NCBI GenBank assembly: GCA_947561715.1
Contig: OX387200.1
Span: forward strand, 3,598,501 to 3,662,500
DNA length: 64,000 nt
DNA from: Ascidia mentula
Lineage: Eukaryota; Chordata; Ascidiacea; Phlebobranchia; Ascidiidae
Reading direction: 5' to 3'
This document shows, in pieces, positions 1 to 64,000 of this stretch. The notes beneath the pieces were generated by a model. It did no database searches and was not told the origin of the DNA. It worked only from the letters and a program-made list of their open reading frames with translations. Made by a program: the position numbers and the translations under genes. Within the stretch, counting starts at the first letter, position 1, and every line of letters begins with the position of its first letter.

Positions 1-3000
1 GAAACAACAAGTTGAAACTTCAAACAGTAGCAGTGTTTAGCTGCTGAAACTAAAGGCAGTTTTGTGGCCTGATTGATCCGATACCCAGGTCAACAAATTG
101 AACTCGCAACAAAGGCAGTAATTACGCGCACGCCGTTTTATGACAGATTTAAGGGGACCTTATCTAATTTGCTATTACGTGTGTGAGTGATTGTCGAAGT
201 AGGGTGAGTTTGTATATTTTTTCGTGTTATATACGATCTCTAAACTTTAGTTCATATGCGCAATCACGTAACGTTTTGGGGCATTGCATTCTTCACGACG
301 TTTTGCTTGTTCCTAAAATAAAGTGTTTATATTTAAATTTGTTACGGTAATACTTTTGACGGCTCTAAATCTCCGGTTACTAATTAGAGCAAAAAGGGTG
401 CAGTCGGTCGAGCAAGGTGTTGGCAAGTTCAGAAAATAGTATCTCTTTAATTCCCGAGAGAAAACAGCAGAATTTCCAATAAGTCAACTAGGTCGATGAG
501 GAAATCTCATCAGACTGCCAGAATTCGACACTTGCATCTCCAGAGAGGGTGAGAGTTATGAAACACCATTATTGTGGTGCGCTCATCGATCGTAGGGCAT
601 GGCTGATATCGCCCTTTACATTCACCGATATTGACAAGTATGAAATTGAAAGCGATCACAGTCGGCACGAAAAATCCAGCCAGAAATACTCTGACGCTGC
701 TTCTGATCAGGCGAAATATCAGTGAACAAAACAATTAAATTCGTACAGGCAGTGACGAAAAAAAGGTCTTGTGTAGTCCACAAATTCCTCAAGCGATCCC
801 ACAATGACTTTACCGGATGCACACAACCACGTAAAATCCAGTGCTTTTTACCATTAGACCAAACTTCACATTAATTCAATAGTTGATTTGGGAAAAAATA
901 TTCGCAGTGTTAGACACACATTTAGTTGGGAGCGTTGGGTGTCTTTCAAGTTGTTTCCCAACGAGAGTTCAACTTAAATGTGAATCAAAATACTGAGTGT
1001 TTGACCTTGCAGCATCATTGACACAATACTAAACTGCAGTAGGAAGGTAGTTGGATTTTTACGAGGCCACAAGGTGTTCTGTTGAGCTGTTGCCGAGCTC
1101 CCGTGCTTTTTTTTTGCTGACGCGGTGCACGATGTATTTACTGGATAAATATTTGAGGACGAAAAGACGTAGGTCCTGCGTCGGGACCCATCTCCAATGC
1201 CGTTACAATGTGTGGATCGTTAGCTGGACAAGCGCGTGCAATACAAACGACAGAATGAGTGAAGAGAGCATGGTTAACGCACAAAGTTCACCTCCAGTTA
1301 CGGTAACAGAATCGAAGCTGGTTTCCAACCAACCGTTACGCTAAACTGATTTTGTGTTGTGTGAATGTCTTTAACACAGCTGTTTGATTCACCATGACTA
1401 AAATGATTAGTTGCCATGGTTCCTGTAGTAGAGTAATGATTTCATATTGGGAGTTGAAAAACCAGCGCATTTCACCAAGTTACACAATATTTGTTGAACA
1501 TTTTGGATCAGGGTGGAAAAGAAGGAAATATTTTATTAATGGCCTAATACGAGGTTGGTCTGTACACTTCAAAACTTGTTTTTGCTCTGTGACTACAGAA
1601 CAAAATTTGCACGACTGGAAACCCATTACTCACACATTAATAACATGAAAACAATGAATAACCCATTGCAAATTCCGAGAGATATTGCAGCTTCATGAAC
1701 CAAAATGATTTTATGCGATCCTTAAGTTACATCCCCCTAAGTTCAAAAAACCCTGGTCTAACTTAATTATTTAAACTACAATGTCAAGTAATGGTGTCAT
1801 CGTAACATGTGATAGATTCAACAACACATTAAACAGGTTAAACAGTTACTTGAAGGTACAATTAGAAAACAAAGAAACCTTGCATCTAGAGAAACAGCTT
1901 TTAAGGTCAGTGTTTGCGAGTAAACAGCGGTCAAAAGGCCGCCAAACAAAACTGGATCGTGTCCAGAGAGAGGCCGTCACGGACTAGTGGTCACGACATA
2001 AAGCAAATCGCGACCCTTAGTTGTTAAGTAAAAGGTCTGTAACCAGATATTACACACTATCGGGGAGACTCACGCGCCATACGATATCAGGAGTGAACGT
2101 TTGAATTCTCTGGAGGGCCAAACCACGCAGCTTGGTAAATGGTAGCTGGAAATAGCTTGGATGCTTATCAGTTTTTGGAAACAATAGCCGACCTCGTGCG
2201 ACGCCTATGGGCGCTAAGTTTTAGCACAAACGAAGCAGTGCTGTTGGCGGAAGAAGAGAACCAACGCTTACAGGAATTCAACAGAACGACATGCTACTAA
2301 ACTGATACATTTTATTGCACACGCAACATTCTGGTTTGACAACTGGTGTTTGTCAAATGCGTTGAACAACAATCACGTTTCAATAAAAGATAAAAATAAA
2401 TGCCAGAAACAACTTTTCGTGTATGGAAAGAAAGTCGAAGTGCTTGAACTAAAACACCCGGCTCAATTACAGCCAGCGCTTATCAACGAGCCCGGCGTAC
2501 TTGAGCGGTCATGCGCGACGCGTAAGTGTTCACGTGACACCGGCAGCGCGTCGCGGTCACGTAACCAACGCGCAAAAATGCAGCGTTACCACCGAACACC
2601 AATTGTGGAACAGTCTGTTTGGTTTCAAATTAAAACTTTCAATGTTTATGCTTGTTCAATTGCCGATTATGATAAAGATCAATGACATTGTTAATTTAAT
2701 TTAATTACCGTAACTGTGTCTGCACTTGATGTATTGACTTCTCACGTAAAAAAACAAGGTTAATCACCAAGATATTAAAAAAGGAAATACTTTTTAATTT
2801 CCCAAAAAAAACAGTCAAACGCTATCAGTTTTTCAACATTTCCCATAAGTAACTTGGTTTCTTTCGATGGTCTACAAATAGTTACAAAGAAATGTTTTTT
2901 AGGGTATGTCGTCACTATTTAACTTTAAAGAATCATAAACGTATTTTTCGAACACAATGTTGCGATACATAGAAAACCTGCTTGAAACAGTGAACCAGTT

Positions 3001-5913
3001 AGTCTTTTTACCATTACAGGACACAACAAAGTAATCCTTACAATCGTAACATGAGACTTCCTTTGAATTTCGGCTCAGTATGTGTCGAATGCAGAACTGT
3101 TTGGGTGACTTTATCGTGGGCAGGTGAAGCCATGCATGGTTGAACACGCTAAGTCAGGCTTTTTTGTGCTGACTGCCACCAAAGAATTGGTGTTGCAGAA
3201 AACTTCGTGACATTGGACAAACGCCGATTCATGAATTTGTTTGAATTTTATCTTACAATGTACTGGAAACTTTTAAAGCAGCAAGCTAACCAACGATGTT
3301 TTCTTAATTACAACATATCTTTGTAACACGACCAGGTAAATACAAACCGAAAGCACGAAATAATGACAAAACAAAACTGGAAATGGGTCAGGGTCTGTGA
3401 ATGGAAATAGGGATGACAAGAAACAACTGCACGCGACGACAATCTACCACACGGCTATCGATAAACACTTAAAACACAACAGGGCAGCAAAACGCCCGCG
3501 GCGACTTGGAAGATACAGAGATACGATATTGGGCTTGTGCCAATCAAAAAGATACTTAGTATTTTTCCCGGGGCAAAAAATAATTTGAAAACTAGGACGC
3601 ACAAAACAGGCAACAATAAACGGACCGCGCTTTCCAAAGGCCTAACCACAAACCATTGGATAGCGATTGCCCTTAGGCAACAGGAATGTCAACGAATCGT
3701 TTGATAAAACACAGCGAACGGGTTCTAAAATATTATTGGCGCACACCATTTATTTAATTTACAGACCAGGCAAGCAAATCCCAAGGCGGACTTTGAGTGC
3801 TTCTATCAGCGTTGGAGGGAAATTTAACGATGCAAGTCGTGAATTGGGGCGTTTAATTTTGTCTGCACACAAAAGGTCGAAGCAGTGAAGTGTGTGATCC
3901 AGAGGGAACGGATTGACCGCATTCCCGTACGCTTGGATGAGAAAGTCAAACACACACTCTCAAAAGCGCGAATTTTGCGGTCGCCCTGCCGAGTTAACAA
4001 AGGAGGAACAAGAAACCTTCTTTACCATGCCGTTGTTTCTCGCAAAATTCGTTTTAGTAGGTGCCATAGACAGCAGTACATTTTAGCCCAAATTAAACGC
4101 GAACGACAAAGGTTGTTTAACGAGCAAATAATCTTGGTTTATAAAAGTGTTTAACAACCAAACTACATGGTACCTGCGTTTATTAGGTTAATCAGTTCTG
4201 TCCACAAAAAGTGACTACGGATATTTAACACAAAACACATCATATCTGTCTTTTTAATTAAAAACGGTCTAAGGTGGCAAGTTACCGTCAATATAGTTTA
4301 ACATTCCAAATTGACAGAGGAAAGTAGATAACGTCTTAGAAAACCAGTATTTGAGTCATACAATCACAAGACACGGAGTACTTGTGATTCACAACTTCAC
4401 ACTTAGGCGTTGGTCGGTAAATTGGGTTCGCAATTCAGGATATTCTGAATTGTATTGATGGTACTACGGTGCAAAACGTAAGCACAAATATAGCGCGGAA
4501 AGCTAGTTGTAAAATTCCGATGCACGCAACACCGGGGGCATTTTCTCCCAACAAACCAAGGGCGTGAGGACGGCAGTCGAACGCTGGGTACATTTTTTCT
4601 TCATTGATTGATGGAATTTTACTGCTGGAAACGAACTGGAGCGCCTGCAGCGTGGCTGATTGATTGGAAAGCGGCCCGCGAAGGTCGCTGTTTTCAGTGA
4701 CGTTTCGTCAACTATACGTTGTTACGTCACTCACAAGAAACCGATGCCGTATGACCGTCGAGTTGGCTTCCACTCACACTTTAAATAATTCATGCCCAAC
4801 CTGAGACAACTCAGAGGGAACTCTTAAGCGCGCGCGTGCAGATACAAAGGTAAGAGTGTAATACTTAAGTCGCCCTTTTCCGTATATCTTGTTGCTTGAT
4901 ATGGCACTAGATATTCACCCAACTCCTACATGTCTTTAAACACATACAATTTTGACCACATTTGTCTCAAACACCAAACAAAATGAATGTCCATTAAACA
5001 GCAAGGGATAGCTCAATTGACTGACAGCCAGGTTCATAAATGTCAAAAAAAAATTTAAAATTCAAGCAATTGTTAAAGCTTACTGCAGGGTCAGAATTCA
5101 CACAACTATGTCAAGTTTTGCTGTAAAGCATTCGACCCCATCAAAATAAATCAAAACTGACAGAAAGAAATAACCAAAGGACTGATGTTCCTCAAACTAT
5201 TTTTTTGTACAAGTTGGACTGTCACCTTGACATATCCAATGTTATGTGTTCTGGTAATTTTTTTATTTGCTATTCATTAAATAAAGTATTAACTAACCAA
5301 GGGTTGCCTAATGGAAAATTTTCAACAGCTTTTTACTACCCTGCACTGTACACAGAAGTTATGCAATGTTTAAGAACACTTTGGCTCACACGCAATGTAA
5401 TCATTTCATAGTCATACTTCAACAAGTGCTGTTTGCCAAGTGCCACGGCCAATAAATCCTGCCAAGTCATAAATATAAATGGCACATAAATCAAGAAATG
5501 AGTTTGCAATTTAATGGAAAGAAAAATTTAGGCAAGATACAACCGAAAGTGGTCGAAAGAGGATTTTGCAAGTTAGCTTACATAAAACAAACAACAAACT
5601 CGGTAATTACGACCACATCTTGTTGATCCACCTTATTTAGAACCAAGGAATTTTGACTTTGTGCTTTTATGCATGTGTTTAGATAACAGATTATTTTACA
5701 TTTTGCAACTTTATATGGCATTACATTTTGCCATTCAGCATTCAAACTCCTCAAAAGTTAATGAATAACTAGTGACGATTATCATGGCGCCGGTGGCAGT
5801 ATGCGCTTATGTGGCACGTGGGCAGTGGCGCAGTGCAAGTTCATCATTACGTTGCATTTATACGAAATCTTTAGACAAAAATACTTCAATACATTAAAAA
5901 GTGTTTAACTTAC
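1..5913. other. Gene-poor stretch, no confident gene
   Basis: I find no open frame here with a recognisable domain or convincing codon use. The short frames have no homology I can name. One minus-strand frame at 2899-3147 is rich in Cys, Tyr and Lys and could be a terminal exon, but it has no clear splice acceptor. If the short exon at 5914-5940 is real, this stretch would hold its first intron and perhaps small downstream exons that I cannot pick out. Confidence 0.5.
4700..4856 (+). promoter_or_regulatory. Candidate promoter with non-coding first exon
   Basis: Two CRE-like sites (TGACGTTTCGTC and TTACGTCAC) lie about 4697-4730, followed by a TATA-like TTTAAATA near 4780. A strong donor, AAAG|GTAAGAG, follows at about 4849. 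This order would fit a plus-strand promoter and a short untranslated first exon. There is no recognisable downstream coding exon to pair with it, so the call rests on motifs alone. Confidence 0.25.
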
Positions 5914-5940
5914 CTCTTCTACTCGCTTTTCGTCCGACAT
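5914..5940 (-). CDS. Candidate first coding exon of an unknown minus-strand gene
   Basis: On the minus strand an ATG starts the peptide MSDEKRVEE, which runs without interruption into a consensus donor (GAG|GTAAGTT). An acidic MSDE-type start directly joined to a perfect donor is typical of an animal first coding exon. I could not find the following exons in the 5.9 kb that remain, so the gene may continue past the left end of the window. Several muscle and cytoskeletal proteins begin in a similar way, but nine residues cannot identify a family. Confidence 0.35.
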
Positions 5941-6842
5941 AGTGCACAAATTAAATAGTTTTCTTATCAGCAATGTCGATTAAATTTAACTTGCTCTTAC
6001 AGCTGCCGCCTCCAGCAAGCAATCACGAGTGAATGTCTGATACGTCGATATCGCTACAGCGAAACCCGCGCCGCCCAAACTTTTTTGCATGTACACAACT
6101 TGCAAACGTGCCAGAGGCGTTTGTGTGGATTAAGAATACAAAACCAACAAAGCTGTCTCTTTCACAATAAAAAAGCAATTAAAGGCGCCAGGGTTTTTGA
6201 AACGTGTCATTAGTGACAATGCCCTAGGCACTAAACTGAATTTCACATAGGGAATGTGTTGGAGCAATAAAACAACTTCACAAACAAATCGTGTTTGCAA
6301 AAAATAATTAGTCTAACTTTCGAATTTTATAGGCTTTTTTGGTGTAAGTCATACCTCTGCACAATAAACAAAAACCTTGAAGTCATTGCCAAAACATTTA
6401 CATTCATTAAAACGTACCTGATTGCAAAGTTCCCTGTTGCTTGGATGTGAAAAGCGGGAGATCGTTTTACATGCAAGCAGATGTTATTTAAAATACTCTT
6501 CTACTCGAAAACCTTCAAAAAATACGTCATTGTATTTAAAACTCCAGCCTACCAATTGCTGCATACATATAACCGCCTAAAACAGTAACAAAATCTTACT
6601 CTTTCTTGAAGCTTATATTTCCAATTGCCCAAACCGTTTGTTTCGTCACAATATGACCTACTATGGCTCATAAACGTAATTCTTTATTGAAATTCCGTTG
6701 TCTATTTTACTGGTGGGAGAATATATGCAATTTGCATTGATTTGATCCAACAATGCCCAAAAACTTAATCAGAGTTGAAAAGTGGTAATACAATATTTTC
6801 TAAACAGTTAATGTTGGGCTTGACCCTTGTCGCGTGTTTATG
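5941..6842. other. Non-coding stretch
   Basis: No supported gene. A minus-strand donor-like site (CAATCAG|GTACGTT, about 6413-6424) could end an untranslated exon upstream of the short coding exon at 5914-5940. Nothing else stands out. Confidence 0.4.
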
Positions 6843-6850
6843 TTTTAGTC

Positions 6851-7136
6851 CAGTGGTTCTTAACCTTTTTTATCTCATTTTCCACTTTCAGTTTGAACGA
6901 AATCCTTATTTTCAACTAGTGCTTAAATTTTTTACTTAGAATTTAAATATTGCATTTTCGCTATATCTGTAATACTTTTTTAACTTTTCGACCACATGGC
7001 ATGACCAACTGACTGCCAATAGGTGTACGAAACACATTGAATGCAACATAATATTTCTTACCCAACTAATTTTATATATTTCTGTGCCGATTACCCATCT
7101 GCAACCCTAACATTTACCACCGGTTAAAAAACACTG
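6851..7136. mobile_element. hAT-type MITE with 8-bp target site duplication
   Basis: The element is 286 bp. It begins CAGTGGTTCTTAACC and ends with the reverse complement of CAGTGTTTTTTAACC, so the terminal inverted repeats match at 13 of 15 positions. The flanks are TTTTAGTC (6843-6850) and TTTTAGAC (7137-7144), an 8-bp duplication with one mismatch. An 8-bp duplication and CAG...CTG ends are the hallmarks of hAT transposons. The element has no coding frame, so it is non-autonomous. Confidence 0.8.
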
Positions 7137-7144
7137 TTTTAGAC

Positions 7145-10014
7145 ATTCTATAACTGACTTCTAACGCAGCGGGCAATAATGCATTGCTTTAATACATGAT
7201 GCGGTTTCAAAAATACCAAGCAAAATGCCACCTGTCCGTCACAGAAAAGCAAAATCAATGCCGTATACTAGCCAGGAAGCACGAATGCATGTGTTCATTG
7301 CAAGAAGACCGCACGCAGTGGATGGGTCGATATTTCGATCAGCGGTCGACAAAGGCGCTTTGCCATCGGGCACAATTACTCTAAATGCGCGGTACTCAGG
7401 AAGATTTTTAATAACATTGTTAATCTCCCGTGACCCTGCAATGTCAATGAGAGGCTCGTCGTGACAACACAGTTTTGCGAAAATTTGCTCCTTTTTTGAG
7501 GTCTGCTAAGTTTTTCCATCTTGTTGAAAAAAATAATTTACCAAATAAAAAAGTGAGTCACATTTCACAAAAAAATGTACATTTTTAATTGTTTTTGCAA
7601 CCTCCCTTTATTTCCTTTCTTGCTCATCCTCTTATGCCAACCGAAAAGCTGTGCAATAAATTTTTGTGCCACAAAAGCATGCGCCACTACAAAACAGTTC
7701 AGCATACCCGAATAAAGCATATGCTGGAAAACTCATTTGGGATATTTTAGAGTTCGCGAAGCGTAATATACTTCGGGCAAACGCTTAAAAGAAGATTATA
7801 AAACGTGTCGCCTGGGCAGGGTTATGAATTTTTCATCCTAACAAGGCCTAAAGCTTACGTCATGCTAACCTATATCTAGCGATATCTTTGAAACTCTTTA
7901 TTACAGGACAGATCTCTGTTCGCTTGCGCAGCTGAATCTTTGTTGCCACTTTATTAAAACCGTTCGTATTTAACCAGTTGTATCGACAAAAGTAACAAAA
8001 AATGGGTATAACTTCAAGGTAATGCAACTATTTAAACACTCATAATCCAAAATTTCCATAATGACATGTTGTCTATTTAAGAGATATCTCTAACAAACTA
8101 AACAATGTTGCAAATGCGAAAATGTCTCGAAATTGATTGTGATCAATTCTATCTGCTCATCATTTCTAACCCCCCGAATTTGTCAAACAGACAACTGGTT
8201 CTTGTAGATTTGACTATGCGAACAAAACATAATAGTGACGAAAAAACAATTGGCTTTCAAAACTAGGACTGCGTGTTCGGTTTATTCACGACGTTACTAA
8301 TTTATGAGTTAGCTTTGCGTCCGAACTTGACGATACCCACAGCCTCGAACCAGTGCTACAACAACATCTCATCCTTGTGCGTCTTCGAATACATGTGATG
8401 AAGTAGATGCTGATTCGAAGCAAGAAGTAGTAACCGAGACTTCTTTGCGGGCAGCAGACAGTAATGAAGTGTTAAACTACGCGGTTAAACGTGACGAAAC
8501 TGGCATCCGAAAAGACAACTGGACCCTTACGTGACCTTTAAGCGACCTAGGGCCAGTTCGAAACTATTCGGAATAACACAGGGATGAAATTTTGTAATAC
8601 ATTGTTGGTCTCTAGGCAACACGCTTACTGGATTGTTGCAATGAACCGGTATGCGTTGTTGCGTTGTTGCGTTGTGCAGTTACCTCAGTGGTTACTGTAA
8701 CTATATAGTCCAGTTGAAACACTGTTCTGGGAAAGAGTCGAACATGAAAGAAAACGGACTAATGACTTTGGTGAAGAAATAATTTCAAAAAAAAAAAATT
8801 TACGACAATAAAGTAACGTATGCGTGTATTATCTTTATTGCAGCGTAATAAAGAAACGAAGACGAAGGAAACTATAAGCCCTGCAAAGCACGCTTTTGAC
8901 CATGGCCTGCTAGTTACGACAAACACACGTTCATGGCACAGAGGAATTAAAAGATTGCCACACATACACTTTCTATGTTTCACGGTTACTTGAGTAAGTT
9001 ATGTGCGACACAGCTTCGGGCAATTAAGTCCCCGACGAGATTTTTCAAATGACCAGCGGCAGTATAACATAAAGGTAATAATACTGTAAACTGTAAAATT
9101 GGTCTTATTTCGAGACAAAATTTTTTCAAGAGGTTGCTTGCATATTTGGGATGAAAATTTCGGAAATACAGTTTGCCGCCAGCGCCCTCTCGTACATAAT
9201 ATTGTAAATATTATTGCATGGTTTTGTTTTCAGCGCTAATGGAATCAATCACAAATGCAATCTGTTGAGAGTTTGCAAACATGTCAAATTCTGACAAACA
9301 AACAGGATGAACTGGTTTTTGTGACCTTTGAGATGCTATTTCGTGTGTTTAAAGTAAATAGATCCAGATGGTCGACTGCTTATGGATCTTTACAAGGAAA
9401 ACACTTTCCCGATAAAATAGTTTGTATTTCTGCTGCAACCAGCAAGCACGTGCCCTCAATCCCACAAAACAATCGACATAAGTAAACTAGGTTAGAAAAA
9501 CAAACTGCAGGAAAACGGAAAACAGTGTACCAAATCCGAACGACAGTTTTACTAGAGCTTTTTAGTAACCGCATATCGCATATTTCTATAAAGTCGTGCA
9601 ATAAAAACTGAAGGTAAACAATTTGTAAAAAACTATCATCGGATTAATACTCGAAATCCTGGGTCTAAAAACATTAAAAATTTTTATCGGGCAATCGAAA
9701 TTGTGTTACCAACCAATTTATTTTCCGTGCATTTCGTGGAGCCTGACATTTCTTACCGGTAGTTTACGCCAGCAATGTTTGGTATGTGATGTGCCATGAA
9801 AAACCGCGCTAGATTTTGTTCGAATTATAGAAATCACACTTAAATCAATCAGCTGATATATGGACCTTCACATGTGCGTCACACAAACAAAACGCCGGGG
9901 CGCGAATGTTTTTCTGGCGTTTTCGTTGATAAATTTATGGCGTTGGTTCAACCATATCTGTCAATTTATTCTTATGTGCAGAAAATACAATTGGTTTTGC
10001 GACATTTTTTAAAG
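7145..10014. other. Non-coding stretch before the conserved single-exon gene
   Basis: No gene can be supported. A short tandem of GCGTTGTT-like units lies near 8652-8676. The open frame of the next gene extends upstream to 9874, but that part has no family similarity and the internal start at 10015 is preferred. Confidence 0.5.
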
Positions 10015-10707
10015 ATGAGTTCCAAACGTAAAACCACAAAGCCGTATGTGGGCCCCTCTGAGGCTAAGAAGTCGAAGTGCAAAGATACCTCTCATACGCG
10101 CACAGCAGAAGGTAATGGGGCCTACCAGAAAGCGTCACGCGACGCAAAAGGTGTGTTGAAGTTTGTCGATCAACCTGAATTTCAGCCGAACATGACACCA
10201 AAAGAAGTTCTGCATGCTGGAAGTTTTGGAGGAACGTATTTTCGGCCCATTTTATCAGGTGTAACGAAGCAAAGTTATGGTGATGAAGTTTGGAAGGAGT
10301 TGCCCAATGATTGGCTTGAGGGACTTGACATCAAAACACAAGTTGCATCAATAGATTACAACATCAACATTAATAAGTACAAGGTTAAATGTGGGGGTTC
10401 CTTAAAAATGTGGGAGGATTCTAATTGGATTGTTGCTCAAGACCCGTATGGCTGGTTTCAGTGGTACTGTAGGTTTTTCCAGGGCCGAAGGACTGAAGAT
10501 GATGAGAGACAGATTAGTCGATGGAAAAAGTGCACTGGTGTAAATGGACGATGGCGAAATAACCTCATAGGTAAAATATACCGTGCAGGCGCCAAGTTTG
10601 ATGATGCAACTGTGTCCCCAGTGGTGAGACAGGTCTTATTGCATTGGGCATATACGTTAACAGAAGAAGACTACAATAATAGGGTGCCCAAGATAAAAAA
10701 GAAATAA
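10015..10707 (+). CDS. Intronless protein of an uncharacterised conserved family
   Basis: This is an uninterrupted 230-codon frame. The chosen start opens MSSKRKTTKPYVGPSEAKK, a Lys/Arg-rich stretch that could be a nuclear targeting signal; the frame remains open back to 9874. The body has a conserved block that I recall from unnamed proteins of bacteria, plants, fungi and some animals: a TPKEVLHAGSFGGTYFRPI segment near residue 63, then DPYGWFQWYCRFFQGRR near residue 150, then a RQVLLHWAY segment near residue 210. The function of this family is unknown to me, and the Trp/Tyr/Arg-rich core suggests a compact globular fold. It stands out among intron-rich neighbours by having no intron. The downstream cyclophilin lies on the same strand about 300 bp away. 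Retroposition or gene transfer are both possible origins. Confidence 0.85.
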   Translation: MSSKRKTTKPYVGPSEAKKSKCKDTSHTRTAEGNGAYQKASRDAKGVLKFVDQPEFQPNMTPKEVLHAGSFGGTYFRPILSGVTKQSYGDEVWKELPNDWLEGLDIKTQVASIDYNININKYKVKCGGSLKMWEDSNWIVAQDPYGWFQWYCRFFQGRRTEDDERQISRWKKCTGVNGRWRNNLIGKIYRAGAKFDDATVSPVVRQVLLHWAYTLTEEDYNNRVPKIKKK

Positions 10708-11008
10708 ACGTTTTGGTTGTCTGCTTTATTTGTGTTTCTGTCTTAACTCAATTAAATTATTTTATTTAACTCTTTACATAGTATTTATATCACAAATATG
10801 AAATAGTTGGTTACTGTGATGCAATCAATATTGCTGTATTTTGTACTCTCATTATTATTTTCTTAAGTGTACTTGATCTTTCTTTGACCTGTTTGAAACA
10901 TGTGTTATTGGCAGTGGTATAGTACTGTTTATGACTTTGTTTTTGCCTAAACCCTTGCCTTTTGTAAAGTATAGGCTCAAGCACAACAGGCAAAGTTTTG
11001 TAAACAAA

Positions 11009-11730
11009 ATGATGGGGCTGAAGATTTTTAGATGTTTTGGAACAAAAACTGGAAAGAACCCAAAAGTCTTTTTTGACATTTCCATAAGCAAAAAGCCAGC
11101 GGGCAGGATTACTATGGAACTACGAAAAGATGTTGTCCCAAAAACTGCTGAAAACTTCCGTGCACTTTGCACTGGAGAAAAGGGTTTCGGCTACAAGGGC
11201 AGCATGTTTCACAGAATTATTCCCCAGTTTATGTGCCAAGGTGGTGACTTTACATCTGGTGATGGTCGTGGGGGCAAAAGCATTTATGGAAGGACTTTCA
11301 AAGATGAAAATTTTGATTTAAAACACACTCAGCCAGGAGTATTGTCGATGGCAAATGCTGGAAGCAACACTAATGGGTCACAGTTTTTTATTTGTACAGA
11401 AAAGACTGAATGGCTTGATGGACGGTGAGATAAGTTTAATGTTCTATGTTTCTGTCAAGTACAATTTGTCACACTAAACATGGTAATGTAAGGCAGGGAT
11501 GAATTGTTTTGTGTGCAAATAATGTTTTGTTTTGGAGCATTGTTTAAACATGCCTGTTTTCCAAGTGCAATACTTTCAAATATGTAAATTTCTTTTTCAG
11601 TCATGTAGTATTTGGAGAGGTAGTTGAAGGAATGGATGTTGTGAGGGAAATGGAAGGCGTGGGAACGCACCAGGGAAACCCAACGGAAAAAGTTGAAATT
11701 ACGGACTGTGGCGAAATAAAAGAAGATTAA
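11009..11730 (+). CDS. Cyclophilin-type peptidyl-prolyl cis-trans isomerase
   Basis: Two exons, 11009-11424 and 11601-11730, join in frame (GACG|gtgaga ... tttttcag|TCAT) to give 181 residues. The catalytic signature is complete: [16 protein letters not shown] supplies the active-site Arg, Phe and Gln, [18 protein letters not shown] follows, and the exon junction rebuilds TEWLDGRHVVFG with the Trp that binds cyclosporin in related proteins and the catalytic His. The roughly 20-residue N-terminal extension before FFDI is basic and hydrophobic ([19 protein letters not shown]), so a mitochondrial form is possible. The frame is also open upstream to an ATG at 10931. A polyadenylation signal AATAAA lies near 11830. 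These enzymes catalyse proline isomerisation during protein folding. Confidence 0.95.
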
Positions 11731-12434
11731 TGCAAACTTTCCCAAGACCTTTTTTTACTGCAGAAGTTGTAACTTTCGTGTTGAATGTCATCATGTTGTT
11801 AAATTAAGCAATTGTGTTTTTAATACCTGTAATAAATTGACAAATTCTTTGGAAAACAATTGACACTAGAAGAAGTATTAAAAAGTAGTTTTTGTAATAC
11901 AACAAGAGGTTTTCTATTGTTTAGACGTGTCATAAAACGAGGACATAAATTTTGCAGCTTTGTGTTGGTAGGTGTATAGCTATTAGAACATAAGTTTATA
12001 GTTCTGGGGGAATAGTTGACTCCTTGTTAGTTTATTAGGGAATTCCCCACATAAGATTCATAACGAACATCATTCAAGAGTAACTGGAAATTTTTTACTT
12101 AAAAAATCTTTGTTCTTAACTTTAATTTGGCTCTCTGGAAATGCTGTTTACGTGATATAATATAGGCTGAACGTGGCTCTGACGAGGATCAACTCGGGGA
12201 ACATATTTTACAGGGCAGCATTAATAAAAAGTGTTTCTGTTCTGTGCTTACAAGTGAAAACTCCTGCGCTGACAAGTGTACTGAACAACGGAACTCGCAT
12301 TTTGAAGCTGTTTATTCAGCCTTTAACTGCATTCAATAATTGGCGCCGTCATAAAAATATGGCCTTAAAAAAATATGTCAAAAAATAGCAACCAGCAAGA
12401 AGAGTGCCGCAAATCGACATAGTACCATCGAGCA
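11731..12434. other. Convergent 3' UTRs of the cyclophilin and ZC3H4
   Basis: The cyclophilin signal AATAAA (about 11830) and a minus-strand AATAAA (plus TTTATT at 12311-12316) fit convergent 3' ends. No coding sequence is supported. Confidence 0.5.
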
Positions 12435-15400
12435 CTAAAAATCCTGCTGCTCCCCGGAGGGCAAGTCCGGGGAATTCCCGTTGGTATCGCCCATAGCCCT
12501 TAGTTCAGGTATTTTCTTCGCCACGTACCCAGGGGCGGGGGTAAGTTTCGGGGGCGCGGGGGTGAGTTTCGGGAGCTGGATCGTCCGTTTCTTGGCCTCT
12601 GTGCTCGTGTTGCGCGGATCGAACAGCGGCGGAACGCTGACGGGGGCAGATGGGGCGTTCGATGAGGTTGATGACGTCATCGCTCTCGGGTCGTACGGGG
12701 CTGGGGTAGGCGTTGCTATGAAAACGAAAACCGTGCCAACGTTGGTGTTTTGTACAATTGTGCTTTTATAAACTAGCAGTGGCGTTTTGTTTACGATTGT
12801 TAATGCTGTCTGGACAATGAACATGCACAACATTGTTGAATATAACATAACTTGTATTTGTATCTTACCCGTCGAACTGGTACTTCCAGCTGTTATGAAA
12901 CGGGGGTCGTACGGAGCGATGGAGGGCGCTGACGTGGTCTCGGATACCGCTGCTTCCACGGGAGGAGTTGGCTTGTGAAGAGCCGAGGGCTTCGGTTTCG
13001 CCCTCAGCAGTGAGGGTAGGGATGATATGCTGTTGCTCGTTTTGGAAGTCGGTGACGTGGTTTTGTTGGCATCTGATACGTGAGCCATGTCTAGGTTTAG
13101 TTCTGGAAGGCTGGGGATCACCGACGACGGAGGTTTCGTAAGAAGGGCCGCAGGCGTTTGTGGAATAAGGGGTTTTGGGACAGGAGCAGGGGCTGCTTGC
13201 TGGTGTGACGGTGAGCGCAATGTTGTTGACGACCTACGACCCAAACGCGGATCGTTGGGTTTGGACTTTACCCTAGGGTCAGCGACCATCGGCTTCGTTC
13301 TGGCTTGTTGCATGGAAAGTCTTGGATCGCCTCGTTTTTCAACCGAATTACCTCGGTTACTTTCGGAGGACAGAGTTATTTTCAGGCCGACGAGTTTTCC
13401 AGACACCATCATTAGATCCTTTCCGAACAGAGGGACCTGACCTCTAAATTCAACGCGCTTTTGGCCGAAGAGTCGACTGAGGGAGATACGCGGATCAGGA
13501 TGAGACGCATGTATGGAATCGGCCGATTGTTTGACCACAAGAGGAATCACCAACGGCTCTTTGTAAAGTTCGCTGGTGGAAAGACGTCTGCGCAGGGAAT
13601 GTGGAGGGTGGTACGGCTGTTTCGAGCTTGGGTGACCGGGGCTAGAGTTGCTTCCACTGCTTGACTTTCGCTCGCGATGATGGGGAGGATGCTGTGGTGG
13701 CGACATCATTGGTTCTTGGATGTGGGTGTTGCTGGGGACGAGGCCTGTTGGGCACAAAGTTGGGTGGTCAAATGCACTGATTTATTTTGTGGTAGTTAGT
13801 GTAAGATTATGCCTAAAAACTATAAAGAAATTTATAGCATATTTATAGGGCAACAGACTTTTGCATAGAGGATGCATTACTTTGGTGCATAACTACAGAG
13901 CATTTCAGTTATGCTTTATCACATAGATATTTGCAATAACACATATTTTCATACAAAAAATTGTTTGTCTGTTACAGTTTGTTTCCCACAATTTTTACTC
14001 TGTATCAATCAACCAAAATATCAATTAGAATCGTAACAAATAAAGGCAGAAAACTTACTTGACTTCGATGATGGGGGCATGCCGATGACACTGGCTACTT
14101 TGGAAAGAAGATTTGCATCCACATCGCCAGATTTCTTGTTCGAGATCATTTGCATGATAGATTGTACTGAGTTAGAAGAGGGAGGGTGGCGGACTCCGGC
14201 TATGTTGCCTCTTGATGTCGAGGAACTGTCGTCGTCTTCACTGGAGTAAGTCCAACTGTCTGTGGTTTCCAAAATGAGTTAGTTCATGCATATTTGGGTG
14301 TTTGCCCTATTTTATACTTTTTTAGCACAAAAGAACACAGATCCTCATGATGTAGTGCAATGCTTCTTTGGTTGTAATGCCCCAATAAACAAGACATCAC
14401 TTGTGTTCACTAAAGAAGCGCGACAAATTCTTGCCACTTGTACGGATTTACAACAATACATGGTGTTAGAAGTGGGATTTGAACCTACACTTCCTCTTGG
14501 AGACCATTTACAACAATATACAAGCGCCACCAGGCAGACTCAAAGAAATAAATTTTATTTAAAGCTGACCTTTTCCACTTCCATCCATCAAAGAGTCATT
14601 GTTTGTTTCATTTGAAGATTTGCGCTTTTGATGAATTCTCATGAACAATGCTTTTTGTTTTGCAGGCAGAAAAGATGGAGCTTTCACTTCATCTAGAAAG
14701 AATTGATTTTTTTGTATTTAAACCTTTTTAAAAATCATGGTCTTTTGAGTGCAAAATCCTAAAAACGGCCGCCAAGTAAAAGTGACCAGAAAAATTTATT
14801 ATACTTGATTTTGGTAAAAATACTTTTAGGACGGATTAGATCATACCTTTAATGACATCATGGTCATCCATTCTTATCACATCCTCTTCAGTCTCCTCAT
14901 CAGGGCCAGACTTCATATGATAGTCATTGGTATGATCATGATGATCTTCATGATCCAATTCATGGTCTAAATTATTTGCAAATATATCAAGGCTGACACA
15001 ATTATGTTGACCTGTTTTAGTTGGCAACTTACCTTTTTCTTGTGTTTCATTAGTCTGCATCATGTTGTTGGATTCATTTGCACCTGCCTGGTCATAGAGC
15101 TGATCATACTCTTGTATAGTATTTTCGCTTTGTGTATCGAGGTGTTGTTGACCTGAACGTTACATTTCAAATATAACAATTATGAAAATACAACAGGCTT
15201 GTTATTAAAACACTTAACAATATTTTTGTTTTCTAACCTGCATTTTTAGGTTTAGTTTGGCCCTGCAATGCAGGGTTGTGTAAATGTACTGGGGGCATCC
15301 CCAAAATGCTTGGTCCTTGGGGGTAGTAGGGTACCATGGGCCGTGGCATGTTTGGTGTGGGTAAAGGCAAAAGACCCCCTTGGTTAGGTACAAATGGTTG

Positions 15401-18262
15401 ATTATGACGAGCATGCAATGCAATCAATTCATCATCTGTCATTGTAAGTGATGGGACAGCACTGTAAAAATATACATATGTTAGTAAATAATTCGAATCA
15501 GAATGCATCCGACTGAAATGGTTTACCAGGTTTTACCATTTGTTAATATTGCTTCATACAACACTATAATTTTCAGAATATTATAGGATCCAGTAACTGT
15601 ATTCTTAAAATAAATATTTTTCTAATACCCAAAGTACTGTCTGTTTCTTGATCAACTTAACTATCATTTCAAGAACAATGTAAAAGCCAACTTTGCTCCA
15701 TTGCATTATTTTCTTTAACAACACACATAATTTCCCAACAACCAATTAGGTCTAGGACTCTTTTTCACAAAAGCTAAAATGCTTTCAGTTCACCTTGGTG
15801 GCGGAAACCGAAACCTTGGCAGAATCCATCTTGGCATAAAGTTGTCACTGCAATATATAGCTCTACATGTAAACTTTGATACTGATGCTGCTTTAAATCT
15901 GAACTCGACTGAACAGGTATTTGGCTAAAAATCTATCCCTGTCTTACATAGCAACTCCTGCAAAACTAAGACTGGCAAGTAAATATGAACCATCACAAAA
16001 GCGCATTATTTTGGCACACAAACACTCACTTTTGATCAATTCTTTTTTGTAGTTCAGGAGAAGGTTCGACTTTAATATCAAATAAAGAGGGTATCCCTCC
16101 CATTCGTGGCATGTTTTGTAATGGTTGACCCAATTTGTTTGAGGACTGTGGAAGCATTTTGGGGGTGGGAAGAAGCCCCATGCCTGGAGGTGGTTTTTGA
16201 AGGGGTCGAAGACCTGCTTTTTCAAGAGCTTCAATTTCTTCAGAGTCATCAATGCTATTGTACATATCTTGCCACTAAAGAAAAAAATGCATAATTGTAA
16301 ATTCTTATGTTATTAAAACTTTTTCCCTGAAATTAATATTTTTCACAAAATTTAATTTGAACATTAAACTTTTTGTATGAAACTAAGCTACAACAAGGTC
16401 TGTAAACTGTCAAAAATTTTTGAAATATAAAAAAAAACGTAACAAGGGACTGATACCTTTTGGACAATCGGCTTGGTCATGTCAGTTAAAGTTTCATGAG
16501 AAAACATACATTTTTCTCCTGCTAGGCATTTTGTGCCAGTGTGAAAGTACTTGCACGGGTAATCTTGTACAAAAGGAATTAAGGAAACAAATGGATAAAC
16601 AAAAGTACTAACAATAATTCTTATCCTGCTTGTCTGCAAGCTTTTTAATTGGTGTTTTGTTAATTTCAAACCACAGTACGAGTTACACAATACTTATTTA
16701 ACTTCAAAATAGAGGCTGCTTAACTAGTTGTAGCAATAACATTTAAAATATAATTGAAAAGGATATCATGCATATAAGTGCACTTGTCTCCATTACTACA
16801 GGATCCAGTCATGTAAAACTGACATAACTCTGGATGTTTTTTTGGTTTCGAATCTCGAGGCCGTCTTGGGGATATTCGATGGCTGTAGCTGCACTTGTCT
16901 CCCTGAAGGAAAAACATGAATTATGTTGCATTTTCCTACGTAGATTTTCTCTTTTACAATTTTGTGGTTTCAAATGGGATAAAAGTCTACAGCATCATTA
17001 CAAGCCTATTGTTTTTAACTTTTCTCCAATTTTAGTTGGATAGAAAACAATGCATATAGTATATATATTATTAAAGTTCAGTTACTTGGGATATATTTAT
17101 GTTTGCATCGTCATACTTACTTTACCACAATGTCCCTCACGGAAGTATTTGCAAACTGGAGGATCATTGTTGTTGGGTGATTCAGTGCCTCTTTTGGGGC
17201 GAGAGCGATGATTTCTTCTTTTATCGTCATACTAAAGCATATGTATATGGTTCAGTTACTAATGTTCAAGAAAATTTGTACAGTTTGTTTGAAATTTTAA
17301 CGAACCGAATTGTTGCCATTGTTTCGCTGTCTTTGTGACCGATGTGATCGATTGGAGGAGTCCCTAGTTCTCCTTTGTCTTCTTATATTGTCATCATAAC
17401 CCACACTATAGTAGTTGTCATCATCATAATTGGCTTCCTCAGTTTGCGCTGGTTTTTCTTGTAGCGAACTCTTTTTGTAGTTCTGGTACTGCGCCAAATG
17501 AGACTCAAAGTCACTGTAGTAAGAGTCTGATCCAGAGGAAAAGTCCTCTTCCTGTTGGTAGCCCTCCACAGTATTATAACCATATGCATTGTGTGAAGTT
17601 TTTGTGTCATATTCTGCTGCTGTCTGGTCATATTCACTCATCGATTGGTTGTAGTCAGTGTAATTTTTGGTGTATTTGCCAACAGTTTCGTATGTATCGT
17701 AATAACCTTGCTCTGATGGCAGAGGAGGGGACTCAGATCCAACAAGCTTTTGCTCCATGTGAGTGTTTACATCTGGAGAAGCACTTTCCCGGTCCTTTTT
17801 GTCTTTAGAGTGCTTCTTTCTTTTCTTCTTCTTCTTTGATGGAGGGCTGTCACCTCCATCTTCACTTGCATCATCACCCTAAAGATTGTATTATTTTTAA
17901 GAACATTAATTCCCTCTAAACATTTAAAAATAATGATAATTTTTTCTTTATTCTTAAATGTAAAAATATAGAATCATCACCTTTCTTTTTTTATGTCTTG
18001 ATTTTTTTTCCTCTGACTTTCGATCTTCCTTGTCATGTTTACGCTTTCGCCGTTTATGATGTGATTTTCTGTGATGCTTTTTTTTTTCATCCTCATCTGA
18101 ACCCTCATCATCGTCCTTAGCCTCATCTTCTTCTCCTTCCACAACCTCCTCCTCCTCAACCTGAACTGCATCTTCTTCATCAATCTCCCCATCCTCAAGA
18201 ATTTCACCATCTTCTTCCACTATTTGTTCTGTTGCAATCTGACCATTCTCCATGCTTAGCAT
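12435..18262 (-). CDS. ZC3H4: ZC3H4-like CCCH zinc-finger protein (Restrictor subunit)
   Basis: Twelve coding exons join with matching phases into 1,132 residues: 18262-17981, 17878-17306, 17231-17121, 16902-16767, 16566-16457, 16274-16030, 15847-15794, 15461-15238, 15152-14847, 14259-14059, 13744-12869, 12715-12435. The N-terminus has the family's EEDGEILEDGEIDEE motif, then a Lys/Arg/Ser/Tyr-rich region. Three CCCH fingers follow: CKYFREGHCGKGDKCSYSH, CQFYMTGSCSNGDKCTYMH and CKYFHTGTKCLAGEKCMFSH. The C-terminal part repeats DPR (GDPRLS, ADPRVK, NDPRLG, YDPRFI, YDPRAM, FDPRNT), another feature of ZC3H4/ZC3H6. In mammals ZC3H4 works with WDR82 to stop unproductive Pol II transcription; that role is inferred by family. 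The exon 2 donor (GTTCGT) is weak. The intron at 16567-16766 is of AT-AC type. ZC3H6 is the alternative name. Confidence 0.93.
14446..14520 (-). repeat. Retroposed 3' half of a tRNA-Leu, with CCA
   Basis: The minus strand of 14461-14505 reads as a tRNA-Leu-like 3' half: the variable arm GGTCTCCAAGAGG, then a T arm with the B-box core GGTTCAAATCC, then the acceptor strand ACTTCTAACA and CCA. The CCA is not encoded in eukaryotic tRNA genes, so the copy was made from a mature tRNA or tRNA fragment. It is bounded by a 15-bp direct repeat, ATTTACAACAATACA (14446-14460) and ATTTACAACAATATA (14506-14520), matching at 14 of 15. There is no 5' half and no A tail. It sits in the ZC3H4 intron 14260-14846. 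Confidence 0.8.
16567..16766 (-). other. U12-type AT-AC intron of ZC3H4
   Basis: The exon with the second CCCH finger has no GT donor at the required place. Instead the intron starts ATATCCTTTT, the consensus of minor-spliceosome AT-AC introns. The 3' end has the branch motif TTCCTTAAT (plus 16578-16586), about 11 nt before a terminal AC. Splicing there joins CAT-G to AA-GAT and gives CTYMHEDYPCKYF, the spacing expected between fingers two and three. All three signals and the reading frame agree. Confidence 0.88.
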
Positions 18263-20427
18263 GTCGGGATGTGGTTTGATACTAAAAATAAACAGGAAAT
18301 ATTTTTAGTTAATTAATTTAACTAAAAAATATACAATAAAAAGTGTGTTTTTTGTGGTAAATTTTTTATTTGACATCCTACAAAATACAATATGTATATA
18401 CATCACCTTTTTAATTCAAAAATTTTGTAGCAAAACAACTTCTGGGAGTTTAATAAATGTATATTTAATTAATTTTTTAAAGATTGTGCTATGCAACATA
18501 TTGCTTTGCAAAAGTTATAAAAATGAATATACAGGCTGGCAAGTTGATTTGAAAACTTACGATTATTGGGAAAATTTATCAGAAACTGGTTCATTTTGCA
18601 ATAGGCAAAATAATAAAAATAATAGAAAATGCCAAAAAAATAACTTAAATTATCCAACACATATTTTAAGGTATGGCATGGCATAATTGAAAATAAATCA
18701 AACTTCATAGAGTAGTTTGAACCTGTGTTATAAAGCAAGATTGTGGAAATTGAAGTGTATGTTTTATTGGCTGGTATACTGTTTTGTTGGAATAATTTTT
18801 ATGTTGAGTTACCTTACGTAAACATATGCCACTTAAAATAGTATATAATGTTAATTAATGTAAAATAAAACTAACACCTATTTGCTTGATATGACATTTT
18901 TAACACAACACCCACGTCATAATTTATGAATACTTACTAAAAAGAGATAGTAGCTCAGAAAGCCATGTACTTTATGATAAACTTCAGTAATTGGGTTGCT
19001 TAAAAAACATCTTAAAAGTTCTGAAATAAACAGCATATATCGGGATCAAAAAGGATTGTTGCTTGTGGGAGTGGACAACATTGCAATGGAAAACATAGTA
19101 TCAAAAAGGCCGCACACGTAACGGCGCCAGAGGTCTGCAAAATGGAAGAGAACGAACAATTTCGCCTCGAGTTAACTGAACGAGGTAGGAAGTGACGCGG
19201 CCGACCAGAAACTCGTTTCTCTTTGTGGTCTCTCCTCTTCAAACATACACTTTTTCTTTTAACGCGTTGCGCAATCAAGGGACGGTCACGAAAAACATCT
19301 GGCGGGGGGCTTTTAAATTCTACATTCAGTCACTAAATTTCTTGTGGTTTACGTTTGCAAAGTATGCTCAATGGCGCCATTTATATTAGGTTCCGATAGA
19401 TGGTGTTCGTTACTTCACCAACAATATCACAAGGGTGTAAAGTGACGCAATAATTGCAATTGCCAACAAGACTGAATCACAAAGTTACGAAAGATGTTTT
19501 ATCATTCGGCAACTTCTTACTTTATCTTCAATGTTTACACAGTTGGAACCGGTTTGCGAGTTGTGTTATTGATAGTCATTGAGATGCGTAAGGGCACGAC
19601 CTTGTCTGCACTAAGTAGGTCACGGGGCAGTCGCATATTTGGTTTTACTCTTGCGATGTCCTCGGGCCAAATGAAATTTATTGATTGCAAGCAAACCACA
19701 ATTTACAAACCTAATGGCAACATGTGACACTGATATCCCGTTACTATTAAATGAGAACAATATTTTTATGCGTATCGCCCAATAAAGCAAGCAGCTTATT
19801 CCCCGCTATTATGTTCGAACGCTCTTCCAGGAATGATAGCAACAAACATTGTGTACGCTAAGAGATGTCTGTCGTTTATGGGTTTTTCAACACAATGCCA
19901 CGAAACGTTTAGCTGGTAAGCAAGCTAAAACGGCCATCGAGCAGAAATGCAACCACACCTTTATGGCTTGTAACACACACACACCAGCAAGTAGTCTACT
20001 GCAATGCCCGACCAACATTAACGTTGCCGATAATTTAGAAACAAGTTTGAGAATGATTAATACAAATTGGCTTATATAAGAGCACAGTTAAAAACGAGAA
20101 TAACTTCCATTAGAATTCCTTTCACTAGTTGAAACGTTTAAACTAGCACCGAACTTACATGTAACATTAGACGTCAACATAGTGCCCTCATTTAAAACTG
20201 TAGTAAACAGTTTCGTTACGTTTGGTATATTGTGGCGACAAGGATTTCGCCTACAATGGATTGCTAGTGTCTGAATGTAAACCGACGGATTTCTGACCAA
20301 CACCAACAGCACCAACGTCTTAAATGCCGGAAAGCAGCAGTATTCATCCCAGCCCAGCAAACCTTTGAAACAAACAAGACAAAAAAACAGACCATGTGAC
20401 GCAACAAAGCCGTATTTCATTTCTAGG

Positions 20428-20540
20428 CGATGATTGGTTGAGTCGCTTATTGACGTCACAGGACGATCTGCTCAGCAGCCGTACAACAATGGCGGACGGA
20501 TAATGAGCGATAGCTTGCGCCCGCTAAGAGAAAATGGCGG
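20428..20540. promoter_or_regulatory. Candidate promoter: CCAAT, CRE and YY1-like sites
   Basis: The segment has an inverted CCAAT box (ATTGG, about 20433), a perfect palindromic CRE TGACGTCA (20451-20458) and two ATGGCGG cores (20489-20495 and 20534-20540) in the YY1 context AA-ATGGCGG. In animal genes YY1 cores in this orientation lie just downstream of the start site, so a plus-strand transcript starting near 20480 is plausible. SUPT5H is the nearest plus-strand gene, but its first coding exon is 2.3 kb away. No transcript evidence is available. Confidence 0.4.
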
Positions 20541-21601
20541 TGTTTCCTGGTCTTCGTCTGATTCATACAGAATACATACGGCTAGACTTCGCCAATGCTT
20601 ACCCACAGCATCCCATACTTTTGTTGTCCAAAGATAATACGCCAATTTTTTGGCAAAGTTGTTAAATTTGCGACGTGCTGTATCTAACCTAGCGCCAGAA
20701 GCAGAGGATTTTGAGCTGCAAGCGTAACGCAAATCCACACACCCTACGTATTACAGCACCAGTTTGATTAGAGTTTCAGCATCGGTTCTTTCGTTGCACT
20801 CTGCCTACGACAATAATCTTTTAAAGGATTTGTGTATCATCGCTTAAATGACTGTAGAAACTTGTGAAAAGTATCGGCAAACACCAAGTCCCGACAAAGA
20901 CGTCCCAAATGTCGCCACTTATCGCTGTGCTTCGGTGACGTGCTGAGCCAAAATAACGAAAATCGCCCACGTCAGGCCCCGCCGCTTGCGCAATCACCGA
21001 AGTGCGAACGCCTGCGAGCAGGGCCGACCTGCTAAAAACCAAGGGGGGGTCTGCAATCGCAAAAATGTAATCAAACGATAATACTTGTAATCAATAATAT
21101 CACCAATTTGCTTGTACGGTGTTGATTCTAACCCCAACATCAAGGCTTTCGAAAATAAGCTTCAGCAATCAAACAGTAAATAAACAATTTATGACGAAAT
21201 GTCACTTCAAAGGTAAATGAATCCAAAGAAAACGAAATTGCGACCTTTTTTGCTTTACAAATAAATTTATGAAATGCCGAAATTAAATCAATTCCCAATC
21301 ACTTGCTGCAAGGGAGCGAACTTGCGAAAGAAACGGCACCTGCTGATGAAAAACAATGGACGCGTTTTTATTTAGATATAGCTCAACATCATCATCTGGC
21401 GGAACAAAATTTATTCTTTTATTGTCGTGTATAACGCATATTTATAATCGACGATAGCTATTTTGAAGTAAAATTCCAATCTACGGTACCATTTTCGGCA
21501 CCTAACTCGTAATAAGTGAAACTAAATTGAAATATAATGATTAACAACATAAAAATACAAAAAGTATGACGGAAAGTGACATGGGTCGCCGGTAAACAAT
21601 G

Positions 21602-21664
21602 ATCGAAGTGACCATGTACAATAGAGGACGGTTGTGGTCCTGTATTGTACATGGTCACTTCGAT
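21602..21664. repeat. Near-perfect 63-nt hairpin
   Basis: A 22-bp perfect inverted repeat (ATCGAAGTGACCATGTACAA plus TA and its complement) is followed inward by one mismatch and a further 5 bp (AGGAC/GTCCT) around a short G/T-rich loop. Pairing stops abruptly outside the arms. No duplicated target site or coding frame is visible. Confidence 0.7.
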
Positions 21665-22370
21665 GCCGAAAGTATGAGCCGAAACGGTCTGGAGCGTGCA
21701 AGAAATCAATGGATGAGGGTGTGCCCCAAATCATCATGGGAAAGTTAAAGTTAGTAAATTTAGTCACCTATATTTACAAAATCGCATCAGTAAGCTATAC
21801 GAAAACACAATTGTTTATTTTCCCTGTAAATTCAATCTTTTCAGAAAGAAGTTTTTTTTTTGCTTTTAACCTGGAATGCATATGATAAGCAATGGAATTT
21901 TAATTACACTATTGTGCATTATTCTGTGACGTATGTTACAAAACCTAGGTTAAGTGTGAGCTGTTGATATGATTTTAGTTTTATTATTTAACGATTATTG
22001 AGTTGTGGCCACAAGTTGATCTTGATTTTAAAGTATTTGAAACATGATCTTGCTGCAAATGATTTAATTTCAAGACCAAATCGTAGATTGTTCCAGTATA
22101 CATCACATCACGGCACCAATATCAGATTCTCTGGGTGAACATGGAATTAGTGATTTATTGTATTTTCAACCACCAAGGTAAACTCTTCATGCCTGACATT
22201 TCCCACAGAAATTAAATATCTGGTAATCTTCGACCCTCAAGTTACCCAACTGACTTGAAGACCAAAGACAAATCCAGCGCTGCGTGAACGCGAATGCCGT
22301 CAAAATCAATTCTTATTCAAAATTTTGAGTTGTTGCACTCTGATCAATGAAGTTCCACAAGAGTTGCTCC

Positions 22371-22593
22371 CAGACTAGGGTTCGCGAACTTCCAAGGATC
22401 CGTGAAGTAGTTTCAAAGGGGTCCGTAAATCAGATTACTTTTACTGTTTCTCTTTCTCAAATAAATTGAAATCTGTGGTCTTACCGACATTGATTATTAG
22501 AACTGTGTAAAAACTAAGTTATTTGTGTGCTCTCTGGTCTCTGATACCTTTTCGTAGGGTCTATGACTATATAAAGGTTGGGAACCACCAATG
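22371..22593. mobile_element. Degenerate hAT-like MITE
   Basis: The left end reads CAGACTAGGGTTCGCGAAC and the inverted right end CATTGGTGGTTCCCAACC; both share the GGTTC...AAC core seen in hAT ends. No clear target site duplication remains. It lies about 240 bp upstream of the SUPT5H start. Confidence 0.4.
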
Positions 22594-22829
22594 ATTTAAA
22601 AAGTTGCCACTATGTTCTGAAGAAACTTTTCAGTCACAATCAAACCAAGCACTGATCCGATATATTTTTGCAGCATGCCCCGAAGGAAAAATACTGAAGT
22701 TTTGTTTTTTTGAGATACTTACGTGGTGGTTGTATTCATTGGCTTGTGTTCTATTTTTTGGGAATAAAGCTAAACATATCGTTAACCTCACAGGTTCTGT
22801 ATAAAATTGTTTTGTCCCTGCGTGCAAAA

Positions 22830-25800
22830 ATGTCAGACAGCGATCCGAGTGATAGTGACTTTTCTGACGAAGAAGACGATGCTGATTTTGGCAGAAAACA
22901 CCAGTTTGAAGCCGACAGCGAAGCTGAGGAAGTAGATGTAAGTTATCTGACACAAAACTTTTTGTGTAATGTTAGTGGACGTTTTTTTTTGCCTTTTGGT
23001 TGCAACAGAACGTAGTTATTTGAAATAGGTTAGTTCATGAAATGTAGTGCAAACACAGTTTATTCTCTCATGGACCAGCGGCTCTATTTGAGTTAAAAAG
23101 TTTGCCCAACCCTACCATGAATGCTGCACATAAAGTGCTTTTGTATAATTTAGGATGCAGATGCAAGTGATGGGGAACCTGGTTCTGATCCACCGAGTGA
23201 CGAAGCTGAAAATTTGGATGACAAGCATGACGACGACGAATCAGATGAAGAGGAATATGAAGACGACCCACAAAGAGCAGCTAAAAGGCAGAAAGTCAGT
23301 GGTTTCATCATAGATGAAGCAGGTATAAGTTTCTAACCAATATTGCATAGTCCGTTGTATGTTTGCTGTAAATTTTATCCCTATGTTTTGCTTGCAAACT
23401 AAATTTATGTGGTGCTTCTGCCACTTATCCTTGTTATTTTCTAGATGTTGACGATGACAGCCCAGATGACGATGGATGGGAGGAAGGGGCAGAAGATATC
23501 ATGGAAATAAGTAAACAAAATTTTTACATTGTAAATGTAGCATATAATTACAGAAAAGTGTTTCTAAATTGTTATTTTATAAAAAACTAAAAGGACGATT
23601 TTCCTCAGCTGCATTTTGGCATATATGATACAAATCACAAGTGAATACAAAATTCAAGTTTTAAAAACTTACTTTATTTGTGTTTTTTTTTATTATGAAA
23701 TTAAAATTAACTTTAATATTTTTGACATTATAGATGAGGAGGTGGAAGGTAAATAGTACTTAAGTTTGCTTGCTTCTCATCTAGTTATGTAGAATGGTGA
23801 TTGCATGTTTTTTTCTCATAGTATGTTTGCTGGTAGTCAATTTGCTTGCAATCTCATAGTAGTGCTAAAACAGTGGTTGCCAAACTTGCGATCTCCTTGC
23901 AATTGCAATTATTTTTGGGGATCTGTACTCCACAAACTATTTGAGCAAATTGAAGTCTTAAAATCAAAATAGATTTATGCAAATTTTTTTATAAGCAAAT
24001 GGCACCACAAGGGGACCACTGTGTTGCATGCATTTAGCTTACTTAATAATTTGTTTGTAGCCCTGTTAATTAACAACTGCCAGTCTAGAGACAACATACA
24101 ATAATATTTAATTATTTAACGTGCATGGTTTATTGGTGCTGTCATGGTATAATATCAGTGGTATCATTTAAACATGAATAGAAAATATTAATGATTGTTG
24201 TTTTTGCGTGATATGCTTCAATGATTTCAGCATTTATTTGCCATTTTAAAAAACATACAATTGATATCTGTAGTGTTGCATGTGGATATTTGTTTTTTGC
24301 AAACGACATGTATACATTTTTGCCATTGATTTTTTACATGTTGCTTGTAATTTGTTTATGTTTCAAACAGTTACTTGTGTTTTTATTATCTTTTAAACAA
24401 AAAAATCTATCATACCTATTGTACGTTTAAAGCATCAAATGCAGAAAATGCGATGGAAGATGAAATGTCTGGAGCTCGTCGACTTCAAAACCTGCTCAAG
24501 TAAACTTTCTTAAATAGTGTCAATTCTATATTAAACCATGGGTTCCCAATTGCAGTCACACTGCAATCTGTCAAGGGGGTCCATAATATTTATTCTTCCC
24601 TAATTATAAAACTCTTGAATGGGGAAACAGGCTCAAACTGATTGTCCAGAGTGTATTATGGTTTTTGTTGTATAAAACCTGTGTTATGCTGTTTTTTTCC
24701 AGCACCGAACAAGAGGAAGTTCTGGGTGAATATTACATGAGGAAATATGCAACCAATTCGTCTGCATCTGGTGCCGGGTAAGTTTCCAAAAAGTGGTACA
24801 TGCACTCTGAAAATTACAAATGTGTTATAATGGCATGTTTGCCTGAAGTAGATCCATTCAAATTGCGACTACAATGTATCATGATTTCAACAAGTTTCAA
24901 GTGACCAAAAAAATTACAATACTTTGCCTGTTTTGTCATAGCTATGGAATGGACAGTGAAGTGTCAGATGACATCAGTCAGCAACAGTTGCTTCCAGATG
25001 TTAAAGACCCTAATTTATGGACAGTGAAGTGCAAACATGGAGAAGAGAAGGCAACTGTTATGTTGTTGATGAGAAAATTCATTACAATGCAATACGAGGA
25101 ACAACCGCTTCAAATAAAGTCAGTGTCTGCTCCAGAAGGCCTCAAAGGTATGTCCAAGTTTCTAATGATCTTGTTGTCTTATTAGACAAGCAAACTTCCA
25201 GTTATAATCATGAATAATGAAATAAGAAGACTGAAGCCACAATCTTGCTCCATAGGTTACATTTACGTCGAGGCGATGAAACAAACACATGTGAAACAAG
25301 CAATAGAAGGGGTCAGCAACTTGCGTTTGGGGTACTGGACACAAAAGATGGTTCCTACAAAAGAAATGCCCGACGTCTTCAAAGTGCTGAAGGAATTTGA
25401 TCGAACCAGTTTGCGGGAGAAGATGTGGGTTCGTCTCAAAAAGGGGGTTTTCAAAGATGATTTGGCACAGGTTCGTGTTATAATCTGATGTAAATTTGTT
25501 GTGTGTTATATCACTGCAAAGGTCATGCACAAAAATGCTTTTGACAGGTGTTGTTTTTATAAAATGTACACTTAATAGGCTGAAATAGAAAATGATATAT
25601 TCACACATAAAGTATTTGTTAGTTCCTGTTAAAGTATATTAGCATATTTTGTCTGTTGTTAGTTTGGCAAAGTTTTTCTTTGCCTTAGTATTTTTTTGCA
25701 CTTTACAAATTTCTAATATTGGCATCCTTCTATATGTTGGTGACAAACAACAATTCTACAAATAATCCAGTATTTATAGCAATAAGAAAACAAACCTTTT

Positions 25801-28800
25801 TTTACTAGATTGACTATATCGAACAAAGTCAAAACTTGGTCTCATTGAAATTGATACCGAGAATCGATTATTCTCGACCGAGGGGCGTCAAAAGTGACGG
25901 GCAAGATAAAGAAAAACGTCGTCTGTATAAGAGACCACCACAAAAACTCTTTGATGTTGATGCTATAAGGTATGTTTACTTGCTGGATCTTTATTCCCCC
26001 CAAAAAAAGTGCTTAATACAGAGAATATCTTACAACCAATCAACCATTAAAGAGAATAACGTCGTCAATCACTCTTTTTGGGTAGTTTTGGATCCAATCA
26101 ACCATTTCCTAGTTTCCACAGTGATTTTATCGTTTTTGTATTTTGAATTGTATTTAATTTTTACTTGTTTGTGTACAGAGCGATTGGCGGTGACGTGTCC
26201 AGTGAATCAGACTCTCTTGTGTTCGAGGGCCAGCGTTACAGCAGGAAGGGTTTTCTCTACAAAAATTTCACGCTGAACTCAATTGTAAGAACATCTGATA
26301 CACATTCTTCATGATAAGATAACTAACCCTGTTTCATTTTAGTGCGTCGATGGAATCAAACCAACACTATCCGAACTGGAAAAGTTTGAGGAACAGCCAG
26401 AAGGACTTGACATTGAGTGTAAGTTGTTTTTACTGCAAGAACCGTGGATTTTCATACATAATTTTTTGCAAATGTGGTTTTTCAGTGGTGGCCGACAGCA
26501 CCTCAAAGTCGGACAAGTCCAGTCGATTTGCCCCTGGTGATAATGTGGAAGTTGCCGAAGGTGAATTGATAAATCTACAAGGAAAAGTGATGAGTGTTAA
26601 TGGGAGCAAGGTTATGATGATGCCAAAACACGAGGAACTGCATGTAAGTCATTGCATACGTTTAAGCCTAAACTGAGAATACCTTTTTTGCCACTCTTAA
26701 ATAATGTTTTTATAGAAGAAAAATTTAGCGTTGTGCAATTTTGTGGTTAACTTAGTTGACCTGTAGTTAAATGAAACAATTTTTTTGACCCACTGCATAT
26801 ACATGAAATCACTAATGAATATTATGGTACAAAGATGATACCAAATAATTTGAATGTGATTAGAAGCTGGAATAGAATGAAAGTTGACGATGCAGCAACT
26901 GTAATATTGACTTGTGTTTAGGATCCCCTGGAGTTTTTGGCTTCAGAACTTCGTAAACACTTCAAGATGGGAGACCACGTAAAAGTGATAGCTGGTCGAT
27001 ATGAAGGAGACACTGGTATGACTATTTGTTGCATCTGGTAATTGTGTCAAAATACTAGAACAATTTTGCAAATGCTGTGTTTCATGTTAATTGTCTACTT
27101 GTGAAGGTGAGGATTTATTTGATAGAAATCAATTTCTGTTGCATTTTGTATTGAATTGTGTCACATTTTCCAGAGGTTTTGCATGTCCAAGTGGCTGAGA
27201 TACTGATGAAATTATGTGTTGTAGCAAAAAATAGTCAAATAGTAAAACATTTATAAACTTATTATGTAGGTTTAATTGTTCGTGTCGAGCCAAAGATGGT
27301 TGTGTTGTTTTCTGATCTCACAATGCACGAACTCAAAGTTCTTCCGAGAGATTTACAACTCTGTGCCGACGTCAGTTCGGGAGTAGACTCTGTTGGAAAG
27401 TTCCAGTTTGGCGATCTTGTCCTGATTGAGTAAGTTTGTGTTTTCTTTTTGTTAGACAACATCATTGTATGAAAAGTTACATGTAAAAGGAAAGTAGCTG
27501 TTGTAAATAATTGGAAAAATATAAAAGAGCAGTTAAGCAGCATTGTTAGTTACAACACTTCGCAGACTGGCATAACTAGCAAGTTAGCAGAATTTCTTTA
27601 TGTCTTAGCCATGACTTTTGTGATAAAAATTGTGTGGCTACCTTATTACCTTGGCTGTCTGCGTTTTTCATGTTGATATGTATTTTCACCCAGCTTATTT
27701 ACACACACACAAACCATGCTATAATTCACCCATAGCCAGTTAGCTGGTTCAGAAGCCTGAGGAATATATTAATGTTATTATTTCATGGTTGCCTGCAACT
27801 GTTTGTTTTGTTTACAGCAACCAAACAGTGGGTGTGATAGTCAGACTTGAAAAGGAATACTTCCAAGTGCTCTCCATGCATGGCAAGGTATGGGTTTAAC
27901 TGATAATGAATGTATTCATTTGTGAGCATTAAATATTTGTGCTTCAGGTTTTACATTTAAAACACCAAGCTGTAACAAGGAGAAAGGATACAAGGTTTGC
28001 GATGGCCTTGGATGCTGAACAGAATAACATTCAGTGTCGAGATATTGTGAAAGTCATCGATGGCCCTCACGTTGTGAGTACATGTAGCAAGCTTTGTACT
28101 GTAGAGCAGCGTTTCTCAGTCTCCGGTCTGCATAATGATTTTTACTGGTCTCCCTTTTACATTATATTTATTTATTCTGGTATATGTGTACTTTTGCTAT
28201 ATTAAATTTTCTTTTTAATGATATGTACTGTTCATTACATTTTAGCTGAGATTTTACTAAATCACCATCCGTAAAATTTTTTTGAAACTTTACCACTCTG
28301 CAATTGCATAAAAGAGTTCTGTAGTGTATAACTAATTTTTACTACTTCTTAATGAGGTAACGATAGCTCGATTTAAAGCAACAAATAATAATATATATGT
28401 TTAATTTTTTGGTCCATAGGTTATTATATATATATATTCTATTTTAAAAAATATATATTGCTGTATATTTTTTGTTCTGTTGCAATAAAAATAATTTCTG
28501 CTGGAACTGATGACTCTCGTAACTTATAAAGGGCCAAGAAGGTGAAGTGAAACATTTGTATCGTGGATTCGCGTTTCTGCAAAGTAGAAAAGTTATCGAT
28601 AACGGAGGAATTTTTGTTGTTCGAACTCGACAGGTTACTCTGGCTGGTGGATCCAGGGTCAGTATTAAATAACTGTAGCGATACCAAATAGTAAGCATGA
28701 AACTGAATCACCCAGACTGCTTTATGTGCACACATTCTGCAGTAAATGTGCTATTCCAAAATAAAATCATTTGCTTTGCTTGAGAAATACCATGATATTT

Positions 28801-31800
28801 ACCAAAGGGCATTGGGAAACAAATATACGTCCAAAAGTTTTTTGTTAAATTATAACTTTTCTATTCTGATCGCCTGTTGGGAAATTCTGCACCGTGTTAA
28901 CGACATTCTTACCCACAGCCTAGTGGTGGAGCTGGAGTTTTTGCTCCAATGAGTCCGAGAATTGGAAGTCCTGCTCGTAATGACAGCGGGAACCAGAGAT
29001 CAGGAGGTGGAGGAGGAGGAGGGGGCGGAAGAGGAAGAGGGCAGCGTGACACTGGAATCATTGGTGAGGAATTTTAAAAATATTTGTTTTTAGTTACAAG
29101 TTTGGAGGCTGAAATATCGAAATGTGAAAACTATCAATTGCTGATTTATTGTATGACTGTTCAGCATGATTCATAAATTATCCTTAATTTGTTGTTTTAT
29201 GAAGGTAATGTAATAGGTATATATTCCATTCTGAATATTTTTGTCTGGTAACTTCACCCATGCTGATCCATACAAAATATACAAAGAATGTGCGATATTA
29301 TTTTCAGGCCAAACAGTAAGGGTAAGGCAGGGTCCGTACAAGGGACACATCGGCGTCGTAAAAGATGCAACCGAGTCGACAGCGAGAGTAGAACTGCACG
29401 CAACTTGCCAAACCATCAACGTTGACCGAAGCCGACTTCAAACCACGTTAGTACAGAATTATGATTATATTAGAATAAACAACATGTATATTTTCACTTA
29501 TAAACTGTTGTCATGTGATTGAGACTGATTTGTGCTGTGCTCGACTGACTTGCTGTACTTTGGCTGGGAACTACCTGTAAAACCAGTTACTGTTAAGTTA
29601 ATGATGTGCACAGTAGTGTTATATCAGAATATTTGCATTGCTACAATGCCAACTAGCAATATTCTTACTTTGGCATTTATTTTCAAAGCAAATCTTTATT
29701 TATTAACAGAGATCATACCATTCCTGACAATGAGTTGTTGTATAAAATATGAATAATAATGCATACTTAACATTACAGAGATCAACGAAGACCTGGTGCA
29801 GGGGGTAGAACTTCCACATATGGAAGGACCCCAATGTATGGGTCACAAACCCCTATGTATGGAGGTTCACGCACACCTATGTATGGATCGCAAACACCAG
29901 TACATGAAGGTCAGTGTTGTTCGTTTAATTAGGGAAATAGTTAACGGCACATTGGGAGGTTGGTCCACCTTTGACATTGCTGCAAATTTATCTGAGGAAA
30001 GATTTTCTTTTGAAGTTATTGTCACTGCTTCCACTGATAAATGCATTGATGTATCAAAAAAAACTTGGGCTAGAAATCTAAACCATATAGACGTGCAAGC
30101 CTTATCTGTGACGTCGGTCTGGTCAGCTCCTTATAATCATGGAGCTACACCAATCACGCCATTTAAACTGATGATGGCATAAGTTTTTGCCGAAACGTCT
30201 TCTTTTAAATTTTAATGATATGTCAAATTGAAACCTACGACTTACTATTTTGAGTTTTGAGACAAAATATTGTGTAGCCTGTGGTGAGGTAAGTTGCATT
30301 CTTGTATCCTTAATGACAACATTTTCTGTACATTGTGTGCAGGAAACCGCACTCCGCATTACGGAGCGCAGACTCCGTTACACGACGGCAGTCGGACGCC
30401 CCAACGTGGGGGCAGCGCATGGGATCCAACCAATGCAAACACCCCGGCTCGTCCTGATAACTTTGATTACGATTCCCCCTCACCAGCTCCATATGGTGGG
30501 GCTACACCTAACCCCCAAACCCCAGGGGGTTATACTTCTGAGGAGCAGTCCCCTGCAGCCCCATACAGTAATGCCCCACAAACCCCCGGTGGGTATGGAT
30601 CAGATCGTACTTACTCCCCGTACGGAGGTCCAACGCCTTCTCCTCTGGGCACCTATGATGGTGAGTACCATGGGTTGTTTAACTTGTTTTTTGCTTACAT
30701 TGTTAAACTGCTAACAAATACCGTTGGATTAAACAGAGGTGTAAGTGGTCTATATTGTCATGAGTTCTTGTCATATTTGAAATCCTGTTTAGTTTATATG
30801 TGCAAAAAAAACATAATATTGCAAAGCTGCAGACAGGGTGTGTACACGCACTGTTTCGACCTGTAAGATCTCATCAGTGCAGCTGTTGAGTGGCACTGTG
30901 CTAGCTTTTACACTAGCAGGCACACTAGTCTCCACTTTGTGGTACCTTTCGGTCAACGTCGATCTGCAGGGTACCCTATACTAGGTACCGAACAACAGAG
31001 ACGACGAACCACTGTGGAGCGCACTATGGCCAAACAGACTGTTTAGTTTATATATGAGAAATTCTTGAAATAAAAATATTCTAATCCCAAAGTATGTGCT
31101 GTGTTCTTTTAATGCTAAGTCCCAAGTGTTTTGCCTATAGGGTTGCAGCACTTGTCATAAATTTTTTTAGAATGCTTATACAGCAATTGAACCTACCGTA
31201 TTTTACGGACCATAAGGCACAATTTAAATCCTTTTTTTCCTCATAAATTGATCATGCGCCTTATAAGCCGGTGCACCTAATGTATGGATCAATGTATGGA
31301 TGCTTTATTGCCTACACTCAAAACCAGTACCGATACTATGATTATATAAATAAACCACCGTCTTACACAATAAACTACAGTAAAAGCAACTAGCAAATCT
31401 GTGATATTCAGTAGGCTCATTTTTTCTTTTGCTCATTGTACTATTGTGACTTGCTTACATTTATTACGTAACAAGTAAACTTTTATTAATGAGCTTTATA
31501 CGGTAACCCATACTCCTTAAAATACGTTGCGTTCTATAGCCCGGTGCGCCTTATGTATGAACAAAAAACTAATCAAAGCAATTTATTGACAGTGCGCCTT
31601 ATAATCGGGTGCGCTTTATGGTCCGTAAATACGGTACCTGTTATCCCCAAACAGTTTTTTCAATTGAATATTTTTGTTATATTTCAGCTTCTCCAAGTCC
31701 AATGGGTTCTGCGTACGGTAGCAGTTACCAACCAACTCCCTCTCCAGGGGCGCCGCAACCCTCCCCAGGAAGTTATCAGCCCTCCCCCTCACCTGGAATG

Positions 31801-33629
31801 TACCAGGTTTGTGCATTATTGTCAGCAGTCTTATTTTTAGCTATGCTGTATACAGTTAAACTGACTGGTAAACTCCAATGTGGTTGTATCCTATCTTGCC
31901 TAACAACAGAAAAAATTCTTTTCACTTTTTTAATGCACTTTTTCACACATATTTTTGATAGGAAGGTAAAATAAATAATTTCAAAAAGGTTTTATTGGGT
32001 TTTATATTTTACCCAAACTTAAACCATCATCATAAAATGCAATTGTACCAATGGATTTAACACTTCAAAGATACAAACACAAGCTTTCTTCTACAGCCAA
32101 CCCCATCACCCAGCTTTCACCCTACTCCAAGCCCACTGGATTACACAAGCCCTCTTACCCCTGGTGGGGGAATTACACCATCCCCAATCGGCAGTTATGG
32201 CACTCCTGGTTCCGTGGGTTCACTTTTTGACCATGGAATGAGCACGGAATGGCAATCAATGGATATTGTGGTTCGAGTCAAACCAACTTTTGAAGATGAA
32301 ACTATAAGTGGAAAAATTGGTGTAATCCGTACCATTACGGTTAGTCTATTTATAACTTTATTTGCTGTTAAAAAACTGCCGTTGTTGCAAGCATTTGTAC
32401 ATACCGTATTTACTCAATTGTAAGCCGCGGCTTAGAAAGTTTTTTAACCTACCATTTGTGCGGCTTATATTCAAACGCGGCTTACGTTATATAATGTCAC
32501 GCCGATATTTTGTCTGCGCTCTGTTGTTTAATGAAATTTACCATCAACTCGCTCCATCGTACCAAAATGTTTTATCTCCCAAGGTTGTCAGCGTATCTGA
32601 CAATTTTAAACGACATATTTGTGGACAATTATTGTTGTAGGGCACCTAAGTTTGTCTTTAACATTAACGTGCGGCTTACATTCGAGGGCTGCTTATATTA
32701 ATTTTTCAACACCTTCGCATGCGGCTTACAATCGAGTAAATACTGTACACCAAAGATAACCAAAAAATTAGGGATATGTGAATTTATAAACTGCAGCATT
32801 AAAAGGTATAGTTTCTGAACATGTCAAAAGTAGCCAATTTTTTTGTTTCATGAAGTCACCATTGTTTGAAATACTTTTTGCAGGGTGGATTGTGCAATGT
32901 TTTTATCGATGACACCAAACGCACAGTGAGCATTCCAGGAAACAACTTGGAACCTGTAATTCCAGGCAAAAAGGACAAGGTTTGCATTATTTTTAGTTCT
33001 AACCTACATGGCCAGCTCCTAATTTAACTGCATGGGGAAATAAAAAAATCAACATCAGCTTGATGTCTTGCGGCTGCAATTAAGTTTCCCATTCTCAGTT
33101 TTGCATCGAGGGAAAGGGATTCTGGTAATAAGTGGTGAATTTTATAGGCCGGGTTATGATGTAACACTGTGCAATTTCGAGTTACACGACCAAACTTTGT
33201 GAACTGACGCTGTCAACAAAGGCAGAAAGGAATTGAATTTAAGTTTTCTATGTGTGGAATATTGTGTAGTTGTGTCCATACATTTTGCCACCTAAATGCA
33301 TTCCATTCAAAACATTGTTTTTGCTGTATGTATTATAAAAACAATGATATGTCCTTAAGGCAGGATGTATCTTTACGAAATATACCACAGTTGTCAATGA
33401 TAATAATGCAAACTACTTAGTTAAGTGCAGTCCCATTGAATTTTAGGTAAAAGTCATTCTCGGGGAAGACCGAGAAAGTACAGGAGTCCTTATCAGTATT
33501 GATGGAAAAGATGGCATCGTTCGTATGGAGCAGGATCACCAACTGAAAATCCTCCAACTCCGCTTCTTAGGGAAGATTTCAGGAGATCATGATGATGCAG
33601 GAGAAGAGGGATTTGATGATGAGGATTAA
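22830..33629 (+). CDS. SUPT5H: Transcription elongation factor SPT5 (DSIF large subunit)
   Basis: Twenty-five exons keep phase from ATG to stop and predict 1,123 residues: 22830-22937, 23154-23322, 23445-23510, 23734-23748, 24433-24499, 24703-24777, 24942-25147, 25256-25470, 25809-25969, 26179-26284, 26343-26418, 26486-26643, 26922-27015, 27270-27429, 27818-27887, 27948-28073, 28532-28657, 28919-29063, 29308-29446, 29779-29909, 30343-30660, 31688-31806, 32097-32339, 32884-32979, 33447-33629. Order of parts: acidic N-terminus, NGN domain ([20 protein letters not shown] onward) that binds SPT4, several KOW domains ([49 protein letters not shown]), then the C-terminal region with GSRTPMYG-type and PTPSPS repeats phosphorylated by CDK9 in relatives, and a last KOW. 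SPT5 closes the Pol II clamp and controls pausing and elongation. A polyadenylation signal lies near 33720. Confidence 0.97.
23871..24021. mobile_element. hAT-like MITE remnant in a SUPT5H intron
   Basis: The left end CAGTGGTTGCC and the right end GGGGACCACTG (inverse CAGTGGTCCCC) give a short inverted repeat of the hAT type around 151 bp of non-coding sequence. The flanks show no convincing 8-bp duplication. A related fragment (GGTTCCCAATTGCAG) lies near 24541 in the next intron. Confidence 0.5.
30168..30199 (+). other. Hammerhead-like relic in a SUPT5H intron
   Basis: CTGATGA is followed by TGGC, a loop, GCC and then GAAAC-GTC, so core pieces of a hammerhead are present. One base is extra at the foot of stem II, stem III would have no loop, and stem I (ATTTAAA with TTTAAAT) does not abut the core. 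As it stands it is not a working monomeric ribozyme. The host sequence looks repetitive and may derive from a retroelement. Confidence 0.3.
30800..31038 (-). mobile_element. tRNA-derived SINE carrying a hammerhead ribozyme
   Basis: The insertion is 239 bp and lies antisense in the SUPT5H intron 30661-31687. Exact 15-bp direct repeats, CTGTTTAGTTTATAT, flank it (30785-30799 and 31039-31053), as expected of a LINE-type retroposition. Read on the minus strand, the 5' end has an A-box-like TGGCCATAGTGCG from position 7 and a B-box-like GTTCGGTACC from position 46, close to tRNA spacing. A body of about 100 nt follows, then the hammerhead, then a 24-nt T-rich tail. The perfect flanking repeats suggest a fairly recent insertion. 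I find no second copy in the window. Confidence 0.75.
30825..30884 (-). ncRNA. Type-I hammerhead ribozyme
   Basis: In order on the minus strand: stem I 5' strand AGCTGCA (plus 30878-30884), core CTGATGA (30871-30877), stem II GATC-TTACA-GGTC with one wobble pair (30858-30870), core GAAA (30854-30857), stem III CAG/CTG closing a 14-nt loop that contains GTGTACAC, then T and C, then stem I 3' strand TGCAGCT (30825-30831). Every invariant core base is present, both stem I strands abut the core, and stem I is 7 bp with no mismatch. The predicted cleavage site is after the C at 30832. Self-cleavage is known for this fold; activity of this copy is inferred. Confidence 0.87.
31196..31634. mobile_element. 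TA-flanked MITE (Tc1/mariner-like ends)
   Basis: The element is 439 bp with inverted ends CCGTATTTTACGGACCATAA and CCGTATTTACGGACCATAA, flanked by TA on both sides (31194-31195 and 31635-31636). The motif GCGCCTTATAA recurs inside the ends. No coding frame is present, so it is non-autonomous. It sits in the same SUPT5H intron as the hammerhead SINE. Confidence 0.75.
32404..32745. mobile_element. Second TA-flanked MITE with GCGGCTTA subterminal repeats
   Basis: The element is 342 bp in the next SUPT5H intron. Its ends are CCGTATTTACTCAATTGTAA and, inverted, CAGTATTTACTCGATTGTAA, with TA at both flanks (32402-32403 and 32746-32747). The subterminal motif GCGGCTTA occurs several times. It shares the CCGTATTTAC start with the MITE at 31196 but differs inside. 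Confidence 0.75.
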
Positions 33630-34494
33630 TATGGAGGAAAATGACTTAAAGACCTTTTTGTTTTTGGTGTACGATATATCGTAGTCAAAACTTGTTTTGC
33701 TGCTGCCGAGCGTTGTGGAATAAAATGAGAAGATGAAGGGTTTTGGTTATAAATTCTGGTGGTGAATTCATTTTCTCTTTGCTTGAAAAACCTCCTACAG
33801 ACAAAGCCACCTGTTTTCTTCTTGCAGCAATTATTTATACCCATGGCTGACAACCTGGACATAAGGCAACATGCATGTTTGCTAAATTAGTTACAGAAAT
33901 ATGGTACTTTTGTAATCCAAATTAATGGTAAGTAAAAAAAAACTAATTTTTAATATGCTGATTTATGTTGAACCTGTGAAGCAATTTCCCATGTCTAATG
34001 TTGTACGCTTGACTGGTGAGCTTTGTAAACAAGCTTATCAAACGGTTCACTTCACAAAACCCCGCAAGCGATGCGGGACGTTTCTCAGCGACTGAGTTCG
34101 CTTTGGCTGCTGCCCAAATTAGAAGTATGCTTGCGCCGGGCGAGCACACGAACTATCTTTAACAGGCGAGACGAAGTTATCGGGACTAGAAAGTGTGGTA
34201 CCGTAATGAACTTGCAATAAGGCTTTGTCGCAGAGCGTTTGTTAAACCCGAATTAATTTCAAGGGTAAATCTTGTGAATGTCAGTAAACTTTTGTTTTAT
34301 TAGGAGTCAGATGTATAGTAGGCCTTATGTTTGACTTTGGCACCATACATTGGGGCAACGTTCATTGCAAGGTGCTGCAGGTTGAACATACCATTGATTT
34401 GGTTCGGTTTAATTTAAAGGTAGTTTGGCAAATTCAATCGCAGTGAAGCAATCAAAAAACTTGTTTTGACTAACACCAGCTGTGCAAATACAAA
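33630..34494. other. SUPT5H 3' UTR and spacer before the reductase array
   Basis: The first 100-200 bases are the SUPT5H 3' UTR with AATAAA near 33720. The rest has no supported gene. Parts of the UTR recur between the reductase genes. Confidence 0.6.
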
Positions 34495-35478
34495 ATGGCC
34501 GACACTACAAGCTTCATGGATGTTAAAATACCAACAGTTGAAATTAAACCTGAGGGTATTAAAATGCCTGTATTGGGGTTGGGCACCTCCAGAGCCAAAG
34601 CAGATGACTTGTACAACGCCATTACCACTGCCATAGACCTTGGTTATCGTCACTTTGATTGTGCGTTCATATACGGAAACGAAGATGTAATTGGTGATGC
34701 CTTGAAAGCTAAAATGGACGAAGGAGTTGTGAAAAGGGAGGATTTGTTCATCACCACTAAACTATGGGTAACTTTTAACAGACCCGAACACATGCAAGAG
34801 TGTTTCGACGAATCCTTGCGATGTTTAAAACTGGATTATGTTGATTTGCATCTGCTTCATGGTCCGCACGCATGGCAATATTGTGGAATGGACGTCTTTA
34901 CCCATTATTTGAATCCAGTTATGGACGAGGAAATGGATTACGTTGACACTTGGAACGCAATGCAAAAGTTCAAAAGTTCTGGTCGTGCAAAATTGTTGGG
35001 GGTGAGCAACTTTAACGAGTTTCAGTTAAAGAGACTTCTGCGCGAATCCAGCCACAAACCCAGCATAAATCAAATAGAAAGTCAGCCATACTTCAACCAA
35101 GATTCTTTGGTCAAGTTGTGTCAGTCTAACCACATTGTAGTAACAGGTTTTTGTCCAATTGGTTCTGCAGATCGTCCCAACGTTGAAAAGCGAGGTCCAC
35201 TTGTCCTGGTTGATCCAACACTAAAACGTTTAGCTGAAACAAGAGGCAAAACTCCAGCACAGATCGCTCTAAGATTCGCCATACAAAGAGGTCTTGTCGT
35301 GATTCCAAAAAGTGTGAACCCGTCGCGGATAGAGGAGAACATGAATGTATTCGATTTCACACTGACTGCTGCTGAAATGCGTGAGATATTTTCGCTTGAA
35401 AAGGGACAAAGACTTTGTCTTTTTTTAATGCACATAAAGCATAAGTACCACCCATATCGCGAGAATTATTCCGAGTAA
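34495..35478 (+). CDS. Aldo-keto reductase, copy 1
   Basis: An intronless frame of 327 residues. The AKR catalytic tetrad is complete: Asp55 (HFDCAF), Tyr60 (IYGNED), Lys89 (FITTKLW) and His122 (LHLLHGPHAW). The NADPH-binding region IPKSVNPSRIEEN lies near the C-terminus. Such enzymes reduce aldehydes and ketones in the cytosol with NADPH. The other copies start at the Met equivalent to 34516 (MDVKIP), so the seven extra residues MADTTSF are unique to this copy. It lacks a 13-residue segment in the substrate loop (after GMDVFT) that copies 2-5 have. It is the copy nearest SUPT5H, about 870 bp downstream on the same strand. Confidence 0.95.
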   Translation: MADTTSFMDVKIPTVEIKPEGIKMPVLGLGTSRAKADDLYNAITTAIDLGYRHFDCAFIYGNEDVIGDALKAKMDEGVVKREDLFITTKLWVTFNRPEHMQECFDESLRCLKLDYVDLHLLHGPHAWQYCGMDVFTHYLNPVMDEEMDYVDTWNAMQKFKSSGRAKLLGVSNFNEFQLKRLLRESSHKPSINQIESQPYFNQDSLVKLCQSNHIVVTGFCPIGSADRPNVEKRGPLVLVDPTLKRLAETRGKTPAQIALRFAIQRGLVVIPKSVNPSRIEENMNVFDFTLTAAEMREIFSLEKGQRLCLFLMHIKHKYHPYRENYSE

Positions 35479-36572
35479 AAAACTAACGAAGAACTTTTTG
35501 GCACCATATATTTAATATAATTAAGCTTATTAGTTCGCAAGCTTTGCATTTCTTTGCACGATCATCGTTTGCTAAACGGGAGCCGAAATACAATTGTAAT
35601 AATCCTGTTTAAAAATTGAGAAGGTGTATAGGAGAGGAGAATCTGATGATGATGATGATGATGATTGAAAACTTCCCACACACAAAAAGCAGTATTCGGT
35701 TTTGGAACGACATTACGAGAAAGTTACAACATTGATCATAGTTATATACTTACAAGGCTTTTTCCAAAACAAAATAAATCTTCAAAGAAGGATTAATTGC
35801 GTTTATCTGATCATGAGAAAATGCGCTGATTTATCATCACCATTCACGCGATAACCAAACTTTTATCGCTGTCATTTCTAATAGCCAGCATATTTGTTCT
35901 AACAGAGTGTTGTTACGCTTGACCTGTAGTCCTTGAAAGCAAGAAAAACAAGGTTTCAATTTTGTACATTTTAAGCAGTGGGTAGTGATGCGTGAAGTTT
36001 TAAGCGATCCGCTGGCTTTGGGTGCAGCGATCAGGTTTAGCAGAAATATTGGTGCATTTTTATTTAGTAATTCAGCAAGATTTTAGACTGAACACTTTGT
36101 GATTGTGATGCACGCTATTAGCCGAGAAGTGCGAAGGCAGCACATTGGCAAATCAAAGTTGTTTTTTGGGTATTGATTTAACCAACCGCGATATTTAGCG
36201 CAGTAAGGAATGATTTACCTGCAGTTGTGTAACATTGTCCTGTGTTTCACTTTGTGTTGCTGTTATAGAGATGTAACTTAACTGCCTGCATACACTGATT
36301 AGATTCTTGATTATTGTATCTGTTCAATGGGATTATCCATCATCGTTGTGAAAAGATATTTTACTCAGATTTGTCAAGCTATTAGCCGGCCTAAGATTTA
36401 CTGGCATAAGTTTGATTAATAAAAATGTTAATTCGGAGTCATCTGCCTGCTAGTGAAATTTGAAAGAGCAAAACTAATTCAGAAGTGTGTCTTGATAGAC
36501 TGTTGGTTTTGGTCAACTTTCATTCGATCAGGTTTGTAGATATAGTTCAACAAATCCACCACTATTTGCAGC
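35479..36572. other. Spacer between reductase copies 1 and 2
   Basis: It holds a GAT repeat (about 35644-35667) within sequence resembling the SUPT5H last exon, and an upstream block (about 35800-36560) repeated before copies 3 and 4. No gene is supported. Confidence 0.6.
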
Positions 36573-37574
36573 ATGGATACCAAAACACCAACGATTGAAG
36601 TCAAACCAGAGGGTATAAAATTACCTGTTCTTGGTTTGGGCACTTCCAGAACCAAAGGAGATGACGTGTACAGCGCCATTACCACAGCCATAGACCTTGG
36701 TTATCGTCACTTTGATTGTGCGTTCATATACGGAAACGAAGATGTAATTGGTGATGCACTGAAAGCTAAAATGGACGAAGGAGTTGTGAAAAGGGAGGAT
36801 TTGTTCATCACCACTAAACTATGGATAACGTTTAATAGACCCGAACACATGCACGAGTGTTTCGACGAATCCTTGCGACGTTTAAAACTGGATTATGTTG
36901 ATTTGTATCTGCTTCACGCTCCACAAGCATGGCAATATTGCGGAATGGACCCTTTTACTCCTAATTCGAATCCAGTTGTGGACATTAACGCTTTTGTTCA
37001 GTATTTGAATCCAATTGTGGACGAGGAAATGGATTACGTTGACGCTTGGAACGTAATGCAAAAGTTTAAAAGTTCCGGTCGTGCAAAATTGTTGGGGGTG
37101 AGCAACTTGAACGAGTTTCAGTTAAAGAGACTTCTGCGTGAATCCAGTCACAAACCCAGCACAAATCAAATAGAAAGTCATCCATACTTCAACCAAGATT
37201 CTTTGGTCAAACTGTGTCAGTCTAACGACATTGTAGTAACAGGTTTTTGTCCAATTGGTTCTGCAGATCGTCCCAACGTTGAAAAGCGAGGCCCACTTGT
37301 CTTGGAGGATCCAACACTGAAACGTTTAGCTGAAACCAGAGGCAAAACTCCAGCACAAATCGCATTAAGATTCGCCATACAAAGAGGTCTTGTGGTGATT
37401 CCAAAAAGTGTGAACCCGTCGCGGATAGAGGAGAACATGAATGTGTTCGATTGCACACTGACTGATGCTGAAATGCGTGAGATATTTTCGCTTGAAAGGG
37501 GACAAAGACTTTCTCTTTTTGCTATGCACATCAAGCAGAAGTACCACCCATTTCGTGAGAATTATTCTGAGTAA
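36573..37574 (+). CDS. Aldo-keto reductase, copy 2
   Basis: An intronless 333-residue frame. The tetrad is Asp48, Tyr53, Lys82 and His115. The cofactor motif IPKSVNPSRIEEN is intact. The substrate loop carries a 13-residue quasi-repeat: NSNPVVD and LNPIVDEE encode the same pattern 39 bp apart. The start ATG follows a conserved TTCAACAAATCCACCACTA and TTGCAGC, which is shared by copies 3 and 4 and could act as a splice or trans-splice acceptor. The last residues KYHPFRENYSE are shared through the array. Confidence 0.95.
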   Translation: MDTKTPTIEVKPEGIKLPVLGLGTSRTKGDDVYSAITTAIDLGYRHFDCAFIYGNEDVIGDALKAKMDEGVVKREDLFITTKLWITFNRPEHMHECFDESLRRLKLDYVDLYLLHAPQAWQYCGMDPFTPNSNPVVDINAFVQYLNPIVDEEMDYVDAWNVMQKFKSSGRAKLLGVSNLNEFQLKRLLRESSHKPSTNQIESHPYFNQDSLVKLCQSNDIVVTGFCPIGSADRPNVEKRGPLVLEDPTLKRLAETRGKTPAQIALRFAIQRGLVVIPKSVNPSRIEENMNVFDCTLTDAEMREIFSLERGQRLSLFAMHIKQKYHPFRENYSE

Positions 37575-38807
37575 AAGAAACAACAAACTGTTTGGCACCA
37601 TATGTAATATACGCTTACTAGTTCATACGCTTTGCATTTCTTTACACAGTCATCGTTTGCAAAAAATGGAACCAAAATACAGTTATAAGAATTCTGTTTC
37701 AAAGTCACAACATCGCGGAGGTTTAAGAAGAAGTAGGAGAAGAGGATATGATGATGATGATGAAGGCGATTGATTGAAATTGGAGAAAGTAGAAAGTTAA
37801 AATTGTATTTTTGCTGCCAATGCGCTTGCTTAGTGGAATAAAATACTAAGATGAATGATTTTGATTGTTATGACAACTGTTACTGACAGTTCCGATGCTA
37901 ATAGCGTTTGTGTCTTCAGTTGTAAAACTTCCCACACACAAAGCAGTATTCGGTTTTGGAACGACAATCAGATAATGTTACAACAATGACTCATAGTTAT
38001 ATACTAACAAGATTTGTTGCAAATATTTCCAAAACAAAATGAATCTTCAGAATGGGTTACTCGCGTTTATCTGATTATGTGAAAATGCGCTGATTGATCA
38101 TCACCATTCACGCGATAGCCAAACCTTTATCGCTGTCATTTCTAATAGCCAGCATATTTGTTCTAACAGAGTGTTGTTACGCTTGGCCTGTAGTCCTTGA
38201 AGGCAAGAAAAGCAAAGTTTTAATTTTTTACATTGATAGCAGTGGGCACTGATGTGTGACATTTTAAGTGATCGGCTGGCTTTGTGTGCAGCGATTGGGT
38301 TTTGCCGAAACATTAGTACATATTTACTTAGTAATTAAACAAGATTGGGGATTGCACATTGTGTGATTGTGCTGCACGCTATTAGCCGAAAAGTGTGAAT
38401 GCAGCATATTAGTAAATCAAAGTTATATTTGTGGTGTTGATGTAACCCAACCGCAACTTTTAGCGCAGTAAGGCATATTTTAACTGCAGTTGTCTAACAT
38501 CGTCTTGTGTTTCACTTTGTGTTGCTGTTATAGAGATGTAACTTAACTGCCTGCATACACTAAATCGATTCTTGATTCTTGTGTCTGTTTAATGGGATTA
38601 TACATCATCGTTGTGAAAAGATACTTTACCAAGATTTGTCAAGCTATTGGCCGGCCTAAGATCTATTGGCATATGACTGATTTATTAAAGTGGTAATTCG
38701 GAGTCATCTTCCTGCCAGTGAGTTTAAAAAAAAAACTGTTGCTTTTGGAAAACTTCTATTCGACCAGCTTGCAGATTTAGTTCAACAAATCCACCACTAG
38801 TTGCAGC
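37575..38807. other. Spacer between reductase copies 2 and 3
   Basis: About 37715-37880 resembles the SUPT5H last exon and 3' UTR (GGAGAAGAGGATATGATGAT, then GTGGAATAAAAT). The rest is the duplicated upstream block, very similar to those before copies 2 and 4. No gene is supported. Confidence 0.6.
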
Positions 38808-39803
38808 ATGGATGTCAAAATACCGACGATTGAAGTCAAACCAGAGGGTATTAAAATGCCTGTTTTGGGGTTGGGCACTTCCAGAACCAAAGGAGATGAC
38901 TTGTACAACGCCATTACCACAGCCATCGACCTTGGTTATCGTCACTTTGATTGTGCGTTCATATACGGAAACGAAGATGTAATTGGTGATGCCTTGAAAG
39001 CTAAAATGGACGAAGGAGTTGTGAAAAGGGAGGATTTGTTCATCACCACTAAACTATGGATAACGTTTAACAGACCCGAACACATGCAAGAGTGTTTCGA
39101 CGAATCCCTGCGACGTTTAAAACTGGATTATGTTGATTTGTATCTGCTTCACGCTCCACACGCATGGCAATATTGCGGAATGGACCCTTTTACTCATAAT
39201 TCGAATCCAGCCATGGACATGGACGCTTTGGCTGTTTATTCGAATCCGGTTGTGGACGAGGAAATGGATTACGTTGATACTTGGAACGCAATGCAAAAGT
39301 TTAAAAGTTCTGCAAAGTTATTGGGGGTGAGCAACTTTAACGAGTTTCAGTTGAAGAGACTTCTGCGCGAATCCAGCCACAAACCCAGCATAAATCAAAT
39401 AGAAAATCATCCATATTTCAACCAAGATTCTTTGGTCAAGTTGTGTCAGGCTAATGGCATTGTGGTAATAGGTCACTGCCCCATTGGTTCGCCGGGTCGT
39501 CCAAACGTTGAAAAGCGAGGACCACTTGTCCTGGAGGATCCAACACTGAAACGTTTAGCTGAAACAAGAGGCAAAACCCCAGCACAGATCGCACTGAGAT
39601 TCGCCATACAAAGAGGTCTTGTTGTGATTCCAAGAAGTGTGAACCCGTCGCGGATAGAAGAGAACATGAATGTGTTCGATTTCACACTGACTGATGCTGA
39701 AATACGCGAGATATTTTCCCTTGAAAGGGGACAAAGACTTTCTTTTTTTGTCATGCACATAAAGCATAAGTACCACCCATATCGCAAGAATTATTCCGAG
39801 TAA
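38808..39803 (+). CDS. Aldo-keto reductase, copy 3
   Basis: An intronless 331-residue frame with the full Asp48-Tyr53-Lys82-His115 tetrad. It lacks the two residues Gly-Arg found in the other copies at SSGRAKLLG. The substrate loop reads NSNPAMDMDALAVYSNPVVD. The cofactor motif is IPRSVNPSRIEEN (Arg for Lys) and PIGSPGRPNVEK replaces PIGSADRPNVEK, changes shared or nearly shared with copy 4. Copies 3 and 4 therefore look like sisters. Confidence 0.95.
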   Translation: MDVKIPTIEVKPEGIKMPVLGLGTSRTKGDDLYNAITTAIDLGYRHFDCAFIYGNEDVIGDALKAKMDEGVVKREDLFITTKLWITFNRPEHMQECFDESLRRLKLDYVDLYLLHAPHAWQYCGMDPFTHNSNPAMDMDALAVYSNPVVDEEMDYVDTWNAMQKFKSSAKLLGVSNFNEFQLKRLLRESSHKPSINQIENHPYFNQDSLVKLCQANGIVVIGHCPIGSPGRPNVEKRGPLVLEDPTLKRLAETRGKTPAQIALRFAIQRGLVVIPRSVNPSRIEENMNVFDFTLTDAEIREIFSLERGQRLSFFVMHIKHKYHPYRKNYSE

Positions 39804-39892
39804 AATACAAATGAAGAACTTTTTGGCATCATAACATATACGATTACTACTTCATACGCTTTGCATTCTATTTTACGATCATTGTTTGCAAA

Positions 39893-40545
39893 AATGTTAA
39901 TCGAAATGCTGTTGTCGAATTGAGTAACAACCTTTTCCAGACTGTACATTGTAAGCTGGACTAGTAGACCCCGGCCTGCGGCACTGTACCTGGCATGGGC
40001 ATGCAGTGCATGTTCCAGTGTCTTTTTTATTGAACCTCGGTCCAGGCTTGGGTAAAGAGCCTGTACATCTGAAGCCTCTACTACTAGATTTTGTGTGAGG
40101 TCTCGTAATGTGCACTCTGATTTCCCCTTTTCGAGTGCTAGTAAGTAGTGTTTGCTGTCTTTGCAGTTCATCCACAGTGCTTTGGCAGAAAAGCACGCTA
40201 ACAGGTTTTGAAAGGTGCTCTAGAAGAGCTGTGATGCGTGGTAGCGTTTAGTATCACCCGCAGCATGTGCGAGTCGCGTCGGTTTGTCCAGACACTTCGC
40301 AGTTGCAGTTGTTCAGGTGCGAGTTTCTGTGTTTTGAATAAGGGATACGGATAGGCAGGTTGACAGTCAGTAAAAACTTCGATGGCGGACCCGAGACATG
40401 CTGGTGATAATCGTTGCCGGTCCCCGTGTGGTTTAACATGTCCTTGTCTGTGACGCAAACCCTGTGGTGATTTTTCAAAACAACTTCGCATTCACAGTAT
40501 TTTTGCCTTTGGTAGCTATCTTAAGCTTTGGGGCTTATTGGCAGT
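39893..40545 (-). mobile_element. Retroelement reverse-transcriptase fragment
   Basis: About 650 bp interrupts the duplicated spacer between copies 3 and 4. The minus strand encodes pieces of a reverse transcriptase, including LVVEASDVQALYPSLDR followed by a helix-like ALHAHARYSAAGRG segment. This resembles retroelements such as Penelope-like elements, but the family is not certain. The fragment is short and broken, and it is younger than the spacer duplication because the other spacers lack it. Confidence 0.65.
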
Positions 40546-41434
40546 ATGAAAAACTTCCCAAGCTCCTTGCGCATTATGGTATAGTAGCCAGAGTGACCTA
40601 CAACCACAATAAGACTACAGCGCTTAGTTATATGCTTACAAGGCTTGTTGCAAATATTTTCAAAAAAAAATAAATCTTCAATGAAGGATCAATCGCGTTT
40701 AACTGATTATGTGAAAATGCGCTGATTGATCATCATCATTCACGCGATAGCCAAACCTTTATCGCTGTCGTTTCAAATAGCCAGCATATTTGTTCCAACC
40801 GAGTGTTGTAACGCTTGACCAGTAGTCCTTGAAAGCAAGAAAAACAAGGTTTCAATTTTGTTCATTTAAAGCAGTGGGCAGTGATGCGTGAAGTTTTAAG
40901 CGATCGGCTTTGGGTGCAGCGATCGGGTTTTGCCGAAACATTAGTACATTTTTATCAAGTAATTAAACAAGATTTGGGACTGAACATATGTAATTGTGAT
41001 GCACGCTATTAGCCGAGAAGTGTGAATGCAGCACATTAGTCAAAGTTGTGTTTGGGGTGTTGATGTAACCCAACCGCAACATTTAGTCCAGAAAGGCATG
41101 TTTTAACTGCAGTTGTGTAACATTGTCTTGTGTTTCACAAGGTGTTGCTGTTATAGAGATGTAACTTAACTGCCTGCATACACTAAATAAATTCTTGATT
41201 CTTGTGTCTGTTTAATGGGATTATACATCATCGTTGTGAAAAGATACTTTACCAAGATTTGTCAAGCTATTGGCCGGCCTAAGATTTATTGGCATATGTC
41301 TGATTTATTAAAGTGGTAATTCGGAGTCATCTTCCTGCTAGTGAGTTTAAAAAGAGCAAAACTGTTGCTTTTGGAAAACTTCTATTCGACCAGCTTTGCA
41401 GCTATAGTTCAACAAATCCACCACTAGTTGCAGC
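40546..41434. other. Duplicated upstream block of reductase copy 4
   Basis: From about 40600 onward the sequence matches the blocks upstream of copies 2 and 3 nearly base for base, including CACGCGATAGCCAAACC and GCCGGCCTAAGAT. This sequence conservation may reflect recent duplication alone or shared promoter function. Confidence 0.7.
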
Positions 41435-42436
41435 ATGGATGCCAAAATACCGACGATTGAAGTCAAACCAGAGGGTATTAAAATGCCTGTTTTGGGGTTG
41501 GGCACTTCCAGAACCAAAGGAGATGACCTGTACAACGCCATTACCACAGCCATAGACCTTGGTTATCGTCACTTTGATTGTGCGTTCATATACGGAAACG
41601 AAGATGTAATTGGTGATGCCTTGAAAGCTAAAATGGACGAAGGAGTTGTGAAAAGGGAGGATTTGTTCATCACCACTAAACTATATATTACTTTTCACAG
41701 ACCCGAACACATGCAAGAGTGTTTCGACGAATCTTTGCGACGTTTAAAACTGGATTATATTGATTTGTATCTGCTTCACGCTCCACACGCATGGCAATAT
41801 TGTGGAATGGACCCTTTTACTCCTAATTCGAATCCAGCTATGGACATGGACGCTTTACCTCTTTATTCGAATGCAGTTGTGGACGAGGAAATGGATTACG
41901 TTGACACTTGGAACGCAATGCAAAAGTTTAAAAGTTCTGGTCGTGCAAAATTGTTGGGGGTGAGCAACTTCAACGAGTTTCAGTCAAAGAGACTTCTGCG
42001 CGAATCCAGCCACAAACCCAGCATAAATCAAATAGAAAATCATCCATATTTCAACCAAGATTCTTTGGTCAAACTGTGTCAGTCTAACGGCATTGTGGTA
42101 ATAGGTCATTGTCCCATTGGTTCGCCAAGTCGTCCAAACGTTGAAAAGCAAGGACCCCTTGTCCTGGAGGATCCAACGCTGAAACGTTTAGCTGAAACAA
42201 GAGGCAAAACCCCAGCACAGATCGCACTGAGATTCGCCATACAAAGAGATCTTGCCGTGATTCCAAGAAGTGTGAACCCGTCGCGGATAGAGGAGAACAT
42301 GAATGTGTTCGATTTCACACTGACTGATGCTGAAATGCGTGAGATATTTTCTCTTGAAAGGGGTCAAAGACTTTGTTTTTTTGATTTTCACATAAAGCAT
42401 AAGTACCACCCATTTCGCGAAAATTATTCTGAGTAA
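41435..42436 (+). CDS. Aldo-keto reductase, copy 4
   Basis: An intronless 333-residue frame. The tetrad is complete (Asp48, Tyr53, Lys82, His115). It differs from copy 3 by YITFHRPEH for WITFNRPEH next to the active-site Lys, a change that could alter substrate binding, and by DLAVIPRSVNPS in the cofactor region. The loop segment is NSNPAMDMDALPLYSNAVVD. Confidence 0.95.
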   Translation: MDAKIPTIEVKPEGIKMPVLGLGTSRTKGDDLYNAITTAIDLGYRHFDCAFIYGNEDVIGDALKAKMDEGVVKREDLFITTKLYITFHRPEHMQECFDESLRRLKLDYIDLYLLHAPHAWQYCGMDPFTPNSNPAMDMDALPLYSNAVVDEEMDYVDTWNAMQKFKSSGRAKLLGVSNFNEFQSKRLLRESSHKPSINQIENHPYFNQDSLVKLCQSNGIVVIGHCPIGSPSRPNVEKQGPLVLEDPTLKRLAETRGKTPAQIALRFAIQRDLAVIPRSVNPSRIEENMNVFDFTLTDAEMREIFSLERGQRLCFFDFHIKHKYHPFRENYSE

Positions 42437-43185
42437 AAATGAATGAAAACCTTTCGACCCCTTTGTTCTTGCAAATGTATTTGAATATCGTTTCCTGGTA
42501 ACACTTCATAACCTTAAACTTGTTAGTTTATCTTTGGTTGTGGACAATTTGCTTCCTCGTTTCGGTGCCATGTCTTTGGTGTACGTTAGTTTTTTTAACG
42601 TTCTTCGTCCTCTTTCCGAAAATATATTTGACTTTCCTAATGATATCAAGTCAAGGATGTGCGTCTGTGTGTTTGCGTAACCAACCGCAAGTGGGACTTA
42701 AATCGAACGCGTTGGTGTGCTGCAAATTGGAACATTACATATCAATGAATGGTTAGCAATGCTTGCATCGATTTACTGTTGCAATAAGTTCGTTCGTGAT
42801 GGCGGTTAGTTTCGTCAATGATATCGTGGCGATTAATGGAATCTACAATAAATTATATATAGTTACCCGTGGTCGCTCTATATATGCTCAAGTTAGTTGC
42901 GATTCGTTCTGGTGAAGTACAGGTATGACTGCACTTTGTTTGTTAGACAACATGAAATACTTCGCTTGTATTTGAGTAGATTTGTGGAGAATGATGGACT
43001 TACACAAACATGCAGTCGTTGTACACAATACTAAGTTTGGAAGCGAAAAAGTCACAGTTGTTTTAAAAATGCGTCCTGATCTATTGATATTTTAGCAATT
43101 CAAAATTTGTGTGACTACTTTTGGCAAACACCTGTTTGATCAGTTTGAAAATATAATTTAGGTAAGTCCCGCCACTTGTAGCAAC
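42437..43185. other. Spacer between reductase copies 4 and 5
   Basis: This spacer does not resemble the duplicated upstream block of copies 2-4, and I see no SUPT5H-like piece. No gene is supported. Confidence 0.5.
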
Positions 43186-44187
43186 ATGAGTGTCATAATA
43201 CCGAGAAATCAAATAAAACCAGCGGGTATTAAAATGCCTGTTCTTGGTTTGGGCACCTCCAGAGCTGAAGCAGGGGACTTTCGCAACGCCATCACCAAAG
43301 CGATAGACCTTGGTTATCGTCACTTTGATTGTGCGTTCATATACGGAAACGAAGATGTAATTGGTGATGCCTTGAAAGCTAAAATGGACGAAGGAGTTGT
43401 GAAAAGGGAGGATTTGTTCATCACCACTAAACTATGGATAACGTTTAACAGACCCAAACACATGCAAGAGTGTTTCGGCGAATCCTTGCGACGTTTAAAA
43501 CTGTATTATGTTGATTTGTATCTGCTTCACGCTCCACAAGCATGGCAATATTGCGGAATGGACCCTTTTACTCATAATTCGAATCCAGCCATGGACATGG
43601 ACGCTTTGGCTGTTTATTCGAATCCGGTTGTGGACGAGGAAATGGATTACGTTGATACTTGGAACGCAATGCAAAAGTTCAAATGTTCCGGTCGTGCAAA
43701 ATTATTGGGGGTGAGCAACTTCAACGAGTTTCAGTTGAACAGACTTCTGCGCGAATCCAGTCACAAACCCAACAATATTCAAGTAGAAAGTCATCCATAT
43801 TTCAACCAAGATTCTTTGGTCAAGTTGTGTCAGTCTAACGACATTGTAGTAACAGGTTTTTGTCCCATTGGTTCCTCAGGCCGCCGTAACGTTGAAAAGC
43901 AAGGACCGCTTGTCCTGGAGGATCCAACACTAAACGGTTAAGCAGAAAAAAGAGGCAAAACTCCAGCACAGATCGCACTAAGATTCGCCATACAAAGAGG
44001 TCTTGTCGTTACTCCGAAAAGTGTGAACCCGTCGCGGATAGAGGAGAACATAAATGTGTTCGATTTCACACTGACTGATGCTGAAATGCGTGAGATATTT
44101 TCGCTTGAAAGGGGACAAAGACTTTCTCTTTCTGATATGGACACAAAGCATAAGTACCACCCATATCGCGTGGATTATTCCGAGTAA
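43186..44187 (+). pseudogene. Aldo-keto reductase, copy 5, with one in-frame stop
   Basis: The copy keeps the same 334-codon length and frame as copies 2 and 4, but codon 252 (43939-43941) is TAA in a short scrambled stretch (ACACTAAACGGTTAAGCAG). The downstream frame is otherwise open to the usual end (DYSE, stop at 44185). The tetrad is intact, but LKLYYVDLYL has Tyr for the usual Asp near the active site and CFGESL has Gly for Asp. Loss of the last 81 residues would remove the cofactor-binding SVNPSRIEEN motif. It is probably a young pseudogene; a sequencing error or an allele is possible. Confidence 0.8.
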
Positions 44188-45045
44188 AATATAATGGGGA
44201 CCTTAATTAGAGAAGGTGTACTTGTTTTGTGGACGATTTATCGCGTAGTCGAAACCTTCGTTTATTGCCATCGCTGAGGTTTTGGAAATAAAATGAGAAT
44301 ATAGAAGGTTTCTGTTTTTATTGCAACAGCTGTTCACGGGTCTAACGTCTAAACTGTTTATTTTCTCTTCGGTTGTAAAACTTCCTGCACGCAAAGCAAA
44401 CTTTCGTTTGTTTTCGTCACGTCAAAACGGTATTGTTCCAGCAACTATAAGTCTATGTTCTTTCAGGGCATTCCATCAAAACATCGCGCAGCATTTATCT
44501 TGGCTGAAAAACTTACTGAGATATAGAATTGCCTGAAACATATTGAATTTTAGAAGAAAGAAAGATTTTGATTATTGATTTAAAAATATTATGCTTTATG
44601 ATAACAAGTCAAGCGCACATTTTTAAGTGCTCTTGTACGTATGTGTTTGCCCTAGATAAGTATATGAGTTGTTTCAGCAGAGTTTAGTGACACTTGAGCG
44701 GTTGACAGTGCAAGCAGTTCAATAGCCTGCATATCCAGCGAATCGCGTCAAGCAGACAACAAAATGCTGAAAGAAAAACAATGTTTACTTTTACAAAACA
44801 GCGCAAAGTGATGATGCGTGCCGCTTTAGGGCGCGTGTGCAGGCAGATCAAAACATGACATATGATCTAGAACTGAGACAATTTATTCGGTTGGTTAGCT
44901 TGCGCATCAGGGGCGCGCCATTTTTTTTCACTTAAGATGGATAGTTGCATCAGTAATTGTAAAAATCGTTTTACGAATTTTGACTCATTGCATTTTCACC
45001 AGCTTTGTAAATATATTTTTGCAAGGCCCGTCAACTGCCAGCAAT
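44188..45045. other. Spacer between reductase copies 5 and 6
   Basis: About 44196-44400 matches the SUPT5H 3' UTR over several blocks (TATCGCGTAGTC, AATAAAATGAGAA, TTTATTTTCTCTTC). No gene is supported. Confidence 0.6.
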
Positions 45046-45742
45046 ATGGATTTTAAAATACCGACGATTGGAATCGAAATGGCAGGGATTAAAATGCCAG
45101 TTCTTGGTTTGGGCACTTCCAAAGCCGAAGCAGATGACGTGTACAACGCCATTACCACAGCCATCGACCTTGGTTATCGTCACTTTGATTGTGCGTTCAT
45201 ATACGGAAACGAAGATGTAATTGGTGATGCCTTGAAAGCTAAAATGGACGAAGGAGTTGTGAAAAGGGAGGATTTGTTCATCACCACCATACTTTGTAAA
45301 ACTGCGCGAATCCAGCCACAAACCCAGCTCAAATCAAATAGAAAGTCAGCCATATTTCAACCAACATTCTTTGGTCAAACTGTGTCAGTCTAACGACATT
45401 GTAAAAACAGGTTTTTGTCCTATTGGTTCTGCAGATCGTCCCAACGTTCAACAGCGAGGACCGCTTGTCCTGGAGGATCCAATACTAAAAAGTTTAGCTG
45501 AAACAAGAGGCAAAACCCCAGCACAGATCGCACTGAGATTCGCCCTACAAAGAGGTCTTGTCGTGATTCCGAAAAGTGTGAACCCGTCGCGGATAGAGGA
45601 GAACATAAATGTGTTCGATTTCACACTGATTGATGCTAAAATGCGTGAGATATTTTCGCTTGAAAGGGGACAAAGACTTTTCCTCTCGGCTATGGATACA
45701 AAACACAGGTACTGCCCATTTCGCGAAAATTATTCGGAGTGA
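45046..45742 (+). pseudogene. Aldo-keto reductase, copy 6, internally deleted
   Basis: The first 81 codons match the other copies ([16 protein letters not shown] to EDLFITT). About 310 bp are then missing, so the text jumps from just before the catalytic Lys82 to the segment equivalent to [10 protein letters not shown]. The join is out of frame; the remaining C-terminal part reads in another frame at 45371-45742 ([14 protein letters not shown] to FRENYSE). Lys82 and His115 are lost, so no active enzyme is possible. Confidence 0.9.
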
Positions 45743-47131
45743 TAGTTAAAATGTAGATTTGCTCTCTTTGTGATTCGCTTGTCATTTGCAAATACACATG
45801 ATGGAATAAAGTTGATCTATTTCGAAGTTGTTTCTCAGTAATACTCTTCATTGTGAATTTGAAAATTCTTCGTCATTCATGTGCTTTTTCTCCGGTACAC
45901 ACGTTTTGGTTTCTATTGCATTCTGAACGTGAATTTGGCTCTCCTCTTCAAAATTAATTTGCTTGTAATTTTCGGTGACTGTGTTTGGGTAATAGACTTC
46001 CAACGTATACCTCGCTACGAATAATCATATTGATCAATTGATTTGTTGTTTCGTTAGTTAGTCCAAGCATCGCGAATTCCTTTCCATGGGCGTTCAACTA
46101 AAGTTAGAAATTGTGAGCTTTTTTCGATTACATTTGCTTCGAAATCGTTTTCGCAAATACCTTTCCACACAACTTTCAGTTTGGACAAAAATTTTCCAAT
46201 GCCAATCTGTTTCCCAGACTCATCCGGTAAAAGCAGAATATGTAAACCACTCTTTCCCTCTTGGTCGCGTCACAGTGTACACTTATGACGTCACAAGTGT
46301 GATACTCTGACTCCCATTGTTTACTATGGAAACAATAGCAGCGGGATCGCGGCGTTCGATTCCATTGTTGGCTTTCGATTGTGTTCCACTCATCAAACAA
46401 CACGCGCCATAAGGCAGCGTCAGGCGCCAAAGAGCTTAGCAACTATTTAGGCAGAGCAAATGTAGCCATTGTTAATGTCATAATGTAACTGGTTTTAGTA
46501 ACAGTATTGTATGTATTAAATGCAGGTACACTTACATCAACTAACAACGCCAGTTTGCGACTTAATAAAGAGAGCGATAACAAACATATTGGCAAAGGTA
46601 AATGGAACGTGGGATTACAACTGTTTTCATTTAGCATAAACAAATTGGATTTCGAAAGAGATGAGTGGTATACAATAATACAATACAAAACGTTTTCAAT
46701 ATAGTCAGTATAGCAAGATATTTTCAAGTCGACAGGTGGTTTGCACCCTACAGTGTCACGCGTTGGAGATTTATGAATTAATAATGATGGTTGGCTATGC
46801 TGAGGCAAGTCATTATAAACTTTAACACCAGGTATCTGTCTAGCGAGACTTCAAAGCGTTTTATTCAAATAGTTGTATAGATGTTGCAGTCCTAACGTTT
46901 ATTACGAAGATAGTTGATATGCTGTGTAAAACAAAACGTGATAGTTACTGTTAATTGTGGTAATTATTAAGTGAAATTGCTCGAAATTTATAAGGAACAT
47001 GCTACGGTTTTCGGATGATTACCAATTTAAAATCAAACAAAAAAGTTCTCCTGAATAATTTTGAATTTACAGCAGGTGATTCCGTCCAAGGAAGCAAGAG
47101 GTAGTGGTTTAGAAATTTTGTCTTATGCAAG
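45743..47131. other. Intergenic region upstream of the five-exon gene
   Basis: No gene is supported. It contains a CRE palindrome TGACGTCA (46286-46293) and an X-box-like GTTTACTATGGAAAC (46319-46333), listed separately. Confidence 0.5.
46286..46333. promoter_or_regulatory. CRE and X-box-like sites
   Basis: A palindromic CRE, TGACGTCA, is followed 25 bp later by GTTTACTATGGAAAC, which is close to the imperfect palindrome bound by RFX factors (GTTNCCATGGNAAC). RFX sites mark promoters of ciliary genes in animals. The next plus-strand gene starts about 800 bp downstream. Confidence 0.35.
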
Positions 47132-49164
47132 ATGTCGTCGCCAGGCAGTCCGAATCACCACGGTTCATTGCAAGAGAGGGAAGAACTTTATGCTCACAAC
47201 GACCCGCACTTCACCGCATTTTCGCCGAGACCGGAAACCCGATTGGCCACACGGAAAAGTCCAACCACCGATACAAAAATATGTTTAAATCACAAGTAAG
47301 CATATGTCTAATTTAACGTTTCTCTGGTAAAAATTACGTTACAGTCGTTATCAAACGGACCTTAATTCTTCATTAGTTTTCGATAACAATGGAGCTTTTT
47401 TAAAGTTAATTTAACATTGTGCCTGGCAGCGTCAGCACAAAACAATCAAGTAAATATGTTCTGGATAATACTAATATTAAAAAAACATCGCTGTACCAAA
47501 ACAGAAGCCCAGTTCAATAACTTTTTGTGCCCATATGGACTATAGAAACAGTTCATATTGTTGCTTAATCGCAGGCTCCGTACGTTCCGCAATGAATCAA
47601 CGATCATATACCCCCTGGAGTCGTATCAAACGTGGGTCGACGCTGGGCAACTCGAGCCCCTGTTGCCCCCCAACCCTGACCCATCCTACAACGCCAACGT
47701 GTGGCGGAATTTTAGCAGCAGGGGGGCAATCCAATACAGTCCCCAAAGCCGAGGGACGTCAGCAACCATCGCATCCATGTACCCCCTGAATATACCCCCT
47801 CCGTCGCGAATGGGGAACTTTACCTACGCGAGATTTATCAAATACGGCGATATTTTCCGCGACCCGTTGCGGAAACAGAAGAAGATCACGTGGACGGAGA
47901 AAGAGTTAGAGGTGATTGTGACGTAATAAACAGTCCACACTTAGTGATATGCTTTTAAGCCACCGCCAAGTGCTCGGCGGGAGGCCACAACATGTATTCC
48001 ATGTATAACATGTTCATCTGTCTGGGTATGTGAAACAATACACTCATGGGAATTGTGAGGTCGTACGTGTAGGTTATGTCGCCATGTTCTTTTGTTTAAA
48101 ATCAACACAATTTTCTTGGGTTTGGTGTCGCAAGAGAGCAACATCCTTGGAATTTTTTACTTCAATGTTTACTTGCATTTATGGCTGACAATTCATTGTT
48201 TCCAAGATGGCCAATCACCGAAACATGAATATAAATTATTGTTTTGGACTCAACACTTTACCTTGTCGTTCAAATTGTGGCCAACTTATCACAATTTCTA
48301 AAATGGCTACAAATTAAATTTAATTTCGATGTGTTCGTTGAATCCAGGAGATGAGAAAGTTGTCCGTGATGTCGGATGCAAGAGTCCCTCCTACCGACGA
48401 CAAGGGAAGGATCCTTCCTCCCCTCGCATTCCGCAGACTCCAGGCACAGGGAAGAATTAAGCACAGACCCATGTCGCTCGACAACAGGTGCAATTTACAA
48501 GTTTTTTTTTACCTCAGTAGACACAACTTTTTCGATTATAAAGATTTGGATCATTAAAGATTTCAATTATGACGTCATATTTCCCAGGTATCAAAACCCT
48601 CCCCAACGCAGCGACCCGCTTCGCGAACAACAATCGGACACCGCATCTCTCGCGTCCCGAAACACGAGTCTCAGGCACAAAGGTCTACTCTGGAAATTCT
48701 CCTACAAAATGAACAACCCAGAATATGACAGGGTAATTGTTCAAAACGTTCGCTCCGTTTGCGAACGTTTTGCCTGTATTTGGAAAATATTAGGACTGTT
48801 TGAGAATTAGTTGGGCTTACTCCAGAATTATTAAGTTTTATTTTCTGAGAGACTCTTGTTTATTTAAGGCATGGCTGGTTGTGTGATTTTTGTTCATTAT
48901 TTTAAAATAGCTTTAAAAAATTGTTTTCTTAAACTAGGTGTTCTAGCAGAAATTTTTTATATAAAGAAGAACAACATTATGATTTGCCTTTATTGTGCAC
49001 TAATGAAAATCTATCAAATGTTGGAAGTTGCAAAAGTAAAGGTCAGTTTTGTACTTCAGGTGGTGGAAACACAAAAAGAGAAAGATAAATGGAGAAAGCA
49101 GAACACGAAGATGAGAGACGTGCGGAAACAAGCCCTCCAGCACGAACTGCTTGCCGCATACTAA
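47132..49164 (+). CDS. Unrecognised five-exon gene, 296 residues
   Basis: Exons 47132-47295, 47575-47911, 48348-48487, 48588-48732 and 49060-49164 keep one frame with consensus junctions (ACAA|gtaagc, GAG|gtgatt, ACAG|gtgcaa, AGG|gtaatt). The protein starts MSSPGSPNHHGSLQEREELY. It is rich in Pro, Arg, Asn and Tyr, with segments such as LPPNPDPSYNANVWRNF and ILPPLAFRRLQAQGRIKHRP, and ends in a charged helix (VVETQKEKDKWRKQNTKMRD onward). I see no signal peptide or membrane segment. The composition and the X-box-like site upstream would suit a ciliary or sperm microtubule-associated protein, but that is a guess. It converges with UBE2J2. Confidence 0.85.
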
Positions 49165-49675
49165 AAAAATATATTTTTGTTTTAAACATTTACTGTTGTA
49201 AACGATGGGAAAAATGGTGTCTTAAAGACTTTGCATGAAATGGATCTCCAAAATGGCAAATGCAGTGTTAAATAATCTAGTGCATCTGAACAGACAATAC
49301 ATCTATACATAAATAACATAAAGACATTTTCACATATATACATGCGTTTGTTAGCACGAAATGCTCATGTCATCACACAATGAACATGTCTATTTAAAAA
49401 TCAACAACAAGCTAAGAAAAATAAAATAAAAACAGATACATTTTATAATAACAAGTAACCAATAACAACCACATTCAAAATTTAACCAATGTACAATTGT
49501 ACTGTGCATAAATGCCACAATCTTGAAATGCTTTCAATACAATTTATTGCACATTTATTTTACAATTTATTAACTTTCATAATGTATCCTTTTTACACCA
49601 ACCAGAATTCCAATCAAAACAATACTTTATTTACACAAAGCATATCTTACCTAATGAAGTACTAACTGCAGGCGA
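49165..49675. other. Convergent 3' UTRs of the five-exon gene and UBE2J2
   Basis: Several minus-strand AATAAA signals (plus TTTATT near 49541-49570) would serve UBE2J2. No coding sequence is supported. Confidence 0.5.
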
Positions 49676-50742
49676 TCAGTTTTGGGACTTCAGTATATTG
49701 TTAACAACTATGCCGAAAGCTGCTACTCCAAGAAGAATTACAAGATTAGTTAGACCTCTGTTTCCTTCAGGATTTGCAAGCTGGGGCACCGGGTTATTAG
49801 TATTTTCAGGGGTGCTTGATTCAGTTTTCAACTTTACATCTTGCAAAGATGCTTGTCCTTGTACGGTCTCCGACATTTTCGACTTCATCTCATTGGCGAT
49901 ACTGGGAAAAAGTTCACAGAAAGTGTCATTTTTTAGGTTGAACGAATAGCTACAAGTGGCTAAGTTTCTCTTGGTCAGCACGGAAGTTTCGACTGAACCT
50001 AACGTTGGGGTTTCCTCAACCATGAAACTGAGGAGTCCGGTAAGAATAGTGGTCACGGACCATGCTGGGTTCCATGTATCTGGATGAAAGTCGCTTATTG
50101 AGAGACATAATCTTTGGTTACACTTGAATCGTCCATTGGGGGTGGTGATGTATATTGCTGGTGGCCTGAAGGGAAACTCCCGTGGAAAGACAAGTTTTCC
50201 ATGATAGTAACCTCCATGATAAGGTGTATCTTCAGGTCCTCGCACCTACATAATTACAAAGTATATGCATTATTTTGTTTGTAATATTTTATTTGTTGAT
50301 TTATATTCACTCTGTCTGTGTATGTAACAATGATTTAGTTAAGTTCAGCATAGGTTATCAGAACAGCTAAAGAAAGGTCTAACAGCAAAAACACACAATA
50401 AATTTATGCATAGTTCAAACTTTTATCTAAAAGTCTATGAATGTCAACACTGACATCAAGCATGACTTAACTTTGTGTTAAAAGTACAAGCTTTGTATTA
50501 AGGTTAACACCGCAGTCAATATTATATTTTAGTGATATATCTTGTCTGTGATACGATGAGAATAATATATATTTATTTTGTGGAAGACAATATCTTACCA
50601 CATAATGCCATTCCAAAATGTTGGATGGCAAAGGTTCAGCTGTAACGTAAGGCACTGGATCTTTCTTCAATCTGATGTAGTCCTGTTTCAATCTCTGGGT
50701 TGCTGTTAATGGGACTTTAGCCGAGGAACGTTTTGAAGACAT
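49676..50742 (-). CDS. UBE2J2: Ubiquitin-conjugating enzyme E2 J2, ER-anchored
   Basis: Two coding exons, 50742-50599 and 50245-49676, join as WHYV|VRGPEDTPYHGG and predict 237 residues. The catalytic region TPNGRFKCNQRLCLSISDFHPDTWNPAWSV has the active Cys in CLSISDFHPD, the variant motif of the UBE2J group. The C-terminus ends in one hydrophobic segment (LTNLVILLGVAAFGIVVNNI) that would anchor the enzyme in the ER membrane with its catalytic domain in the cytosol. Relatives act in ER-associated degradation. Human UBE2J2 is slightly longer. An acceptor-like site (aactacag|GCAAATAGTGCAATG) lies 12 nt before the start. Confidence 0.96.
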
Positions 50743-51392
50743 TGCACTATTTGCCTGTAGTTTTAGAAAAGTATAAATATACTGTAGTTTACGAACACTA
50801 TACAATTTGCTTATAATTCTAAGAATAAATAGGCTGTTATTTTGACTCAATTGACAACTTGAGTGTTCCGTCATCAACCTGCAACAGAAGTTCAAGTTAA
50901 AATTCGACGTGCTACAATTATTTTTTTCTACTACATTTTTCGAAAAAGTAGACACTAAAGTTTCCTTTACGACCAAACGGAACCAAACAAAAATGAAGGA
51001 CGTCTTGTCTGAAGGGGATTTACCTGATATAACAATCGATTGCAACGATTTTCATCACAGTTCAATGTTTTTTTTTTTTTAAATAAATGAAGAATTATAA
51101 ATATTTTTTACATAGATAGACAAACACAAACGCATTACATTCTCAGTGACCATTGTTTGCCATTTACGTAGGCAGACAAACATAAAAGTAATACAACCAG
51201 AAACTTTTGAATTGGCATTTCGTCATATTTTTTGAAATATTATAAATGTTTAAATTCGTAAAAATATTCGATTTAGATTGAAAGTTGTGGGGTTTCAATT
51301 AAAACAAGTAAACAGGCAGCTCAAATAAAAAAATAAATAATCCTGAAACGATGTGAATACTCCGACGCTACCATCACGCAACCTGGAGCAGT
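50743..51392. promoter_or_regulatory. Shared upstream region of UBE2J2 and RPL27A
   Basis: These 650 bp separate two divergent genes, so a bidirectional promoter is plausible. I see no TATA box and no coding frame with support. A poly-T tract lies at 51069-51080. Confidence 0.4.
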
Positions 51393-51411
51393 CTTTTCGC
51401 GACCTATCAAT
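51393..51411 (+). promoter_or_regulatory. TOP-type 5' UTR of RPL27A
   Basis: A predicted transcript start at the C of CTTTTCGCGACC would give a 5' terminal oligopyrimidine leader of 19 nt ending at the ATG. Most animal ribosomal protein mRNAs start this way. The exact start base is inferred. Confidence 0.6.
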
Positions 51412-53106
<1,695 letters not shown>

Positions 53107-53312
53107 ATAAACCAAACATGCAGCTTGCTGTGTTTATTAGTCTTGTAAGTCAGGGCATTGGCATCTCTTCTTTTTTTTCATTTATTTGAAAAGTAATGAA
53201 ATACTTGTTAGTGAATTAGAAATGGCGAAGGTAAACGAAACGTTACACGCAGCACAAATTGTACTCAATATCGCTCTTCTATAATGCAAAATAACTTGAG
53301 GTGGTACGCGTC

Positions 53313-56300
53313 TCATGATGGAGGGTCTTTACTTGTGGTACTGTGCTTCACCATGACGGGTACAGATACCGCTTTGACGACATTGAGCTCCTTGCTACCC
53401 ATTGTGCTGGTTGCCTTGGAAGTGGGAGAGTTGATAGGCCGAGAGAGGACCAGCGTCACAAGCTTATTGGCTGGTACCGCCGGGGGAATACTTTTAACTA
53501 TGTTTTCCATCAGTTTTAAGCTGCCAAGGTCGGGGTTTGATGTGGAAGCAGCTGTTATTGTTGGAATAACTGGGGTATAAGCTGTGTGAACAGCAAGTCT
53601 TTTACCATCCAACAATCTCACCGTGGCACAAGCAACTTTTTTAGCTTCCAGATTGGTAATTTTCTCTGGTTGTTTTGCAGTCATACGGGGGAACAGTTTC
53701 TTTTCCTCTGTGTGGTTTTTAGGTGTATTTGGGACAGCCGAGTTTCCTGTTGTGGGCACAGATTTTTTCACTTCCTGTAATTTCTGCAAATTAGGAGGCA
53801 GTGTTGAAGATAGTTTGGAGTCCTGGGTTTGTGCATCAGTATTTTCTTGTTTGTTGTTCGAGGTATTTGTTAATTCATCACAGACTGCATTGTCAATTTT
53901 GTGACTGAGGGGTTTCATTTCATTTGGCGAAGGACAAGCAGCCCTAATGCTGTCAGACTTTTGACCGACTGATTTCTCTCCTGTTGCATCTTCGTCACAT
54001 GTAGTTTCAAGTTTAAACTCATCCAGTTCAACAGAATGTTGACCTGTGCCTTTACATTGTATTAGCACCTTGTTTTTGTCAAGATCATTATTTGTAACAT
54101 CGTTGAAATGCTTTAGCAGTGCCAATTTCACTGTATTATCATTTGATTTTTCAGATGGTGAAGCAGAATCACTTGGTGGTGTTGTATTTTCTGTTTTTGC
54201 TGGTGACGTTACAGTTTTGTCTTCCGCTACATGTGTGCTCTCATTTGTGTCATCACCTGCAGAATCTTTCAACGCTTGCAATGTTGGTTGGACTTCACCA
54301 AAAGTGACAGCTTTTTCATTATCAATTGTCTCGGTTGTTTTGTGCTCCTCTGAGCGAAGTTTTGTTAGTGTCAAACTATTTACAGCTGAAGTTTCTTCAT
54401 TGGATACTGCTGGACAAACAGTGTCAGTGATGTCCGAGCGGGACTCCACTTGGCTTGAAGAAACTGTGGCAGTAACCGAGGTTGATAACTTGTCACTTGA
54501 AGAGGATACTGAAATCAACCCTGTTACATCCTGTGTCTTTGCTGCAGTGGTCGCTGTGGTAGTGGTCATGGAGATGGTGCAATTTGAAACGGCAGTCATA
54601 ACTTTGGATAAACTAGATTCTGTTTTGGGAGATGTTAAATCCTTGTTAACTTTAGGTTTCAACTCCGTGCTTTTGATTGGTGAAGATACTGTGCTGGATT
54701 TTAGCGGGGATTTTCTCAGGATGTTTGGTATTTTAGGTTTGTTTGCCACATTCACTTTTCTGACACCGGATGTCTTCAACAAAATTTGCCTCTGCAATGC
54801 CGAGGGTGACTTTGTTTGGTTTTTATTTTTCATCAGTTGCTTGATGCTGTTGAGGGTTTTCGTGGTATGCTGGCCATCTCTAACAACTAATCTGGCATGT
54901 TGACCAAAAGTTGGTTTGCCATAGTTCACTTTATACATGGTCTTTTCTCCATTGTTGGTCATCTGGGAATAGAGCTTTATAATTGACGGCAAGCTGTTTT
55001 TGCTGCCATCCGGTTTATCGGTCATCTTAAGTCTGCTGCTGACACTGTCATGCGCCAGATCAGGTTGCATGACAGCCAATGGCATGTGGAAAGTGCCACC
55101 TTTAGTGGAATCATTACTAGCGGTGACAGGAATGGAAAAGGTTTGAACTGATGGTGCTTCGACTAATCCATCGTCCGATGAATTCATGCTGCTGCTTTTG
55201 TTGGGTGACTCTGTTGTTTGCGAAACAGTTGGTTTAGACTTTGGTGACGATTCTTGTTTTTTCAAGCGGGCCAGACGGCGTTTGTTCTGGTTTTCAATCT
55301 TCCTTTGTAAAGATACCTAAAAGGAGCAACACATTATGTCCAATTTCAAGGGTTCTGAAAACCAGTCAAAACTGATAATACCTTTAAACATTTTTTTTTG
55401 AGTAAAAGTTTACAATTTAGGATTAAGACTTCTAGAAACAATATAGATTAGGAACACAAATCACACTCCTAATTCTGAGAATAAAAATATTATAACAATG
55501 TTAATAACAGTATGAGCCAGTCATTTTTTTCTCAATATAGATTAGGGTTTATACATTAAACACAATAACTCACATTTTCAAACAAATGGGAAAACTTCTC
55601 CGGAGGTCTTCTCCTTCTCGTGATTCTTTTTCTTCCATCTTCAGTTTGCTCCAAGCCACCTTCTCCAGCATCTTGCTGGTTTTCTGTGTCTGAACAGCAG
55701 TCCGAGCATTCCCTGTGGCAATATCCAACAATATTACAATATGGGAGAATCAATCGTAAATCTGTGTTTCTACAATCAGCATGGGAATGTATTGGCATTA
55801 CCAGGGTCCCTTCCAAATATCTAAGTTGAGACTTGTAAGTTCAAGTTTTTCAAAATGAACAATTTGCAGCTACATTGCAATTAAGGACACCAAATTGCTT
55901 TCTGTATTGTGGGAAGATGTTTTAAATAACAAAAAGGAAGTTGGTGGAGCAATTTAATGTTTAGCAACAAGATACGATAATGTCTTACCACAAACAGAAC
56001 TTGGTTGTCCTGGGTACAAATCTGAGTGGAGGATCACTGCACCATATATGAATGTACTGGGAACATTTTCCACATAACATCATCTTGTCAACACTCTTTT
56101 CTGACTTGCAAACTTTGCATGCAGGAGCTATAAGTTACAACATTATATAATGATAAAAAATGAATATTATAAGAAAATGGTGAAGATCATTTCAAACTTA
56201 ATTCAACAAAATTCTTGCACGGCAGATATTATTAAACTGTACATGTTATCTTTTAACAATTCTTCATTTTGTACAAAATATTACCTTGCTTTAATGTAAC

Positions 56301-59300
56301 TTTTTATACAGTCTGTTTTATTTTTTGAAAAACTGATTACTTACATATGCCATTGCTGTCAGATGAAGAAACTCCATTGGAAGTTGACATTGGTTCCGCC
56401 TTTACCTCGGCCTTATTGGAAGTTGACATTGGTTCCGCCTTTACCTCGGCCTTATTGGAAGTTGACATTGGTTCTGCCTTTACCTCGGCCTTGTCATTTG
56501 ACTGAGCAGGAACACTGGATGGAGAGCTGGACTGGAAAGGATTGGCAGGATCTGACAATGCAATCTTCCTGTTCGTGTGTAATAGTATGGGTTTGCTGGC
56601 AGAGGGGGCCTTTGTTTGGAAAAAGTCGCCCTGTAGTTTCACAACTGGTGAGGTGTTGTGCTCTGATTGGTTGTTGGAGGTTTGTGCGAGTTTTCGAATA
56701 ACTGTGTGCAGATTTGTGTTTGAAGTAACTTGGGATGATGAAACTGAAGGAAGTGTACTTAAATGAGATCCTGTTTGAGGTATTTTCTCTGTTTTGTTTT
56801 GATCTGTATGTTTGGACTGTGTTGCAAAAAAGCGATCACTATTCTCTTGAATAGTTTTTGGCAGTTCTGCTGAATTCCGGTCCAAAGGAATTATCAATGA
56901 CTTGGTTGGGGATTGCCCTGGAAGAGCACCAGATTTAGATGAGGTTTGTTGTTCCTTGGGTTTGGACAAATCTAAATCAGAGGAAATGGGTTATACAATA
57001 AGACACAGGAATAGTTATTGCTGACATCACAAAACATTTTAAAATATTTACTTTTTTTCAGAACTTTCTTTTTCCTCTTTAATGCTTTCCTCAAAAAAAT
57101 GCGCTTGTTCAAATTGGGCTTCTTTATGGTGCTTGAGAAGTAACTTATCTATGAGGTAGAAAAACGTGTCACAGAAATTGATTACAGGTAATATATATGT
57201 TAATGTTCCTGTACTGGTGTGGGTTGGTTACAAATTGGAGTCAAAACATGCAAATTTCACACAACTGCAAATATAGTCTCAATTGATCACAAAAACATCT
57301 TTGAAGTTTTATATCAGAACATGAAGTTTTGTAACTCAAAACAATTTAACAAAGTATTTAAATGAGATGAAAATGCTTGGATATTTACCATTTTCTGCTG
57401 CTGGACGATGTCAGTATCACTAACAGCAGCTAATTTGTCAGGTGGCCTGTGAGAGCGCCTGGTTATCCTTCTACCTTCGGGTGTCACAAGACTGCCATGT
57501 GAAACGCCATCGGAATCGCTGTCACTTGAGGGAGCACACTTCTCACATTGCCTTCAAACAGTTTAAAGTTTTAAAACCACAAAAAGTTTGCCACACAAAC
57601 ATCAATTCTTATTTCAAAATTTTTACTGTGAAAAGAGTGGTTTAAAAGAATTTGTTCAGTCTCAAAAGTGAGTTATTGGGTAAATATACATTTTACAAAA
57701 TCTGGTGAATCTTGCTGTAACTCACCACAAACTGAATTTTGTTCTTTTAGGCATCTGCAGCAGGGGAGGGTCAAGACAGTCCAAGTGAAACCACTTCATG
57801 CAGATTCCACAATCAATCAACATGTGCTGATTATTGTTCCCGCGACAAATATCACATGAATTTATCAGGGCTGGGGAGGTTTTGGCCATTTTCGGGCTCC
57901 GGCTTTTTATCTAAAGATATGTAAAGTGAAAAAAAGTGCTCTATATGCCTCGTTTTCGCAAAGAGGAAAAATTAACAACAATAACAACAGATGGCTTTTG
58001 TGCACAAAAGAAGCAAAATGTTTTTGTCATGGAAAGGGGCAAGGTGATTAGCAGACAACTCACATTGTCCTGGGAAGGCCTTTTTCTCTGTGGCGACTTA
58101 AGCTGTTTCCAAAGAGCATTACCTTCCATTTTCAGCTTCACTGGAGATCCACTGCAAATATCAGACAATTTTTTTAACATTGGACAACTAAGGAAAGTCC
58201 CAGTTAACTTGGTCATATTTGTTACCTTTTGTTGTTTTGGTTTTCCATTGCCCACTGTTTCAATGCCACAAAATGTGTGAAAAGGTTTTGTGACTTTACC
58301 AACGTCGCTTGTTCTTTTTCTTTAAGTTCATCCAACTTTTGTTGCATCTGAAAGGAAATTAACCCACATTTCATTTTAAGAGATAGATTTGATATTTGTC
58401 AAACAAAAGATGTTCTGTAACTTTTTTTTGCCCAAAAAACTCTTAATGACAGGAACTTTTGACTCTAGATTTTAAAGATAACTTGGAAACTTCTTACTAT
58501 CTGGTATTTGCTTCGATATTCTGCTTCTAAATCCAACAATTGCTGATTTTCTTTAGTCGACTGTTTCAAGTGTTCTTTATATTCCATAATCCGCAATTCT
58601 CGATCAGCAAAATGCGAAGCAAACTCCGGAGTGAGAGCGGGTGCCACACGATGGCGCTTTCTCACATCAGATGGTCGAGGGAAGTAGGCAGAAGAACTCT
58701 GAAACATTATGAAACGAAATTCATATTATTAACAAAGTCTCTAACACTGAGATGCAACTCGACCTCTATTATACTATGATATGAATACGATTTGTATGTG
58801 TGTAGGTCACAACCTGAGAATGATAATATTGATGTTGTGTTTACGTGTGGAAATTGCCGCACAACATACAAGGAGGTTAGTTAATTTGTCTGTTAGCTAA
58901 CATTCTTGCAGGGAAATAAACAGACAGACTTCTTTTTGAATAAATGTTCAAAACAGCAATTGCGTCATTAAGAACATCATACTGATAATATCAGAAATAC
59001 TACAAAAAGCCATGTGACATAATTTTTGAAACTTTGCAGTTTATAAAAGGAGATTTCGTCATAAAAACTATTTTAACCTGTTCAACAGGTTTACAAACAC
59101 CTACCCTGGGATTTATGTTGTAAGATTTTTCAGCTTTGTGGTTGAACATTCGCATAACAGCAGCGTTGGAAGAAAGGAGGCGTGGAAGGGGTTGGCCTGC
59201 TTCCATGCGAGGTTTAAAGATTTGTGTGCGCATCACTTGTAGTTGTTTGGATGCTTCAACAAACGAAGTCTTAAATAAAAAACAACAAGTTTATTGTCTA

Positions 59301-61975
59301 CATGTGCAGGTTTAAGTCTTGGTATATATAAAAAAACAACCATAAGATTAAACATTTGTTTTATGAACCGTGCTGTTCACTAGCTGAACCATCTATTTTA
59401 AAGTGAACACACTGTTTGAAAAAGGAAATATTGTTGTGAAAAAAGTACTAACACATTTTATAACAGCAGTCTATGCAGATATGTCCTATTTGATGATTGG
59501 AAAAAGATGGTTTAGTTAAAAAATTCAAAATTATTTTGGCATCCAAACACCATCAAGTGACTTTGTTACCTGCAGCTCATGGCTTTCGTTACTGTTCTGC
59601 TTTAATCTTTTTTCGACTGACTCGAATGCAGTGATGAACAGCTTCTGTGACTGGACCATGTTTTCTTTTGTGATATGTAGAGGGCAGTACACAAAGTACG
59701 GGTCTGTTTCACTTTAAACAAAATATTAAAGTTAAAGTATCCAAAAATGTTAAAGCAAACTTTACATCTGTTTAGATTTTATTTGTGGTATTAAACACAT
59801 AAAGGTTGTGTTTTTCCTTTTTCATCAAAAATATGGCATAGACATTGTCTCCAGAAGTGGAAATGCACCTACCTGTCAATATGGCTGTCATTTTCTGACA
59901 GCAAGCCATACTTCTGGGCACAAGTCACATGGAAAAAACTCTTGCACAGTCCAGCGTCACACTTCACACATATTCCTGACAAGCAAGAAGAGTGTATTTC
60001 AGTCCAAAAGAGTGTAAAAAATAGTGGTGTAATAACAGTCATATCCAGATATTATATCCACAATCAAATCACCTTTCTTGTTAAATCTTTTTCATGAAAC
60101 TAACCTGTTTTTGTCATGGTTGGGTCATCGCATAAAATACATTCTTTTGATCCGTAAAGTTTGGTGTTTAACAATGAAAAATCAATCAAGTTGTTTTCAT
60201 TGTAAATGATGTTGCCTAAAATGTACCTGAAATATATATATATATATATATACGAATATATATAAGAAATTGAGCCAATAAAACAATATGTGTTAGCTAC
60301 AATGTATGTCTGCAAATAAAATCGGTTCATAAAATATTAAAAATACATTCTATGTCTACATGACTAACCTTGCACAAATGACATGACACCAATGTCCATT
60401 TGAAGTCTGCTTCAGGCATCCATCTTGTGTGGCACATAACTCACAATTCTAACCAGAAATAATGTTTGTAAGAGCTTTTAATGTCAAATTTTTTTTTTTT
60501 GAAACCAAATGCTTACATTTGCATTTTGACTGAGACAGGATTCACAAAACCAATGCTTAGTTTTTATCGCACCTGACTTAGCGTCATAGCAACCTAAAAA
60601 AACATTTTATTGTGTTAGGCGAATTAAAACACACGCATAAGAGATTAGAACTTGCCTTGATGTGCAGCTATACCACAACGCTGACATACCAAGAAGTTGG
60701 ACTGTTGGTGGCTACTCAAACATATGCAGCAAATCAAAACAGGTTTGCTAATATGTTTTAGAACCTGTAATGCAACAACGTTTAAATGAAACCATTGAAA
60801 GCATGAACAAAGTTTGCAATGGAGTGCAACTTGTGTATAGCAGGCTGATATAAAATTGATACTCACACTCCGCCTGATGCTTTCCCACTGTCTTGTTACT
60901 TTCTTGAGGTTTTCTGAGAGGTTGTGTTGTGTTCTATTGTGATTTAAGGAAAAACTTGCCGACCCTTGAATGGTCGGTGCTACAACTTCAAGCTTGTGTC
61001 GATGGCGACTTGATGTCCGAGAACGTTTTACTGCAAAACAACACCAGTGTTTAAAACTACCACAATGGTCATTTCAGTACAATCACATTTGTGATACAAG
61101 TGTGGTTGAAATTATTACCGGTTGTGGGGGTGTTGCTTGAATGGGGCTCATCTTCTAAACAGAATATTTACAAGTTATATAACGTGCATGTCTTAAAATC
61201 TTTATTTTGTAGGCATATCAGTTAGGTAAACTATATATATATATGTTTCTTTATTTTCACAAATTGTGTTTGTACAAAAAAAAAAACACAAGGCATGTTG
61301 CCGCTGCTACAAAACATACCAGTAACATGCATGTACATATCACTATAATACTGACATATGTGCTAAACAATATTGACATAATAAAAAGACAAAACAAAAC
61401 AAATTCACAAATGAAACCTTCGGCTGAACTAGATTTGGAGGACTCTGAAGTTTCACTGTTACTTTCCTCATCAGAGCTACTTTCTGCAAAACAAACAGAA
61501 TACAGCTATTTGAAAAGTCATCTTCTTTAAGTTTATATATATATATATACCTGAAACATGCATTGACTTGTCGTCAGTAACTTTGAAGTCACAATCATCC
61601 TCCTCATCTCCATCATCTTCTTCCTGCATCAATCGAAGGATGTTTTCCTCTTGCAGTTTAATCTTCCTTTTCCCGGGACCTCTGCTCACTGAAAAACAAA
61701 TGAACACATAAAAGAATTAAAGTTATAACTGAAAGGTCTGAATAAAGCATACAAAGTTTCGTTTTTACTTCAGCACAACAAAAGTTCCATACATTGTTAT
61801 GTGATATGGCACTGTGCAATGTAGCAACAGAAAATTGAACACCATACAAAATGGTTAATAAAAACAATATTATTGAGCAGCATGCTATGCAAGTTTATTA
61901 CTAACCAATTCTAGGGTGTTTTTTCATACCGTTTTGCAACCAAAACTTACCCATGGATTTGTACATAAAACTCAT
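53313..61975 (-). CDS. PHF14: PHD finger protein 14
   Basis: Twenty-two exons keep phase and predict 1,663 residues: 61975-61951, 61688-61551, 61483-61418, 61154-61119, 61030-60867, 60764-60656, 60593-60517, 60448-60369, 60226-60105, 59975-59873, 59711-59570, 59269-59105, 58698-58498, 58347-58226, 58151-58064, 57910-57726, 57551-57389, 57148-57052, 56971-56345, 56127-55989, 55712-55574, 55316-53313. After an acidic N-terminus come PHD1 (LICCICLSSHQQSNFLVCQRC), the extended PHD (NCELCATQDGC; ECILCDDPTMTKTGICVKCD; FFHVTCAQKYGLLSE), a coiled coil, PHD3 (SCDICRGNNNQHMLIDCGIC) and PHD4 (ACKVCKSEKSVDKMMLCGKC), the PHF14 order. PHF14 reads histone H3 tails in the nucleus. The last exon adds 667 Ser/Thr/Lys-rich residues not found in vertebrate PHF14. 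The intron after exon 6 has a GC donor. Confidence 0.95.
56377..56493 (-). repeat. Three in-frame 39-bp repeats with SUMO consensus
   Basis: Units 56377-56415, 56416-56454 and 56455-56493 differ by one or two bases. Each encodes 13 residues of the pattern KAEVKAEPMSTSN inside PHF14 exon 19. VKAE fits the SUMO acceptor consensus (hydrophobic-Lys-x-Glu), so each unit brings one potential site. Near identity at DNA level points to recent tandem duplication. Confidence 0.9.
60233..60262. repeat. TA microsatellite
   Basis: A run of (TA)n lies in a PHF14 intron near an acceptor. Similar short runs lie near 61228-61241 and 61534-61550, next to the exon 2 donor. Length variation between individuals is likely. 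Confidence 0.8.
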
Positions 61976-63884
61976 CTCCAGGAATTTCCTAATATCCGCC
62001 AACAACAGAACAGCATTTGGAGTTTGTATCTATATACTCATTCACAAATTTCGTGAAATGTTCTGTATGTGCCGACCGTACCGTATATGAGCCCAAGGCC
62101 AGCATGCATACGCACACAATACTGATTATAATCACAAATGTTATTCACAAATCTTAAAAAGAAGAAAAGGGCTTTATTTTGAGTCTGCAAATTAACTTTC
62201 TACAATGGAAACGCTTTACATTTTAAACAACCCTGAAAAAAATTTTCATTCGCGCCTGATTTCTATGTTGTTTTGTTGTCAAGTATGGCAAACTTTTCAT
62301 TGCAACTGGGGTCATGATGTCATGAACGCAATTCCGTGGTTGTTTTTTAGGATCTGTAAGTAGTTAAACCTGCCACTATTAAACAAACATATTATAAGTT
62401 GTGTATTCGGTTAGCCCTTGTATAACTACTGTGAGAAAACTCAATGACCACGGAACGTAAATTTAATTGAATAACCTGATATTAACATAAATTTGTTTTT
62501 GGCCTGAAGAGCAGTTTTTTTTCAGTCAAATGTATTCTACCCAACTTGGCGTACAAGTTTATCAACATACAGAGAGTCTATTGCAGCAAAGCTATTTTCA
62601 GCAAAGCTATTTTCGCAACATATTTTTTTTTAGATCACGATGGAAATATTTTAAATCATTGGCAAAACAAATCTCAAAGAATGGCATTTTTTTCAAAACG
62701 GCGCCCCATACTGTTGCAGTGTGTTGTTTGGACATTTGATTTGGGTGGAGTAGGTTTGGTTCGCATTTAAACATAAACAGTCACAACAATAGATTTTAGG
62801 CCCAAAACATGACGTTTGGAAGTGCAACAATAAATTTTTGTGGTTGTAATACAAAAGTGGCAAGTGCAAGATTTATTAACTGTCGCGTGCAAAACTGTCA
62901 GTCCGCCATGCTTTTTTTTTGTTCTGCCCGAGGAGACGAACACGCTGTGAATCTTGTGGCAGATTTCAGCGATTCTTGTTGTATACCCACAACGATTGGT
63001 TCAGTCAAAAGGAAACCGATTTTGTTCTGCTCATGCAGTGTAAAATTCGTCTGTATTGTAGACGCACGATGTCGTAGAAAATTTTATCTATCCATAAGTT
63101 ACACTGATAACAACATACCAAGACCTGCAACGTTTTGAAATAGATTCTAAAAAAGTTAATTATGACGTCATAAACACGAGGGGTCAAAGATCGAGCTGCA
63201 GTTGATTGTGGCAAAAATACCTCAGACATTGTTCAGTGCAGAGAAATCGTCTGCGGTGCAGCAGAAGACAAGTATTTTCGTGAAAAGATTCTTTAGTGAA
63301 CTACTTATTACATTACACACCATTTTGTGTTAATGAGAAGACATTTTTACCAGTTTCGGGAGTATATCTGAACGATTCTGGTAAGATTTCGATTTGCGAA
63401 GACACGATTCGCACCAACCACGTTTTTCGGTAAATTCTTTCGCAAAAAAAATAATGTAAACATTTTTTGACATCGTTGCTTTATAAATATTGTGTTGAGA
63501 GTCTTTCTATTTAAAAAAAACACAGCATGCCACTTCTAAAACCAATGTCGTGGTGCAGTCATTTTAGATTGAAAAGTTTGTAATTTGCGTTGAGGATTTT
63601 TTTCTCTGATCGTTAATTGCGCTGACAATGCACGGACAAACAACCTTTTTTTGTATGATGATGCATTTGTTAATTTTTTTGGGGGGATATTTTCGCAAAA
63701 GTGTGCGGGTCTACAGGATGTGGTTGTTAAAAATGTAAAATCAATAAATAAGTATTAATTAATATTTTATTTGAAGTTTGTTGCAACACCACAATTTGCA
63801 GCACAAGAATAATGAGAATGAAACTTGGCAGTAAAAAGCATGTTTTCCACCAGCACATTTAAATACAATTTTTTTGTGTTTCAG
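61976..63884. other. Intergenic region between divergent PHF14 and the right-end gene
   Basis: The region holds no supported gene. Short open frames at 62530-63138 show no recognisable similarity. It should contain the PHF14 promoter and that of the gene at 63891. Confidence 0.5.
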
Positions 63885-63890
63885 GAAATA

Positions 63891-63986
63891 ATGGCCTCCC
63901 CACTTAAAAGAAGTTCAAGGACAATCAAAGTCACACAAAAATGGGCGGACAGCAAAAAACAAGAAGAAAGTTTCAGACGAAAAGCT
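63891..63986 (+). CDS. First coding exon of a gene leaving the window
   Basis: An acceptor (gtgtttcag) ends at 63884, six bases before an ATG. The frame reads MASPLKRSSRTIKVTQKWAD and then SKKQEESFRRKA to a donor-like GTATGT at 63987. The peptide is basic and lacks a signal peptide; 32 residues do not identify a family. The gene continues beyond 64000. Confidence 0.7.
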
Positions 63987-64000
63987 GTATGTATATCTAT

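Follow-up and report, generated by a model that had tools for sequence, protein, structure and literature searches.

Schistosome Sm-alpha repeats are short, dispersed repeats bearing a hammerhead ribozyme (HHR), and they have been described as SINE-like. The closest described systems for the element reported here are the non-LTR retrozymes of metazoans (Cervera and de la Pena 2020, PMC7229834), small elements with an HHR which that report describes from many phyla. The first-pass annotation of the locus had considered the combination of a SINE-like insertion with a hammerhead to be rare, a view that this phyletic breadth does not support. Penelope-like elements (PLEs) have been named as mobiliser of retrozymes, as a "strong candidate" in PMC7229834 and as "likely candidates" in PMC7761336, with a similar statement in PMC11722881. 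Earlier authors only suspected PLEs, and the passages on mobilisation in PMC7229834 and PMC7761336 leave open which enzyme mobilises animal retrozymes. The insertion signature of PLEs as given in PMC3846280 consists of inverted pseudo-LTRs (pLTRs), a target-site duplication (TSD) of 8-10 bp and an optional 31-bp tail on one inverted pLTR. According to the experiments in PMC11167929, a PLE cuts and extends both strands in vitro, with two internal starts of reverse transcription (RT).

The window, which is the whole analysed stretch of 64,000 nucleotides from Ascidia mentula (contig OX387200.1, positions 3,598,501 to 3,662,500), carries a single direct copy of such an element (Table 1). We consider it very probable that this is a metazoan non-LTR retrozyme, non-coding and non-autonomous, with a PLE-driven cycle as proposed below. 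The 239-bp insertion with exact 15-bp flanking repeats described in the first-pass annotation was confirmed. Over 30795-31038 the copy is 97.6% identical to the unit of arrays found elsewhere in the genome, the likeness continuing into the ATAT of the target. Its 3' end is at the site designated B below, and the zone that matches site A does not serve as an end in this copy.

Table 1. Features of the insertion and of the adjacent host gene, in window coordinates; the caret marks the position of the end at site B
Feature	Position	Strand	Evidence or remark
Target-site duplication beside the element's RNA 3' end	30785-30799	.	CTGTTTAGTTTATAT, exact 15-bp match
Target-site duplication beside the element's 5' end	31039-31053	.	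CTGTTTAGTTTATAT, exact 15-bp match
5'-truncated monomer of the 291-bp retrozyme unit	30800-31038	minus	239 bp between the duplications
Type I hammerhead ribozyme	30825-30884	minus	motif parse, fold, genome core count
Zone matching reverse-transcription start site A (unit ~220-227)	30812-30819	minus	ends of other copies
Start site B (GCAC^ATAT)	30795-30803	minus	is the 3' end of the window copy
Eight-T run between sites A and B	30804-30811	minus	sequence
Reading frame over the SPT5 exon upstream of the insertion	30294-30659	plus	SPT5 chain match, E 7e-19
SPT5 KOW domains	26350-26676 and 29241-29522	plus-strand gene	domain matches

The element looks as if it sits in an SPT5 intron, after the exon listed in Table 1 and antisense to the gene, with an exon end near 30660 inferred from GTGAGT and the next exon, near 31690, placed by eye. 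In this orientation, transcription of SPT5 itself would produce the ribozyme in antisense only. Downstream of the SPT5 gene is an aldo/keto reductase open reading frame of 327 aa (34495-35478), and a SNORA13 snoRNA match at 52739-52866 is barely over the gathering score. A second CTGATGA...GAAACGTC motif, which resembles a minimal HHR, is found at 30156-30226, ~600 bp from the element; it belongs to a short dispersed repeat, similar stretches of which were seen at L033:2550-2618 and L048:1864-1899. One minimal HHR form, searched for as a pattern across the window, was not found.

By the rules for type I HHRs, all core bases are present on the minus strand from 30884 to 30825, as the first-pass annotation had recognised. 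The 7-bp stem I (AGCTGCA/TGCAGCT) is followed by CTGATGA, by stem II (GATCT/AGGTC, one T-G wobble), by GAA and by the 4-bp stem III (ACAG/CTGT). The cleavage base is the C at 30832, and cleavage is predicted between 30832 and 30831. The core pattern CTGANGAGN11CGAAAC has 2403 matches in the 195.8-Mb genome as compared to 3 for the reversed pattern, and is thus not a chance occurrence. The minimum-free-energy RNA fold of the window copy is that HHR, with an energy no better than that of shuffles (z 0.06) and a centroid that differs. HHR stretches do not stand out in their folding energies, and the minimum-free-energy structure of a 100-nt stretch from family 2, the sister family, does not contain the HHR fold. 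For the circular 291-bp unit the minimum free energy is -93.1, compared to -75.6 on average in 100 single-base shuffles. All Rfam hammerhead families scored below the gathering score in the window, the best being the RAGATH-1 hammerhead (26.6 bits, cut-off 56.3) and Hammerhead_3 (20.6 bits, cut-off 48.5). With relaxed limits, sub-threshold hammerhead matches were obtained in the array of locus L031 and none, at E up to 1, in L083 or in the PLE locus L078. This silence is not read as absence because the RF00163 profile gave no match anywhere, neither in this genome nor in 14 control genomes.

Of the 75 copies whose core is intact (L031-L050 and L059-L083, duplicates included), 64 have a stem I, stem III and cut site identical to the family-1 consensus; family 2 misses this test through its seventh stem I pair. 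When a second subfamily (L083, 285-bp unit) is compared to the family-1 array unit, the stem and core positions are identical throughout (41 of 41), versus 152 of 214 other aligned positions in an alignment with many gaps (p 5e-6, loops left out and the count picked after viewing the alignment); with loops included, the comparison of HHR and remainder gives p 0.047. Variation among family-1 copies is low everywhere and slightly lower in the HHR (15 of 1914 letters) than in the rest (66 of 5430). The suggestion that intact stems reflect selection thus receives some support from the subfamily comparison and none from covariation, which was not demonstrable as the stems are identical in both subfamilies and the older copies have decayed.

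The element is multicopy, as had been proposed, with at least 86 matches in the genome (40 of 1794 candidates scored). Forty family-1 loci (39 plus the window) were examined by sequence, and removal of seven apparent duplicates, recognised by their flanks or an identical layout (L035, L060, L061 and L077 of L034; L049 and L050 of L042; L062 of L044), left 33 independent loci. Other copies extend 5' past the first base of the window copy: 52 more bases are followed there by another unit. The resulting head-to-tail arrays have a period of 291 bp, which is the 239 bp of the window copy plus the 52 bp absent at its 5' side. Locus L031 consists of two opposed arms with 8 and 5 pieces, 9 of them full length; tandem copies also occur in L032, L033 and others. 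The unit is non-coding, the longest stop-free run in a tripled unit being 96 aa, and no LTR, PBS or PPT was noticed. The longest string common to both flanks measures 10-15 bp in 23 of the 33 independent loci (in L031 the common string is an AT repeat), and 10 loci do not have a 10-bp TSD. The ends or TSDs of L037, L042, L043, L063, L064, L066 and L072 are without explanation. Decayed hammerhead-bearing relatives were detected at L036:1242-1295, L038:4823-4975, L041:493-673 and 6412-6470, and L052:925-995, in four cases within a region that also holds younger retrozyme insertions; they suggest a long residence in this genome. Thirteen diverged relatives are spread over 0.9 Mb (G000:C71:14.25-15.17 Mb), with the main matches all on one strand, and are perhaps part of a larger amplified unit.

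RNA 3' ends in family 1 are mostly at two places, A (TTTGCA^ATAT, ~17 nt past the HHR cut) and B (TTTGCAC^ATAT, ~38 nt past the cut). In family 2, both sites are at ATAT, ~18 and 44-50 nt past the cut as judged by eye. The expectation of copies that share the boundaries of the window copy thus held at the 3' end, with two sites in place of one, and failed at the 5' end, which varies. Nearly half of the independent family-1 loci (16/33, end classes assigned by eye) are head-to-head pairs in which both outer ends are RNA 3' ends. These comprise 11 A/B pairs (counting L065, with a B arm of only ~11 bp, and L073, with its A end re-read within the TSD), one B/B pair (L044, ends 239 and 243), three with B and another end (L047, L048, L067) and one that is unclear (L072). 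Among the 17 non-inverted loci, 12 are of the window type and end at B; the others end at A (L075), at 216 (L032), at 208 (L037) or at 17 (L063), or are a small hairpin with one B end (L042).

The same pattern was found in two additional sets. From table coordinates, 24 further family-1 loci were classified as 12 inverted (9 A/B, which became 10 upon re-reading of C70:1326296, 1 B/B, 1 other/B) and 12 direct (6 ending at B, 4 at A, 2 elsewhere); the filter removed a new direct locus, C67:11610922, with no effect on the inverted counts. In family 2, inverted loci predominate (33/40), with 29 A/B, 4 B/other and neither A/A nor B/B, and the 7 non-inverted ones end at B (4), at A (2) or elsewhere (1), the complex locus C70:6587127 being counted as direct. 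If the same ends were paired at random, A/B would be expected in about half of the pairs. Binomial tests against this expectation, loci with an unclassed end excluded, gave p 1.9e-9 for family 2 (29/29) and p 0.003 and p 0.005 for the family-1 sets (11/12 and 10/11), for A/B limits which were set after the ends were seen and for BLAST ends which are blurred by a few bases of microhomology (family-2 and PLE ends are mostly BLAST coordinates). Inverted junctions are head-to-head rather than opposite in 34 versus 1 cases in family 2 and in 18 versus 0 in one family-1 set.

A minority of 5' ends coincides with the predicted cut. In one family-1 set, 4 of 23 direct loci have a 5' end within one base of it (p 9e-5; six of the 23 are uncertain, starting at query 66-70, where the query's own repeat starts), and the other 19 start elsewhere. 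The bases at cut-site 5' ends were read for C70:7601774, C1:2087292, L070 and L032; the inner end of C70:1326296 likewise begins at the cut, and in L067 the end on the 3' side is one base beyond it. Insertions starting at the HHR cut would be indirect evidence for cleavage, and as such genomic footprints of ribozyme activity in vivo. Multi-unit arrays presuppose circles or multimers that remained uncut.

GIY-YIG elements are common in this genome (at least 121 places, 150 of 382 candidates scored), several of them with frames of 800-890 aa. For the autonomous GIY-YIG PLE family of locus L078, a query over the HHR and the 5' region gave 49 matches in 27 clusters. Its ends group at query 286-300 and 326-335, ~38 nt apart, with one at 231 and three running through. 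The same head-to-head arrangement is seen in 17 of the 27 clusters, with 13 A/B, 2 B/B, 1 A/A and 1 B/other at the family's own two sites; duplication of one another seems to account for three of the 13 (C1:10.20-10.22 Mb) and likewise for the two B/B clusters, both of which have an older copy (73-74%) lying outside an A end. The 10 non-inverted clusters end at A (8) or B (2), which is unlike the retrozymes. Neighbouring GIY-YIG domains within 6 kb, among the 121 listed places, are head-to-head in 17, in the same direction in 6 and tail-to-tail in 0 cases. The two PLE sites are ~61-65 and 100 nt past the inferred HHR cut, as compared to 17 and 38-50 nt in the retrozymes. A search for a tail common to retrozymes and PLEs (BLAST in 10 PLE loci, and by eye) returned weak or AT-rich likeness only. 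The HHR-like motifs that flank PLEs (L052, L053, L054, L055, L078, L079) have no true helix III as judged by eye, its place being taken mostly by palindromic AGCT or ACGT, with AGTT in one L053 copy; this is as expected of PLE hammerheads working as dimers.

Three other explanations were weighed. The first-pass annotation had read the element as a SINE transcribed by Pol III, with a tRNA-derived head and a captured HHR, moved by a LINE. A short single copy with a 15-bp TSD and weak A- and B-box-like strings fits such a SINE. The A-box-like TGGCCATAGTG is at element position 7 and the B-box-like GGTTCGTCGTC, with 2 mismatches, at position 29. These starts are 22 nt apart and hence not at the tRNA spacing that had been claimed, the distance from A to B box in tRNAs being ~44 nt (box consensus sequences are those in general use). 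The best match of TRGCNNAGYNGG (2 mismatches), at position 136, is 3' of both B-box-like sites with 2 mismatches (29, 45). Among 300 random 239-bp segments of the window, 124 have an equally good A box, 45 an equally good B box and 9 have both. ARAGORN found no tRNA in the window, and Rfam none in 30700-31150 at E up to 10. Because other copies run on in the 5' direction, the window copy starts where it was truncated, and its first base does not mark a promoter head. In the six array units inspected, 7-9 consecutive T lie inside the unit towards its 3' side and would be expected to stop Pol III. Tandem and head-to-head arrays, two 3' ends and the lack of an A-rich tail also argue against a SINE. 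With no tRNA-like head at tRNA spacing and no fixed 5' end, a tRNA-derived SINE was rejected as extremely improbable. We consider it just as implausible that the family is a tandem HHR satellite DNA that spread without reverse transcription, through unequal exchange or the excision of DNA circles. Near-identical units in head-to-tail arrays are what a satellite would show, but dispersed monomers with TSDs already contradict this, as do truncated 5' ends, two preferred 3' ends and the start of some 5' ends at the RNA cut site.

Less remote, though still improbable, is that the 291-bp unit is the terminal repeat of an autonomous PLE whose coding copies are rare or outside the examined set, so that the copies described here would be solo pLTRs. 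Published pLTRs carry HHRs, are tandem and inverted and have a one-sided tail (as described in PMC3846280 and PMC11167929), and the retrozymes show this same architecture. Against it, when 105 retrozyme loci were compared to the 121 listed GIY-YIG places (from scoring of 150 of 382 candidates), just one had such a place within 5 kb, and most copies seem to be free-standing. A tblastn search with one PLE open reading frame (L078) gave no match in 20 retrozyme regions of 7-9 kb (L031-L050). Finally, the mostly palindromic AGCT/ACGT of the PLE hammerheads is, by eye, unlike the 4-bp stem III of the retrozymes.

We thus return to non-autonomous retrozymes that are served by PLEs. Because the retrozymes, the L078 PLE family and the PLEs of the cited papers show the same two-site inverted scar, PLE machinery most likely inserts these elements. 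Genomic arrays would be transcribed by read-through, and the RNA would cut itself at each HHR and, to judge from the literature, may be circularised. An RT/GIY-YIG endonuclease encoded by a PLE would bind this RNA and cut both strands of an AT-rich target, with cDNA synthesis starting at A or B, just 3' of the HHR. Extension of one strand would yield a direct copy, whose 3' end (as in the window) would be at B more frequently than at A. Extension of both strands would yield a head-to-head pair, in most cases with A at one end and B at the opposite one. Tandem arrays would result from reading around a circle or along an uncut multimer, and 5' ends at the HHR cut from run-off on cleaved RNA. Points that speak against this cycle are the greater distance of the PLE sites from their HHR cut, the failure to find a PLE with the retrozyme tail in the loci compared, the direct copies that end at A and the loci lacking a 10-bp TSD.

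On balance, we lean slightly towards a more specific proposal, namely that retrozymes are RNA parasites of PLEs. The PLE machine would extend both strands with a near-obligatory A/B asymmetry and would handle retrozyme RNA alike without an evident common site sequence, and the HHR would be positioned just 5' of the starts because cleavage sets the template end. In the in vitro experiments with the Anolis PLE, as given in PMC11167929, the start site did not differ between strands and the HHR was dispensable for insertion; the asymmetry and the need for cleavage are therefore not borne out by that experiment. As the scar is common to two retrozyme families and a PLE family within one genome, the identity of the mobilising enzyme becomes directly testable. 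The A/B asymmetry, in turn, would limit in quantitative terms the ways in which PLE-type reverse transcription can be initiated on both strands of the DNA.

The schistosome Sm-alpha repeats, compared by description, are alike in being short HHR repeats, and no tRNA-like head was found here. Compared to the metazoan non-LTR retrozymes, as characterised in PMC7229834, the Ascidia elements are alike in unit length (291 bp, within 150-450 bp), type I HHR and tandem copies, in being non-coding with a GC content below 50% (0.478), in TSDs of more than 4 bp (10-15 bp in 23/33 loci, 15 bp in the window) and in the presence of PLEs in the same genome. They differ in their A/B-ended head-to-head pairs, a feature not encountered in the description of PMC7229834, whose main text does not contain the word "inverted". 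A literature search over titles and abstract openings, with subscription papers mostly outside its scope, found no report of inverted A/B retrozyme insertions, which is no proof of absence. The newt satellite and axolotl retrozymes, as presented in PMC7229834, share a tandem unit of ~300-350 bp and a type I HHR but their helix III is weak, with one or two base pairs, as opposed to the 4-bp stem III found here. With the Penelope/Poseidon PLEs, to the extent covered in PMC3846280 and PMC11167929, the elements share inverted arms, a similar TSD length, a tail at one inverted 3' end and an HHR near the RT starts. They are distinguished from these PLEs by having no open reading frame (neither RT nor GIY-YIG), by an HHR with helix III and by RT starts that are nearer to the HHR; sites A and B are separated by ~21 nt (family 1) or ~26-32 nt (family 2), as compared to the published PLE values of 31 and 30-40 nt.
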